Shown: positions 1 through 64,000 of the stretch, piece after piece
Layout: each line of letters begins with the position of its first letter
How positions within the stretch are numbered: the stretch's first letter is position 1
Assembly: GCA_009885825.1 (NCBI GenBank)
Contig: VFJY01000030.1
Coordinates: forward strand, 16,120 to 80,119
DNA: 64,000 nt
From: Rhodobiaceae bacterium
Lineage (GTDB): Bacteria > Pseudomonadota > Alphaproteobacteria > Rhizobiales > Aestuariivirgaceae
Direction: 5' to 3'
Notes under the pieces: model-generated
What the model was told of the DNA's origin: nothing
Database searches by the model: none
Seen by the model: the letters and a program-made list of their open reading frames with translations, nothing else
Position numbers and translations under genes: made by a program

Positions 1-2067
1 AAAGAAATCGCGCACCCCGCGCCGCGCCATCATCTGCATCTCGTCAATGTTGGCGCCCTGGTCGCTGATGAGCTGGGTAACCTGCGCCAGCGCGCCCACC
101 TCATTGAGAATAACCACATTGATGCGGGCCGGAAATTTCTGGGCCGACGCGGCTGTATCCCATGCAAGATCAATCCAGCGCTCAGGCTGGCTGTCATATT
201 GCTCCAGCGCCCTGGCAAAAATTGGAAATATCGTAACCCCCTCGCCCGGCATGACGATGCCAACGATGCGTTCGCCCGGAACCGCTCCGGTTTCGCGCGA
301 TATCTTCATGGCTGTATTGGCGCTCAACCCGCGCACCGGCACCGATGACGCACCCGTGGGATCAGACTTCTTCCCCACCGCCTTGCGCCTGGAATTGCGC
401 ATTTGGCTTTCTTCAACCGTAAGCCCCATGGCCTTCAGCATGTCATATCCCGACAGATCACCCCGGCCGACGGCCGCCATGGCATCTTCCAGATTTTTAT
501 GGCCTAGCCGCGGAACAGCAACAACGAGTTCTTTCTCAACCAAAGCCTTGCCCTGATTGACCAACAGCTTCTCAACAATTTCGCGGCCCAACCCGGCAAA
601 TTGCTTTCGCATGGCCGCCCGTGTGGCCCGACGGATGGCCGAACGCGCCTTGCCAGTGATCGCAATCGCCTCCCAGGCAGGTGGCGGCACCTGCGCGTCG
701 CTGCGGATTATATCGACCTCGTCGCCATTTTCGAGCTCTGCCACCAATGGCGTGTGCCGGCCATTGACCTTACAGCCCACACAGCTGTCGCCAATCGATG
801 TGTGAACCGCATAGGCGAAATCAATCGGCGTGGCGCCTCGCGGCAGCGCAATGAGCGCACCCTTCGGCGTGAAGCAGAAGACCTGGTCATGAAACAGCTC
901 AAGCTTGGTGTGTTCCAGAAATTCTTTCGGGCTTTCACCTTCCTGCAGCATTTCAACCAGGTGGCGCAGCCAGCGATAGGCATTGGATTCGGCTGCCGGA
1001 GCGCGAAAGCCGTCGCTGGCTTCCTGGGCATCTGGCGCATCCTTGTATAGCGCATGGGCGGCAACGCCCCGCTCGGCGATTTCATGCATCAACCGTGTGC
1101 GGATCTGCATTTCAACGCGCATATGGTGGGGGCCGATGACTATCGTGTGGAGCGAGCGATAGTCATTCTGCTTTGGCGTTGATATGTAATCCTTGAAGCG
1201 CTCCGGAATGGCGCGCCAAGTGCGGTGCACGATGCCGAGCGCCCGGTAGCACTGGTCAACCGTGCTGACGATGACCCTAAACCCGAAAATGTCTGAAAGC
1301 TGGCCGAGCGACAAGTGCTTGCGCTCCATCTTGCCCCAAATGGAGTAGGGCCGTTTCTCCCTGCCATAGACATCGGCCCGGATGCCGTTCTCAGCCAGTT
1401 TGGTGACCAGCGCTTTCTCAATCTCACGCAGCACATCGCCGTTTTCCTCATGCAGCAAAGCCAGCCTTTCCCGGATTGTCTTGTTGGCGTCCGGGTTGAG
1501 AACTTCGAACGAAATATCCTCCAGCTCATCGCGCACCGTTTGCATGCCCATGCGGCCAGCCAGCGGCGCATAGATTTCCATGGTCTCCTGCGCAATGCGA
1601 ACGCGCTTGTCCGGACTCACATGCTCAATCGTGCGCATGTTGTGCAGGCGGTCCGCCAGCTTCACCATCAGCACCCGCACATCTTTTGACATGGCGACCA
1701 GAAGTTTGCGGAGATTCTCGGCTTGCGTTGCCTCCTTGGTGACAAGATCGATCTTCTTGATCTTGGTGAGGCCATCCACCAGCACGGCAATTTCCTTGCC
1801 AAATTTTTCCTCAATTTCCTGGTGGGTGGCCTCCGTATCCTCCACCGTGTCATGCAGAAGCGCCGCCACAATGGTGGCGTCATCCAGCTTCATTTCGGTG
1901 AGAATGGCGGCGACTTCCAAGGGGTGATTGAAATAAGCCTCGCCGGAGGCGCGGGTCTGGGTTCCGTGGGCCTTCATGGCATAGACATAGGCCCGGTTGA
2001 GGAGGTCCTCATCCGCGTCAGGGTCGTATTTCACGACCCTTTCAACCAACTCATACTGCCGCATCAT
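1..2067 (-). CDS. rsh: Bifunctional (p)ppGpp synthetase/hydrolase, RelA/SpoT (Rsh) family, C-terminus cut by window edge
   Basis: Minus-strand translation from ATG at 2067 gives MMRQYELVERVVKYDPDADEDLLNRAYVYAMKAHGTQTRASGEAYFNHPLEVA...LLHDTVEDT...LADRLHNMRT (HD hydrolase), a synthetase domain and TGS/ACT-like C-terminal sequence. The ORF is open at the window start. Confidence 0.95.
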   Translation of the reverse strand, partial: MMRQYELVERVVKYDPDADEDLLNRAYVYAMKAHGTQTRASGEAYFNHPLEVAAILTEMKLDDATIVAALLHDTVEDTEATHQEIEEKFGKEIAVLVDGLTKIKKIDLVTKEATQAENLRKLLVAMSKDVRVLMVKLADRLHNMRTIEHVSPDKRVRIAQETMEIYAPLAGRMGMQTVRDELEDISFEVLNPDANKTIRERLALLHEENGDVLREIEKALVTKLAENGIRADVYGREKRPYSIWGKMERKHLSLGQLSDIFGFRVIVSTVDQCYRALGIVHRTWRAIPERFKDYISTPKQNDYRSLHTIVIGPHHMRVEMQIRTRLMHEIAERGVAAHALYKDAPDAQEASDGFRAPAAESNAYRWLRHLVEMLQEGESPKEFLEHTKLELFHDQVFCFTPKGALIALPRGATPIDFAYAVHTSIGDSCVGCKVNGRHTPLVAELENGDEVDIIRSDAQVPPPAWEAIAITGKARSAIRRATRAAMRKQFAGLGREIVEKLLVNQGKALVEKELVVAVPRLGHKNLEDAMAAVGRGDLSGYDMLKAMGLTVEESQMRNSRRKAVGKKSDPTGASSVPVRGLSANTAMKISRETGAVPGERIVGIVMPGEGVTIFPIFARALEQYDSQPERWIDLAWDTAASAQKFPARINVVILNEVGALAQVTQLISDQGANIDEMQMMARRGVRDFF

Positions 2068-2136
2068 GATCGCAGTGTACGATAAAAAAGGCCGGACGCG
2101 ACAGGCCCGGCCAAATTATTCCTGAATTTGGAAAAC

Positions 2137-2550
2137 TTAATACCCGTTGCGCTGGCTGCCGGGGCTTTCAGCTGGTGGCATGCCTTCCAGACCCCTGAGC
2201 AATTCTTCCTCAGTCATCTGCTCGAACGCCACTTCGTCTTCATCTTTGGCAATCTGCTCGCCGACTGTTCCGGGAACACCGGACGTCAGCAATGGAACGA
2301 CTTGCGGCTCTGGCTCATCCACCTCGACATGCTTCTGCATGGCATGAATGAATTCCTCGCGCAGGTCATCCTTGTTGATGGTTTCCTCCGCGATTTCGCG
2401 CAGCGACACAACAGGATCTTTGTCGTTGTCGCGGTCCAGCGTTATGGTGGCGCCCTGCGAAATCATCCGCGCCCGGTGGGCCGAAAGCAGAACCAGCTCA
2501 AAGCGGTTCGGCAGCTTGTCGATGCAATCTTCAATAGTGACGCGCGCCAT
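2137..2550 (-). CDS. rpoZ: DNA-directed RNA polymerase subunit omega
   Basis: [34 protein letters not shown]... is the typical omega N-terminus. Adjacent to rsh, as expected. Confidence 0.97.
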
Positions 2551-2715
2551 AGGCTCGTGTGCTCCTGATCAGGGTTGGTATGGAATTTGGGGGCCTTCTA
2601 GGCGTAATTCAGTCAAATTGCAAGCTCTTGGGGCACAACCTTCAATCACTGTGCAAAAAACCATAAATAGATTAAGAGCTTAACCATATCCAACACGAAG
2701 AAGGCCCAGGATTCC

Positions 2716-3096
2716 ATGAACTTCGCCACATCATATATCAAGTGGATCATGCTCATTTCCGGTTTACTCACCATGACCGTGGGCTTTGCCGCAATTGCAC
2801 CTCAGACCGCCCTCCTGTCCAATTTTGGTGAAACACTGGATGGCCCGCTGGCCAGTCTCATCGTCCGCAACTGGGCCATATTGGTAACCCTGATGGGCAT
2901 TATGCTCATTTATGGCGCTTATAACCCTGCAGGTCGTCCGCTGGTCCTGACGGTTGCCGGAACCAGCAAGATCGTCTTCATCGGTCTGGTGCTTTCGGAA
3001 GGAGGTCGTTATCTTGGTCAGCAAGCGGGAGTAGCAATTGCCTTTGATGCGCTATGGGTCGTTCTGTATGGCTGGTATTTGCTGTCCAATCGTTAG
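2716..3096 (+). CDS. Small integral membrane protein, unknown function
   Basis: 126-aa ORF with several hydrophobic segments. Confidence 0.7.
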   Translation: MNFATSYIKWIMLISGLLTMTVGFAAIAPQTALLSNFGETLDGPLASLIVRNWAILVTLMGIMLIYGAYNPAGRPLVLTVAGTSKIVFIGLVLSEGGRYLGQQAGVAIAFDALWVVLYGWYLLSNR

Positions 3097-3533
3097 AGCG
3101 CCGACCGCAACTCCTTGCGCCACATGAATTTCAGCCCCGACCACACCTCGTCCACCGCACAAACCTTGATATCAACCAACCCCATGGGCAGGATGACTGC
3201 ACGCAGCACATCCTCGGTAATGTCGGTCGGAACTTTGGATGCCTTCTTCGGCCACGAAATCCATAACATGGCATCGGGTCTCATGGAGCCCCCAACACCT
3301 GCAATGCCCGCTTCCAGTTCGGCTCGCGACTTTACAAACCAATGCACCAGGTCAAACCGCCTGGTCTTGCCCGGGGTTTTGGCAGACTTGGCAATTATAG
3401 CGCCCGCAAACGCGGATAGTTCCGGCAAGGTGCAAGGCACCGCTATCAGCCACTTGGCCTGCTTTTCCATGTAGCCAAGCTTCTTGATCAACGGATTGGG
3501 CGAATACCCGGCCATTGCGGATTTACGTTCCAA
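3093..3533 (-). CDS. DUF3052-like protein
   Basis: AGYSPNPLIKKLGY...LHWFV..MLWISWPKKASKVPTDITEDVLR resembles the DUF3052 family. Confidence 0.7.
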   Translation of the reverse strand: MERKSAMAGYSPNPLIKKLGYMEKQAKWLIAVPCTLPELSAFAGAIIAKSAKTPGKTRRFDLVHWFVKSRAELEAGIAGVGGSMRPDAMLWISWPKKASKVPTDITEDVLRAVILPMGLVDIKVCAVDEVWSGLKFMWRKELRSAL

Positions 3534-4152
3534 TCATGCCGGTTTTCAGCTCACCCGCCCGGCGATAGACTTGGTAAACAGCCCCAGTGCTGGTCGTTCG
3601 CGTGGTGACGAGTGACATGGTTGCAGGCTTTGTGCCTGCGCCAAACAGCCTTTTGCCGCCACCCACAACAACCGGAAAAACCAGCAAGCGGTATTCATCG
3701 ATGAGGTCATGCTGGATAAGCGTCTGGGCAAGCCCCGGACTGCCATGCACCTGCACTTCGCCACTGTAACGCGCCTTGATGGCCTTCACGTCCGATACCG
3801 GATCGCCCATGACTTTGGAGTTGTTCCACGCCAGGGATTTCAGGGTGCACGTGGCCACATATTTTGGCAATGCGTTCAGTTTCTTCGCAATCGCATCTTG
3901 CTGATCGTCCGGAACATTGGGCCAATGATGGGCGAATATCTCATAGGTTCCGCGTCCCAGCATATAGGCTTCGCCGCGCTCAAAAATGCCAGTCATGATC
4001 TCCATCATGTCACCATCAAAAAACGGCACCAACCACCCGCCATGCGCAAATCCGCCACTGCGATCCTCATCCGGCCCACCCGGCGCCTGCATCACGCCAT
4101 CAAGCGTGAGGAATGTTGTGATTGTGAGCTCGGCCATTGTCTTGCTCCCCAT
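3523..4152 (-). CDS. Dihydrofolate reductase family protein (RibD C-terminal domain-like)
   Basis: ITTFLTLDGVMQAPGGPDEDRSGGFAHGGW...MLGRGTYEIF...GSPGLAQTLIQHDLIDEYRLLVFPVVVGGGKRLF. Confidence 0.88.
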   Translation of the reverse strand: MGSKTMAELTITTFLTLDGVMQAPGGPDEDRSGGFAHGGWLVPFFDGDMMEIMTGIFERGEAYMLGRGTYEIFAHHWPNVPDDQQDAIAKKLNALPKYVATCTLKSLAWNNSKVMGDPVSDVKAIKARYSGEVQVHGSPGLAQTLIQHDLIDEYRLLVFPVVVGGGKRLFGAGTKPATMSLVTTRTTSTGAVYQVYRRAGELKTGMIGT

Positions 4153-5240
4153 TAATCCAAAGGCGGAGGTGGAATGAGAACGATCTTGCCAACATGATTC
4201 TTCGAGAGAAACTCTTCCTGGGCAGATATAATATCAGACAAAGGAAATTGCCTGGCAACTAGTGGCTTGATTTCGCCGCGTTCGATGTAGCTGATAAGAT
4301 TTGGAAACACGCTGGAGTCCTGCAAAGTGCAGCCAAACAATGTCAAGTCCTTGAGATAAAGCTTGCGCAAATCCATTTCTACAATTGGTCCGGCAATCGC
4401 ACCGGAGACCGCATAGCGACCGCGCGGCCTGATAACGTCCAGCAATTCCGGCCATTGTTGCCCGCCCACAACATCAATAACCACGTCCATGCTGTTGCCG
4501 CCCAACGCGGCCGCAATGCCTGCCCCTCTTTCAATACAACTGTCGGCGCCAGACGACTTCAATTCAATGAATTTTCCTGCCGCTGCTATGGCCACAACCT
4601 GTGCGCCGCGCCGCTTGGCCAATTGAATGGCCGCAATCCCGACATTGCCCGAGGCTCCCGTAATTAAGATATTTTCACTTTTGGCAACGCCAGCACGGCT
4701 TATGAGATTTTCAGCGGTGGCAAATGCGCATGGAACTGCTGCTAGTTCCGCATCCGTCAGGCCGCTCTGAACCTGATAGGTGTCAGCCGCCGGTGCCGTA
4801 ACAAATTGGGCGAAACCTCCATCACGCTCAGACCCAATCCACGGAATGAAATCACCGGCTCGCAACGATAGCAGGCAGCTTTTAACAATCACCCTTTGAC
4901 CTATCCGGTCCACCGCGACACCATCGCCCACGCCAACTATTTCACCGCAAACGTCAGCGCCCTGTATGCGCGGAAATGCAAGACCCTTCCCCGTCCAGTC
5001 ACCATCAGGTGGCGATATTTGCGAAGCCGATGCCTCATCCGTGCTGGTTCGCGCTGTCGATGAATACCAGCCGATGCGGGTATTGATATCCGTATTGTTG
5101 ATGCCAGCGCCCAGCACCTTGATCAGCACTTCACCTGGCGGAACGGCAGGAACTGCCACTGTTTCCGAATAAACCAACTTGTCGAAGCCGCCATGCCCAA
5201 CCAGATGAACCGCAGCCATCAATTTAGGAATTGGCATCAC
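4152..5240 (-). CDS. Zinc-type alcohol dehydrogenase / quinone oxidoreductase family protein
   Basis: MDR fold: GxxxxNxxD region, GADVCGEIVGVG, ITGASGNVGIAAIQLAKRRGAQV, C-terminal GKIVLIP. Confidence 0.88.
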   Translation of the reverse strand: MMPIPKLMAAVHLVGHGGFDKLVYSETVAVPAVPPGEVLIKVLGAGINNTDINTRIGWYSSTARTSTDEASASQISPPDGDWTGKGLAFPRIQGADVCGEIVGVGDGVAVDRIGQRVIVKSCLLSLRAGDFIPWIGSERDGGFAQFVTAPAADTYQVQSGLTDAELAAVPCAFATAENLISRAGVAKSENILITGASGNVGIAAIQLAKRRGAQVVAIAAAGKFIELKSSGADSCIERGAGIAAALGGNSMDVVIDVVGGQQWPELLDVIRPRGRYAVSGAIAGPIVEMDLRKLYLKDLTLFGCTLQDSSVFPNLISYIERGEIKPLVARQFPLSDIISAQEEFLSKNHVGKIVLIPPPPLD

Positions 5241-5255
5241 ACCTCTCCGAAGTCC

Positions 5256-6638
5256 TCACAACAACCAGATCGCCGCCAACCCAAGAAACGCGAAGAAGCC
5301 TACCACGTCGGTTACTGTCGTCACAAATGTTCCCGAAGCGATGGCCGGATCAATATCATAGCGGTCGAGCGCCAGTGGCACGAGAATTCCGGCAAGCGCT
5401 GCAGCAATCAGGTTGATCACCATGGCAGCGCCAATAACGAGGCCCAGCTTGTCCGAGCCAAACCAGGCCCAGGCGAACAAACCGATGATCACGGCAAACA
5501 AGACGCCATTGATCAGTCCCACAGAGCACTCGCGCAATGTCACGCGCATCGCGTTGAGCGGCCCCAGATTGCGGGTAGCAAGAGCGCGCACGGCAACCGT
5601 CATTGTCTGGGTTCCGGCGTTGCCGCCCATCGATGCAACAATCGGCATGAGAATGGCCAGCGCCACCATTTGTTCGATTGTACCGCCAAACCACGAGATT
5701 ACCCACGAGGCCAGAACCGCCGTCAACAAGTTCACAAACAGCCAGGAAAATCGCGAACGTGTGGTTTGCCAGACTGTGTCCGCAATGGTTTCCTCAGAGC
5801 CCACACCTCCCAAATGCAGGATATCTTCTTCCGCCTCTTCCTGAATAACATCCACAATGTCATCCACCATCAGGGTGCCAACCAAGCGACCGGTGCCATC
5901 GGTCACCGCAGCCGACACCAGGTTGTATTGCTCGAACTTGTAGGCTATATCCTCCTGCTCTTCAGTGACGTTAAACACTGTCTGCTCATCGTCCATGATG
6001 CCGGCGATTTTATTGTCCCGCGCCGACCGCAAGACCCGCGCCAACGGCAAAACGCCTTTCAGATGAAAACCGGGATCAACAACATATATTTCAACAAAGC
6101 TCTCGGGAATATCCTTGGCGGTGCGCACATGATCAATCGTCTGCCCCACGGTCCAGAATTCTGGGACCGCCACAAATTCCGTCTGCATCAAGCGGCCAGC
6201 GGAATTTTCCGGATACTCCAGCGCCCGATTGAGCACTGCCCGGTCTTCCTTGGAAACCTTCGAGAGGATTTCTTCCTGCTCCGCCTTGTCCATATCCTCA
6301 ATGAGATAGAGCGCGTCGTCCGTATCGAGCTTCTTGATGGCGGACGCGATCACATCATTGGGCAACGCCTCCATGAGTTCATCACGCACGACCTCATCAA
6401 GCTCCGCCAGGGCCTCCACATCAAAATCCCGGCCCAACGCGGCAATAAGCTTGACGCGGTCGTCCTGCTCGAGATGTTCGATGAGATCAGCGAGGTCAGC
6501 CGCATGCAGCTCGCGCGTGATGGCGCGAACCTGCTTGGTGTCTTCGGTCGTGAGCGCTGCCTCAACGCGCGCCAGATAATCCGGCGCAATTGAGCCCCAC
6601 TCATCCCCCACCCGCATATCGCCCTGTTGCTCTGACAT
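5256..6638 (-). CDS. mgtE: Magnesium transporter MgtE
   Basis: N-domain plus CBS pair followed by TM domain with PIVASMGGNAGTQTMTVAVRALA, the MgtE signature. Confidence 0.95.
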   Translation of the reverse strand: MSEQQGDMRVGDEWGSIAPDYLARVEAALTTEDTKQVRAITRELHAADLADLIEHLEQDDRVKLIAALGRDFDVEALAELDEVVRDELMEALPNDVIASAIKKLDTDDALYLIEDMDKAEQEEILSKVSKEDRAVLNRALEYPENSAGRLMQTEFVAVPEFWTVGQTIDHVRTAKDIPESFVEIYVVDPGFHLKGVLPLARVLRSARDNKIAGIMDDEQTVFNVTEEQEDIAYKFEQYNLVSAAVTDGTGRLVGTLMVDDIVDVIQEEAEEDILHLGGVGSEETIADTVWQTTRSRFSWLFVNLLTAVLASWVISWFGGTIEQMVALAILMPIVASMGGNAGTQTMTVAVRALATRNLGPLNAMRVTLRECSVGLINGVLFAVIIGLFAWAWFGSDKLGLVIGAAMVINLIAAALAGILVPLALDRYDIDPAIASGTFVTTVTDVVGFFAFLGLAAIWLL

Positions 6639-6724
6639 GTCGCCAACCCTTGAGCTTTGTCCTCAATCCATGACATGCTTCTCAAGAGGATTCTTAAACG
6701 AAGCGCAAGCAAGAACGGCAGATC

Positions 6725-7612
6725 ATGCGAATTGAAATTTGGGCCAAGATTGCCGTTGCACTTTCGGGCGTGGCGTGGGGCCTGTTCTGGATTCCCTTGC
6801 GCGCGCTGAATATGGCCGGAATCGACAAGTTCTGGGCCTTCGTGGTCTTCAATGCCGTACCAGCCTTGATAGTCCTTCCGTTGCTTTTCTGGCGCTGGAA
6901 ATACCACCGCAGCGGCGGCCGCTGGCTTTTCGCCATAGGGATCGCCTTGGGTGTGACCCAGATTTTCTATTCCCTCTCGGTGCTGCACACGGAAATTGTG
7001 CGCGCCATGGTTTTGTTTTACTTCAACCCCGTATGGACCATGGTGCTGGCCCGCGTCTTTTTAAAGGAAGCGTTCACGCCCATCCGTTGGGCGGCCATTG
7101 CAACAGCCTTTGCCGGCATGATGATTATTCTACGGGTTGAAAGCGGATTTCCCTGGCCCGAAAACATCGGCGATTGGTCAGCCCTTGTGGCGGGCCTCGC
7201 CTGGGCATCGTCCATTGTATTGCTGCGCTTTCACCACGAGCAGAAGCCCATCGAAACCTTCACCCAGAATTTCGTCTGGACCGGAGTCCTGCTCTTGCCT
7301 CTCATTGTACTCACCGGCACCAGCAATGCGCCCCCAATGGCCCTCGTGCTGGCACAGCTGTGGTGGCTGCTGCCATTCTTATTTCTTGTCGCCATGACAG
7401 GCGTCTATGCATCCATGTGGGCCGTGCCAAAACTCAACCCGGCGATTGTGGGCATCCTGTACATGACAGAAATCAGCGCCGGCGCCATCAGCGCCGCGAT
7501 CCTGTCAAACGAACCCTTCGGCCCCCGCGAAATTGCCGGAATTTGCTTGATAACCCTGGCCGCAATCTTGGAAAGCGTTAGGGACTTATGGCGCGAGCGA
7601 AGGCTGGCCTAA
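6725..7612 (+). CDS. DMT superfamily (EamA) transporter
   Basis: About 10 TM segments with EamA-type internal duplication (GVAWGLFWIPLRAL..., LVAGLAWASSIVLLRF...). Confidence 0.85.
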   Translation: MRIEIWAKIAVALSGVAWGLFWIPLRALNMAGIDKFWAFVVFNAVPALIVLPLLFWRWKYHRSGGRWLFAIGIALGVTQIFYSLSVLHTEIVRAMVLFYFNPVWTMVLARVFLKEAFTPIRWAAIATAFAGMMIILRVESGFPWPENIGDWSALVAGLAWASSIVLLRFHHEQKPIETFTQNFVWTGVLLLPLIVLTGTSNAPPMALVLAQLWWLLPFLFLVAMTGVYASMWAVPKLNPAIVGILYMTEISAGAISAAILSNEPFGPREIAGICLITLAAILESVRDLWRERRLA

Positions 7613-7860
7613 GAAGCGAGCTTCAAACACCCGCCATCCTTGACCACACGCTTTGTCGAAGCTGGGTGCTTGAGCAACATGCTGGCAGGCCGGATAGGCC
7701 GTTGAACAAGATCTCCCCCGCAATTTGGGCAGACACCGTTCAGAACCGCCTCCGCACAAATCACGCAGAAGGTGCACTCATAAGTACAAATCCTGGCAGC
7801 AGGGCTTTCAGGCGGCAAATCCCGATCACAACATTCACAGTTTGGACGAAGTTCCAGCAT
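7609..7860 (-). CDS. DUF1272 domain-containing Cys-rich protein
   Basis: MLELRPNCECCDRDLPPESPAARICTYECTFCVICAEAVLNGVCPNCGGDLVQRPIRP matches DUF1272 architecture. Confidence 0.88.
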   Translation of the reverse strand: MLELRPNCECCDRDLPPESPAARICTYECTFCVICAEAVLNGVCPNCGGDLVQRPIRPASMLLKHPASTKRVVKDGGCLKLAS

Positions 7861-7863
7861 GGG

Positions 7864-8340
7864 TCACTCATAGACATCCGTCAGCTTTGAAACTTCCGGC
7901 CAATTCTTATCCGCCTTGACAACAAATCCTGGGATGTCAGCGCTCCAGTCCTTCTGAACATTCTTGTCGTAATTCAAATACAGCTTGTTTTCGACAACTG
8001 TGAAAGCGTCCGGATCAGTTGCAGCCTTGTAGCCGCTCGCCGTGCCAAACGCACAGAACCCGCCATATTGCGGGGCATACTGCTCCGGGCTTGCGGTAAA
8101 TGAGTCGAGATTTGCTTGCGAGGAAAAATAGAAGGTTGAACCCTTGTATTCGAACTTCAAATCTGCTGAGCCTTGAACGGGTTTTTTGTCGGTGAAATAC
8201 GAGACAACGTCATATCCCCGCATGGCCACGCCATCCTTCTCGAAAAACTCTCCGGCCCAGGCAGCTGCAGAAAAGAAAACGGCAGCAAATATTGCCAAGG
8301 CTAAGCCGATTGTGCGGAAGACTTGTGTTGTTCTGTTCAT
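7864..8340 (-). CDS. YHS domain-containing protein with signal peptide
   Basis: Signal peptide then GVAMRGYDVVSYFTDKKPVQGSADLKFEYKGSTFYFSSQANLDSFTASPEQYAPQYGGFCAFG. Confidence 0.88.
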   Translation of the reverse strand: MNRTTQVFRTIGLALAIFAAVFFSAAAWAGEFFEKDGVAMRGYDVVSYFTDKKPVQGSADLKFEYKGSTFYFSSQANLDSFTASPEQYAPQYGGFCAFGTASGYKAATDPDAFTVVENKLYLNYDKNVQKDWSADIPGFVVKADKNWPEVSKLTDVYE

Positions 8341-8502
8341 GATTGCTTTCCTTGCAAATTCTTAACAACGATCAACAGACATTTTAACAGAAAGTAAGGC
8401 AATTGAAGACACCAAAAAGGCGTCAGGGCATCAACTATTGTTGATGAAGTTCTCAAATTCGCCAACTAAGAATTTGAATTTTCTGCATAAAAACGCAATT
8501 GG

Positions 8503-8584
8503 TGCGGCCGAGAGGACTCGAACCTCCACGAGTTTCCCCGTTACCACCTCAAGGTAGTGCGTCTACCAATTCCGCCACGACCGC
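8503..8584 (-). tRNA. tRNA-Leu, anticodon GAG; genomically encoded CCA at 8500-8502
   Basis: Reverse complement GCGGTCGTGGCGGAATTGGTAGACGCACTACCTTGAGGTGGTAACGGGGAAACTCGTGGAGGTTCGAGTCCTCTCGGCCGCA+CCA. Shows acceptor pairing, class II variable arm and loop TTGAGGT. Confidence 0.95.
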
Positions 8585-8789
8585 ACGTCATTTGCGAATG
8601 CTGCGGGGAATAACAGGGCGTTAATGCGAAAGCAACCCCTGCAACGACCGGCTTTTCTGTCCGCCCATGGTTAACAAATATAAACCACATTAGTTAGCAT
8701 TATCATATACTTATACCGCCACCCTGAACGGGGCAGAAATGCGTGGCATGCGATGTTACCCCTAAAGACAGAATGGAACGGGGTTTCAC

Positions 8790-9437
8790 ATGAACGTCAA
8801 GACCGCATTGGGGGCGGCAATCATAGGATTATTTTGCGGCACGTCGATTGCCACAGTGGCCGGCGCGGCTGCAAATCCTTCCGTTGGCCAGTCCAAAAAA
8901 GTTCCAGCAGTTGAATTCGGCAAGACACTTCCACCCGTAGGCTATGTAAAGTTTTGCGCCGAGAACCCCGACGAATGCCTGCCCAAGGGGGGGAGAGTAT
9001 TTCGCCTTGCCATGTCGACGGAGCGGTGGAAGCTGGTTCACCAGGTCAATGCTTACGTAAACGGCAAGATCGCGCCCGTGAGCGATCAGGATCTCTATGG
9101 CGAGCCTGAGCATTGGGCATACCCGACAGACGCGGGTGATTGCGAAGACTATTTGCTGCTCAAAAAACGCCTGCTCGAGACTTTGCATTTCGCGCCTGAA
9201 ACCCTTCTCATCACCGTTGTTCTGGATGAAAAGGGTGAGGGCCACGCCGTTTTGACCGTTGCCACCGATGACGGCGACTTTGTGCTCGATAACCGCCGCA
9301 ACGAAGTGCTGCAGTGGAGCGACACCAACTACAAGTTCCTGAAACGCCAGTCACACGCCGATCCCCGGCAATGGGTGGCGCTTGTGAAGCAGGCTGTTTC
9401 GACCAGTGGCTCTGTCTCGACAGGCAAAGCCAACTGA
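8790..9437 (+). CDS. Transglutaminase-like cysteine peptidase (BTLCP), secreted
   Basis: Signal peptide; ...PTDAGDCEDYLLLKKRLL...VLDEKGEGHAVLTVATDDGDFVLDN motifs. Confidence 0.87.
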   Translation: MNVKTALGAAIIGLFCGTSIATVAGAAANPSVGQSKKVPAVEFGKTLPPVGYVKFCAENPDECLPKGGRVFRLAMSTERWKLVHQVNAYVNGKIAPVSDQDLYGEPEHWAYPTDAGDCEDYLLLKKRLLETLHFAPETLLITVVLDEKGEGHAVLTVATDDGDFVLDNRRNEVLQWSDTNYKFLKRQSHADPRQWVALVKQAVSTSGSVSTGKAN

Positions 9438-9500
9438 TTTCGTGATTACGAGCTAGGCCCGGTCGGCGTCCCCCCAATCCCCCCAACCGCCGGGCTTACG

Positions 9501-9531
9501 GAGCCGGTGCAGTCCCACCCTGCACCGGCTC
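9501..9531. terminator. Bidirectional terminator-like hairpin between convergent genes
   Basis: GAGCCGGTGCAG-tcccacc-CTGCACCGGCTC: perfect 12-bp stem, 7-nt loop, between the BTLCP gene (+) and mmsB (-). Confidence 0.7.
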
Positions 9532-9546
9532 TACCTTTCCTGGTGA

Positions 9547-10749
9547 TCAGGCTTTGTTCTTGTAGTAGACGTCGAGAAACACTGCGAGCATAAGAACGGC
9601 GCCCTTGATGACCTGCTGCCAGTCAATGCCGATGCCCATGATCGACATGCCATTGTTCATCACACCGATAATGAACGCGCCAATGACGGCGCCAATCACC
9701 TTGCCCACACCTCCCGTCGTGGCCGCGCCGCCAATAAAACACGCGGCAATCACTTCCAACTCGAAGCCGGCGCCCGCCTTGGGTGTCGCCACATTGAGGC
9801 GCGCGGCGAACACCAGACCAGCAAGGGCTGCCAGCGCGCCCATGATCACGAAAATGAAGAACGTCAGCCGTTCCGTATTGATGCCGGAAAGCTTAGCTGC
9901 CTTTTCATTGCCGCCCATGGCATAGACCCTTCGGCCCATGGTGGTGCGGGTGGTCAGGAACACAAACAGGGCAATCAGCGCGAACATAACCACCAGAACA
10001 TTGGGCAGGCCCTTGTATTGCGCCATCAGGAAGGTGAAACCGAGAAAGGCCGCCGCAACAAGCAGGTTGCGGCCAAGGAAGATGCTATGCGGTTCCTCCG
10101 CCAGGCCATGCGCCTGCTGGTTGCGGCGTTCCCTGAAATTGAAAAAAACGATGAGAGCTGTCACCACAGCGCCCGCCGCCATCGCCAGTATATTGAAGGG
10201 AAGGCCAAACAGGGAGCCGCCAAATACATCCGGCACATAGCCTGAGCTGAGAAGCTGGAACGACTTCGGGAATGGCCCGATCGAAGCGCCGCCCAGAACG
10301 GTGAGGGCAAGCCCCTTGAAAACCAGCATGCCGGCGAGCGTCACAATGAAGGCGGGTATCCGGTAGTAGGCGGTGAAATAGCCCTGAACCCCGCCAATGA
10401 AAGCACCCAGCGCCACACAGACGATGACGGAAGTTATGACATCGACCTTGTAGGACACCATCAGCACGGCGGCAATCGCTCCGATGAATCCCGACACCGA
10501 GCCCACGGACAGATCAATGTGGCCCGCGACAATAATGAGCAGCATGCCCAGCGCCATGATGACGATATAGCTGTTCTGCAGGATCAGGTTCGTCATGTTG
10601 ACGGGTTTGAACAACGTGCCGTTCGTTGTGTACTGGAAGAACACCATGATCACGAGGAGCGAGAGCAACAGCGCGTAATCACGGATGTTGCTTTTCACGA
10701 AGCGGATAAAATCAGGCTTGGCTTGCGCAATGCTCGAAACGTCACTCAT
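9547..10749 (-). CDS. mmsB: Multiple monosaccharide ABC transporter permease (MmsB/GguB-like)
   Basis: BPD_transp_2 type permease (GHIDLSVGSVSGFIGAIAA..., EVIAACFIGGAATTGGVGKVIGAVIGA). Operon with a sugar ATPase and a ChvE-like SBP. Confidence 0.92.
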   Translation of the reverse strand: MSDVSSIAQAKPDFIRFVKSNIRDYALLLSLLVIMVFFQYTTNGTLFKPVNMTNLILQNSYIVIMALGMLLIIVAGHIDLSVGSVSGFIGAIAAVLMVSYKVDVITSVIVCVALGAFIGGVQGYFTAYYRIPAFIVTLAGMLVFKGLALTVLGGASIGPFPKSFQLLSSGYVPDVFGGSLFGLPFNILAMAAGAVVTALIVFFNFRERRNQQAHGLAEEPHSIFLGRNLLVAAAFLGFTFLMAQYKGLPNVLVVMFALIALFVFLTTRTTMGRRVYAMGGNEKAAKLSGINTERLTFFIFVIMGALAALAGLVFAARLNVATPKAGAGFELEVIAACFIGGAATTGGVGKVIGAVIGAFIIGVMNNGMSIMGIGIDWQQVIKGAVLMLAVFLDVYYKNKA

Positions 10750-10750
10750 G

Positions 10751-12280
10751 TCAGTTGTCCCATGATTTCATGATGGCGCGCATGATTTTTTCCTGCGTCG
10801 CCTCTTTGGCGGCCATCTCGGCCACGAATTTTCCCTCGTTCATCACATAGATGCGGTCCGAAATACCAAGCAGCTCTGGCATCTCCGACGAGATGACAAT
10901 CACGGCTTTGCCCTCCTCGGCAAGCTTGTTGATGATGCCGTATATTTCGTATTTCGCCCCCACATCAATGCCGCGTGTCGGCTCATCGAGGATCAAGACA
11001 TCTGGTCCTGAGAACAACCACTTCGACAGCACCACCTTCTGCTGATTGCCGCCGGAGAGGTTGACCGTTGTTTGAAACACGCCCGAACACCGTATCGCCA
11101 GATCTTTACGATATTTATTGGCGACAGAAAGCTCTTTCACTTCGTCAATGACCGAATGACTGGAAACGCCCTCCAGATTGGCCAGCGTTATATTGTGCTT
11201 GATATGATCAATGAGCACGAGGCCATAAGTCTTGCGGTCCTCAGTGACATAAGCAAGACCTGCCTCAATGGCTTTGGGAATGCTGCTGACATCTGCGGTT
11301 TTCCCGTGAATTTTCACCTCACCGGAAATCTTCTGGCCGTAAGCCCTGCCAAACAGCGACATGGCGAGCTCCGTCCGCCCCGCCCCCATCAGGCCCGCAA
11401 TGCCGACGACTTCGCCGCTGCGCACTGACATCGAAACATCCTTGATCATCTGCCGGTCAGCATGCAGCGGATGATAGCAACTCCAGTTGCTCACCTCGAA
11501 CATCGGCTCGCCGATTTTTGCATCGCGCGGGGGGAAACGGTCGGTGAGTTCACGGCCCACCATGGCCTTGATGATGCGGTCTTCGCTCACCTTGGCGGTG
11601 TGGGTGTCGAGGGTGTCAATCGTCTTGCCGTCACGCAGAACAGTAATGCGGTCAGCGACTTTCAAAACCTCGTTGAGCTTATGGGTGATCAGGATCGAAG
11701 AAATTCCCTGCGCCTTGAACTCCCTCAGAAGCGCCAGCAGCGCATTCGAGTCTGTTTCATTGAGGCTCGATGTCGGCTCGTCAAGGATCAGCAGCTTCAC
11801 CTTCTTATTCAGGGCCTTGGCGATTTCGACAAGTTGCTGTTTGCCGGTGCCGATATTGGTGATCAGCGTGTTGGGATGCTCGTTGAGGCCGACCTTCTTC
11901 AGCAGTTCCTTGGTGCGCGCAAAGGCCTCAAACCAGTCAATCACCCCCCGCGTGGCGGGCTCATGACCAAGAAAAATGTTTTCCGCGATCGAGAGCAGCG
12001 GAACAAGGGCGAGTTCCTGGTGGATAATAATGATTCCGGTGTTTTCACTGTCGGCAATGGTCGCGAATTTTCGCTCCGCATTATCGAAATGGATTTCACC
12101 ATCATAGCTGCCCGCCGGATAAACGCCCGACAACACTTTCATGAGTGTCGATTTACCTGCGCCATTTTCACCAACGACGGCATGGATTTCGGCAGGCATG
12201 ACACTGAGATTGACGTTGGTAAGCGCATTGACACCCGGAAACGTCTTTGTAATGCCACGCATGTCAAGGATTGGCTGCAT
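10751..12280 (-). CDS. mmsA: Multiple monosaccharide ABC transporter ATP-binding protein (MmsA/GguA-like)
   Basis: Two ABC cassettes: [70 protein letters not shown]. Confidence 0.94.
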
Positions 12281-12344
12281 GCCTCTGTCGCCTCCCGTTT
12301 CAATCGGACAGGTTGACCCTGTTTTCCTATCTCATTGATACGCC

Positions 12345-12385
12345 AAAAAACGCGGGCCCCGCAAGTTGAACTCGCGAGACCCACT
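12345..12385 (-). terminator. Intra-operon terminator/attenuator between chvE and mmsA
   Basis: On the minus strand GTGGGTCTCGCGAG-ttcaa-CTTGCGGGGCCCGC then g-TTTTTT: ~14-bp stem including G-U pairs, followed by T6. Confidence 0.7.
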
Positions 12386-12398
12386 CACTTAGATAAAA

Positions 12399-13466
12399 CT
12401 AATTGTTGATCTGGTCAGCAGTGTAATAGCCCGAGTCAACCAACATCTTGGTAATGTCATCCTTACCAACTGAATAAGGGGTCAGCAGATAGGAAGGCAC
12501 AATCTTCACACCATTGTTGTAGGTTTTGGTGTCGTTGATTTCCGGTTCCTTGCCCTGCAGCACCGTATCCACCATCTTGGCGGTTACCTTGGCAAGCTCG
12601 CGCGTGTCCTTGAACACGGTTGAATACTGTTCGCCAGCCATCATGCCCTTAACAGACGCAAGTTCCGCATCCTGCCCGGTTACGATTGGCATTGCCTGCT
12701 CCGGGGAGCCGTAGCCGACGCCCTTGAGCGATGAGATAATGCCGCGTGACAGGCCGTCATAAGGCGCCAATACGCCGTTCACCTTCTTGTCAGTGTAATT
12801 AGCCGACAGGAGGTTGTCCATGCGGGCCTGTGCAACAGCGCCATCCCAGCGCAGCGTGCCAACCGTATCCATGCCCATTTGGCCTGAACCAATGACGATT
12901 TCCTTCGAGTCAATCATCGGCTGCAGAACTGACATGGCACCATCATAGAAATAGAAGGCGTTGGTGTCGTCTGGCGAACCGCCGAACAACTCAACATTGT
13001 AAGGGCCTGCGCCTGATGCTTTGAGGCCAGCGATGAGGGAATTGCCCTGCAATACGCCAACGCCAAAATTGTCAAATGTGGTATAATAATCAACATTTTC
13101 CGTCTTGCTGATCAGGCGGTCATAGGCAAATACCTTGATGCCAGCATCATGGGCTTTTTGCAGAACGTCTGAAAGCGTCGTGCCGTCAATTGCAGCAATA
13201 ATCAGAACCTTGGCCCCTTTGGTGACCATGTTCTCGATCTGGGCGAGCTGGTTTGGAATGTCATCCTCAGCATATTGCAAGTCCGCGGTGTAGCCCATCG
13301 CGGTGAATTCCTTCACCATGGATTCGCCATCGGAAATCCAGCGGGTTGAAGACTTTGTTGGCATCGAAATGCCAATCAGGCCCTTGTCCTGCGCGTGGGC
13401 TGAACCAGCCACCAGCAATGCGCTCAAACCGGCCGAGACGACCAGCAAATTTCTACGATTAATCAT
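12399..13466 (-). CDS. chvE: Multiple monosaccharide-binding periplasmic protein, ChvE-like
   Basis: [73 protein letters not shown]..., the characteristic ChvE N-terminal region, with adjacent mmsA/mmsB. Confidence 0.92.
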
Positions 13467-13594
13467 TTTTTCTCTCCCATTTTGCAGCTCCGCTGCTTAC
13501 TAACCATACTCCAGGCAAACTACCCGAGCCTGCGCTCATTATAGGAATGACCGCCATCGCGCAATGCCGTTTTGTATGATAAAAGTCTTGAGAC

Positions 13595-14356
13595 ATGGAC
13601 ATCGGCAGAATGCCAAAAATGAAAAAACTCAAAGCCACCGGCAATGAAAACCTGCACCGCAAGGTGGCGGAAAGCATCGGCAGCCAAATCTTGAAAGGCG
13701 TCTATGCGCCCGGCGCCATATTGCCGAACGAGGCTGATTGGTGCCGCATATATGGGGCGAGCCGCACCACCGTCCGGGAAGCAGTCAAGACGCTCAACGC
13801 CAAGGGCCTGCTGAAATCCCGCACCAAAATTGGCTCGCGCGTTGAACCCCGGGAACACTGGAATATTCTCGATCGCGATGTCTTGGCATGGCATCTGGCA
13901 TCCATGGCGCCGCAGGACTTTTTTGCCTCGGTTCAGCAGGTTCGCAAGATTCTTGAGCCCGAAATTGCGGCCCTTGCGGCACTCAACCATTCACCAGCCC
14001 AGCTGCGCGCCATAAGTGATGCGCTCCTGGAAATGCAAAGCGCCAAGAGTGGGCGGGAATCAGTAGGCCCTGACGTCAAGTTCCATTTGGCCTTGCTGGC
14101 AGCAGCCAACAACCCTCTCCTGTCGCCATTCGGAATAATGATCGAAACCGCCCTCACCAGCATGTTTGAAACCACGTCAACCTCAACAACCGGGACAGAT
14201 ATTTTCGTTCCCCAGCACGAAGTCATTCTAAAAGCTGTGGCGCGCGGCAATGATTCTGCAGCCCGCAAGGCCATGATTGTCTTGCTGGAAAATACCGATA
14301 AAATTATCGCGGATTCTTCGGCGGCTGCAAAATCAAAAAAGTCGCGTAAAAGTTAA
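13595..14356 (+). CDS. FadR-subfamily GntR transcriptional regulator
   Basis: wHTH ([41 protein letters not shown]) plus FCD domain. Divergent from the chvE operon. Confidence 0.9.
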
Positions 14357-14883
14357 ACCGCCGTCATGCCCCTGGCGAAACGCTGCCAATTGCGGACATA
14401 GCCCTCGGCGGACTTGGCAAGCCGCAGGATGGCATCTTGATCAAGCTCGCGCACAATTTTTCCAGGCGCTCCCATCACCAATGAATTGTCGAGAATAGTC
14501 TTGCCCTCGGGTATCAGCGTGTGAGCGCCAATCAGGCAGTTTTTCCCTATCACCGCGTTGTTGAGAATAGTGGCGCCAATTCCCACCAGCGAATTGTCGC
14601 CAATCGAGCAGCCATGCAGCATGGCCTGATGGCCAATGGTGCAACCCTGGCCGATTGTGAGAGGCGACCCCATGTCCGTGTGCAGCACACAGCCGTCCTG
14701 GATATTGCTGCCTTCGCCCACCGCGATGAGTTCCATGTCACCGCGCAACACTGCACCAAACCACACGCTGGCATTTTTATTGAGCCTCACCCGCCCGATG
14801 ACGTGGGCGCCAGGTGCTATCCAATAGCTTCCAGCCTCCGGCAACTCAGGCGATATGCCGTCCAGCGCATAAATTGTCATCAA
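14353..14883 (-). CDS. Gamma-type carbonic anhydrase family / hexapeptide-repeat protein
   Basis: Left-handed beta-helix repeats: [74 protein letters not shown]. Confidence 0.92.
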
Positions 14884-14893
14884 TCAATCCCGA

Positions 14894-15247
14894 TTACGTG
14901 ACACCAAAGAACTGGTTCAGGATAAAGACGCCTTGCAAAAAGCTCCAGCCAAAACTTAACGCAATCAAAGTTCCGCCGATAACGGGTTGCGCGTCGAGCT
15001 TTTTGAAACCGCTGAGCAAGATCAGAAGTGGCGCACTTATGACGACCACCATTGCCCTGATCGGCGCAAGCCAGCTGGGTTCCAACAGCAGCTGAAATCC
15101 AGGCCTTGTGCCAGTGAAGGACGCCCAGGCACTTCCCGAAATGCCTGCGGCCGCGATGCCAACAATGATGGTATAGATGTAGACAATTGAAACAACGTCC
15201 ATAACAAACCCTTGCCAACCCGTGCCAAAAAGGCACATTTCCCGCAT
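14894..15247 (-). CDS. Small membrane protein, unknown function
   Basis: About 100 aa with three hydrophobic segments. An in-frame internal Met (MDVVSIVYIY...) is an alternative start. Confidence 0.65.
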   Translation of the reverse strand: MREMCLFGTGWQGFVMDVVSIVYIYTIIVGIAAAGISGSAWASFTGTRPGFQLLLEPSWLAPIRAMVVVISAPLLILLSGFKKLDAQPVIGGTLIALSFGWSFLQGVFILNQFFGVT

Positions 15248-15316
15248 CGTAAGGGAAAGAGCAGCAAGTTATGGGCCGTAGGGAAGAAAGAATGGGATAG
15301 CGCTAGACGGAATCAC

Positions 15317-15355
15317 CCAGAGTCTCCCTCCCCCTTGAGAGGAGGGAGACTCTGG
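15317..15355. repeat. Long perfect inverted repeat (hairpin)
   Basis: CCAGAGTCTCCCTCC-cccttgaga-GGAGGGAGACTCTGG: 15-bp perfect stem, 9-nt loop. Confidence 0.9.
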
Positions 15356-15384
15356 CACAATCAAAAGCCGCTCCGCACTAGCGG

Positions 15385-15594
15385 TTATTCCAAGTCGATA
15401 TCCAGGATCGCCATGGAGAAGTGATATGACAATTCACCATCCTCCTCATCCTTGGAGATGACGCCGATGAACTCTTCGCCAACATACACCTCGCAACTAT
15501 CGGTCTTCTGCGGGCGCTTGCGCACGGATATGGTCGCCGATTCAAATGTTTTGCGAAAGAATTTGGTTAACTGAGCAAGTTCTTCGGGCTTCAA
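15385..15594 (-). CDS. DUF3126 family protein
   Basis: MKPEELAQLTKFFRKTFESATISVRKRPQKTDSCEVYVGEEFIGVISKDEEDGELSYHFSMAILDIDL; next to cysE as in Rhizobiales. Confidence 0.88.
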   Translation of the reverse strand: MKPEELAQLTKFFRKTFESATISVRKRPQKTDSCEVYVGEEFIGVISKDEEDGELSYHFSMAILDIDLE

Positions 15595-15633
15595 AGTGGC
15601 AGTCTCCTAGAGATGTCGACATGCCATCTAACG

Positions 15634-16461
15634 CTATTCCGGCAGGTTCGCAATATCCTCAACCTGATGATCCATGGCGCGCGCTGGCTCTTCACAGCCA
15701 GCATAGCCCACGATCTTTGCCGGCACTCCGGCGACCGTGCGATTGGGAGGAACATCATGCAAAACCACAGAGCAGGCGGCGACCCGCGAGCAATGGCCGA
15801 TTTCGATGTTCCCAAGAATCTTGGCGCCAGCACCGATCAGCACACCGTGCCGGATTTTCGGATGCCGGTCACCCGTTTCCTTGCCTGTGCCACCCAGCGT
15901 CACGCCTTGCAGAATGGAAACATTATCTTCAACCACACTGGTTTCGCCGATCACGATATCATGTCCATGATCAATCATGATGCCCTTGCCGATTTTGGCG
16001 GCCGGATTGATATCAACCGTCGAAATCATCGACGAGCGGCTTTGCAGATAACTGGCGAAATCACTCCGCCCCATGTGCAGCAGGCGATGCGCCATGCGGT
16101 GGGTTTGAATTGCCTGATAGCCTTTGAAATAAAGCAGGGGATCAACATAGCGATGGCAGGCGGGGTCACGCTCAAACGTAGCCAGAATATCCGCGCGCGC
16201 TGCCACACCAATTTCTGGCTCTTCCTCAATTGCGTCCTCAAAGGCTTGCACCACCAGATCAGAACTCAGGTCCGCATTGCCCAAACGCTGCGCCAAGCGG
16301 TGAACCAGCGCCTTTTCAAATGTGCTGTGGTTCAGAACGGCGGTAAAGATAAACCCGCCCAGAACTGGTTCCTTGTGGGCAATCTCTTCGGCTTCCCGCC
16401 GCATCCGGTCCCAAACGGGATCGAGCTTTTCAACGGCGTGTGGTCTGGTGGATTGGCGCAT
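15634..16461 (-). CDS. cysE: Serine O-acetyltransferase
   Basis: DPAC..Y..P...FKGYQAIQTHRMAHRL, DINPAAKIGKGIMIDHGHDIVIGETSVVEDNVSILQGVTLGGTGKETGDRHPKI. Confidence 0.96.
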   Translation of the reverse strand: MRQSTRPHAVEKLDPVWDRMRREAEEIAHKEPVLGGFIFTAVLNHSTFEKALVHRLAQRLGNADLSSDLVVQAFEDAIEEEPEIGVAARADILATFERDPACHRYVDPLLYFKGYQAIQTHRMAHRLLHMGRSDFASYLQSRSSMISTVDINPAAKIGKGIMIDHGHDIVIGETSVVEDNVSILQGVTLGGTGKETGDRHPKIRHGVLIGAGAKILGNIEIGHCSRVAACSVVLHDVPPNRTVAGVPAKIVGYAGCEEPARAMDHQVEDIANLPE

Positions 16462-16520
16462 GGAAAACTACTCCTCGATGGCGGCACTATAAGGCACTTT
16501 ACTACATATGTGGAGCGCCT

Positions 16521-17300
16521 CTAGCTCTTAACAAGGCCTAGCGGATGATCATGCAAAAACTGTAAAACCGCGCCCTTGTAACCCTTGTCGCCCACCGCGT
16601 TCATATGGTTGCGGCCTGGCAGCGTCAAGCCCAAAGCCCCCGGAATAGCCCTGACCAGCGGCTCTGCAGGCCCCGAAAGATCATCTTTCTCCCCCACCAC
16701 AACCAACACGGGAGATTTGATGCCAGCCAGCATTTCCCCGGTAATTTTGACCCGTGAAGACTTGATGCAGGCGGCCAAGGCTTTCAAGTCACTGCGAGTC
16801 ACCTCGGCAAAATAGCGAAAAGCGCGAGCCCCCATATCCTCCACATCCACAATCGAAGCCGATTCCAAACCCTTGGCAATTTCGGCCCCGCCGCCAACCC
16901 CCTTGATCATGTTTTCAGCCAAACCGGCCAGCACCGCCGTGGCAACGCGGCCCGGATGGGCAATCGCGAGAAAGGTTGAAATTCTAGCGCCCATGGAATA
17001 ACCCATCACATGGGCGCGCGAGATACCCAAATGGTCCAGCAAACGCCGCGCATCCTCAGCCATTTCAGCAGCGGCATAGAGCAGCGGGTCATAAAGCTTT
17101 TCGCTTTCCCCATGGCCCCGGTTATCGATGGTGATCACCCGGTAGCCGCCCGTAACCAGCGTCTTGACCCACCCCGTATCCACCCAATTCACCCGCCCAT
17201 TGGAGGCAAACCCATGAATGAGCAGGATTGGTTCCCCCTGCCCTTCATCATCGAAAGCAATTTCCACACCAGCTGAATTGAATTTGTGCATGCCCGACAA
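16521..17300 (-). CDS. Alpha/beta fold hydrolase
   Basis: LLIHGFASNGRVNW, VITIDNRGHGESEKLYD, VMGYSMGARIS nucleophile elbow, C-terminal His region. Confidence 0.9.
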   Translation of the reverse strand: MSGMHKFNSAGVEIAFDDEGQGEPILLIHGFASNGRVNWVDTGWVKTLVTGGYRVITIDNRGHGESEKLYDPLLYAAAEMAEDARRLLDHLGISRAHVMGYSMGARISTFLAIAHPGRVATAVLAGLAENMIKGVGGGAEIAKGLESASIVDVEDMGARAFRYFAEVTRSDLKALAACIKSSRVKITGEMLAGIKSPVLVVVGEKDDLSGPAEPLVRAIPGALGLTLPGRNHMNAVGDKGYKGAVLQFLHDHPLGLVKS

Positions 17301-17343
17301 GATATGCTATTTGCTGGCCCTCACAAGGCTTTTTGAGGTTCAC

Positions 17344-17589
17344 ATGGCATCGTCATCCACCCCCCACTATCAAAACGACATGGGGCTATCCAAAATCGAA
17401 ATTGGTTCAAGGGAGTTCACGTGCGTAGGCGCCAAGCCCCCCTATGATCACCCGCATGTTTTCCTCAACCTGGGTGCGGCTGAAGAAATCGTCTGCCCCT
17501 ATTGCTCGACGCTCTTCAAACACAACGCCAAACTCGGCGCAGGCCACGCCAATCCAGCCGCCGCCGTCTGGCATGATGAGGCCGCATAA
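17344..17589 (+). CDS. Zinc-finger domain protein (zf-CHCC, NDUFS6-like)
   Basis: KIEIGSREFTCVGAKPPYDHPHVFLNLGAAEEIVCPYCSTLFKHN. ATG at 17344. Confidence 0.88.
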   Translation: MASSSTPHYQNDMGLSKIEIGSREFTCVGAKPPYDHPHVFLNLGAAEEIVCPYCSTLFKHNAKLGAGHANPAAAVWHDEAA

Positions 17590-18074
17590 CTGCCGCCTTC
17601 ACCATCCGTGAATACAAGGACAGCGACGAAACTCGACTCGTCGGGCTGATCCGCGAACTGCAAGCATTTGAGTTTCCGCTCTACAAATGGGGGAAACCCC
17701 TGGAAGACATTGGCCCTTGGTATATTGAAGAAACAAAGAAGCAGTGTGCGAAACATGCAGGTTTAATTCTCGTGGCAGAAGCTGCTAGTGTTTTGCTCGG
17801 CTACGCGACCATTTTGACAAAGTGCGAAGAAGACGGAACCAGCGACGAGATAGCCTACACCTACGCTCAAGTCGACGATCTTGTGGTTACCCAATCGGCG
17901 TGCCGGAAAGGTGTGGGCAAGGCGCTTTTGCGGACCAGCGAAGACAAGGCACGAGCAGCGGGCCGTAAAATTTTGCGCATTGGCGTTCTCTCCCAAAATT
18001 CTGGTGCTATATCCGCCTATCATGACTTTGGCTTTGCGCCTTATCACCAAATGCCGGAAAAAATCCTTCGATGA
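17586..18074 (+). CDS. GNAT family N-acetyltransferase with apparent non-canonical ATA start
   Basis: Frame open from 17580. (ATA)-TAAFTIREYKDSDETRLVGLIRELQAFEFPLYKWGKPLEDIGPWYIEETKKQCAKHAGLILVAEAASVLLGYATI...VDDLVVTQSACRKGVGKALLRTSEDKARAAG. The first in-frame ATG (17772) would delete ~62 aa of conserved-looking domain. Confidence 0.75.
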   Translation: MTAAFTIREYKDSDETRLVGLIRELQAFEFPLYKWGKPLEDIGPWYIEETKKQCAKHAGLILVAEAASVLLGYATILTKCEEDGTSDEIAYTYAQVDDLVVTQSACRKGVGKALLRTSEDKARAAGRKILRIGVLSQNSGAISAYHDFGFAPYHQMPEKILR

Positions 18075-19273
18075 AATCTTCGCTGTCAATTGTTGAAGCC
18101 CGCCGTGTGGCGCTTAGCGCCCAGGGTTTCACGTTTCCCAATCGCGACGGAAAAGCCAATTGGACAAAAATCAGCAAGACGATTGACCAGATCAATCTTC
18201 TGCAGATTGATAGCGTCAACGTGCTTGTGCGCTCCCATTACCTCCCAGTGTTTTCCCGGCTTGGCCACTATGATCACGCAACACTGGATGCCCGCACCTT
18301 CAGCAACAAAAAACGCACCATGTTCGAATGCTGGTCCCATGAGGCAAGCCTTGTTCCCTTGAAGCTTCACCCCCTGATGCGCTGGCGCATGAACCGCGCC
18401 CTGAACGGCAACGGCACTTACAGCTCCATGAATGAGTTCGCCCAACAGGAAAAAACCTATGTGAAGTCCGTTCTTGAGTTCGTCCGGCGCAACGGCCCCA
18501 CGGCAGTTAGCGACTTGCCCGACGGCGGCAAAAGCGCTGGCGGTTGGTGGGGATGGAGCAAGGGCAAGATGGCGATGGAAACCTTGTTTGACCAGGGCCT
18601 CGTCACCACGGCGGCAAGACCTTCGTTCGAGCGCATTTACGACCTTACCGAAAATATTATTCCCGCAGAAATCCTGGCGCTGCCAACGCCAACTGAAGCA
18701 AATACCTTCGCCACATTGCTGGACCTTTCAGGCCGCGCCCTTGGCATAGGGACAGAGTTCGATCTCCGCGATTACTTCCGCCTGCCTGTCGCGGAAACCA
18801 AAACAGCACTCGCCCAACTCGTTGAAAATGGAGCGCTCATTGCAGTTTCCGTGGAGGATTGGAAACACCAGGCCTACATCCACCGCGATGCAAAACTTCC
18901 ACGCAAAGCGGGAGGCGTAGCCCTCGTGTCACCCTTCGATCCGCTTGTCTGGGAACGCGCCCGCGCCGAACGGCTTTTCAACTTCCACTACCGCATCGAA
19001 ATCTATACGCCCGCCGAAAAACGCAAATTTGGCTACTATGTTTTGCCCTTCCTGCTGGGTGATCGCTTTGCCGGGCGCATTTGCCTGAAAGCCGACCGCC
19101 AGGCAGGCGTTCTGCGCGCCAATGCGGCTCACCTGGAGCCTCACGCCGATCCGCAAGAAACTGCGGAAGCCATGGCCCAAGAGCTAAATCTCATGGCAAA
19201 ATGGCTGGGCTTGAATGGGGTGGAAGCTGGTGCCAAAGGTAATCTCGCCAGACACTTGAAGGCTGCCCTGTGA
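18071..19273 (+). CDS. Winged-helix DNA-binding protein, YcaQ/AlkZ-like DNA glycosylase family
   Basis: ARRVALSAQGF...IDQINLLQIDSVNVLVRSHYLPVFSRLGHY...FECWSHEASLVP, AlkZ/HTH_42 family pattern. Confidence 0.88.
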   Translation: MKSSLSIVEARRVALSAQGFTFPNRDGKANWTKISKTIDQINLLQIDSVNVLVRSHYLPVFSRLGHYDHATLDARTFSNKKRTMFECWSHEASLVPLKLHPLMRWRMNRALNGNGTYSSMNEFAQQEKTYVKSVLEFVRRNGPTAVSDLPDGGKSAGGWWGWSKGKMAMETLFDQGLVTTAARPSFERIYDLTENIIPAEILALPTPTEANTFATLLDLSGRALGIGTEFDLRDYFRLPVAETKTALAQLVENGALIAVSVEDWKHQAYIHRDAKLPRKAGGVALVSPFDPLVWERARAERLFNFHYRIEIYTPAEKRKFGYYVLPFLLGDRFAGRICLKADRQAGVLRANAAHLEPHADPQETAEAMAQELNLMAKWLGLNGVEAGAKGNLARHLKAAL

Positions 19274-19803
19274 TCCACATCGAAACTGATCGTCTTATCC
19301 TGCGCCTCGTGCCGCTCGCTGCCCTTGCCAGCACTGCGGCCGGAAATATCAAGCCAACCAAAGCGCTGGTCGGCAAACATCTGACCGAAGAATGGTTTGA
19401 GGATTCCTGGGTCTATCAACTGCGCTATGACCAATGGATGGCCGACCCATCTTACGCGCCCTGGTCGGTCAGGGCGATTGCCTCCAAAGAAACAGGCGAC
19501 ATCGTCGGGAACATGAATTGCCACCACAATCCAATGCCCTTTGCATTGGATGGCAACGAGTTCCTAGCGGTTGAAATGGGTTACACCGTGTTTGAACCCT
19601 GGCGGCGTCAAGGCATCGCTTTCGAAGCCATCCGGGCGTTCACCGCCTGGGCCAAAACCGAAGGCGTTGCGGCCATTATTCTCTCCATTTCACCAGAAAA
19701 CAATCCCTCACTGGCGCTTGCAAAAAAATTGGGAGCGCAAAAGATCGGCTCCCACATTGACGAGAAGGATGGGCCGGAGGATATCTACCTCTTCAAGTGC
19801 TGA
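19270..19803 (+). CDS. GNAT family N-acetyltransferase (RimJ/RimL-like)
   Basis: IETDRLILRLVP...EMGYTVFEPWRRQGIAFEAIRAFTAWA...NNPSLALAKKLGAQKIG. Confidence 0.88.
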   Translation: MIHIETDRLILRLVPLAALASTAAGNIKPTKALVGKHLTEEWFEDSWVYQLRYDQWMADPSYAPWSVRAIASKETGDIVGNMNCHHNPMPFALDGNEFLAVEMGYTVFEPWRRQGIAFEAIRAFTAWAKTEGVAAIILSISPENNPSLALAKKLGAQKIGSHIDEKDGPEDIYLFKC

Positions 19804-19804
19804 G

Positions 19805-21238
19805 CTAATTCCCGCCGTGCTGAATGGGCCCCACCGCAGGTAACAACCCGCCCTTTACCAGATCATGCGTCACTTCCTCAATCGCCCCATGCAGCGTGTC
19901 CACCAGAAAATCCGCCTCCTTCATGCTGAGGATCAGCGGCGGTGACATCACATCAAGATGGCCCAGTGGCCGCACCAGCAGGCCGCGCTCCTCGCAGAGT
20001 TTGGATATCCGTTTGGATATGTTGATCTCATCCGGCAGGTGCGTTTTGGTCTCCTTGTCGGCCACATACTCAACGCACATCATGAGCCTCTTGCCGCGCA
20101 CATTGCCAACAATGCGCAGATCTTCCAGCTCATGCAGCCGCTTCTCAAAATAATCGCCCACCACCTTCACGTGATCGAGCAATCCCTCGCGCTCAATAAT
20201 TTCAATATTTTTCAACGCAGCGGCACAGCACACCGGATGGCCCGAGTAAGTGAAACCATGGGCAAACCACACGTCGGGGCCAGGCTGGCTGATCCCATCA
20301 TGGATTTCATCGGAAAATATCGTGGCGCCGAGTGGAAGATAGCCGGATGTCAGGCCCTTGGCGGAAACAATGATGTCCGGCTCAATGCCGAATACATCCT
20401 TGCTTGCAAACCAGTGGCCCAGCCTGCCGAAGGCCGTCACAACTTCATCGGCGATAAACAGAATGCCATTGTCCTTGCACACTTCCCACATGCGCCGGAG
20501 GTAATCCCGGGGCGGCACGACTACTCCACCTGAACCTTGAATGGGCTCGGCGATAAAGGCTGCAATATTGGTGACGCCCACTTCGCGGATTTTGGCTTTG
20601 AACTCATTAACCAGGAAGTCCGTGAACTGATCTTCGGTCATGCCATCGGGCCGCCGGTAGGGATAAGGTGCTGAAAGATGGTGAATGAAGTCCGAGATAT
20701 AATGGAAATTAGGTGTCCGGTCGCCATATCGGTTGCCGATTGAAATCGTGAGATAGCTGGAGCCATGATAGGAATTGTGCCGGGAAATGATGTGCTGGCG
20801 CGAATGCTCGCCGCGCCGGGCATGGTAGAAGTGCGCCAGGCGAACAGCCGTATCATTGGCGCAGGAGCCAGACGTTGAAAACGCCACGTGGTTGAGTGAG
20901 CCCGGTGCGATCTCGGCAAGTTTCGCGGCAAGCTCCGAAGCTGGTGCGTTTGTCATGTCCACAAATGGATTGCTGTAGGGCAGCAGCCTCGCCTGCTCAG
21001 CTATGGCTTCAGCCATTTCATTGCGGCCATAGCCCACATTCACGCACCACATGCCGCCAAGCCCGTCCAGGTAGCGCTTGCCATTCACATCAATGATATG
21101 TGTGCCGTCCCCTTCGACAATGAGAAGTGAGCCGTCTTTCTTAAAACTGTCAAAGTGGGTCCATGGATGCAGGAAGTGATCGTGGTCTTTTTGCCAGATA
21201 TCCTGCGCATTGAAACGGTTGCTGGCCGGGTTAAGCAT
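19805..21238 (-). CDS. Class III aminotransferase (omega-aminotransferase family)
   Basis: DVNGKRYLDGLGGMWCVNVGYG, FSTSGSCANDTAVRLA, LFIADEVVTAFGRLGHWFAS, SAKGLTSGYLPLGA. Confidence 0.93.
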   Translation of the reverse strand: MLNPASNRFNAQDIWQKDHDHFLHPWTHFDSFKKDGSLLIVEGDGTHIIDVNGKRYLDGLGGMWCVNVGYGRNEMAEAIAEQARLLPYSNPFVDMTNAPASELAAKLAEIAPGSLNHVAFSTSGSCANDTAVRLAHFYHARRGEHSRQHIISRHNSYHGSSYLTISIGNRYGDRTPNFHYISDFIHHLSAPYPYRRPDGMTEDQFTDFLVNEFKAKIREVGVTNIAAFIAEPIQGSGGVVVPPRDYLRRMWEVCKDNGILFIADEVVTAFGRLGHWFASKDVFGIEPDIIVSAKGLTSGYLPLGATIFSDEIHDGISQPGPDVWFAHGFTYSGHPVCCAAALKNIEIIEREGLLDHVKVVGDYFEKRLHELEDLRIVGNVRGKRLMMCVEYVADKETKTHLPDEINISKRISKLCEERGLLVRPLGHLDVMSPPLILSMKEADFLVDTLHGAIEEVTHDLVKGGLLPAVGPIQHGGN

Positions 21239-21335
21239 GGGCTTCTCCTGTTTTGTGACAGCCTAGCAGCCCTGTCAGCACAAGAGCCAGCTACAATAGC
21301 TTACACTTGGCCTCACAAATCCTTACACGTTGCCT

Positions 21336-22628
21336 CTAGTTAACCAGCAAATAACGGTAGCGTTTGATGAAATCTTCCAGAACTTCAAGCAAACGCTGCA
21401 TATCGGGTTGTTCCACCACAAGCGATAACGCCATAAACCCGCGTTCCGCAATGTAAATGCCGTGATCCAGAAGATGGAGATAGATGAGCCGCTTCAATCT
21501 TGTATCAGCCTTGGCCACATCATCCGGCCCGCCAATAGCACCGGAAATTGGGTGCAGCGTTATCATGGAACCGACACCCGTGGCCTGCATCGAACACTGA
21601 TATCGCATGAACAGATCATTCATCGCTTGGCGCAGCTCTTCGCCCCGCATGTTAAGTACCACACAGGCTTCTGGCGTATAGATCTCCGTTAGCCCTGCAA
21701 GCCCCGCCGTCATCGTCAGCGTATTGTTGTTGAACGTGCCTGCATGGGGAAGCGCATTGGGGCGCGAGGGGTCGAACTGCTCCATGATGGCACGGGCACC
21801 GCCGAACGCGCCAAAGCTCATGCCGCCTCCAATATACTTGCCCAGTGTCTTGAGATCGGGTTGAATACCGTATTGCGCTGAAAGCCCATTGGGATGCAGC
21901 CTGGACGACATTACCTCATCGAATATCAGCACAATCCCGCGAGCCTGGGTTTCCGCCCGAAGCATGGCCAGAAATTCCGGCGTTGCAGGAAGACACCCGC
22001 CGCCACCCAGCATGGGCTCCAGAATAACGGCGGCGAGTTCATCCGCATGCTGGGCGATCAGCGCGCGCGTCGCCGCAACATCATTGAAGCGGGCCATCAC
22101 GCATTCAAATGGCGCATTGACCGGAGAAGCGCCGTGGCTGAAGTAAAGCGTTCCGCCATGATAGCCTCCCACCATGGGCATGATTTTCTTGCGGCAGGTG
22201 AAGCACCTGGCCGCCGCCAGCGCCATCATGTTGGCTTCCGTGCCAGAATTGGTAAAGCGCACCAGATCAAGGTGAAAGCGCTTGGTCACCGCCTCTGCGA
22301 AGATGACCTCGCGGGAATGATGGGCGCCCATGTTGAGGCCCTGCTCCATCGCCTCCGCCACGGCCTGTTTGATGCGGGGATTGGAATGCCCATAAATTCC
22401 CGCCGAATATTCGCCCAGCAGATCAAGATAGGAATGGCCATCCACATCCCAAATGGTGGAGCCCTCCGCCCGCTCGGCGCGAATGGGAAATGGCGCCGAG
22501 AACAAGACTGTGCGCGTGTTGCCGCCTGGCATCACAGCTTTCGCGCGCTCATGCAGCGCCTGCGTCTTGGGGCGTTTGGCCACAAAGTCGGCAATCGCCT
22601 CTTCCAGCGCCAGATCGATACTCACCAT
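21336..22628 (-). CDS. Class III aminotransferase, glutamate-1-semialdehyde aminomutase-like
   Basis: AKAVMPGGNTRTVLFSAPFPIRAERAEGSTIWDVDGHSYLDLLGEYSAGIYGHSNP, FTNSGTEANMMALAAAR, LIFDEVMSSR, TLGKYIGGGMSFGAFGG. Confidence 0.92.
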   Translation of the reverse strand: MVSIDLALEEAIADFVAKRPKTQALHERAKAVMPGGNTRTVLFSAPFPIRAERAEGSTIWDVDGHSYLDLLGEYSAGIYGHSNPRIKQAVAEAMEQGLNMGAHHSREVIFAEAVTKRFHLDLVRFTNSGTEANMMALAAARCFTCRKKIMPMVGGYHGGTLYFSHGASPVNAPFECVMARFNDVAATRALIAQHADELAAVILEPMLGGGGCLPATPEFLAMLRAETQARGIVLIFDEVMSSRLHPNGLSAQYGIQPDLKTLGKYIGGGMSFGAFGGARAIMEQFDPSRPNALPHAGTFNNNTLTMTAGLAGLTEIYTPEACVVLNMRGEELRQAMNDLFMRYQCSMQATGVGSMITLHPISGAIGGPDDVAKADTRLKRLIYLHLLDHGIYIAERGFMALSLVVEQPDMQRLLEVLEDFIKRYRYLLVN

Positions 22629-22718
22629 GAAATGCTCTCCGGCAAATGCGGCTTGGTCAAACAGAGGATCGCTGAGAGTCTTCAGGAAAGCAACAACCGC
22701 GTCAATTCGGAAGTCGAT

Positions 22719-23165
22719 TTAATTGGAAAAAGCCTTCCAGTCCGCGCACCGCAATATCATGGCGGCAAGGTTCGGGATATTGACGAGAGTAAGCGCCGTC
22801 TCCACAGTGCAGCGGAGCACTGAACGCTCATGCATCTCATCCCATGCAGCCAACTGCCGTTCAACCTTGAACGCATAGACATCAACCGAACACATGGCAG
22901 CACCGCCGTGGCGAACCCTGCTGAATTCGAAAGTTCCCAGGCAATGCCGCTCGGCCTGACCGACAAGCCCGGCTTCTTCCAATGCCTCCTGAGCGGCAAC
23001 CTCATGGGGGGCCAAACCCGTAATGGGATTGCCCTTGGGGATGATCCAGCGGCCGCCGCCCCTGGACGTCACCAGGCAAACATCAACATCACCCGCCGAA
23101 TTCACGAAAAACGGCAGTGCCCCGATCTGATGCTGGTGGTTGCCTGAAATGCCCATGGTGTCCAA
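22719..23165 (-). CDS. NUDIX hydrolase
   Basis: GRWIIPKGNPITGLAPHEVAAQEALEEAGLVG, the Nudix box. Confidence 0.92.
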   Translation of the reverse strand: MDTMGISGNHQHQIGALPFFVNSAGDVDVCLVTSRGGGRWIIPKGNPITGLAPHEVAAQEALEEAGLVGQAERHCLGTFEFSRVRHGGAAMCSVDVYAFKVERQLAAWDEMHERSVLRCTVETALTLVNIPNLAAMILRCADWKAFSN

Positions 23166-23232
23166 TAGCTAGCTCAGCTTGATTCGCTATTCAAAAACAA
23201 GAGTCTTCAAGAATAGTCCTAACAGTGTGGCA

Positions 23233-23247
23233 TTAAGGATCCGTTAA
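23233..23247. promoter_or_regulatory. CtrA-like site TTAA-N7-TTAA upstream of the CYTH-CHAD gene
   Basis: TTAAGGATCCGTTAA, ~90 bp upstream of ATG 23336. Confidence 0.4.
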
Positions 23248-23335
23248 GTCTTGGTCCAAGAGCGTACCAATCAGGCCATGTGTTGACTCTAACACCCGAT
23301 TAATGCAGCTTATTTTTTTGGGAGCGGTGTGTTTC

Positions 23336-24889
23336 ATGAGTAAGAGGGGGTCTATCCCGACCGACTTCAGCGGGCGGGAAATCGAGATCAAGTTCAAATC
23401 GGATTTAACCGCGCCGGATCTTGCGTCAAGATTGCAAGCCATTGATGGGGCTGCGGAAACCAAAACCCAGGACCTGCGAACACTTTATTTTGACACGCCC
23501 TCAAATGACTTGCGAAAAAACGGCATCGCGCTGCGCATCAGGAAGAAAGGCCGCTCCGCCCCCATACAGGGCATCAAATCGTTGAATGCCTCGGGATCGG
23601 ACCCTTTTGCCCGCGAGGAGATTGAAGTTCGCTGCAAAGGCGACATGCCCGACCTGTCCCTGTTTGAAAAAGGCGCCGCGGCCAAACTCCTCAGCATTGT
23701 CGGAAATAGTCCGCTTGAATTGAAATTCGAGACGCAGCTGAAGCGTCAAACCAAACTTATGAGATGTGGACATTCGAAGGTCGAACTGGCTTTCGACGAG
23801 GGACATATTGTCAACGGCGAGACGCGCCTGCCCCTGAATGAAGTCGAACTCGAGCTGAAATCCGGCAACGTAACCGACCTGTGTGAACTGGCCATAAAAC
23901 TCGCAAGTGAACTGCCCCTGCGGCTGGATTTTGTCAGCAAGGCTGAGAAGGGCTTCCAAGCCTTTTCAAATGGACAGGCGGTGCCTGTCAAGTCGACGCC
24001 CGTCAAGATCCGTTCAGATTCAACTTTGGCGGATGCAGTCACGGCCATCATTTCAAACACGCTGGCGCACTTCACCTCCAACTGGGTTTCATTGCGGAAA
24101 ACCGACCACCCGGAATCCATTCACCAGATGCGTGTCGCGCTCCGCCGCCTGCGCAGCGGCCTTTGGATGTTCGGAAAAGCCTTGCCCCGATCGCACTTCG
24201 CCGATTTGAGTGCTGCGGTCAAAAAAACCACCAAAATCTTAGGGCCGGCGCGCGAAATCGATGTGTATCGCGCATCGCTGGAGCAAGGCCCGCTGGCGGA
24301 CGCCTATCCGCCACCCGTTCGCGATGCCCTGCGCGCGGCTTTGGAGGAATATCGGCAAGTTGCCTACGCCCAGGCGCGGTCGCTGATTGAAAGTGTCGAT
24401 GCGACAGTATTTGTTCTTGGCGTCCAGCGCCTTCTCGCGGACGGCAATTGGCAAAAGGGGATCCCCGACGGCAAGCTGAAGATGCCAATCCAAAAATTTG
24501 CCAGGCGTCTCCTCGGTAAACTTCGAGCCCGGGTCCTGAAACGTGGCAGGGGGCTTGCTGGACTTTCGGACGAAGACCGCCACGAGCTGCGCATCGCCCT
24601 CAAGAATTTACGCTATGGGGCCGAATTTTTTGGAGAGCTCCTAGGCCATCGCAAGAAGAGGAAATCGCTGGCCGATACCCTTTCCGGACTGCAAGACATT
24701 CTTGGCGACATCAATGATGCCGCAAGTTTCAAAAGTTTTGTTGAGGTTAACGCGCTGGCGTTGCGTCCCGGCTTGGAAATGACGCCAAGCCTTACCCTCG
24801 CCTGGTACGCCAGACAAACCAAAGCTGTCAAAAAAACACTGCAAAAGAAGTGGAAAAAATTCCAGCGAGCCGACAGGTTTTGGGAATAG
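23336..24889 (+). CDS. CYTH-CHAD domain protein (inorganic triphosphatase / polyphosphate-associated)
   Basis: EIEIKFKSD... CYTH start followed by a His-rich helical CHAD domain (PESIHQMRVALRRLRSGLWMFG, HELRIALKNLRYGAEFFGELL). ATG 23336 is preferred over 23303. Confidence 0.92.
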   Translation: MSKRGSIPTDFSGREIEIKFKSDLTAPDLASRLQAIDGAAETKTQDLRTLYFDTPSNDLRKNGIALRIRKKGRSAPIQGIKSLNASGSDPFAREEIEVRCKGDMPDLSLFEKGAAAKLLSIVGNSPLELKFETQLKRQTKLMRCGHSKVELAFDEGHIVNGETRLPLNEVELELKSGNVTDLCELAIKLASELPLRLDFVSKAEKGFQAFSNGQAVPVKSTPVKIRSDSTLADAVTAIISNTLAHFTSNWVSLRKTDHPESIHQMRVALRRLRSGLWMFGKALPRSHFADLSAAVKKTTKILGPAREIDVYRASLEQGPLADAYPPPVRDALRAALEEYRQVAYAQARSLIESVDATVFVLGVQRLLADGNWQKGIPDGKLKMPIQKFARRLLGKLRARVLKRGRGLAGLSDEDRHELRIALKNLRYGAEFFGELLGHRKKRKSLADTLSGLQDILGDINDAASFKSFVEVNALALRPGLEMTPSLTLAWYARQTKAVKKTLQKKWKKFQRADRFWE

Positions 24890-24891
24890 CT

Positions 24892-25638
24892 TTACCCGGT
24901 CCGCGCCTTGATCAATGCCGCTACACGCTCCTGCAATCCCCACAAATACGGGTCGTGAATTCCCGCTGCTTCAAGGGAAAGAACTGTCTGGCGCAGATAT
25001 TCTGCACCGCTGCCCCAATGCCCGCAAGCAATTGACAGCGTCTGGGCGGTCTCCTCAACTGCCAACTCGCCAACATAGAGCGGACTGTCTGGATTGGCCG
25101 TAAACGCAATTGCCTTTGTGGCCACTCCTCCAGCATCGACATCAATCCATCGCGGCAGATTGCTCGGCGGTTTGTTCGTCATCTCGCGTCGCCACAGTTT
25201 GGCAAGGTCCGCCCAGGCGCCGCCGGGCGCCACCTGCTGAACCAGTCCTTCACACTGATTTCCGCGATCAATTTGCATCATCAACCCCGGCCGGTCAAAC
25301 GTGCCGCGAAAGCGCACAACTTTCAGGCAAAACGATCGTTGCCAGCCCGTGGCAACGGCAGGAACTGTCGCCACAGGCTTAAACACCGGTTTCCAGATCA
25401 GCGATCCATAGCAGAACACATACAACGGCCCATCTGGCTTTCCCTCAAGAAAATCAGCCAGATACGCATCATAGTCAGCGTCCGAAAACACAATGGACCC
25501 CGCCGATGGTCCCGTGTCAGGCACCTCCCGGTGCACCTGTTTCACCAACTCCGCCGTCAAACGCAGTGTTTCGCCCATTGGCGCAGGCTCCACTATATCG
25601 ATGCAATCGAAGCTAACAACTGGAAGCGACGTTGACAA
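24892..25638 (-). CDS. Gamma-glutamylcyclotransferase, ChaC family
   Basis: LYVFCYGSLIWKPVFKP...RSFCLKVVRFRGTFDRPGLMMQIDRGNQCEGLVQQV. Confidence 0.92.
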   Translation of the reverse strand: MSTSLPVVSFDCIDIVEPAPMGETLRLTAELVKQVHREVPDTGPSAGSIVFSDADYDAYLADFLEGKPDGPLYVFCYGSLIWKPVFKPVATVPAVATGWQRSFCLKVVRFRGTFDRPGLMMQIDRGNQCEGLVQQVAPGGAWADLAKLWRREMTNKPPSNLPRWIDVDAGGVATKAIAFTANPDSPLYVGELAVEETAQTLSIACGHWGSGAEYLRQTVLSLEAAGIHDPYLWGLQERVAALIKARTG

Positions 25639-25696
25639 TGCCGCGAACTGGCTTACAGATACCAGAAATTAACCCTCAAATTCCCGTTTCAGCCAA

Positions 25697-26167
25697 TTGT
25701 CATGCGATATTTGGCAAAGTGCGATTATGTCGATGTTTGACCTATTCAAAGCCGCGCCGCCAGAATCACGCAGGCGGACATTTCTTGCCCTCTTTTTGGG
25801 GGCCGGCCTGTTGTTGCTTGCCCCCGCTGCCCTTGCAAAAGACGGCGACAGCGGCAACAGCGGGTCTGGCAGTGATAACAGCGGCGAGGGCAATAACGAC
25901 GATGACGGCGACGATGATGATCACGATGAAGATGACGACGACAATGATGATGCGTTACAGCAGGTAAGCAACGGCAATGCCGCATCACTGTCCAGCATCA
26001 TGGCGGAAGTCAGGAAGGCCGTGCCAGGCAAAGTGCTCAAGGTCAAGCTTCGCCGCCGGTTTGGCACTTTGACTTACGAACTGGTCGTGCTGTCAGCAAC
26101 CGGCACCTATTACGCAGTCGCTGTGAACGCGCGGACACGAGCAATTCTCAGCGTACGGGAAAAATAA
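25697..26167 (+). CDS. Secreted protein with acidic low-complexity linker and PepSY-like C-terminal domain
   Basis: TM/signal, then DDDGDDDDHDEDDDDNDDALQ, then a VLKVKLRRRFGTLTYELVVLSATGTYYAVAVNARTRAIL (PepSY-like) segment. Stop overlaps the response-regulator start. ATG 25727 is an alternative start. Confidence 0.75.
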   Translation: MSCDIWQSAIMSMFDLFKAAPPESRRRTFLALFLGAGLLLLAPAALAKDGDSGNSGSGSDNSGEGNNDDDGDDDDHDEDDDDNDDALQQVSNGNAASLSSIMAEVRKAVPGKVLKVKLRRRFGTLTYELVVLSATGTYYAVAVNARTRAILSVREK

Positions 26168-26829
26168 TGCGTGTGCTTGTGGTTGAAGATGAGCCAGATG
26201 TGGCCAGTCATGTCAGCCGCATTCTCGAGGCATCCGGATTTCTGCCCGAAATAGCAAGCGATGGGGAAACCGCCTGGTTTCTTGGCGACACCGAGGATTT
26301 TGCCGCCGTGATCCTGGATTTGGGCCTGCCCACCCTCGATGGCATCAGTGTTCTTAAAAGATGGCGGCAAGCTGGCCGCAAAATGCCAGTCATTGCCCTC
26401 ACAGCCCGTGGAAACTGGCGCGACAAGGTTGACGGGATCAACGCTGGAGCCGACGATTATGTTGGCAAGCCCTTCGAGGCTGAGGAGCTTTTGGCAAGAT
26501 TGCGGGGTGTTCTCCGGCGCACAGGTGGCCATGCCGCACCGGAAATCAATGTCGGCCGCGTGCGCCTCAACACCCTGACAATGCAGGTGAGCGTTGATGG
26601 CATTCCGATCAAGATTTCACCGCTCGAATACCGAGCCATGAGCTATCTGCTGCACCACCACGGTGAAGTCGTGCCTTTCCGCGAAATCTATGAGCATGTC
26701 TATGGCAACGGCGACCCGACCAGCAATACCCTCGAGGCCCTGATCGCCAGGCTTCGCAAGCGGCTTGGATACGAGTTCATCGAAACCCGGCGGGGCGCCG
26801 GCTACATCGTGTTGGCGGCCAAAGATTGA
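26167..26829 (+). CDS. OmpR-family response regulator
   Basis: MRVLVVEDEPDVASHVSRIL..., D in VILDLGLPTLDG, K in GKPFEAEELLARL, C-terminal wHTH. Confidence 0.95.
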   Translation: MRVLVVEDEPDVASHVSRILEASGFLPEIASDGETAWFLGDTEDFAAVILDLGLPTLDGISVLKRWRQAGRKMPVIALTARGNWRDKVDGINAGADDYVGKPFEAEELLARLRGVLRRTGGHAAPEINVGRVRLNTLTMQVSVDGIPIKISPLEYRAMSYLLHHHGEVVPFREIYEHVYGNGDPTSNTLEALIARLRKRLGYEFIETRRGAGYIVLAAKD

Positions 26830-28190
26830 AGCGCCCTTCGCTCCGGCTGCGTCTGGGTTTTGCCGCCACAATTTCCGTGGCTGTGGCACTCGCCTTTATC
26901 GGTTTTCTCATTGCCAATGTGTTTGACCGGCAAATTTCAAGCCGGCTGGAACACGACCTATCGCAGCAGCTTGACCAACTTGCGGCCCAGCTCGTCATCA
27001 ACGATGACAATACGGCGGGAGTAGAGGAAAACCTCACGGACCCGCGCTACGAGCGCCCGCTGTCCGGCCTCTATTGGCAAATAAGTGAGGCCGGGAAAGC
27101 CCCGTTGCGATCGCGTTCACTTTGGGACACGACACTTGATTTCACGAGTCAGACCAACACGGGCGCCCTTGGAGTTGCGACAATACCCGGCCCCGGCGAC
27201 GCGGAACTGCTGGCTTTGGTCCGCGACGTGACTTTGCATGACAAGCAAAACGTCAAACGCCATTTCCGCCTGGCTGTCGCCGAAGACGCCGCGGTTTCAG
27301 CCGCAAGCCGCAATGACCTCCTGCGAACACTTGGCATTGGCCTTGCCATCGCATGCCTCGGGCTCATTCTTGCAGCCATTGCCCAAATTGCCTATGGCCT
27401 CAGGCCCCTGGAGGCGGTTCGCCGCGAAATCGAGGTTGTCCGCCGCGGCACGGTCGGCCGCGTCGAAACATCCGGCATTCCGGCCGAAGTCGTTCCTCTG
27501 GCCGAAGAAATCAATGCCTTGCTCGACTTGCATCGCCGCAATCTCGATCACGCCCGCCGGCGCGCCGGAGATTTGGCTCATGGTCTTAAAACGCCCCTGG
27601 CAGCCCTCTTCGCCCAGGCCGATTTGCTCGCCAGGCAAGGTGCGCCAGGCGCCGCCGAAGCAATTCGCCGCCATCTCCACGCTATGCACCGCTTTGTCGA
27701 GCGCGAACTCGCCCTCGCCCGCTCGCAAGGCGGCAAAATAGCAATCGGCAGCGGCGCGAAAGCTATTGCCGAAATCCTGTCAATTGTCGAAACCCTGAAA
27801 AAACTGCCTGCTGATCATCCCCTTGACTATTCCGTCAAGGGGCCAGGCGAACTTGTCCTCGCCATGAACGCCGAAGACTTCGCCGAAGTCGCAGGAAACC
27901 TCATCGACAATGCGCGGAAATGGGCGAAGGGCCACATCGCCATAAGCGTGACAATCGATGGCAAAACCGCAGTCATCACCGTGGACGACGATGGACCGGG
28001 CATCCCGGAGCAGAAGCAATCGGAAGCCTTGAGCCGGGGCGTCAGGCTGGACCAGAAAGTTGTTGGCAGCGGGCTGGGACTGTCAATTGTCGAGGCGCTG
28101 CTTGAAAATTACAACAGCTGTTTGAAGCTCGCCAAGTCACCGACCGGCGGCCTTTCCGCCAGCTTCAGCATCACGCTGCAAAAATCATAA
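26826..28190 (+). CDS. Sensor histidine kinase (HAMP, HisKA, HATPase)
   Basis: Two TM segments, GDLAHGLKTPLAALFAQ H-box, N box GNLIDNARKWAKG, VDDDGPGIPEQ, GSGLGLSIVEALL. TTG start overlapping the RR stop. Confidence 0.93.
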   Translation: MKRPSLRLRLGFAATISVAVALAFIGFLIANVFDRQISSRLEHDLSQQLDQLAAQLVINDDNTAGVEENLTDPRYERPLSGLYWQISEAGKAPLRSRSLWDTTLDFTSQTNTGALGVATIPGPGDAELLALVRDVTLHDKQNVKRHFRLAVAEDAAVSAASRNDLLRTLGIGLAIACLGLILAAIAQIAYGLRPLEAVRREIEVVRRGTVGRVETSGIPAEVVPLAEEINALLDLHRRNLDHARRRAGDLAHGLKTPLAALFAQADLLARQGAPGAAEAIRRHLHAMHRFVERELALARSQGGKIAIGSGAKAIAEILSIVETLKKLPADHPLDYSVKGPGELVLAMNAEDFAEVAGNLIDNARKWAKGHIAISVTIDGKTAVITVDDDGPGIPEQKQSEALSRGVRLDQKVVGSGLGLSIVEALLENYNSCLKLAKSPTGGLSASFSITLQKS

Positions 28191-28204
28191 CCCACTTCCA
28201 AATT

Positions 28205-28232
28205 TGGTGCCGGCTGCCAGACTCGAACCGGC
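28205..28232 (-). pseudogene. tRNA 3' fragment (T-arm + acceptor + CCA), tRNA-Thr-like
   Basis: Reverse complement GCCGG-TTCGAGT-CTGGC-AGCCGGC-A-CCA: T-stem pairs (one G-U), 7-nt T-loop, AGCCGGCACCA acceptor end. No 5' half found in the flanking sequence. Confidence 0.55.
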
Positions 28233-28248
28233 ACAGCCTTTCGGAAAG

Positions 28249-28416
28249 AAACTACACTTGCAATGGCGCTGGCAATATCGTGACCGACACCAGTCCCGGC
28301 GAGGTCCTTGCCTTTGCCTATAAAGCCAGAAACCGGCACACATCGATCACCCGGAACTCCGTGGCCTATGCGAGCTACAGCTACAATGCCTCTGGGCGAA
28401 TGGTGCCGCGCGAAAC
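28249..28416 (+). pseudogene. RHS/YD-repeat protein relic
   Basis: NYTCNGAGNIVTDTSPGEVLAFAYKARNRHTSITRNSVAYASYSYNASGRMV, RHS-repeat-like spacing (NGN...AYnArNR...YsYNA.GrmV). No start or full gene. Confidence 0.6.
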
Positions 28417-28464
28417 ACCCGTGCAAAAAATGCGGGCAGATCGAATGCAATTGAATATATGCAA

Positions 28465-28600
28465 TGGACTGCACCCCTTGAATGAGACACGGTAATTTCG
28501 GCTACAGGTAACCTGAGGAGGAAGACCTGTGCTAAAGAGAAGTAGCAAATCGAAGGGTGGCCAGTATCCGACGGCGTTCAAGTTGAAGGCCATCAAGCAG
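28465..28600 (+). mobile_element. Truncated IS3-family left end (copy 1): terminal sequence + start of transposase orfA
   Basis: TGGACTGCACCCCTTGAATGAGACACGG... followed by GTG-initiated VLKRSSKSKGGQYPTAFKLKAIKQ. 130/136 identity with copy 2 at 30870-31005. Confidence 0.7.
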
Positions 28601-28660
28601 GCGAGCGCCTGCCTACAATTAAAGCAAAGAAGCACCTGCCGCCGCAATGCCAAAGTAATG

Positions 28661-29125
28661 CTAATGCGGACTGGCTTGCTGCGTCATTTGTTGCTGGTAG
28701 GCCTGCTCACGCTCCGGCCAGGTGCTCTTGATGTAGGCCAAAATTGCTTCAATCTCTTCGTCACTTAAGATTGCCCCGAAAGCTGGCATGTCGCTTTCAT
28801 AGTTATCTCCTGCAAATGGCTTGAGGCCGAGTTTGGTTATACCGGTCAGTGCATCGTCGGTGTGATGCCATGTGTGGCCAGTTTTGTCGTGGGGAGGTGC
28901 GGGCATTCTTCCGTTGGGCAATGGCGTTTGCCAATTCGGCTGCCCCTCAAGATTCTTGCCATGGCAACTGGCGCAACGCACGTTGTAGAGTGATTGGCCC
29001 TGGGCAATTTGTTTCAGCTTGCTTGCTTTTGAGTCAAACAGATTATGCGGCCCGGCTATCAATAGCAGGGTACCGGCCACAGCCGCAGCTGCCACTGCCA
29101 CGGCTGTGTAAAAGGGCTTGTTCAC
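28661..29125 (-). CDS. Class I c-type cytochrome, membrane-anchored
   Basis: N-terminal TM; CASCHGKNLEGQPNWQTPLPNGRMPAPPHDKTGHTWHH...DMPAFGAILSDEEIEAILAYIKSTWP. Confidence 0.93.
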   Translation of the reverse strand: MNKPFYTAVAVAAAAVAGTLLLIAGPHNLFDSKASKLKQIAQGQSLYNVRCASCHGKNLEGQPNWQTPLPNGRMPAPPHDKTGHTWHHTDDALTGITKLGLKPFAGDNYESDMPAFGAILSDEEIEAILAYIKSTWPEREQAYQQQMTQQASPH

Positions 29126-29997
29126 TGCGCTTTGCCGAACAGTGTCCAGGTAGCGCCACCGTCGATGCTTTCAAGCACGCCATTTTCCTGCGTCGTCAGG
29201 GCGAGATGATTGAGATCGGCCGGATTGATGGCAAGGTGCAGGGGAATAGCGTCGCCAAAACCGTTTGATAGAACGGTCCATTCATCGGGCCTGCTCTCGC
29301 TTGCCTTCATAAGGCCGCGTCCAAGGACGAAAGCAAAAAGAGAGCCATCCGGCCCAACCTTGACGGTGCTGACGGTCTCGCCCTCAAATTCCAGGGGCTG
29401 CCAGCTTGCGCCCGCATCGGCGCTGACGTGGAGCCCCTGCTTCGTGGCGGCATATATCTGATCTGCTTTAAGGCCTGACGCGGCAAGTGAGATCAGGCCT
29501 GTGGGGGGTGTTCCCGCGATTGACCAGTTCTGGCCCCCATCCCGGCTGATCTGCAATTCGCCAAAACTGCCGTAGATTGTTTTGGGGTCGGCGGGGCTCA
29601 CATCCATCTGGTGGAAGTCAACCGGCCCGCCAACCCCAGGCGAAAGCTGCTTCCAGGAGGCTCCACCATCAATGGACTTGAGGAAGCCGGAATTGCCGCC
29701 GCCGGCGGGATGCCCGCTTGCATAGTAGCTCAGTGGATCAACTGGATCAGGAGAAAAACCCATATAGTCATGAACCGGGGAAACCAGTGTGGCTTCGCCG
29801 TCCTTTGCCAAGGCAAAAAGCCCATGATGTGACGCCAGCAATAGCGTTGCCGAACCTGACCGGGCAAAGGCAATGCCGTGATAGTGGGTTTTGCCCGCAA
29901 GCTCATTGAGGGTTTCGGCATAGGCCGGCGCGATTGCCGCGAGCGAGATTACCGACCAGGCGAACGCCAGCCTTGAAAAGATATTCATTGATTTCAA
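29122..29997 (-). CDS. F510_1955-family / sialidase-like beta-propeller exported protein
   Basis: Signal peptide; THYHGIAFARSGSATLLLASHHGLF; repeats SIDGGASWKQL, SRDGGQNWSIAG, SADAGASWQPL, SIDGGATWTLF (BNR/Asp-box). Confidence 0.82.
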   Translation of the reverse strand: MKSMNIFSRLAFAWSVISLAAIAPAYAETLNELAGKTHYHGIAFARSGSATLLLASHHGLFALAKDGEATLVSPVHDYMGFSPDPVDPLSYYASGHPAGGGNSGFLKSIDGGASWKQLSPGVGGPVDFHQMDVSPADPKTIYGSFGELQISRDGGQNWSIAGTPPTGLISLAASGLKADQIYAATKQGLHVSADAGASWQPLEFEGETVSTVKVGPDGSLFAFVLGRGLMKASESRPDEWTVLSNGFGDAIPLHLAINPADLNHLALTTQENGVLESIDGGATWTLFGKAQ

Positions 29998-30046
29998 TCC
30001 TTCAAAAGAGAGTTAAGAGTTTACAACCAGTGCGGCTTCCGCGCAC

Positions 30047-30337
30047 TCATTCCAGGTCATCCTGCGATGGTGGCGTGCCCCCAGCCTTGTTTTTGTTTCC
30101 GGACATTGCGCAAAGTCCGAATGCGCACATTAGTGCGCAGGGAGCAAACGTGAGTATGAGCGGCGCGAGACCGAGCCCAACTACCGCTGGCCAATTCAGA
30201 TAAAGACCCGCTCCAATAATCAGGGCTGCGGCTGCCATTAAAACAATTGGCCGCCTGACGTTTGATGTGATTGCGCGGGCAGCCAGGTTTTTTGTACTCA
30301 GTGTGCTCGCATTGGCGCTGTGTAATTGCTTTTCCAT
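30047..30337 (-). CDS. Small membrane protein with CALMCAFGLCAM motif (metal-resistance-cassette type, inferred)
   Basis: MEKQLHSANAS... with two hydrophobic segments and a CALMCAFGLCAMSG core. Confidence 0.65.
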   Translation of the reverse strand: MEKQLHSANASTLSTKNLAARAITSNVRRPIVLMAAAALIIGAGLYLNWPAVVGLGLAPLILTFAPCALMCAFGLCAMSGNKNKAGGTPPSQDDLE

Positions 30338-30427
30338 AATGCATCTCCAAAAATGTTTCATGACCTTGTGCCCGGGACATCGTGGTCGGGAATCCAAGTC
30401 AGCTGGAACAACTCAACTGGAGGATTG

Positions 30428-30757
30428 CTAGATTGGCGGTGTGGGTGGCGCCGAAGTAAAGTCATCTGGCCAAGCCGCCGCCGCAATGGCGTAGGAGGGG
30501 CGCGCCGCCAAGACTTCAAAATAGGTGCCGTCAGCTATGACAGCTGAACCAATACAGGTGGCCTGCGTGCATCCGGCCATTTTGTCCTGAGAAGTGTCGC
30601 AGTTCGGGCAATTAATCTCGTCCATTGCGGCAGCAATTGCTGTATGGGGCGAATCTGCCATGCTGCCACTAACGCCAAAGCCCGGCACTAAAGTCGCAAT
30701 AAACAATGCAACTGCAGCAAAGACGAGCAAGAAACGTCGCATTTTTCCCAATACCAT
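30428..30757 (-). CDS. Small exported Cys-containing protein, unknown function
   Basis: Signal peptide (MRRFLLVFAAVALFIATLVPGFG) then DEINCPNCDTSQDKMAGCTQATCIGSAVIADGTYFEV. Confidence 0.6.
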   Translation of the reverse strand: MVLGKMRRFLLVFAAVALFIATLVPGFGVSGSMADSPHTAIAAAMDEINCPNCDTSQDKMAGCTQATCIGSAVIADGTYFEVLAARPSYAIAAAAWPDDFTSAPPTPPI

Positions 30758-30809
30758 CCCCCTGAAATAGTCAGGTCTTGGCCATGATTCAAGGAAATTA
30801 AGTGTTATC

Positions 30810-30867
30810 GATTACGGCGACAGAACCGATTGCGGTCGGATTGCGGTGACAAGATTACTGTGACAGG
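30810..30867. repeat. Degenerate short direct-repeat patch GATTRCGGYGACA
   Basis: Repeats start at 30810, 30828, 30839 and 30853 (GATTACGGCGACAG / GATTGCGGTC / GATTGCGGTGACAA / GATTACTGTGACAG). Confidence 0.6.
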
Positions 30868-30869
30868 CG

Positions 30870-31005
30870 TGGACTGCACCCGTTGAATGAGACACGGTAA
30901 TTTTGGTTACAGGTAACCTGAGGAGGAAGACCTGTGCTAAAGAGAAGTAGCAAATCGAAGGGTGGCCAGTGCCCGACGGCGTTCAAGTTGAAGGCCATCA
31001 AGCGG
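30870..31005 (+). mobile_element. Truncated IS3-family left end (copy 2)
   Basis: Same 136-bp unit as 28465-28600, direct orientation, 6 mismatches. Similarity to OrfA continues a little further (AIKRVECGEGMFPVS then stop), to ~31040. Confidence 0.7.
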
Positions 31006-31048
31006 GTGGAGTGCGGCGAAGGCATGTTTCCCGTGAGTTGAGGCTCCC

Positions 31049-32180
31049 CTACTCGATATCCTCAATCGCCTCGTTGCTGATGCCCTGGATGCGCTTGGCC
31101 AGGGAGGCCTGGATGAAATCGTCCAGGCCGCCGTCCAGCACGGCGTCGGGGTTGGTGCTGGTGAAGCCGGTGCGCAGGTCCTTGATCAGTTGATAGGGTT
31201 GCAACACGTAAGAGCGGATCTGGTGGCCCCAGCCGATGTCGGTTTTCTTGGCGTTGACCGCGTCGGCTTTTTCCTGCTGCTTTTGCAGCTCGAGTTCGTA
31301 AAGCCTCGCCTTCAGCATTTTCCAGGCGGTGGCGCGGTTCTTGTGCTGCGAACGCTCGGCCTGGCAGGCGACGACGATGCCGGTTGGCTGGTGGGTGATG
31401 CGGACAGCCGAATCTGTTGTGTTGACGTGCTGGCCGCCAGCGCCCGAGGCGCGGTAGGTGTCGATCTTGCAATCGCTTTCATTGATCTGGATGTCGATGT
31501 TGTCGTCGATGACCGGATAGGCCCAGACCGAGGCGAAGGATGTGTGGCGCCTGGCATTTGAATCATAGGGCGATATGCGCACCAGGCGATGCACGCCGGA
31601 TTCGGTTTTCAGCTTGCCATAGGCGTTGTGGCCCTTGATCTCGAGGGTGCAGGATTTGATGCCGGCCTCCTCGCCCGCGTGCTCGTCCAGCACCGACACC
31701 TTGAATTTGTTCTGGTTGGCCCAGCGGGTGTACATGCGCATGAGCATGGAGGCCCAGTCCTGGCTTTCGGTGCCGCCGGCGCCCGCATTGATCTGCACGT
31801 AGCTGTCATTGCCATCGGCCTCGCCGGAAAGCAGGGTTTCAAGCTCCTGCTCGGCCACTTCGGCCTTCAATTTGCCGAGCGCCTTCTCGGCTTCAACGAC
31901 GATGCCGTGATCACCCTCCAGTTCGCCAAGCTCGATGAGGCCCACATTGTCCTCGATGGTTTGCTCCAGCCGCAGAACGGACGAAATGCGCCATTCCAAA
32001 TCCTGGCGCTTGCGCATGATGTCCTGCGCTTTCTGCGGATCGTTCCACAGGGCCGGATCTTCGGATTTGGCGTTCAGTTCTGCGAGCTGGCGGATGGCTG
32101 CATCCCAGTCAAAGATGCCTCCTTAGCAGCCCGATGGACTGCTTCATCTCTTCAACAAGTTTGCCGATTTCTGCGCGCAT
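31049..32180 (-). CDS. prfB: Peptide chain release factor 2, expressed by programmed +1 frameshift
   Basis: [23 protein letters not shown]. The N-terminal exon ATG...GGG CTG CTA AGG AGG CAT CTT TGA C from 32180 joins the downstream frame ([39 protein letters not shown]). Confidence 0.96.
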
Positions 32181-32213
32181 GTCTGGAAAACTTTCAGGTG
32201 GGTTGCTTGGCGC

Positions 32214-34787
32214 TCAATAGAGGCCGCCGGTGCCCGTCGTCAACCCGTCCTCTTCGCCTGTCCCGTCGCCTGTTCCGTCGCCAGTCTCTTCCACGTCAAT
32301 TGGCGCCACCAGTTCAACGCCCTCGCCCGGCACCGCGTTCTCGATCGCCGCCGCCAGTTCCTGGCCAATGATGGTGGTCGATTCAGGCGGCTCGTCGCCC
32401 GGCTTGAACGCTTCGAGAATGACGCCTTCCTGGCCGAAAATGGCGCGCTGGCCCGTGGCGGCATCAATGGGGATGAGTTCGATGGCGCGGGGCACGCGGA
32501 ATGGCGTCGCCGGCTGGTCGCGCAGCGCCAGGCGCATGAAGTCAGCCACGATGGGGGCCGCCAATTCGCCGCCCGTGCGCTTCCGGCCCATGGGCTTGGG
32601 ATTGTCGAAACCCACATAGACGCCCACGACCAGATCCGGCGTGTAGCCAATGAACCAGGCATCCTTTTCATCATTGGATGTGCCGGTCTTGCCGGCCACG
32701 GGCTTGCCCACAGCCAAAACCTTCTTGCCGGTGCCGCGCTGGACCACGCCCTCCATCATCGAAGTGATCTGATAGGCCGTATAGGGGCTCATGACCTGTT
32801 CGCGCACGTCGGCCAGATCGGGCTCCTGGCTGCCTGCGGCGTAGGTTTCCTGCTGGCAAGCGGTGCAGTCACGCTTGTCATTGCGGAAAATGGTGCGGCC
32901 ATGGCGGTCCTGCACCCGGTCGATCAGGGTTGCCACAACCTTCTTTCCGCCATTGTCGAAGATGCTGTAGGCGGTGGTCATCTTCATCAATGACGTCTCG
33001 CCAGCGCCCAGCGCCATCGAGAGATGGGCCGGCATGTTCTCGTAAATGCCCAGGCGCTGGGCGAGGTCCACAACCTTCGTCATGCCAAGATCGGCGGCGA
33101 GACGCACGGTCATGGCATTGCGCGATTGCTCGATGCCGCGCCGCAGTGTCGACGGGCCATAAAACGTGTTCTGATAGTTTTTGGGCTGCCACACCTTGCC
33201 ATCGGCCAGCTTGTATTCAACCGGCGCGTCGAGAATAACCGAAGATGGCGTGTAGCCATTGTCCAGCGCCGCCGCATAGGCGACGGGCTTGAACGATGAA
33301 CCCGGTTGGCGCTTGGCCTGCACGGCCCGGTTGAACTGGCTGTTGCCATAAGAAAATCCACCCACCATGGACAGCACCCGGCCCGTGTGCGGGTCCATGG
33401 CAACCAATGCGCCCTCGACATCGGGCATTTGCACCAGATGCCATTTGCCTTCGTCAGCGCTGGGAGCCACATAGATCACATCGCCCTTGGCCAGGACATC
33501 GGTGGCATTCACAATTTTGGGGCCAAGGCTCGTGCCATCCTCATATTTGCGGGCCCAGCCCATCAACGCCACGGGAACAATTCCGGTTTCACGGGCCACT
33601 TCAAGCTTGCCATCGGCCAGAAGCCTGGGCTGCATGCCGACCCTCGCTTCCGTCCCGCTGATTTCGAGAACCGCCGCCAGCCGCCAGGGAGCCACGTCGC
33701 TTGGCGCCTTTATCTTGGACAGCGGCACGCCCCAATCGCCTTCAACGCCAATCTGATTGACCGGGCCGCGGAATCCACGCTTGCGGTCAAAGGCGATCAA
33801 CCCGCGGGCCAAGGCCTGCCTCGCGAATATCTGCAGCTTGGGATCAAGCGTGGTGCGCACCGATAGCCCGCCCTTGCCCAGCGTGTCCTTGCCATAGAGA
33901 TCGATGAGTTCGCGGCGCACTTCCTCGGCGAAGGACTCAGCCGCAAAGAGCTGGGCTCCGAAGGGACGCGGGCTGATTTCGAGCGGCTTCTTGCCGGCCT
34001 CATCGCGCTCTTCCTGCGTGATGTAGCCGTTCTCAAACATCTGCTGCAGAACCCAGTTGCGCCGCTCGATGGCGCGCTCCTTGTGCTTGAACGGATGATA
34101 GTTGTTGGGGCCCTTTGGCAGGGCCGCGAGATAGGCCATTTCCTCGAGGTTGAGCTCGGTCAGCGACTTGCCGAAATAATTGAGGGAAGCGGCCGCGATG
34201 CCATAGGAGTTGAGGCCCAGGAATATTTCATTCAGATAGAGTTCGAGAATTTGATCCTTGGTGAAGGCTTTCTCGATGCGCTGAACGATGACGGCTTCGC
34301 GCAGTTTCCGCGTCACTGTCTGCTCGTTGCCGAGAAGAAAGTTCTTGGCCACCTGCTGGGTGATGGTAGAGGCGCCGACGATTTGCCCCTCGCGGCCCAG
34401 CTTGATCATGGCGTAACGGATGCCCGCCGCGGCGATGCCACGCCAATCCAATCCGCCATGCTCATAGAAGGTTTTGTCCTCGGCCGAGAGATAGGCGTGA
34501 ATCAATCGCTTGGGCACCGAATTGATGGGAACAAACAGCCGCCGCTGGTCGGCGTATTCCGCCAGCAGCGAGCCATCGGAGGCATGAATGCGCGTCATCA
34601 CCGGCGGTTCATAGGAGGCAAGCTGCTTGTAGTCAGGCAAGTCCTTGGAGACATCGTAAATGACAAAGGCAAGGGCCACCGCCAGCCCGAGAAAAACTGT
34701 GAACCCCGCAGCGAATAGCCAACCAAAAAATCTCAGCATCGTTAGTTTTCTGACCTGATTCCGTTTCCAGCGACCGCCCGATAGCAT
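32214..34787 (-). CDS. mrcA: Penicillin-binding protein 1A (transglycosylase/transpeptidase)
   Basis: AEDKTFYEHGGLDWRGIAAA, GASTITQQVAKNFLLGNEQT (GT51), RQPGSSFKPVAYAAAL, GKTGTSNDEKDAWFIGYTPD. Confidence 0.96.
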   Translation of the reverse strand: MLSGGRWKRNQVRKLTMLRFFGWLFAAGFTVFLGLAVALAFVIYDVSKDLPDYKQLASYEPPVMTRIHASDGSLLAEYADQRRLFVPINSVPKRLIHAYLSAEDKTFYEHGGLDWRGIAAAGIRYAMIKLGREGQIVGASTITQQVAKNFLLGNEQTVTRKLREAVIVQRIEKAFTKDQILELYLNEIFLGLNSYGIAAASLNYFGKSLTELNLEEMAYLAALPKGPNNYHPFKHKERAIERRNWVLQQMFENGYITQEERDEAGKKPLEISPRPFGAQLFAAESFAEEVRRELIDLYGKDTLGKGGLSVRTTLDPKLQIFARQALARGLIAFDRKRGFRGPVNQIGVEGDWGVPLSKIKAPSDVAPWRLAAVLEISGTEARVGMQPRLLADGKLEVARETGIVPVALMGWARKYEDGTSLGPKIVNATDVLAKGDVIYVAPSADEGKWHLVQMPDVEGALVAMDPHTGRVLSMVGGFSYGNSQFNRAVQAKRQPGSSFKPVAYAAALDNGYTPSSVILDAPVEYKLADGKVWQPKNYQNTFYGPSTLRRGIEQSRNAMTVRLAADLGMTKVVDLAQRLGIYENMPAHLSMALGAGETSLMKMTTAYSIFDNGGKKVVATLIDRVQDRHGRTIFRNDKRDCTACQQETYAAGSQEPDLADVREQVMSPYTAYQITSMMEGVVQRGTGKKVLAVGKPVAGKTGTSNDEKDAWFIGYTPDLVVGVYVGFDNPKPMGRKRTGGELAAPIVADFMRLALRDQPATPFRVPRAIELIPIDAATGQRAIFGQEGVILEAFKPGDEPPESTTIIGQELAAAIENAVPGEGVELVAPIDVEETGDGTGDGTGEEDGLTTGTGGLY

Positions 34788-34850
34788 GTTTGCGCGAAAG
34801 GCTGCAAAGCATTTGCTAGGCCCGCAATGTGGCCAAGGCTGGGCGGCGCT

Positions 34851-36137
34851 TCAATTGGAATTCGAAGCGATCTCGGTGGAAAAATAATTGTCGACGGCGG
34901 CGGCGAAGGCTTTCGCAATTTTGTTGTGCCAGGCTGGCGATGTCAGCAGCTTCTCATCGGATTTGCTGGAGAGATAGCCGAGCTCAAGCAAAACCGAGGG
35001 AATATCCGGCGCCTTCAGCACCATGAAGCCGGCCGAGCGCATGGGCTTGCCGGTCATCAGCGTGAGGGGCTTGAGCTGGGCCACGGCCTTCTTGGAAAAC
35101 AGAACCGCATGGTTCTTTGATTCCCGTTGCGTGAGGTCAATCAGGATGTCGGTGATTTCCTGGTTTTCCGTTTGCAGATCAAGGCCGCCGATAATGTCCG
35201 AGCGATTTTCCTTTTTGGCCAGCTCTTCCGCTTCGGCGTCGGAGGCCTTGTCGGACAGGGTGTAAATCGTGGCGCCGCGCACGTCCTGGCCTTTCACCGT
35301 GTCGGCGTGGATGGCGATGAAAAGGTCGGCTTTTGAGTTGTGGGCCACTTCAACGCGCTGGCGGAGACTGATAAATTTGTCGGTTTGGCGGGTCAGCACG
35401 ACGTCATAATTGCCGGACGCCAGCAGCGCCTTCCGCAACGCCAGCGCAAACGCCATGACGACATCTTTTTCCCTTGTGCCGTTTGGGCTTATGGCGCCCG
35501 GATCAAGCCCGCCATGGCCGGGGTCGAGAACAATGACCTTGCGGTTCGGGGCAGAATCATCCGGCGCAAGGCTGGCGGTCGCGACTTCAGGTTCGGGCTG
35601 CTTGCTATCGGCCAGTTCGGCCAGCCTCTTCTGATCCCGGCTCTGTTCCGCCTTGAATGACTTGGCGAAAGCTTCCTCGGTTGTCTTGACCAGGTCAACC
35701 ACGATACGGGCCGGCCGGCCAGCCTGCGGCTCCACCAGGAAGGACTTTTCGATCAAAACCGGGCCTTTGGTGTCGATGACGATGCGGGATTTGCCGCCCT
35801 CCAATACGCCGTAGCGGTATTCAGTTACCAGTCCCCGCACTTTTCTGCCAATGCCGGCGGGCAAATTGAAGGTCATGCCAGGCATATCTATAATGACACG
35901 GTAGGGGTTTGGCAGGACATAAACGCTGTAGTTCACCGGCTTCGAGACATCGGCCACGAAGCGGGTGCGGTTGTCATCGCCGCCCACCCTGGCCCCGGTT
36001 GTCACCGCATCCGCCATGCTCAAGGAAGACTGCAAGGCTATGAAAAACAGGCATAAAATTGCCAAGCGCCGGGCTCCGGAGAAATGCGCCAAGCACCTCG
36101 CCCAAGCCCTTACCGCCTGTGGCACGCCCAAAATCAT
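34851..36137 (-). CDS. amiC: N-acetylmuramoyl-L-alanine amidase with AMIN domain (AmiC-like)
   Basis: AMIN-like N-terminus, then KVIVLDPGHGGLDPGAISPNGTREKDVVMAFALALR...SLRQRVEVAHNSKADLFIAIHAD...LELGYLSS. Confidence 0.94.
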   Translation of the reverse strand: MILGVPQAVRAWARCLAHFSGARRLAILCLFFIALQSSLSMADAVTTGARVGGDDNRTRFVADVSKPVNYSVYVLPNPYRVIIDMPGMTFNLPAGIGRKVRGLVTEYRYGVLEGGKSRIVIDTKGPVLIEKSFLVEPQAGRPARIVVDLVKTTEEAFAKSFKAEQSRDQKRLAELADSKQPEPEVATASLAPDDSAPNRKVIVLDPGHGGLDPGAISPNGTREKDVVMAFALALRKALLASGNYDVVLTRQTDKFISLRQRVEVAHNSKADLFIAIHADTVKGQDVRGATIYTLSDKASDAEAEELAKKENRSDIIGGLDLQTENQEITDILIDLTQRESKNHAVLFSKKAVAQLKPLTLMTGKPMRSAGFMVLKAPDIPSVLLELGYLSSKSDEKLLTSPAWHNKIAKAFAAAVDNYFSTEIASNSN

Positions 36138-36183
36138 TCTGCCCTCAACACCTTCCGCCGATGTTAGGCGCCCTATGGTTAAC

Positions 36184-36198
36184 TTAAGGTTTCCTTAA
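36184..36198. promoter_or_regulatory. CtrA-like site TTAA-N7-TTAA in the amiC/rne divergent region
   Basis: TTAAGGTTTCCTTAA(C), 47 bp upstream of the amiC start codon. Confidence 0.45.
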
Positions 36199-36673
36199 CA
36201 GCCCTCTTTGTCATTGCGACCTTGCAATATGCGGCCGGGCTCCTTAAACAAGGGGGGTCTCTTCTGCATACTCGATTCAATCGTTTGGGTTGCAAGAACA
36301 ATAGTTTCGCGCCCGGAGGGTCCGGAGAACCAGTTGGTTTACCCTTTCATGTCGCGTTGTCGTGGGGTGCCTTTGTCAGGCGCTTAGCGTTCCCTGCCGT
36401 TTTGAAAGACTGGCAGCGGGTTCGCAAATGAGTTTAACCGTTCGGATCAACATGATCCGGGCAAACATAAATGTGGGTCATGGTTCAAAACATGGTGATA
36501 GCGCCTCATGCAGCTGAAATTTCAGCGCACGCTGAGCCGTACGCGTCACACGATTTGTTGAACTGGATCAGGCCCTTTTTGCGCCGGTTGGCCCGTCGGG
36601 CTCCCTGGTTTCTAATGTCCGGACAAGGGACCATTGAAGCCTCACCGCCAATCCGCGCTAGGGAAAGAAAAAC

Positions 36674-39175
36674 ATGGGCAGCAAAATGCTCATCGATGCC
36701 ACACACGCCGAGGAAACACGCGTTGTCGTGGTCCGCGGCAATCGCATCGAGGAATTCGACTTTGAAAGCGCTGCGCGCAAGCAGCTAAAAGGCAATATCT
36801 ACCTTGCGAAAGTAACGCGGGTTGAGCCATCGTTGCAGGCGGCCTTCGTGGAATATGGCGGAAACCGCCACGGCTTCCTCGCTTTCTCGGAAATTCATCC
36901 GGATTATTACCAGATTCCAGTGGCTGACCGGCAGGCCCTTTTGCGCGAGCAGGAGGAGGACGCGGCCAATGAGCAGGAAGACGATGATGATGACGACAAT
37001 CAGGAAGAAAACAATTCATCTGAGCGCCCAGCGTCTTTAGAGGCCTCAGACAACGAGGCGCAGGTTTCGGAAGATGCCGGTGAAGCGCCGGATGAATCGG
37101 AAGGTTCAGAAGCGGATGACGCGGAACACCCATCCGCATCGGATGAGAACGGCGATGACACCGCCAACGGCAACGACGCGCCAGCGGCGGGCGAAACCGG
37201 AGAAGGTGTTGTTGCTGTAGAAGAAGACGCGGAGAACCAGAAGGTTGAATCCATCGGCGCCGAGGATGCGCTCGAGGAAGTGCCACGGCGGCCGCGCCGT
37301 CCGCCCCGCCGCCAGTACAAGATTCAGGAAGTTATCAAGCGCCGCCAGGTAATTCTGGTTCAGGTTGTAAAGGAAGAGCGTGGCAACAAGGGTGCAGCAC
37401 TCACCACTTATCTTTCACTGGCTGGACGCTATTGCGTTTTGATGCCCAACACGGCGCGCGGTGGCGGAATTTCCCGCAAGATTACCGATGCCGGCGACAG
37501 GCGCCGTCTCAAGGAAGTTGCCCGCGATGTAGAGATTCCACATGGCATGGGCCTGATTGTGAGAACGGCGGGGGCCCAGCGCACACGCCCGGAAATCAAG
37601 CGTGATTTCGATTATCTCATGCGGCTGTGGGAAAATGTCCGCGATCTCACCTTGCATTCAACGGCCCCCGCGCTGGTTTATGAGGAAGGCAGCCTGATCA
37701 AGCGCTCCATCCGTGATCTCTATACGAAAGACGTGGAAGAAGTTTTCGTGGAAGGCGAGGAGGCTTACCGCGAAGCCAAAGACTTCATGAAAATGCTGAT
37801 GCCATCGCATGCCAAGAACGTTAAGCTTTACAAGGATCCGCGACCGCTGTTTTCAAAGCATCAAACCGAGACCCAGTTGGATGCCTTGTATTCGCCGACG
37901 GTCACATTGCCGTCTGGCGGTTACATTGTAATGAACCAGACCGAAGCCCTGGTTTCGGTCGACATCAACTCCGGCAAGGCGACGCGCGAGCATAATATTG
38001 AAGACACCGCTCTCAAGACCAATCTTGAGGCTTGCGATGAAATCGCCCGGCAGTTGCGGTTGCGTGATTTGGCCGGCCTTGTGGTTATCGACTTCATCGA
38101 CATGGAGGAAAACCGCAACAATCGTGCCGTTGAACGGCGCCTGAAAGATGCCTTGAAGAATGACCGGGCCCGCATCCAGGTTGGCCGGATCAGCCACTTT
38201 GGCCTCATGGAAATGTCGCGGCAAAGGCTGCGGCCCGGCATTCTGGAGGGCTCTTCGCGCACCTGCCCCCATTGCGAAGGCCGCGGCATGGTTCGCTCGA
38301 TTTCGTCATGTGGACTTTCGATTCTGCGCGCCATTGAAGAACATTTGATGAGCAAGAAGGCGGAGCATCTCACCGTGAAATGCACGCGTGAAGTTGCCTT
38401 CTATGTGCTTAATGAAAAACGCGACAATCTCCTGTCGATTGAGCAGGCCTACGGCATTTCCGTGTTCATCGTTCCAAGCGATGACATGAAGGGTTCGCAG
38501 GCCGTTATCGAACGGGCCGGCGAACGCAACATTGTCATCCGAAAGGCGCCGCCATCGGTCAAGATTGATTCAGCCTTTGAAGAAGAGGAGGATGAAGAGA
38601 CCGTTGAAGAGGTTGAAACTGATGTTGAGGAAAGCGCTGAGGCTGAGGAAACTCGTGACGAAGCTGCAGTGGATTCTGAAAGTTCCGAGGATGGCGCTGA
38701 CGGCGGACGCGGCAAGCGGCGCAGGCGTGGACGGCGCGGCGGCAGACGCGGCGGCCGTGACCGGGATGAAAAGCCAATATCTGCCGGTGAAGACCGCGAG
38801 CATGGCGAAAGCGCTGAATCTGGAGTGACCGAGATTGCTGACCATGATGAAGTGGTCTCGGTTGGAGGCGACTCAGAAGCTTCTTCAGATGAAGGTTCCG
38901 AGGGCGGAAACACCGAGCGCGGACCAAAACGTCGGCGCGACAGGTGGGGTCGCAACAGAAATGGCCGCAACAGAAATGCCGGTGAAGGTGAAGCATCAGC
39001 TGAAGCGCGCCCGCCACAGGCGGAGCGCGAAACAGTTGTGGTAGCACCTCCAGCAGCAGTCATTGAGATTCTTTCGAAGCCGGTTGAAGTGCGGAAATGG
39101 CAGCCGCCTGCCCCCACGGTGACGCCCGTCGAAGCACCCAAGCCAAAGGCAGGCTGGTGGAGCAAGCGCGGTTAG
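36674..39175 (+). CDS. rne: Ribonuclease E/G
   Basis: MLIDATHAEETRVVVVRGNRIEEFDFESAARKQLKGNIYLAKVTRVEPSLQAAFVEYGGNRHGFLAFSEIHPDYYQIP, acidic insert, ...CPHCEGRGMVRS Zn-link, R-rich/acidic C-terminal region. Confidence 0.97.
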   Translation: MGSKMLIDATHAEETRVVVVRGNRIEEFDFESAARKQLKGNIYLAKVTRVEPSLQAAFVEYGGNRHGFLAFSEIHPDYYQIPVADRQALLREQEEDAANEQEDDDDDDNQEENNSSERPASLEASDNEAQVSEDAGEAPDESEGSEADDAEHPSASDENGDDTANGNDAPAAGETGEGVVAVEEDAENQKVESIGAEDALEEVPRRPRRPPRRQYKIQEVIKRRQVILVQVVKEERGNKGAALTTYLSLAGRYCVLMPNTARGGGISRKITDAGDRRRLKEVARDVEIPHGMGLIVRTAGAQRTRPEIKRDFDYLMRLWENVRDLTLHSTAPALVYEEGSLIKRSIRDLYTKDVEEVFVEGEEAYREAKDFMKMLMPSHAKNVKLYKDPRPLFSKHQTETQLDALYSPTVTLPSGGYIVMNQTEALVSVDINSGKATREHNIEDTALKTNLEACDEIARQLRLRDLAGLVVIDFIDMEENRNNRAVERRLKDALKNDRARIQVGRISHFGLMEMSRQRLRPGILEGSSRTCPHCEGRGMVRSISSCGLSILRAIEEHLMSKKAEHLTVKCTREVAFYVLNEKRDNLLSIEQAYGISVFIVPSDDMKGSQAVIERAGERNIVIRKAPPSVKIDSAFEEEEDEETVEEVETDVEESAEAEETRDEAAVDSESSEDGADGGRGKRRRRGRRGGRRGGRDRDEKPISAGEDREHGESAESGVTEIADHDEVVSVGGDSEASSDEGSEGGNTERGPKRRRDRWGRNRNGRNRNAGEGEASAEARPPQAERETVVVAPPAAVIEILSKPVEVRKWQPPAPTVTPVEAPKPKAGWWSKRG

Positions 39176-39192
39176 ATTCCGGGCCTCAAACT

Positions 39193-39232
39193 CGCCGCAT
39201 TTGAACCTGAAACAGCGGTTTCATATGCGGCG
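39193..39232 (+). terminator. Hairpin downstream of rne
   Basis: CGCCGCATTTGAACC ... GGTTTCATATGCGGCG, followed by aattcttc. Confidence 0.5.
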
Positions 39233-39253
39233 AATTCTTCTACTGAGTGAGAA

Positions 39254-40633
39254 ATGATTCGAAACCTGATAGCTCTTTGCCTGGCAATATCTGTGGCGCT
39301 CACAACCCTTGTGGCGCCAAGCGTTGCCGCGACCAGAAAGAAGCAGCAAGGCCCTTCACTGCCGCTCATCCGTGATGCCGAGATTGAAGGACTATTGCGG
39401 CTCTATACCAAGCCGCTGTTTACGGCGGCAGGCCTGAAGCCATCCGCCATCCGGGTTTACATCATCAGGAACGACAAGATCAACGCCTTCGTGGCCAATG
39501 GACAGCGCCTTTTCGTCCACACTGGCCTGCTCTCGCGTTCAAGGACACCCAATGAATTGATTGGTGTGTTGGCCCACGAGACGGGCCATATTGCCGGCGG
39601 GCATCTGGCGCGGATGGGCATTGAGCTGGACAAGGCCAGCACCCAATCCATCATTGGCATGCTGATTGGTGTTGCGGCTGTCGTCGGCGGCGCTGCGAGC
39701 GGCCAAAAAGGCGCCTCTCAAGCTGGCCAGGGCGTCATGATGGGATCGCAAGGCTTTGCCCAGCGGGGTTTCCTGTCCTACCAGCGCAGCATGGAAGCGT
39801 CGGCGGATCAGGCAGCGCTCAAATATCTGAATGCCACGGGACAATCCACCAAGGGCATGCTCTCCATGTTCCAAACGCTGGCAAATGAATCGCTCGCCTC
39901 GCTGGAAAATGCCGACCCTTATTTGCTGTCGCATCCCATGCCGCTGGACCGCATTCGCAATCTGGAATTGGCGGCCCAAAAATCTCCCTATTTCAGCAAA
40001 CCCGACAAGCCGGAAATCATGCTGCGCCATGAACTGATGCAGGCGAAGCTTTCCGGATTTCTGGATTCGCCGCAATTGGTGTTTCAGCGCTATCCTTCGA
40101 AAGACAACAGCCTGCCGGCGCGCTATGCCCGCTCAATCGCCATGTTTCGGAAAGGCGATACCAAGAACGCCGTTCCCCTGATCGACAGCCTCATCCAGGA
40201 CCTGCCGCAGGACCCCTATTTCTGGGAGTTGAAGGGCCAAGCCTATCTGGAAGGCGGGCAGCCTTCGAAGGCGCTGGCGCCGCTGAAGCAGGCGAGCAAA
40301 CTATTGCCGAACAATGGCCTCATACAAATCCTCTACGCGCAGGCGCTGATCGCAACGGAAAACAAGGCCAACGCCAAGGAAGCGTTGCGCTTGCTCACCA
40401 TTGCCAGGAAATCTGAACCGGATTCTGTCGATGTCCACAAATTTTCGGCCATGGCCTATGCCCAGCTTGGCGATATTCCACGGGCCGAATTGGCAACGGC
40501 ACAGGCCGCCATGGCCCTTGGAGACACAGCCCTGGCGGCTGAAAAAGCCAAAATCGTCATGACCCAGTTCAAGCACGGCACGCCCGAATGGTTCAAAGCC
40601 AACGACATTGTGAATTTCACGACCAAACGGTAG
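39254..40633 (+). CDS. M48 family metalloprotease with TPR region (BepA-like)
   Basis: Signal peptide; ELIGVLAHETGHIAGGHLARM; C-terminal TPR-like helices. Confidence 0.93.
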   Translation: MIRNLIALCLAISVALTTLVAPSVAATRKKQQGPSLPLIRDAEIEGLLRLYTKPLFTAAGLKPSAIRVYIIRNDKINAFVANGQRLFVHTGLLSRSRTPNELIGVLAHETGHIAGGHLARMGIELDKASTQSIIGMLIGVAAVVGGAASGQKGASQAGQGVMMGSQGFAQRGFLSYQRSMEASADQAALKYLNATGQSTKGMLSMFQTLANESLASLENADPYLLSHPMPLDRIRNLELAAQKSPYFSKPDKPEIMLRHELMQAKLSGFLDSPQLVFQRYPSKDNSLPARYARSIAMFRKGDTKNAVPLIDSLIQDLPQDPYFWELKGQAYLEGGQPSKALAPLKQASKLLPNNGLIQILYAQALIATENKANAKEALRLLTIARKSEPDSVDVHKFSAMAYAQLGDIPRAELATAQAAMALGDTALAAEKAKIVMTQFKHGTPEWFKANDIVNFTTKR

Positions 40634-40683
40634 GATTGACCCAGCGCGGCGTTTTCGGGCAAAAGGGCGGAGAAATTGTGAGG

Positions 40684-41433
40684 ATGACCATGCGCAACCT
40701 GTTGATCGCTGCATTGATGTTTGTGGGCGCTGGCTCGTTCGCCCAAGCGGCTGAGTTCAACCCCGATCAGCGGCAAGAGATGGAATCCATCATCAAGGAC
40801 TATCTGCTCGCCCATCCCGAACTGCTGCGCGAAATGAGCGACCTCCTGCAGAACAAGGAAAAACTGGCCGAGGAAGAGCAGCGCAAGGGTGGGCTGGCGC
40901 GCCACGCCGATCAAGTGTTCCGTGACAAGGGAGATTTTGTCGCCGGAAATCCGAAGGGCAATGTCACCATGGTCGAGTTCTTTGATTATAATTGCGGCTG
41001 GTGCAAGAAGGGTTTGCCTGAAGTTCTCAGCCTGCTGGAATCCGACAAGGAATTGAGATTCGTCCTGAAGGAATTTCCAATTTTTGGCGAAGACTCCGAA
41101 TATGCGGCAAAGGCGGCCATAGCCGCGGGCGCCCAGGGAAAATATTGGGAATTGCATGTGGCCATGCTCAGCCATGAAGGCAAGATCACCAAATCAACGG
41201 TGGATGAACTTGCAGCAACGCAAGGGCTGGATATGGAAAAACTCAGGAAGGATATGGATTTGCCAGCGACGGCCGACATACTCAGCCGCAACCGGGAACT
41301 GGCCAGCGCCCTTGCCATCAATGGCACCCCGGCCTTTGTAATCGATGACAAGCTGGTTCCCGGATATCTGCCAAAGGATGAGTTGGCCGCTTCCATCAAC
41401 GAAACCCGTGAAAAAGGCTGTTCTCTTTGTTGA
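40684..41433 (+). CDS. DsbA-family thiol:disulfide oxidoreductase
   Basis: Signal peptide; VEFFDYNCGWCKKGLPEVLSLLESD...INGTPAFVIDDKLVPGYLP. Confidence 0.92.
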   Translation: MTMRNLLIAALMFVGAGSFAQAAEFNPDQRQEMESIIKDYLLAHPELLREMSDLLQNKEKLAEEEQRKGGLARHADQVFRDKGDFVAGNPKGNVTMVEFFDYNCGWCKKGLPEVLSLLESDKELRFVLKEFPIFGEDSEYAAKAAIAAGAQGKYWELHVAMLSHEGKITKSTVDELAATQGLDMEKLRKDMDLPATADILSRNRELASALAINGTPAFVIDDKLVPGYLPKDELAASINETREKGCSLC

Positions 41434-41510
41434 GAACGGCGCGCGCCGCTTCCATGTTTCGTGGCCCCAGCATATAAGAGCACTCAACATTAGATTCTGA
41501 TGGCGGGCGC

Positions 41511-41960
41511 ATGAAACCGATTTACATTTTGAATGGACCAAACCTCAATCTCCTGGGCCAGAGGGAACCGGGCATTTATGGCCCTGGCACAATAGCTGAC
41601 CTGGAGCGGCGCTGCGCGGCAAAGGGAAAATCACTCGGGCATGCCACCGTTTTCAGGCAGACCAACACGGAAGGCGAAATGATTGACTGGATCCACGAGG
41701 CGCAAGACAAGGCTTCAGGCATCATAGTCAATGGCGCGGCCTACACACATACGTCGGTTGCCCTGCATGACGCGCTCAAGGCGGTCAATTTGCCGACAAT
41801 TGAGGTTCATCTTTCAAATATCTACAAGCGCGAACCTTTCCGTCATCACAGCTATATTTCTCCTGTTGCCCACGGCGTCATTTGCGGCTTTGGTGGGGCG
41901 GGCTATGAATTGGCGCTTGAAGGCCTGTCCAATATTCTGAAATCAACGGGAAAGGGGTGA
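41511..41960 (+). CDS. aroQ: Type II 3-dehydroquinate dehydratase
   Basis: IYILNGPNLNLLGQREPGIYG...IVNGAAYTHTSVALHDALKAVNLPTIEVHLSNIYKREPFRHHSYISPVAHGVICGFG. Confidence 0.96.
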   Translation: MKPIYILNGPNLNLLGQREPGIYGPGTIADLERRCAAKGKSLGHATVFRQTNTEGEMIDWIHEAQDKASGIIVNGAAYTHTSVALHDALKAVNLPTIEVHLSNIYKREPFRHHSYISPVAHGVICGFGGAGYELALEGLSNILKSTGKG

Positions 41961-41964
41961 ATAA

Positions 41965-42450
41965 ATGCCCTCGAAGAAGAGTCCGTCCACGCGCGCGCCG
42001 GCAAAATCGTCCAGTCCCGAATTGGACCTCATTCGCAATCTCGCGGGCATCCTGAATGACACGGGACTTTCAGAAATTGAATTGGACCAGAAGGGCACGC
42101 GGGTTCGTGTTTCCAGGACATTAACTGCCTATGCGACCGTGGCGTCACAGGCACCTGCGGCGCATATGAGTGCCCCGATTGCTGCCGTTGTGGTTAAAGC
42201 ACCCGACGCTGACCACGCGGGCACGGTGAAATCTCCGATGGTGGGAACGATCTATATGGCCGCCTCTCCCGGAAGCGCCAATTTCATTGAGCTCGGCGCC
42301 GAAGTCAAGCAGGGGCAAACCCTGCTGATCATCGAAGCCATGAAAACCATGAACCAGATTCCCTCGCCCGTATCGGGCAAGATCATACGCATTTTTGTTG
42401 GCAATGGCGATCCGGTTGAATTCGGTGAAGCCCTTGTGACCATTGAGTAA
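41965..42450 (+). CDS. accB: Biotin carboxyl carrier protein of acetyl-CoA carboxylase
   Basis: C-terminal LLIIEAMKTMNQIPSPVSGKI biotinyl motif. Confidence 0.96.
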   Translation: MPSKKSPSTRAPAKSSSPELDLIRNLAGILNDTGLSEIELDQKGTRVRVSRTLTAYATVASQAPAAHMSAPIAAVVVKAPDADHAGTVKSPMVGTIYMAASPGSANFIELGAEVKQGQTLLIIEAMKTMNQIPSPVSGKIIRIFVGNGDPVEFGEALVTIE

Positions 42451-42453
42451 GAG

Positions 42454-43797
42454 ATGTTTGACAAGATACTCATCGCGAACCGGGGCGAAATCGCCCTGCG
42501 TGTGCTCCGGGCCTGCCGCGAGCTTGGCATTCAAACCGTGGCCGTGCATTCAACGGCGGATGCGGATGCCATGCATGTGCGCCTCGCTGACGAAAGCGTT
42601 TGCATCGGCCCGCCGCCTGCGCGCGACAGCTATCTGAACATTCCGGCCATCGTTTCGGCCTGCGAGATCACCGGGGCCGAGGCCGTGCATCCGGGTTATG
42701 GATTTCTTTCCGAGAACGCCAAGTTTGCTGAAATCCTCACGGAGCATGGCATCAAGTTCATTGGCCCGTCCGCCGACAATATCCGCACCATGGGCGACAA
42801 GATTGAAGCCAAGCGCACTGCGAAGGCTTTGGGCATTCCTATAGTTCCAGGCTCCGAAGGCGGCGTATCTGACGTTTTAGAGGGCAAGCGCATCTCACGG
42901 GAAATTGGCTATCCTGTCATCGTCAAGGCGACGGCCGGCGGTGGCGGGCGCGGCATGAAGGTCGCCCATAGCGAAGCCGAGCTGGAGATTGCGCTGAGCA
43001 CGGCGCAGACCGAGGCCAAGGCGGCCTTCGGCAATGAAGAAGTTTACATCGAAAAATACCTCGTCCTGCCGCGTCATATCGAAATTCAGGTTCTGGGCGA
43101 TGGCCAGGGCAACGCGGTTCATCTGGGCGAGCGCGATTGCTCCCTGCAGCGCCGCCACCAGAAGATTTGGGAGGAAGCCCACTCCCCTGCCCTCAATTCC
43201 GCCCAACGGGACCAAATCGGTGGTCGCGTGGCCAAGGCCATGGCTGACCTCAGTTATGAAGGCGTTGGCACGATCGAGTTTCTGTATGAAAACGGCGAGT
43301 TCTATTTCATCGAGATGAACACGCGGCTGCAGGTTGAGCACCCGGTGACAGAGATGATTACCGGGCTCGATTTGGTGCAGGAGCAAATTCGTGTCGCAAG
43401 CGGTTCCAAACTGCAATACAAGCAGGCCGACGTTGCTTTTTCCGGTCACGCCATCGAATGCCGCATCAATGCGGAAAACGCCAAGACTTTTGTGCCTTCA
43501 CCGGGCCGGGTTGACGCCGTGCATTTTCCCGGGGGCCTGGGCGTGCGGGTCGATTCAGCGCTTTACGCGGGATATAAAATTCCACCCTATTATGACAGCT
43601 TGGTGGGCAAGCTGATTGTGTTCGGCAAAACCCGCACCGAATGCATGATGCGCCTCAAGCGCGCCATGGGTGAGTTTGTCATTGAAGGCGTTGAAACCAC
43701 CATCCCCCTGTTCCAGCGATTGCTGACGGAGCCCGATATCATAGACGGGCATTACGATATTCACTGGCTGGAGAACTATCTCGCGCGAGATGCCTAG
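42454..43797 (+). CDS. accC: Biotin carboxylase subunit of acetyl-CoA carboxylase
   Basis: MFDKILIANRGEIALRVLRACRELGIQTVAVHS...KATAGGGGRGMKV...EMNTRLQVEHPVTEMITG. Confidence 0.97.
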   Translation: MFDKILIANRGEIALRVLRACRELGIQTVAVHSTADADAMHVRLADESVCIGPPPARDSYLNIPAIVSACEITGAEAVHPGYGFLSENAKFAEILTEHGIKFIGPSADNIRTMGDKIEAKRTAKALGIPIVPGSEGGVSDVLEGKRISREIGYPVIVKATAGGGGRGMKVAHSEAELEIALSTAQTEAKAAFGNEEVYIEKYLVLPRHIEIQVLGDGQGNAVHLGERDCSLQRRHQKIWEEAHSPALNSAQRDQIGGRVAKAMADLSYEGVGTIEFLYENGEFYFIEMNTRLQVEHPVTEMITGLDLVQEQIRVASGSKLQYKQADVAFSGHAIECRINAENAKTFVPSPGRVDAVHFPGGLGVRVDSALYAGYKIPPYYDSLVGKLIVFGKTRTECMMRLKRAMGEFVIEGVETTIPLFQRLLTEPDIIDGHYDIHWLENYLARDA

Positions 43798-44444
43798 TGA
43801 ATACCATCACGCCACAGATTTTACTGAGAGCCTATGCCGTCGGCATCTTTCCCATGGCGGAAACGGCGCAGGATACGGCACTCTATTGGGTGGATCCGGA
43901 CGAGCGCGGAATTATTCCGCTGAACGGCTTGCATATCTCCCGCTCGCTCAGAAAGCAGGTTCGGCGGCGGCCCTTCAGGGTGAGTGTTGATACGGTATTC
44001 GATCAGGTGATCGAGGCTTGTGGCACGAAAGTTCGCAACCGCAAGGTGACCTGGATCAACAAGCGCATCCGCGCGCTCTACGGCCAGCTCCACAAAATGG
44101 GGTGCTGTCATTCGGTGGAGTGCTGGCAGGACGCCGAGCTCGTTGGCGGTCTCTATGGTGTTCGGATCGGCGCCGCATTTTTTGGCGAGAGCATGTTTTC
44201 CCGCGCCAAGGATGCCAGCAAGGTGGCCCTTGTTCACCTGGTGGCGCGTCTCAATGCGGGTGGATTTCAATTGCTGGATGCGCAATTCATGAACCCCCAT
44301 CTGGCGACGCTAGGTGCTGTTCAAATGTCACGGGCGGACTATCAGAAACTGCTGGAGCCAGCCATTGAAGCGATCGCGGATTTCAAAAGTTTCTCTGGGG
44401 ATGGCGATGCGGAGCAGGTGCTGCATTACGCCGAAAGACGTTAA
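43797..44444 (+). CDS. aat: Leucyl/phenylalanyl-tRNA--protein transferase
   Basis: AYAVGIFPMAE...YWVDPDERGIIPLNGLHISRSLRK...HSVECWQDAELVGGLYGVRIGAAFFGESMFS. GTG start. Confidence 0.95.
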   Translation: MNTITPQILLRAYAVGIFPMAETAQDTALYWVDPDERGIIPLNGLHISRSLRKQVRRRPFRVSVDTVFDQVIEACGTKVRNRKVTWINKRIRALYGQLHKMGCCHSVECWQDAELVGGLYGVRIGAAFFGESMFSRAKDASKVALVHLVARLNAGGFQLLDAQFMNPHLATLGAVQMSRADYQKLLEPAIEAIADFKSFSGDGDAEQVLHYAERR

Positions 44445-44887
44445 TCCTGCGGGTCGCCCTCTTCAATTTGGTCCTGCAGGGTCGAGAGGTCCGGGATTTC
44501 TTCCACCGCCGGCGGTGGCGCGCTGGGATCCCGGCAATTGACCAGCCAAACATCATAGATGGGGTGTTCGACTGCGTTGAGGCCGGGGCTCTGAGCAAAC
44601 ATCCAGCCGGAGAAAATACGCTTGTGTGTTTCGTCCAGCTGCACTTCATCCACTTGCACGAATGAAGTTGTCTTGGGTTGCTCGGTTGCCGACCGTGTAT
44701 AGCAAACCTCGGCCTTGACGATGAGGCCGCCAAATTGCTTCGATTCACCAACCCTGGTTTCGAAAGTCGTTGTCGTGCCGGTGATTTTATCCAGTCCCGT
44801 GAACACCGCGTAGGGTTTCGAAATGCGCTCGGCCTGGGCGGAATTCAAGGCCGCACAACTCATGCAGACAACCAGCAGGCTACGCAT
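44441..44887 (-). CDS. DUF2155 domain-containing exported protein
   Basis: Exported; FTGLDKITGTTTTFETRVGESKQFGGLIVKAEVCYTRSATEQPKTTSFVQVDE...KRIFSGWMFAQSPGLNAVEHPIYDVWLVNC. Confidence 0.9.
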   Translation of the reverse strand: MRSLLVVCMSCAALNSAQAERISKPYAVFTGLDKITGTTTTFETRVGESKQFGGLIVKAEVCYTRSATEQPKTTSFVQVDEVQLDETHKRIFSGWMFAQSPGLNAVEHPIYDVWLVNCRDPSAPPPAVEEIPDLSTLQDQIEEGDPQD

Positions 44888-45421
44888 TTAGTTGACCTTT
44901 GGTTCGACCTCGGGCGCTTTTGGCTCAGTCTCGGGCGCCTTTGCACCAGACTTGTCAAACATGGCCTGGCTGATCAGCGACCAGATATCCACGGCCCCTT
45001 GCGTGTAAGCGATGACACCGCCTTCCGCCAGTTGCGTGTCGGAGCCGCCAGCCTCAAGCGCGATGAATTTGGAGCCCAGCAGTCCTTCTGATGTGACCTT
45101 GGCGGATGTGTCGTCGGTGAGCTTGACGGTCGGGCTGATGCTCATGGTGACAAGGGCCTGATAATTTTCAGGGTTCAGGGACTGGGCGGTCACCGTTCCG
45201 ATCTTGATTCCGGCCATGCGGATATCGGTGCCGATGTTCACACCCTCGATATTGTCGAATTCAGCCGTCAACTGGTAGCCGCCCGCCTTGTTGCCCGCAT
45301 CAGACGTATTATAGGCAAAGATAAAAAAGCCGAAGGCAAGCACAATGACCGCCGCGCCAATAAGTGTCTCAACTGTGGAATTTTTCATGATCATCCGTCT
45401 CGTGATTCTCGCAAGGCTCAT
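44888..45421 (-). CDS. mlaD: Outer-membrane lipid asymmetry protein MlaD (MCE domain)
   Basis: Single TM, then YQLTAEFDNIEGVNIGTDIRMAGIKIGTVTAQSLNPENYQALVTMSI. Likely start MKNSTVETLIGAAVI inside the ORF. Confidence 0.92.
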   Translation of the reverse strand: MSLARITRRMIMKNSTVETLIGAAVIVLAFGFFIFAYNTSDAGNKAGGYQLTAEFDNIEGVNIGTDIRMAGIKIGTVTAQSLNPENYQALVTMSISPTVKLTDDTSAKVTSEGLLGSKFIALEAGGSDTQLAEGGVIAYTQGAVDIWSLISQAMFDKSGAKAPETEPKAPEVEPKVN

Positions 45422-45480
45422 CTAAGGCTTGGAGACTAGCAGAAACAATCGGTAAAATATGGCGTGACAAAATCCACCGA

Positions 45481-45879
45481 TCACTCGGGCCGCCAGGCTT
45501 GATAGCGGGGTTCGTTTTTTTGCGGGAGCCCTCCGCCAACAATGCTTCCTGGTGGCCGGTAGGCCTTGGCTGATCCGGTGAGATTTGGCTGATGCGGCAA
45601 TTGCCATTCGCGGTCTGGCGCATCAGACGCGGTTGGAAATGCGTCCGTGCGGTGGTGCATCCAGCCATGCCAGCCGGGCGGAATGGCGGATGCTTCTGAA
45701 TAGCCGTTGAACACAACCCAGCGGCGCTCTGTTATGGAATCAGGCAAAGCCGATTTGGCCCGGAAATAGCGGTTGCCTGCGCCATCGACGCCAACAAGCT
45801 CGCCCTTGCGCCAGGTGTAAAACCGCGTGCCCCAGGTCTGGCCGCTCCACCAGGTAAAAAACTGCTTTAGAAAGTTCAT
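45481..45879 (-). CDS. NADH:ubiquinone oxidoreductase accessory subunit NDUFA12 family
   Basis: TWGTRFYTWRKGELVGVDGAGNRYFRAK...RRWVVFNGYSEASAIPPGWHGWMHHRTD. Confidence 0.92.
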   Translation of the reverse strand: MNFLKQFFTWWSGQTWGTRFYTWRKGELVGVDGAGNRYFRAKSALPDSITERRWVVFNGYSEASAIPPGWHGWMHHRTDAFPTASDAPDREWQLPHQPNLTGSAKAYRPPGSIVGGGLPQKNEPRYQAWRPE

Positions 45880-45957
45880 CGCTGCATTGCCTCATGGCAT
45901 CAAATTCCGGCGGAATATGGCGTATGCGCTGGCGTTCGTAAAGGACACAAGTTGGCG

Positions 45958-47967
45958 CTATCTGGCGGTGATCAGAAGAGTTCGGCTATCGTCGTCAACG
46001 GCTTTTTCGACCATTTTGGTGGCACCCAGTGTTGCCACGATTCCCCTGAATTGTTCGATTTGGACCGCCGTTGCGGGTGTCAGCGTAGGGACGGAATAAG
46101 TCTGCATGGTTTTGCGCAGGGTTTCCTGGGTCAGGCTGAGGAGGAATATCGCTTCATCCGAAGCGGCCGTTTTGACAATGGCGTTGGTCTTGTAGGCCCG
46201 CAGTGTGAGACGCCGGTTGGCTTCGCCGGCAAGAGCCCGTGTCATGGTGAGCTTGGCTTTCAATCCCTCATGCAGCGCAGGCCTTGGCGCAACACTTCCC
46301 AATTCGGCATCAGGGTCGAGATAGGCGATGCTGTCGCGCCAAGTCCATTTTGCCTGGGGAAGCCATTGTTGCGTTGCAAGGCCCGCCTGCAACGCCTCGA
46401 GGGAACCAGCCCATTGCGCGACAAACTGTTCTTCAGGCTTTCCAGCGAGATCAATGCGGGCTGCAGGCAGTCTCTGCCATCCCGCCGCCTCCCATTCTTC
46501 GGCGCCAACAGTATAGGTGGACTGCTGAACTGCATAAAACTTCTCCGCGTTTTCGATGCCAGCGCTGATGTGGAAGTTTCCGCCTATGACCAGCGCCAGG
46601 AAAGTCGCGCCGAGCAGGCCAATCGGTTTTATGCGGCGTGGTGGAATGGCTTCAATGGCCACACCGAAGGCAGCGACCAGAATGCCGCCCAGCAGCAAAC
46701 CGCCAAGCACATCGGAAAGCCAATGAACACCGAGATAGATCCGCGAATAAGCGATTGAAATGACAACCAGGCCGCAAATCGCATGGACCAGCGAACGGCT
46801 CCAGCGGCTCATGGCATGGCTGGCGAGCACCGCCAACACGCCGAATGTTATGGTGGCCATGGTGGCGTGGCCGGACGGGAAGCTGAAGGCTTCCGAGCCA
46901 TTGTAGAGTTCAACCGGCCTTGCCCGGTGGATGGAATATTTGAGCAAGACAGAAACCAGCTTTCCACCGGCGAATATCATGGTGGAGAAAATGGCGGCCC
47001 GCCAGGCCTTGCGCCAGACGAGCCAGCCCACAATTGTTGTCATCATCGCGAGAACGACAACCGTGTCGCCCAGCATGGTCAGCGGGATCATCAGTTCGTC
47101 GGCTGGCGTATTTCTGATTTCACGCATCAGGGTGAAAATGGAAATATCAAGATTGGGCAAGGCGTTCCGCAGCAGCAGTCCGCTCATGATGAAGGCCAGG
47201 CCGACTATGCCAAAAAACAGGATGGCGGCAAAAAAGACAATGATCATGGAGCGCGGGTTTTGCGGCGCAATGGCCCTGCCAAAGCGGTGCATGGAACGGC
47301 TGTTTCTGGCTTTCGCCCAGTTTGAAATACGGTCCAGCAGATGACTCAGATAGGGCGAAAGGCCAGCGGCAAACAGCCGGATGAGCCAGCCTGCGACGGC
47401 GAGAATCACGAGTAGCACAAGCAGCACAAAGAACAGCCGGCCACTCAGTTCTCCAGCCAAGGCCAAACCCTGGCCGATCAGTATGCCGGGAGCAACGTGG
47501 GCGATGGCCCAGACCAGGCCCGACGAAACATTCACCACTAAAAAATATATTTGACTCATGCCAAGCATGCCGACGATGCCCGGCACCACGGCCTTGACGC
47601 CCGGGACAAAGCGCCCGAGCGCTATGCTCTTGCCGCCATGGCTCCTGACGAATTCCTCGCCGCGCTCGACGAGTTGCGGATAGCGGTTCAGCGGCCACAT
47701 CAGGCGCAGCCTGTCGCCAAAGAAGCGGCCGGCCCAATAGGACACCTGATCGCCGACAATCGCCCCGATCGCGGTTGCCGCGAACACCGGCCAAAACTCC
47801 AGATGGCCTGACCCTACCAAAATTCCAGCGCCCACCAGCAATGCGGTTGAAGGCACAAACAGGCCGATGATGAGGAGCGCTTCGCCGAAGGCGATCAGGA
47901 AGATTACGACAATCGCCCAGGTTGGATTCTGGGCGAAATAATCAAGATAGGGCTGGATGGTTTCCAT
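45958..47967 (-). CDS. Three-module membrane protein: DedA/SNARE-assoc + PAP2 phosphatase + LssY-like C-terminal domain
   Basis: DedA (FVPSTALLVGAGILVGSG, GRFVPGVKAVVPGIVGMLGM), PAP2 (KYSIHRARP, FPSGHATMA, SRIYLGVHWLSDVLGG) and a soluble LssY-like tail. METIQPYLDYF start at 47967. Confidence 0.9.
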   Translation of the reverse strand: METIQPYLDYFAQNPTWAIVVIFLIAFGEALLIIGLFVPSTALLVGAGILVGSGHLEFWPVFAATAIGAIVGDQVSYWAGRFFGDRLRLMWPLNRYPQLVERGEEFVRSHGGKSIALGRFVPGVKAVVPGIVGMLGMSQIYFLVVNVSSGLVWAIAHVAPGILIGQGLALAGELSGRLFFVLLVLLVILAVAGWLIRLFAAGLSPYLSHLLDRISNWAKARNSRSMHRFGRAIAPQNPRSMIIVFFAAILFFGIVGLAFIMSGLLLRNALPNLDISIFTLMREIRNTPADELMIPLTMLGDTVVVLAMMTTIVGWLVWRKAWRAAIFSTMIFAGGKLVSVLLKYSIHRARPVELYNGSEAFSFPSGHATMATITFGVLAVLASHAMSRWSRSLVHAICGLVVISIAYSRIYLGVHWLSDVLGGLLLGGILVAAFGVAIEAIPPRRIKPIGLLGATFLALVIGGNFHISAGIENAEKFYAVQQSTYTVGAEEWEAAGWQRLPAARIDLAGKPEEQFVAQWAGSLEALQAGLATQQWLPQAKWTWRDSIAYLDPDAELGSVAPRPALHEGLKAKLTMTRALAGEANRRLTLRAYKTNAIVKTAASDEAIFLLSLTQETLRKTMQTYSVPTLTPATAVQIEQFRGIVATLGATKMVEKAVDDDSRTLLITAR

Positions 47968-48089
47968 GTCGGAGGCTTGGGCCTGTGTCTTTCGGGTTAG
48001 GTAGCTTTGCGCAGTCTTAATACACAACAACGCGGTGGATAATATTTAATTGTGATGATTCGACTAATTCGAATTAAACACCTCATGGA

Positions 48090-49649
48090 ATGAGCATCGC
48101 GACGCCGAATCAGATCGAAACACCGCAAGCGACAGTGGCCCTTTGGCTGGGCTATGGCGCGCTGTGTGTTGGCATGTTCATGGCCATCCTCGATATCCAG
48201 GTCGTCGTCACATCGCTGAGCGTCATACAGGACGCATTGCACATTGGCGCCGACTACATGAGCTGGGTGCAGACAACCTATCTCATCGCCGAAGTCATCT
48301 CCATTCCGCTCACCGGCCTGCTCATTCGCGTTTTCACCATTCGCTGGCTTTTTGTGGGCGCCATCGCGACTTTCACATTGGCGTCCATTGGATGCGCCAT
48401 GAGTTTTGATTTCGCGTCCCTGATTATTTTCCGGGTTTTGCAGGGGTTCGCCGGGGGCATTCTCATTCCGCTGGTGTTCGCCGCGATATTTCTTTTGTTT
48501 GGCAAAGGGTTGAAGCAAACCATAGCCACAACGATTGGAGGGTTGCTGGCGGTGCTGGCGCCAACACTGGGTCCGCTCACCGGGGGCTGGATTACCGAGA
48601 ACTTCTCGTGGCACATGCTGTTTCTGATCAACGTGCCGCCTGGATTGATCACGCTTGCGCTGGGATACTATTGCCTGCCGAAGGTCAAAACCCAAATTTC
48701 CCTGTTCAAGGACTTGGATTGGGTTTCCCTTCTTTATGTCTCGATCTCTCTGGCAACCCTGCTGATCGCCCTCAAGGAAGCGCCAGGGCGCGGCTGGCTG
48801 TCGCCACAGGTGATTGGATTGTTTGTGGCTGTCGTCTGCTTTGCGGTCCTGACCCTCAAGCGCCCAGCGCCCGTCATATCATTTCACCTCCTGCGGGATC
48901 GCAATCTGGCTTTTGGCTGCATGCTGAGTTTCATTCTGGGGATTTCGCTGTTTGGCTCGGTGTATCTGCTGCCGCTGTTCCTGGCTTTTGTGCATGACAT
49001 GGGGCCGCTTGAAATTGGCGTGGTCATTCTGGTGACAGGCATTGCGCAATTGGTGACGGCTCCGCTGGCGGTTCAGATTGACCGCCACATGGATGCGCGG
49101 TTGCTCTCGGCTGCCGGATTTCTATTCTTCGCCATAGGCCTGTTCATGAGCGGCTTTCAAACCATTGCGACGGGCTATGACGAAATGTTCTGGCCCCAGG
49201 TTGTGCGCGGCTCCTTCGTGGCGCTTTGCATCTTGCCGCCCATCCGGTTTGCGCTTGGCTTCTTGCCCAGGGAAAAAGTCGCCGATGCCAGCGGACTGTT
49301 CAATCTCTCGCGCAATCTCGGTGGCGCCATCGGCATTGCCCTCATTGACACAATCGTGTTTTCACGGGCCCCTGAACATGCGGACATGATCTCCGATTTG
49401 CTCAAGAGCGATCCGGCAGCGGCGGCACGTTTGCTTGGCGTTGGAGTGGCTGATCTTCCAGCCAGCCAAGACCTCATGGGCCTGATGGGCATCATGGATG
49501 CCGTTCAACAGGCAAGCCTGACGCTCGCCATCAATGAGTCCTGGCTGGTGCTCAGCGCGATTACCGCGTCTGGTCTGGTCGTCTTGGCGGCCATGGGTCC
49601 GATTCGGGTGCCAAAATTACAGTTTGATGACATGCAGGGCGCGACTTAG
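48090..49649 (+). CDS. MFS transporter, DHA2 (EmrB/QacA-type)
   Basis: 14-TM-like; FMAILDIQVVVTSLSVIQDALH...MSWVQTTYLIAEVISIPLTGLL...GPLTGGWITENFSWHMLFLINVPPG. Confidence 0.92.
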   Translation: MSIATPNQIETPQATVALWLGYGALCVGMFMAILDIQVVVTSLSVIQDALHIGADYMSWVQTTYLIAEVISIPLTGLLIRVFTIRWLFVGAIATFTLASIGCAMSFDFASLIIFRVLQGFAGGILIPLVFAAIFLLFGKGLKQTIATTIGGLLAVLAPTLGPLTGGWITENFSWHMLFLINVPPGLITLALGYYCLPKVKTQISLFKDLDWVSLLYVSISLATLLIALKEAPGRGWLSPQVIGLFVAVVCFAVLTLKRPAPVISFHLLRDRNLAFGCMLSFILGISLFGSVYLLPLFLAFVHDMGPLEIGVVILVTGIAQLVTAPLAVQIDRHMDARLLSAAGFLFFAIGLFMSGFQTIATGYDEMFWPQVVRGSFVALCILPPIRFALGFLPREKVADASGLFNLSRNLGGAIGIALIDTIVFSRAPEHADMISDLLKSDPAAAARLLGVGVADLPASQDLMGLMGIMDAVQQASLTLAINESWLVLSAITASGLVVLAAMGPIRVPKLQFDDMQGAT

Positions 49650-49863
49650 CGGCGCTCTTGCAACCAACGATATTGGCTACCCGCTTTTATCCCCTGCAAA
49701 AATAAATTGATTGAAAACATGGTTAACAGCTTGACGGTTGGGTGCCCTGCCCTGCACACCAGTTCGACGCACAAGTTCACGTGAATTATTTCCACGAATT
49801 ACTTGAGCTTACCCCCAGAATCGGGCGATCATCCTGTTATCCACAGAGGGTTGGAAGCTGTGG

Positions 49864-49910
49864 ACACAACATATAGCGGTAAGGTTTTGTTAACACACTA
49901 GCTATTGACG
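49864..49910 (+). promoter_or_regulatory. Tandem NrdR-box-like sites upstream of nrdJ
   Basis: ACACAACATATAGCGG (49864) and ACACTAGCTATTGACG (49895), starts exactly 31 bp apart, both ACACwA-N2-TATwG. Confidence 0.55.
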
Positions 49911-50137
49911 ACGAGTTAGGTGTGTAATAGTTTAGTCATCAGGGCCGTGGGGTGGAGATGCGAAGAGTCTTTCGAATCTCCCAAGAGTAAGAAAACCAAA
50001 AATAGAGCCAAAAATTCCGAAAAACAGGTGTTTCTCGGACGGGGAAGTTTGTGACGTCAAACACGGGTGAACAAAGCACCGTGGGCGCATTGTTGTGCGC
50101 GCCACGGCAAAGAAACTGAACAACGACGAGGGACGCA

Positions 50138-53100
50138 ATGCAGGTCGACCGCAAATATACGAAAACCGGACAAGACGCCTACGCGGACATTGAATTTCGC
50201 CAGGCAACCAGCGAAATCAAGAACCCGGACGGGTCTATTGTTTTCCGTCTGGAGAACATTGAGGTTCCTGCCTCATGGAGCCAGGTCGCGACAGATATTC
50301 TGGCGCAAAAATATTTCCGCAAAGCCGGCGTTCCTGCTGCCTTGAAGCGCGTTGAAGAAAACAGCATCCCCTCGTGGCTGTGGCGCTCGGTGGCGGATGA
50401 AGCTGCCCTGGAAAGCTTTCCAGAAAAGCAGCGCATCATTGGCGAGATGAGTTCCAAGCAAGTGTTCAACCGTTTGGCCGGCACTTGGACCTATTGGGGC
50501 TGGAAGGGCGGCTATTTCAACACCGAAGAAGATGCGCGCGCCTTCTATGACGAATTGTGCTTCATGCTGGCCACACAGAAATGCGCGCCGAATTCGCCGC
50601 AATGGTTCAACACGGGCCTGCATTGGGCTTACGGCATTGATGGACCGGGCCAGGGCCACTTCTATGTGGATCATGAAACCGGCAAGCTCACCAAATCCAA
50701 GTCGTCTTATGAGCATCCGCAGCCCCATGCCTGCTTCATTCAGGGCGTTGCCGATGATCTCGTCAACGAAGGCGGCATCATGGATTTATGGGTGCGGGAA
50801 GCGCGGCTGTTCAAATATGGCTCGGGCACGGGCTCGAACTTCTCTTTCCTGCGTGGTGAAAGCGAAAAACTTTCAGGCGGCGGCAAGTCATCCGGCCTGA
50901 TGAGCTTCCTCAAGATCGGCGACCGCGCAGCGGGCGCCATCAAGTCTGGCGGCACCACGCGCCGCGCCGCCAAGATGGTGGTGGTTGATGTCGATCATCC
51001 GGATATTGAAGAATACGTCGATTGGAAAGTTAAGGAAGAGCAGAAAGTTGCTGCATTGGTGACGGGTTCCAAGATCGTCAAGAAACATCTTGGCCTGATC
51101 ATGAAGGCTTGCGTCAATTGCGAAGGTCCTGGCGATGACTGCTTTGAGATTGAAAAGAATCCAGCCCTCAAGCGCGCGGTGAAAGAAGCGCGCCGCAACA
51201 TGGTGCCGGACAACTACATCAAGCGTGTCGTCCAATTTGCCAAGCAGGGTTACACTGACCTGGAATTTGACGCCTATGACTCGGATTGGGATGGCGAGGC
51301 CTACCGCACGGTGTCCGGCCAGAACTCCAACAACTCGGTTCGCGTCACCGATGAATTCCTGCGCGCCGTTGAAACTGACGGTTCATGGAACCTCAACGCC
51401 CGCATGACCAAGAAAATCACCAAGACGTTGCAAGCGCGCGACCTTTGGGACAAGATTGGCCAGGCAGCCTGGGCGTCCGCCGATCCCGGCATCCAGTATC
51501 ACACCACCATCAATGACTGGCACACCTGCCCGGCATCGGGCGAAATCCGCGCTTCCAACCCCTGCTCGGAATACATGTTCCTCGACGATACGGCGTGCAA
51601 TCTCGCCTCGCTCAATCTTTTGCAGTTCCGCAACAATGAAACGGCGAAATTTGACGTTGAGTCATACGAGCATGCCGTTCGCTTGTGGACCATGGTTCTG
51701 GAAATCAGCGTACTGATGGCGCAGTTCCCGTCCAAGGAAATTGCCAAGCTTTCCTATGAGTATCGCACGCTCGGTTTAGGCTTCGCCAATATCGGCGGAT
51801 TGCTGATGACCAACGGCATTGCCTATGACAGCCACGAGGGCCGCGCGATTTGCGGTGCTTTGTCGGCGATCATGACGGGCGTTTCCTATGCCACGTCCGC
51901 CGAGATGGCGAAGGAGCTTGGCCCCTTCCCCGGATTTGCGAAAAACCGCGACCACATGCTGCGCGTCATGCGCAATCATCGCCGCGCCGCCTATGGCGCT
52001 GCCGTGGGTTACGAGGGCGTTCAGATTGCGCCCGTGCCACTCGATGAAACCGATTGCCCCGAGCATGAACTCATAACGCATGCACGCAAAGCCTGGGATC
52101 TGGCGGTGGAACTCGGCGAGGCCCACGGCTACCGCAACGCGCAGGCGACTGTTGTGGCGCCGACGGGCACCATCGGCCTGGTGATGGATTGCGACACCAC
52201 GGGCATTGAACCGGATTTTGCCTTGGTGAAGTTCAAGAAGCTGGCTGGTGGCGGTTATTTCAAGATCATCAACCAGGCGGTTCCCGAGGCGCTTCGCACG
52301 TTGGGCTATGACGCCACGCAGATTGAGAAGATCATCAATTACGCCGTTGGCCTTGGCACACTGCAGGATTCGCCTGCGCTCAATCACGCGCAACTCCGCG
52401 CCAAGGGTTTTGGCGATGAGCAGATTGAGAAGATTGAATCGGGCCTCGCTTCCGCCTTCGATATCAAGTTCGTGTTCAACAAGTGGACGCTGGGCGAGGA
52501 CTTCTGCCGAAACGTGCTGAAGATCACCGACGAGCAGCTCAACGACTATGGTTTTGATCTTCTCGGCCATGTCGGCTTTTCGAAAGCTGATATCGACAAG
52601 GCCAATGTCCATGTCTGCGGCGCCATGACGCTGGAAGGTGCACCTGGCCTCAGGGATGAACACCTGCCGGTGTTTGATTGCGCCAATGCATGCGGCCGTC
52701 TCGGCAAGCGCTATCTCTCGGTTGAAAGCCATATCCGCATGATGGCGGCAAGCCAGCCGTTTATCTCGGGCGCCATCTCCAAAACCATCAACATGCCGAA
52801 TGAAGCCACCGTTGCGGAATGCAACGCGGCCTACATGCTGTCATGGAAGCTGGGCGTCAAAGCCAACGCGCTTTACCGCGACGGCTCCAAGCTTTCGCAG
52901 CCGCTCTCATCGCAGCTTATCGCTGATGATGCGGACGAAGGCGAGGATGCGGTCGAAAGCCTGATGGCCAAGCCCATGGTCCAGCGCATTGAAACCATTG
53001 TCGAGAAGGTGATCGAAATCGCGAGGGGCCGCGACAAGCTGCCGGGCCGCCGCAAGGGTTACACACAGAAAGCCGTTGTGGGAGGGCACAAGGTCTATCT

Positions 53101-53806
53101 CCGCACTGGCGAATATGACGATGGTAAGCTTGGCGAAATCTTTATCGACATGCACAAGGAGGGGGCGGCGCTGCGTGCCATGATGAACAACTTCGCGATT
53201 TCTGTCTCGGTGGGCCTGCAATATGGCGTGCCACTGGAGGAATATGTGGATGCCTTCACCTTCACCAAGTTCGAGCCAGCCGGCATGGTGCAGGGCAACG
53301 AGTCCATCAAGAACGCCACATCCATTCTGGATTACGTGTTCCGCGAGCTCGCTGTCTCTTACCTCGGCCGCAATGACCTGGCCCATGTTGAGGCCTCGGA
53401 AATGGGCTTTGACGCGCTTGGCAAGGGTGTTGGCACAGACGAGCCAAAAGCCCCGACGTCTGTTCCGGCGCAGAAGTATTTGTCGTCAGGCTTTGTGCGC
53501 AAGCAGAACCTGTCGAACGTGGTGGTGATGCCGCAAGGTGTCACTGCATCAGCGTCCCCTGCTCACGCATTGCAAATGCGCGCGGCGGAATCGGTTTTGG
53601 TTGGCTCGCTTGCCTTGGCGGAATCGTCGGCTGCCTATGTCTATGAGCCAGCGGTGCCTGCCACAACCACCATGGACCAGCGCGCCCAGGCCCGCCTGCA
53701 GGGCTACGAAGGCGACAGCTGTGGCGAATGCGGAAACTTCACGCTGGTGCGCAATGGCACATGCCTCAAGTGCAACTCCTGCGGAAGCACGAGCGGGTGT
53801 TCGTAG
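50138..53806 (+). CDS. nrdJ: Vitamin B12-dependent (class II) ribonucleotide reductase
   Basis: 1222 aa; [46 protein letters not shown]-terminal [27 protein letters not shown]. Confidence 0.97.
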
Positions 53807-53902
53807 GCAGGTGTGAGTTTGAGGATGATGGCCGGGAGAAATTCCGGCCATTATTTTTGACACATGCTCTCATCAGCATCGCCACCGCCCATCAAAAAAT
53901 TG

Positions 53903-53999
53903 CCATTCCGGCGAAAGCCGGAATCTGCTTACAGTTTGCAATAGTTTTGAATTGTCACGTTGCCAACAGCTGAAAAATTTCGGCTTCTACCGGAATGAC
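53903..53999. repeat. REP-like palindromic element
   Basis: CATTCCGGC-GAAA-GCCGGAAT hairpin with an outer partner ...TTTCGGCTTCTACCGGAATGACGG. Confidence 0.55.
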
Positions 54000-54565
54000 G
54001 GATCCCCGAATAAGTCCGCCACTGTCCGATCAAGGAGACCAATGAGTGATTGCCGAGGTGCCTGATATTTTCATCAATTCACCATTCAAATTGAATTGGA
54101 CATCGACAGGAACCACCGTGCGCACCATCGTCGAGTCGCTCAAATTTTCATTTCATTTTCAAGATTCGGTCTCGCCGCGCCACTTTTTCAACAATTATTT
54201 TTCCAGCGGGCCGGCGTCGAGGAAATAAATTTGTGGACAAATCCCGCCGCATGGCGCCAAAAAAAGCCATTCTGTCCGTGCACGGAGGAAGCTTGGAATT
54301 ACTGAATTCATGGGGCTGCGTGCGTATTTAACGGTGTCTGTCCGTATACGGACGATATGCCTTGCAGGCTGCTCGTTTACCAGTTGTTAGGAAAGTTTGT
54401 TAGATATACAAGATGTTGACGGCATATTGCCGAATCACACAATCGGGTTCAAAAGACTTGTCAATAACGATGGCGACTACAGAATAAAATGTACGAACGA
54501 TCGTTAGTGTACTAGACTAGCCTGCGTTGTGGGGCACTAACAACAAAACTCTAGGAGAAAATATC

Positions 54566-54640
54566 ATGGCCGCTAAGAAAGCTGCAAAGAAGCCTGCAAA
54601 GAAACCAGCCAAGAAGGCCGCGAAGAAGAAGAAGATCTAG
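54566..54640 (+). CDS. Candidate Lys/Ala/Pro-rich micro-protein (histone H1-tail-like)
   Basis: RBS (TAGGAGAAAATATC) then ATGGCCGCTAAGAAAGCTGCAAAGAAG..., read as MAAKKAAKKPAKKPAKKAAKKKKI*, followed by a strong terminator. Coordinates +/-1 nt (see finding). Confidence 0.5.
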   Translation: MAAKKAAKKPAKKPAKKAAKKKKI

Positions 54641-54668
54641 TTCTTCCTTTGTAAAGTTTCTAGGATTG

Positions 54669-54706
54669 GACCCCGGACGGCACCGCCTCCGGGGTCAATT
54701 CTTTTT
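54669..54706 (+). terminator. Rho-independent terminator
   Basis: GACCCCGGA-cggcaccgcc-TCCGGGGTC then aattcTTTTT. Confidence 0.85.
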
Positions 54707-54770
54707 GGGGGCGCTCACTTCGAACAAAAAAGGCCGCAGATTTGCGGCCTTTCCTCATGTCTGTTGACGC

Positions 54771-55499
54771 TTATTGATAGACGTAAATGCGCGAGCCAAC
54801 CTTCACGCGCTCGAAAAGATCAATTACGTCGGCGTTCATCATGCGGATGCAGCCCGATGACATCGCTTGCCCGATGGAGCGCTCGTCATTGGTGCCATGA
54901 ACGCGGTAAATGGTGCCGCCGATATACATGGCGCGCGCGCCCAATGGATTTCCCGGCCCACCATCCACCATCTCTGGCAAATTACGGCCCTTGGCCGCCT
55001 CGCGCTTGATCATTTCCGGCGGCGGCCGCCAGTCAGGCCATTCCTGCTTGGACACAATGCGGGAATTGCCGCTCCATTGGAAACCCTCGCGGCCAACGCC
55101 AATGGAATAACGCACGGCTTCGCCATCCTCCAGCACATAATAGAGCGCTCTCTCGGGTGTGCGCACAATCAGCGTGCCTGGCGCATAGTTCGCCTCGTCC
55201 CAATCGACAATCCGGCGCCTGGACTTGCGGCTGAGGCCCTTGTCTTTCAGCGATGCGTATTGCGAATTCCCGCCACGGGACTTTCCAAACAGGCATTGCA
55301 TGAAGGTTCCGCAGTCGCGCTTCTTGGCGGCTTTTTGCCCGGCTTTCTTCTTGGCCGCTTCGGTGGCAAGCTCCGCCTTCTTCTTTTTCTTGATCAGAAG
55401 AACTTCTTCCGGCGTCTGCGACACCGCTGAATAGGCAGGCAGCGGCACGATCGCAAAGGACAGCAGCATGAAAATCGCTGCTGTGAGGAGTTTTTTCAT
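54771..55499 (-). CDS. L,D-transpeptidase (YkuD), exported, with Lys-rich linker
   Basis: MKKLLTAAIFMLLSFAIVPLPAYSA signal; KKKKKAELATEAAKKKAGQKAAKKR; YRVHGTNDERSIGQAMSSGCIRMMNADVIDLFERV. Confidence 0.92.
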   Translation of the reverse strand: MKKLLTAAIFMLLSFAIVPLPAYSAVSQTPEEVLLIKKKKKAELATEAAKKKAGQKAAKKRDCGTFMQCLFGKSRGGNSQYASLKDKGLSRKSRRRIVDWDEANYAPGTLIVRTPERALYYVLEDGEAVRYSIGVGREGFQWSGNSRIVSKQEWPDWRPPPEMIKREAAKGRNLPEMVDGGPGNPLGARAMYIGGTIYRVHGTNDERSIGQAMSSGCIRMMNADVIDLFERVKVGSRIYVYQ

Positions 55500-55633
55500 G
55501 GTTATTCTTTCCTTGATTTGGTTGACACAAAAATACCTATTTTTTGACGATTCATCAACAAAATTCGGGGCATTTAGCGTTTGCCTTTGCCTGGGCGCTG
55601 GAACTTGATAGAAACAACCCTTGCAAAGGAGAA

Positions 55634-56848
55634 ATGCCCATGAAAACCGCCTTCCGCGCCATGCTGCTTGTGTTGCTGGCCACATCCGCTTTTACAATTC
55701 CATCAAAAGCGGAGGATTTGCCGCCGGTTGTGGCGGCGCTTTTCGGGAATTTGGAAAAGCAGATCAATGTCAAGCCCACCTACGGGAAGCTTGAGACCGA
55801 TTCGAACGGAAATATCACGATTTCCGACATGGCGGTCAGTTACGCCGCCATGGCTGGCGGACCCCAGATAAATTACACGGTCAAAACGATTTCATTCGAA
55901 AACGTCGAAGCCGAGGCGGACAGCATCATCAAAGTGGGTAAGTCTGTCATGACTGACCTCAAGATGAACATGAATGTGGGCGACGGCCAGAATGTCACCG
56001 TGGAACTCCCGTCAGCCACAGCCGAAGACTGGTTTGTCCCGGTATTGGCTGAAAATCCCACGCCGCTGCAGGAGTTGCGCGCCAATATGAGTATCGCGCG
56101 CAAGGCATCCGCCGGTGAATTCAAATTTTCAACCATGGGACAGACTTTCACGGCCAAAGGCATGGAATTGACCTGGGATGGCGATCCGGTCACGGGGGCT
56201 GGAAAATCTTCTATTACGCTGAAAGACCTTGTTATCCCCGAGGCTGCCATTGCGGCAGGCGATCCCACCGGCCAAATGAAAAAATTGGGCTACGCTGACC
56301 TGACCCTCAATTTCACCGCGGCTGGCGAACTTGCGATCAATGGCGAAACCTTTGGTATAAACGGCAATATTGACGTCAGCGGCAAGGACATGGGCGGATT
56401 CAAATTCGCCTTCGGCGCAAGCGAACTCCCTATCTCAGCCTTGGCCGAGTTGCAGGCCGCCGAGCGCGACAAACGGGAACCCAATATGAATGCGCTCATG
56501 CCGCAATTGATGAACGTGACGATCGGCGACATGCGATTCCGCTTCGAGGATGCGTCCATCACCAGGAAATTGCTTCCAATCTTTGCCAAGATGCAGGGCA
56601 TGGACGAGGCGGCGATGGTGGCCAACGCCAGCGCCATGTTGCAGATCAGCATGATGCAACTCAAGAACCAGGCGTTCACCGATCAGGTGGTGGGCGCGGT
56701 GAGCGCGTTTTTGAAAGACCCGAAGTCGATCACCATCGCGATCAAACCTGCTTCCCCCGTGAAGGTTCAGCAGATGATGACGCTTGATCCGAACAATCCC
56801 GCCGCCGCGATTGACCTGCTGGGCGTTTCAGTGACGGCGAATGATTAA
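55634..56848 (+). CDS. Exported protein of unknown function
   Basis: RBS AAAGGAG before ATG; signal peptide MKTAFRAMLLVLLATSAFTIPSKA; ~400 aa beta-rich sequence. Confidence 0.75.
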   Translation: MPMKTAFRAMLLVLLATSAFTIPSKAEDLPPVVAALFGNLEKQINVKPTYGKLETDSNGNITISDMAVSYAAMAGGPQINYTVKTISFENVEAEADSIIKVGKSVMTDLKMNMNVGDGQNVTVELPSATAEDWFVPVLAENPTPLQELRANMSIARKASAGEFKFSTMGQTFTAKGMELTWDGDPVTGAGKSSITLKDLVIPEAAIAAGDPTGQMKKLGYADLTLNFTAAGELAINGETFGINGNIDVSGKDMGGFKFAFGASELPISALAELQAAERDKREPNMNALMPQLMNVTIGDMRFRFEDASITRKLLPIFAKMQGMDEAAMVANASAMLQISMMQLKNQAFTDQVVGAVSAFLKDPKSITIAIKPASPVKVQQMMTLDPNNPAAAIDLLGVSVTAND

Positions 56849-58894
<2,046 letters not shown>

Positions 58895-58921
58895 TCAAGT
58901 TTTATGGGCGGAAAGGCAGTC

Positions 58922-59473
58922 TCAGTTGAGTCCGTCCAAGAAGCGCTCCAACGACGTGACGCTCTTCTTGATCTTCTTCTTGACCGTGTTGGCGGTCTTC
59001 TCAATTTCAATTTCATTGATATAGCCGCCGTCAAAGAAGCCACCCCGCAGCGTGATCGTGGTGTTTTGCATGCCCACTTTGTCGACCAACGCGTAGAGTT
59101 TGGCGGCGTTGGCCGGTGCTATGCGTACACAGCCGTGAGAAGCCCTGCGGCCCAGGCTCTTCACATACATGCTGCCATGGATGGCGTGGCCCCGGGGGGT
59201 GAAGAATATCGAATGGGGCATGGGTGCATCGTCCCACTCCTTGGAAAAATGGTCTTTTTCCATGCGAAATGGCCGGAACTTGCCACTTGGCGTGTCATAC
59301 CCCCTGGCGCCCGTCGAAACAGGCCAGACATAGGTCAGCTCGTCATCAACTTTCACCATCATTTTTTGTGAAACCTTGTTGATGGTGATGGCCACCTGCT
59401 GGGCGGCCTCCGCCAGGCCCGCCGCGCCAATCAGCGCCAAAATCAGAAGCGTCAAGCGAAGCCAATTCTTCAT
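58922..59473 (-). CDS. L,D-transpeptidase (YkuD), exported
   Basis: Signal peptide; IFFTPRGHAIHGSMYVKSLGRRASHGCVRIAPANAAKLYALV. Confidence 0.93.
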   Translation of the reverse strand: MKNWLRLTLLILALIGAAGLAEAAQQVAITINKVSQKMMVKVDDELTYVWPVSTGARGYDTPSGKFRPFRMEKDHFSKEWDDAPMPHSIFFTPRGHAIHGSMYVKSLGRRASHGCVRIAPANAAKLYALVDKVGMQNTTITLRGGFFDGGYINEIEIEKTANTVKKKIKKSVTSLERFLDGLN

Positions 59474-59553
59474 TTTTTACACATCCCCACTCTACGATCC
59501 GCCCTGGGCACTGCGATGGCGGTGCCGCATGGCATTTTTGAGGCAACCGCCCC

Positions 59554-60897
59554 TTGCATCCCATGCTAAAACAATGCGACGTCTATGCCATGCCCGCAAG
59601 CATTTTTCATGCCTCGTTCAAAGCCCGGCCCTTCTGGTGGGAGGCCTATGCGCCCCAGGCGCTGCCAGAGGTCCTACTGCCGAAATCAGCGCGGGTCGTG
59701 GTTGTGGGTGCCGGTTACGCGGGGCTTTCGGCGGCGCTGGAACTGGACTCCCTCGGATTCGATTGCATTGTCCTGGATGCCAACGAGCCCGGTTTCGGCG
59801 CGTCGACCCGGAATGGCGGCATGGTTTCGGGCGGGGTGAATGTTGGCAAGCGCTACATGTCAAAGCCCATGTCGGCGGAACAGTCGGCGCCCTTTCTGGC
59901 CGATGCCGTGGATGCATTTTTCCTGGTTGAGGAATTGATCGCGCGGGAAAAAATTGACTGCGGCTGGACGAAGTCCGGTTACTTCTTGGGGGCCTGGTGC
60001 AAGAGCCATTTCAATGACATGGCCAAGAAGGTGGCGCTTCTCAATGAGGCCGCTGATTCCGGCTCCTATCTCGTGCCGCAAGACCGTCAGCGCGAGGAAA
60101 TCGGCTCGGACTATTATCGCGGTGGCATGGTGGTGGCCCGCTCGGCGCACCTGCACCCTGCCCTCTTTTTCAAGGGCCTGCTGGATATCTGTTTGAAACG
60201 TGACGTTCAAATTGCATCGAAAACGCCTGTCATCAAACTCACCGAAACAACAACGGGTTGGAACGTCGAAACCCCGCGCGGAAACATCGCGGCGGGCGAC
60301 GTGATCATCGCCACCAATGGCTATACGGGCGATGCCACTCCACAATTCAAGCGCCGCGTGGTTCCTGTGGGATCCTACATCATCGCCACTGAAGAACTGG
60401 CGCCAGACCTTGCCGCTTCGCTCAGCCCCAAGAACCGCGCCATCGCGGATACGCGCCGCGTGCTCACCTATTACCGCATGTCGCCTGATGGCAAGCGCAT
60501 GATATTCGGTGGGCGCGCCAAGTTCGGCCATACGGATCCGGTGGAGACCGCCCCCATACTCCACCGTTTCATGACCGATCGTTTTCCACAGTTGCAGGGT
60601 GCGAAAATCACCCATGCGTGGACCGGCAATGTCGCCTTCACGCTGGATGAGCTTCCCCACATGGGGAAATTCGAGAACCTGCATTATGCGCTGGGCTGCA
60701 ATGGCTCCGGCATTGCGATGATGACCTATCTCGGCCAGCAAACTGCCAGAAAGGTGGCGGGAAAATCCAACCGCTTCTGTGCTTTTGACCAGCCGGAGTT
60801 TCCGAGCCATCCGCTCTATACGGGCAACACCTGGTTCCTGCCCTGGATTGGCCGCTACTTCCGCACACGCGACTGGATTGACCGGCAGTTGGGGTAG
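59554..60897 (+). CDS. FAD-dependent oxidoreductase, DAO family (gamma-glutamylputrescine oxidase-like)
   Basis: VVVVGAGYAGLSAALELDSLGFDCIVLDANEPGFGASTRNGGMVSGGVNVG...GRAKFGHTDP...HAWTGNVAFTLDELPHMG. Confidence 0.92.
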   Translation: MHPMLKQCDVYAMPASIFHASFKARPFWWEAYAPQALPEVLLPKSARVVVVGAGYAGLSAALELDSLGFDCIVLDANEPGFGASTRNGGMVSGGVNVGKRYMSKPMSAEQSAPFLADAVDAFFLVEELIAREKIDCGWTKSGYFLGAWCKSHFNDMAKKVALLNEAADSGSYLVPQDRQREEIGSDYYRGGMVVARSAHLHPALFFKGLLDICLKRDVQIASKTPVIKLTETTTGWNVETPRGNIAAGDVIIATNGYTGDATPQFKRRVVPVGSYIIATEELAPDLAASLSPKNRAIADTRRVLTYYRMSPDGKRMIFGGRAKFGHTDPVETAPILHRFMTDRFPQLQGAKITHAWTGNVAFTLDELPHMGKFENLHYALGCNGSGIAMMTYLGQQTARKVAGKSNRFCAFDQPEFPSHPLYTGNTWFLPWIGRYFRTRDWIDRQLG

Positions 60898-61009
60898 TTT
60901 CGCGCCGCAATTCATAATTCGATTAAATTTTTGCGATTTCACAACACGTTTTTTTTACGCCTGTGAACTAGGTTTGATCTTAACAAACGATGAAATCGAG
61001 GGATCAGGA

Positions 61010-61159
61010 ATGCAGAGGTCAGTAAAGTTTCTCGCAACTTTCACCAGGAAAATCGGAACTTCGACATTGATCAAGCTCGCGGCCTTTGCCGCTCAGCGCC
61101 GCGTGCGGAGGCGCAGTCTGCCTCGCCTTTCGTTGACCTACAAATTCACCAATCAATAA
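61010..61159 (+). CDS. Candidate 49-aa basic small protein
   Basis: MQRSVKFLATFTRKIGTSTLIKLAAFAAQRRVRRRSLPRLSLTYKFTNQ*; weak RBS GGATCAGGA upstream. Confidence 0.35.
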   Translation: MQRSVKFLATFTRKIGTSTLIKLAAFAAQRRVRRRSLPRLSLTYKFTNQ

Positions 61160-61298
61160 TCAATCAGTGAATTAGCTGCCGCAGCCGGATGTTTTTCCGG
61201 CTGCAAAAACCTGCCCAAATTGCCAGGATAGTAAAAACCTAATAAAAAATCGCGGTTAATATGAACTCGTCATTCATCCAGACAGTCTAATGCTCTCT

Positions 61299-61314
61299 TT
61301 AAGCGTCGATTAAC
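61299..61314. promoter_or_regulatory. CtrA-like site TTAA-N7-TTAAC upstream of a small ORF
   Basis: TTAAGCGTCGATTAAC, immediately before the RBS of the ORF at 61327. Confidence 0.4.
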
Positions 61315-61326
61315 GGAGAACCAAAT

Positions 61327-61479
61327 ATGCATACGCAGTCAGTGAGAATCATCTATCCGAACAGTCAGGTGCGCGAAACCTATTTTGAGAACCGCGCGGG
61401 ATCGATCACTCAAATCAGCTCCATCGCCTATCGCGCCGAAGCCACGGAAAAACAACTGGGCAAGTTGACAGCCCATTGA
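61327..61479 (+). CDS. Candidate 50-aa small protein
   Basis: RBS ACGGAGAACCAAAT then MHTQSVRIIYPNSQVRETYFENRAGSITQISSIAYRAEATEKQLGKLTAH*. Confidence 0.5.
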   Translation: MHTQSVRIIYPNSQVRETYFENRAGSITQISSIAYRAEATEKQLGKLTAH

Positions 61480-61716
61480 CGCAAGCATTCGGTGCCCGTG
61501 TCAATCATGTTTGAAATGCGATGAAATGCGGCAGAAGTTATCTTGCAAGTGGCTGATAGCACACATCATTCCGTTGTCATGTGGCTGCGGCTATAACCAC
61601 CCCGCACTGAAGAAAGAGATTTCGTATTTTTCAGGCCTGAGGCGTTAGCCCCACTGGGAACGGCTTGTTGCCCGCCCCGCATTTCCGCATCTCGAAGATT
61701 GACGAAGGAGTAAACA

Positions 61717-62424
61717 ATGTTTTTTTTGACCCTGCTGACCATACTTAAGTTGGCGCACCTGATCGGCCTTATCATGGGCTTTGGCGGCGCAATTCTTGCC
61801 GATGCCACAATATTCCTGCGGGGCGTCATACGGCCGGTCAGCGCATATACGCTGCACCAGACGAAGGCGCTTTCGCATATTGTAACACTAGGTTTGGTTA
61901 TCTTGTGGACGAGCGGAGCAGGACTGATTTGGGTGAATTTGATCGACAAACCCGAATACCTCACGAATCAAAAGCTGTGGGCCAAGATATTTATCGTGGC
62001 CGTGCTCACCATCAACGGCGTCCTGGTTCACAAGCTGGTGCTGCCATTCTTGCGCGGGTCCATTGGAAGCCGGCTTTTTGAAAGCGTGAACGCAAAACAG
62101 ATGGCAGGCATGACATTGCTGGGCAGCATATCGCTGGTGTCCTGGGTCGTGCCATTTGTTCTCGGCAAGGCGTCGGAGCTCAACTATGTGACACCGATGG
62201 CGAATATTCTCATTGTCTACGCAATTTGCGTTGCGGTCGCATGGCTCGGAATGTTCACCGTCATGAGCAGCGTCCAGCGCATTCAGGCCTTTGTGAAACG
62301 AGCGGCGGCGCTCACACTTATGCCTAACGAGATTTGGGAGCAGATGGCTCCGTCGCCAAGCGCCCCCGTTCACGGCGCAGTGCTGCCGTTCACTCTCTCA
62401 ACCAAAGTGGCAGCGCGTTTCTAG
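61717..62424 (+). CDS. Integral membrane protein, unknown function
   Basis: RBS GAAGGAG; multiple TM segments (FLTLLTILKLAHLIGLIMGFGGAILADATIFLRG...). Confidence 0.8.
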   Translation: MFFLTLLTILKLAHLIGLIMGFGGAILADATIFLRGVIRPVSAYTLHQTKALSHIVTLGLVILWTSGAGLIWVNLIDKPEYLTNQKLWAKIFIVAVLTINGVLVHKLVLPFLRGSIGSRLFESVNAKQMAGMTLLGSISLVSWVVPFVLGKASELNYVTPMANILIVYAICVAVAWLGMFTVMSSVQRIQAFVKRAAALTLMPNEIWEQMAPSPSAPVHGAVLPFTLSTKVAARF

Positions 62425-62457
62425 AAACATGGGGGCGGGGCATATGTCCCGCCCATT

Positions 62458-62808
62458 TTATCCGCACTTGGCAAACAGCGTCCACTTGCCATCCTCGTAA
62501 CTGGGAGTATCCATTATTTTACCGCGCTGGCCTTCGGGGCATGCGAAGTAGCCCAGGGATGATGTGGCGATGTTCACGGCGTCCCGCTGCTGTTTCGCGC
62601 CAAGGCCGGAAATCCGCATGGCGAACAGTTTTTCTGTTTCATCAAAATCATAATCAAGCTGATAGGTCTTGCCGTTGTAATAGATGGGTTCCGAACGGGA
62701 ATTGGTTTGCACCGTGGCCGGGCCATTGCGGTTGAACCTCACTTTTGAACTGGACGAGCAGCCAGCCACAAGCGCCAAAACCAACGCAATCAGGATTGAT
62801 TCTTTCAT
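62458..62808 (-). CDS. Small lipoprotein, unknown function
   Basis: MKESILIALVLALVAGCSSSS lipobox. Confidence 0.8.
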   Translation of the reverse strand: MKESILIALVLALVAGCSSSSKVRFNRNGPATVQTNSRSEPIYYNGKTYQLDYDFDETEKLFAMRISGLGAKQQRDAVNIATSSLGYFACPEGQRGKIMDTPSYEDGKWTLFAKCG

Positions 62809-62868
62809 TGCAGCCTTATGCCTGCGAAGCCTCGACGGGGCAAGTTAGGCGTGGCATATCGTGGCCCC

Positions 62869-64000
62869 ATGAAAAAATTCGATCCGGCCTCCCTGCTCGT
62901 TGCCCGAGCCTCCGCCGCCGATGAAGGCGCCATCATCCGCATGGCGCAGAAATCCCGCGATCTTCGGGCGAAGGGGCATGATGTTGTCAACCTCACCGTT
63001 GGCGAGCCGGATTTTGATACGCCGGAGAATATCCAGCAGGCTGCCACTGCCGCCATGAAGGCGGGCTTCACCCATTATTCGCCGGTGGCCGGCATTCCGG
63101 AACTTCGGACAGCGATTGCCAAAAAGCTGAAGGCCGAGAACAATCTCGACTATGCGGCGGCCGACATCGTGCTAGCCAATGGGGCCAAGCAGGCTGTCGC
63201 CAATGCCATTCTCTCGATCATCGACGCAGGCGATGAAGTCATCATGCTGGCGCCCTTCTGGCTGGCCTATGAAACCACCGTGCGGTTCGCCGGTGGAACG
63301 CCCGTCGTGCTGCATTCCGGTATCAGCGAGAATTACAAGGTTCCGGCGGCGCGGATCGCGGCCGCGGTGACGGACAGGACCAAGCTGCTGATCGTGAACT
63401 CGCCCTGCAACCCCAGCGGCGCGCTGTGGTCCCGGGCTGAGCTCGAAGCGATTTCGGCGATTGTTCTGGCCCACCCCGGCATGATGGTGCTGTCTGACGA
63501 GATATACGAGTATATTATCTTTGAAGGCGCGGTGACATCAATCGGGGCGTTGCCAGGCATGCGCGACCGCACGATCACGGTGAACGGATTTTCCAAAGGT
63601 TTTGCCATGACAGGCTGGCGTTTGGGTTATGCGGCCGCCGTCGCGCCAATCGCCAAGGCCATGATGCGCATTCAAGGCACGATCACGACGGGCGCCAATC
63701 AATTCGTGCAGCGCGCCGCCGTGGAGGCATTGGAGGGCCCCCGCGATGCGGTTGAGGCCATGCGGCTGCGCTACAAAAACCGGCGCGACATGGTGGTGGC
63801 GGCGCTGAAGACCATCAGGGGCGTCAAAATCGCGCCCATCCCCGCCACGTTTTACGCCCTGCCCGATGTTTCCCCGCTGCTTGGGAAAAAATCCGGCAAT
63901 CATGTTCTGGATACGCCTGAGGCCCTGTGTGACTGGCTGCTGGAAAGCCACGGGGTGGCCGTGGTGCCGGGAACGGCGTTTGGGGCAGATACGTCCATCA
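62869..64000 (+). CDS. Class I/II PLP-dependent aminotransferase (aspartate aminotransferase-like), cut by window edge
   Basis: VNLTVGEPDFDTPENIQQAATAAMKAGFTHYSPVAGIPELRTAIA...NSPCNPSGALWSRAEL...LSDEIYEYIIFEG...VNGFSKGFAMTGWRLGY. Confidence 0.95.
   Translation, partial: MKKFDPASLLVARASAADEGAIIRMAQKSRDLRAKGHDVVNLTVGEPDFDTPENIQQAATAAMKAGFTHYSPVAGIPELRTAIAKKLKAENNLDYAAADIVLANGAKQAVANAILSIIDAGDEVIMLAPFWLAYETTVRFAGGTPVVLHSGISENYKVPAARIAAAVTDRTKLLIVNSPCNPSGALWSRAELEAISAIVLAHPGMMVLSDEIYEYIIFEGAVTSIGALPGMRDRTITVNGFSKGFAMTGWRLGYAAAVAPIAKAMMRIQGTITTGANQFVQRAAVEALEGPRDAVEAMRLRYKNRRDMVVAALKTIRGVKIAPIPATFYALPDVSPLLGKKSGNHVLDTPEALCDWLLESHGVAVVPGTAFGADTSI

Follow-up and report, generated by a model that had tools for sequence, protein, structure and literature searches.

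Organization of the locus

Within the 64,000-nucleotide stretch of DNA analysed here (referred to as the window), a Lys/Ala-rich micro-gene lies between nrdJ, which codes for a B12-dependent ribonucleotide reductase, and a convergent gene coding for an L,D-transpeptidase (YkuD) (Table 1). Exact translation yields an in-frame gene of 75 nt (24 codons and a stop), with its ATG at 54566-54568 and its TAG at 54638-54640; the window reads AATATC-ATG-GCC-GCT-AAG-AAA-...-ATC-TAG from 54560 to 54640. The predicted product, MAAKKAAKKPAKKPAKKAAKKKKI, contains 13 Lys among 24 residues and carries a strongly positive charge. The preliminary description of this DNA had placed the ATG at 54565, one base off, which produced an apparent frameshift and an alternative, frameshifted peptide. 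Exact translation of 54566-54640 rules out a frameshift and shows that alternative to be wrong, while the first reading proposed at the time (24 aa, 13 Lys) was correct. No ORF of at least 18 aa with at least 40% Lys arose in 20 simulated 64-kb sequences (first-order Markov) versus one in the window, which together with conservation across the genus (see below) rules out a chance ORF. Profile searches (Pfam, NCBIfam and Rfam) returned no match above threshold, placing the micro-gene in no named family, and the openly licensed literature that we searched held no description of it or of a comparable free peptide. Ordinary annotation misses the micro-gene.

Table 1. Features of the nrdJ / L,D-transpeptidase locus, in window coordinates.
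Feature	Position	Strand	Basis
nrdJ, B12-dependent ribonucleotide reductase, upstream neighbour	50138-53806	+	NF005736, 2281 bits
Palindrome 1, TCCGTGCACGGA, putative operator	54275-54286		conserved at about -157 from GAATC
Palindrome 2, TCCGTATACGGA, putative operator	54341-54352		conserved at about -91 from GAATC; symmetric changes in relatives
CtrA-like dyad, TTTA-CCAGTTG-TTAG	54376-54390		TTT[ACG]-N7-TTA[AG] 56-57 nt before GAATC in 32/32 orthologs
Putative promoter, TTGACG (54416-54421) and CACAAT (54438-54443)	54416-54443	+	consensus match; lies in the upstream block of highest conservation (83-92% identity)
Near-palindrome CGGCATATTGCCG, part of the conserved block	54420-54432		symmetry not strict in relatives
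GAATC, a GANTC (CcrM-type methylation) site between -35 and -10	54432-54436		present in 32/32 orthologs examined
5'-UTR motif CCTGCGTTGTGGGGCACTAACAA, conserved	54521-54543	+	single copy in genome; same position in relatives
Shine-Dalgarno TAGGAGA, 7 nt 5' of ATG	54552-54558	+	sequence; CTAGGAGA conserved in most orthologs
Micro-gene, 24 aa, stop TAG	54566-54640	+	exact translation; third-position-biased change among genus orthologs
Intrinsic terminator of the micro-gene	54669-54706	+	fold z = -3.1; genus-wide conservation of stem and T-run
Separate terminator of the L,D-transpeptidase gene	54726-54755	-	fold z = -4.2
L,D-transpeptidase (YkuD), convergent neighbour	54771-55685	-	PF03734; synteny in relatives

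The ribosome-binding site and terminator that had been ascribed to the micro-gene were both located. In the terminator, GACCCCGGA (54669-54677) pairs with TCCGGGGTC (54688-54696) in a 9-bp GC stem extended by three inner pairs (GGC/GCC) and followed by AATTCTTTTT, which supplies the T-run; the 72-nt region containing it folds at z = -3.1, so that the GC-rich 9-bp stem noted earlier is real. An automatic terminator scan omitted this element, presumably owing to its bulged stem and to the short spacer before the T-run. The micro-gene is shown to form a solitary unit with its own terminator. The 5'-UTR and the coding sequence folded no better than shuffled versions (z = -0.4 and +0.7, respectively), CCTGCGTTGTGGGGCACTAACAA had no notable predicted structure, and Rfam returned only sub-threshold matches for the region. 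A structured RNA was rejected on these grounds, as there is no extra folding outside the terminator and no Rfam family. Two further observations concern the surroundings: an inverted repeat, ATTCCGGCGAAAGCCGGAAT, lies at 53905-53924 between nrdJ and the micro-gene and resembles a dispersed intergenic repeat, and the L,D-transpeptidase bears a Lys-rich stretch (LIKKKKKAELATEAAKKKAGQKAAKKRDC) after its signal-like N-terminus.

The micro-gene is conserved as a coding sequence

Relatives were located by DNA search and their ORFs were then translated. The micro-gene is kept at the nrdJ / L,D-transpeptidase locus in 33 of 37 genomes of the genus (the window's own and 36 others); wherever the available contig extends far enough, it is flanked by nrdJ and by the transpeptidase gene. 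One of the 33 copies is broken by an assembly gap (L290 in G033) and another has a divergent C-terminus (L291 in G008). The four genomes with no match at the locus (G012, G022, G024 and G035) are represented by fragmented assemblies (330-610 contigs; completeness 74-90%). The ortholog peptides in the genus are intact Lys/Ala/Pro sequences of 22-52 aa whose length changes in AAKK or AAKKP steps, and the corresponding differences in DNA length (-6 to +84 nt) amount to whole codons every time.

A DNA-only alignment was made of 32 orthologs, including two that belong to another genus, and identity to the window was counted at aligned letters. In the 11 codons that follow the ATG, identity at codon positions 1, 2 and 3 was 0.98, 1.00 and 0.62, respectively (P = 2×10−5), and over all codons 0.92, 0.94 and 0.61, while the 60 nt upstream of the micro-gene had no such period in the same alignment. 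Protein-guided alignments gave 63, 66 and 294 differences at positions 1, 2 and 3, a count that is biased by its protein guide and that agrees with the DNA-only one. Since the sequences entering a Fisher test were chosen by protein motif, the coding argument was restricted to the DNA-only alignment. Third-position-biased substitution and whole-codon length change both reveal selection on the peptide, and this alignment shows the micro-gene to be protein-coding and under purifying selection at the protein level. The earlier proposal had been made conditional on the reading frame and on conservation in relatives; the ORF is in frame and conserved across the genus.

Identity in 20-nt blocks follows the proposed architecture of the unit. 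It is about 0.8 across the coding sequence, drops to 0.36 after the stop and returns to 0.77-0.84 over the terminator; on the 5' side it is 0.84 around CGTTGTGGGGC, 0.4 in the middle of the 5'-UTR, 0.83-0.92 at -160 to -120 and 0.2-0.6 farther upstream in the intergenic region.

A putative control region upstream of the micro-gene

The block near -160 contains TTGACG-N16-CACAAT with GAATC inside; of the promoter hexamers, CACAAT is a weak -10 and TTGACG is absent from some relatives. In the genomes having them, among eight tested, this block and the 5'-UTR motif are each single-copy and confined to the micro-gene locus. In Caulobacter, promoters that carry GANTC between -35 and -10 switch on at a fixed stage of the cell cycle, and full CtrA sites read TTAA-N7-TTAA, degenerate sites being accepted as motifs (PMC4287350). 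The dyad upstream of GAATC is such a degenerate site (TTTA...TTAG rather than the consensus TTAA...TTAA) and is situated upstream of position -35 (relative to the putative start), where CtrA sites for activation usually lie. Shuffling the upstream region gave 0.15 matches, at any position, to a slightly looser pattern than TTT[ACG]-N7-TTA[AG], and orthologs with a weaker first half-site (TTTG or TTTC) have TTAA as the second. A gene for GcrA was identified in the window's genome and in G005, G017 and G657, three relatives that have the micro-gene. From the conserved dyad, the GANTC site, the GcrA gene and the promoter rules of Caulobacter, we reasonably infer, rather than observe, that the micro-gene is probably under cell-cycle control.

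Farther upstream stand the two TCCGTnnACGGA palindromes, 66 bp apart; the window contains these two copies and no more, where 0.02 would be expected. Nearly all orthologs have both within two mismatches, L017 having just one, and in several the two arms change symmetrically (e.g., TCAGTATACTGA), which is what a dimeric regulator would impose. Strict GTCCGTnnACGGA sites number about seven in the genome. A wider TCCGTnnACGGA regulon was considered and rejected, as the other sites in three genomes have no common neighbours. The control region is unusually elaborate and several times the size of the micro-gene itself.

Related peptides and tails outside the locus

Scanning the whole GTDB by pattern, with two further scans, for Shine-Dalgarno-preceded MA(x)KKAAKK ORFs produced matches in many phyla among those listed. 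The matches include long H1-like proteins (Xanthomonadaceae and Burkholderiales) as well as free peptides of about 15-60 aa (Alphaproteobacteria, Acidobacteria, Planctomycetes and Actinobacteria, among others). Many of the tiny alphaproteobacterial matches listed stand after nrdJ. At the loci measured, the micro-gene lies about 550-760 bp after nrdJ in the window's genus and in a second genus of its family, while Reyranella, Vineibacter and Caenispirillum (L077, L062 and L031) share a Lys/Ala peptide of 18-22 aa preceded by a Shine-Dalgarno directly after nrdJ, at about 100-120 nt, too near to fit the long control region. The Caenispirillum locus holds two tandem Lys/Ala micro-ORFs of 20 and at least 50 aa, the second of which leaves the contig. 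Since the pattern scans ignored nrdJ, adjacency to this gene in three lineages is unlikely to be due to chance; in sequence of such low complexity, common origin and convergence of the nrdJ-linked micro-ORFs are indistinguishable.

Linkage to nrdJ as a general alphaproteobacterial rule was ruled out by a sample of 140 nrdJ loci from the order and the class, drawn without reference to the peptide. Only two, both from the window's genus, have the micro-gene and 138 have none, six of the latter extending less than 700 nt downstream; when basic micro-ORFs were sought with relaxed criteria, no further same-strand candidate appeared downstream. Among other Alphaproteobacteria, unlinked Lys/Ala micro-ORFs occur in f127, G249, G265 and G037; the genes beside such ORFs are housekeeping genes with no relation to one another (hemF and poly(A) polymerase, gatB, lipoyl ligase). 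In the f127 family, the gene between hemF and the poly(A) polymerase gene codes for 31-36 aa rich in Lys, Ala and Val (L296-L298) and has a conserved upstream block of its own (GCAAGATTTAGTGGTTAA).

Similar stretches are also found on larger proteins, named here by sequence resemblance and without a profile search. Serine hydroxymethyltransferase has an N-terminal Lys/Ala-rich tail in 9/9 genomes tested from the window's genus and in one genome from the second micro-gene-bearing genus; the enzyme of the window's genome starts MAKKAVKKSTKKN... (G000:C73:83046-84356; set L326-L335). The tail is absent from G061 (a third genus of the family, in which no micro-gene was detected), from G046 and G055 (two other families) and from G037 (another family, with an unlinked micro-ORF). 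A common role, or a common mutational origin, may underlie the free peptide and the tails. Such tails were also seen on a Gfa-like enzyme (L306, in G027), where the tail is N-terminal and made of Lys/Ala, and on a CoxG-like protein of the window's genome (L002, G000:C220), which has a KPAK tail at its C-terminus.

Comparison with known Lys-rich proteins

Hc2 (HctB, PF07382) of Chlamydia and BpH1 of Bordetella consist of Lys-rich pentamer-like repeats with Ala, Pro, Val and Thr, and their length varies by repeat units with the frame kept, Hc2 doing so by Lys-rich pentamers (PMC2848022). The micro-gene orthologs likewise carry tandem Lys-rich repeats of 4-5 residues and change length by repeat units, but span 22-52 aa in the genus instead of 165-237 aa. 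The window peptide gave no match to Pfam HC2 (PF07382), and the 47-aa ortholog, the best of those tested, scored 19 bits (E = 0.0017) against a cut-off of 40 bits; because this cut-off was missed, we do not class the micro-gene as a member of Hc2. The AlgP/PhaF proteins of Pseudomonas have a C-terminal KPAA-repeat domain, and peptides made of these Lys/Pro/Ala repeats bind DNA (PMC9239181). KPAA-type repeats are visible by inspection in the micro-gene peptide (KKPAKKPAKKAAKK), but the tail is attached to another domain in AlgP/PhaF, whereas here it is the whole product, a 24-aa ORF in all, with no separate N-terminal domain in the profile search. The H1-like proteins of Xanthomonadaceae and Burkholderiales (e.g., L034, L052 and L054) begin with the same MA-KK-AA-KK after a Shine-Dalgarno but are about 100-200 aa long and do not adjoin nrdJ. 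Low-complexity sequence of this kind cannot prove descent from Hc2 or AlgP. The label "histone-tail-like" given earlier stands for the composition of the peptide, which has Lys/Ala/Pro repeats of the Hc2/AlgP type (PMC2848022, PMC9239181). AlphaFold2 modelled a 52-aa ortholog as only helices (pLDDT 84), a single-sequence model of such a peptide being weak evidence.

Discussion

We infer expression of the micro-gene, nucleic-acid binding by its product and the identity of its regulators. The best mechanism that we can offer, in which we place about even confidence, is that the product is a non-specific nucleic-acid-binding polycation resembling Hc2, BpH1 or the tail of AlgP without a domain, since composition, repeat period and length behaviour match (PMC2848022, PMC9239181). 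The single-gene unit would encode a domain-less polycation working like the Lys/Ala/Pro tails of these proteins. Such a peptide would bind nucleic acid without sequence specificity, most likely DNA and possibly RNA, and would help to compact or organise it once bound; its length would be an evolvable property, altered by whole repeat units. CtrA could act through the TTTA-N7-TTAG dyad, CcrM and GcrA through GANTC between -35 and -10, and a dimeric regulator at the two TCCGTnnACGGA operators.

The main rival is a translated polycation with a non-DNA polyanion as its target, such as RNA or ribosomes, polyphosphate or an acidic protein partner, the peptide serving as a counter-ion or forming condensates. 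We consider this unlikely, though worth keeping in view: the argument from composition applies to it equally, the tail of serine hydroxymethyltransferase indicates that such stretches are not limited to DNA-binding proteins, and AlgP associates with polyphosphate granules (PMC9239181). However, no evidence prefers any one of these targets over DNA, and the cell-cycle-like control region better suits a role at the chromosome. It is improbable that RNA is the main product, either as a regulatory small RNA with an incidental short ORF or as a dual-function RNA. A compact unit with a promoter-like block, a terminator and a conserved non-coding 5'-UTR motif would fit an RNA, but the substitution pattern and whole-codon length changes point to selection on the peptide, and both the shuffling comparison and the Rfam search described above speak against a folded RNA.

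A cationic membrane-active peptide or toxin appears very improbable. Although the product is cationic and predicted to be helical, with a charge like that of antimicrobial peptides, its sequence offers no hydrophobic face apart from Ala and lacks a signal or transmembrane segment, no paired antitoxin gene was seen, and vertical retention beside nrdJ across the genus is not mobile-like. Hardly any weight remains for a leader peptide attenuating a downstream gene, an idea prompted by a short ORF with a terminator close behind: the gene that follows is transcribed convergently and ends in a terminator of its own, leaving no same-strand gene to attenuate, and the length is free to vary between 22 and 52 codons. 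Gene order in the window and in relatives rules out this reading.

Returning to the nucleic-acid-binding polycation, a bolder and rather doubtful extension is a cell-cycle-gated "micro-histone", a tiny free histone-tail-like chromosome peptide timed by GANTC methylation/GcrA and CtrA, which would act as a tunable, length-variable DNA counter-ion encoded beside the gene of a dNTP-making enzyme. Genes of 18-50 codons evade most annotation, and low-complexity filters conceal them from homology searches; here, selection on the peptide was demonstrated from DNA alone, and the combination of a Shine-Dalgarno, Lys/Ala codons and period-3 conservation provides a recipe for finding more. Should the product prove to be a free histone-tail peptide whose expression follows the cell cycle, it would offer a minimal system for testing how far charge alone, with no folded domain, can organise a bacterial chromosome. 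If the "micro-histone" proposal is true, similar unannotated Lys/Ala peptides of 18-50 aa would constitute a widespread, overlooked layer of nucleoid biology.
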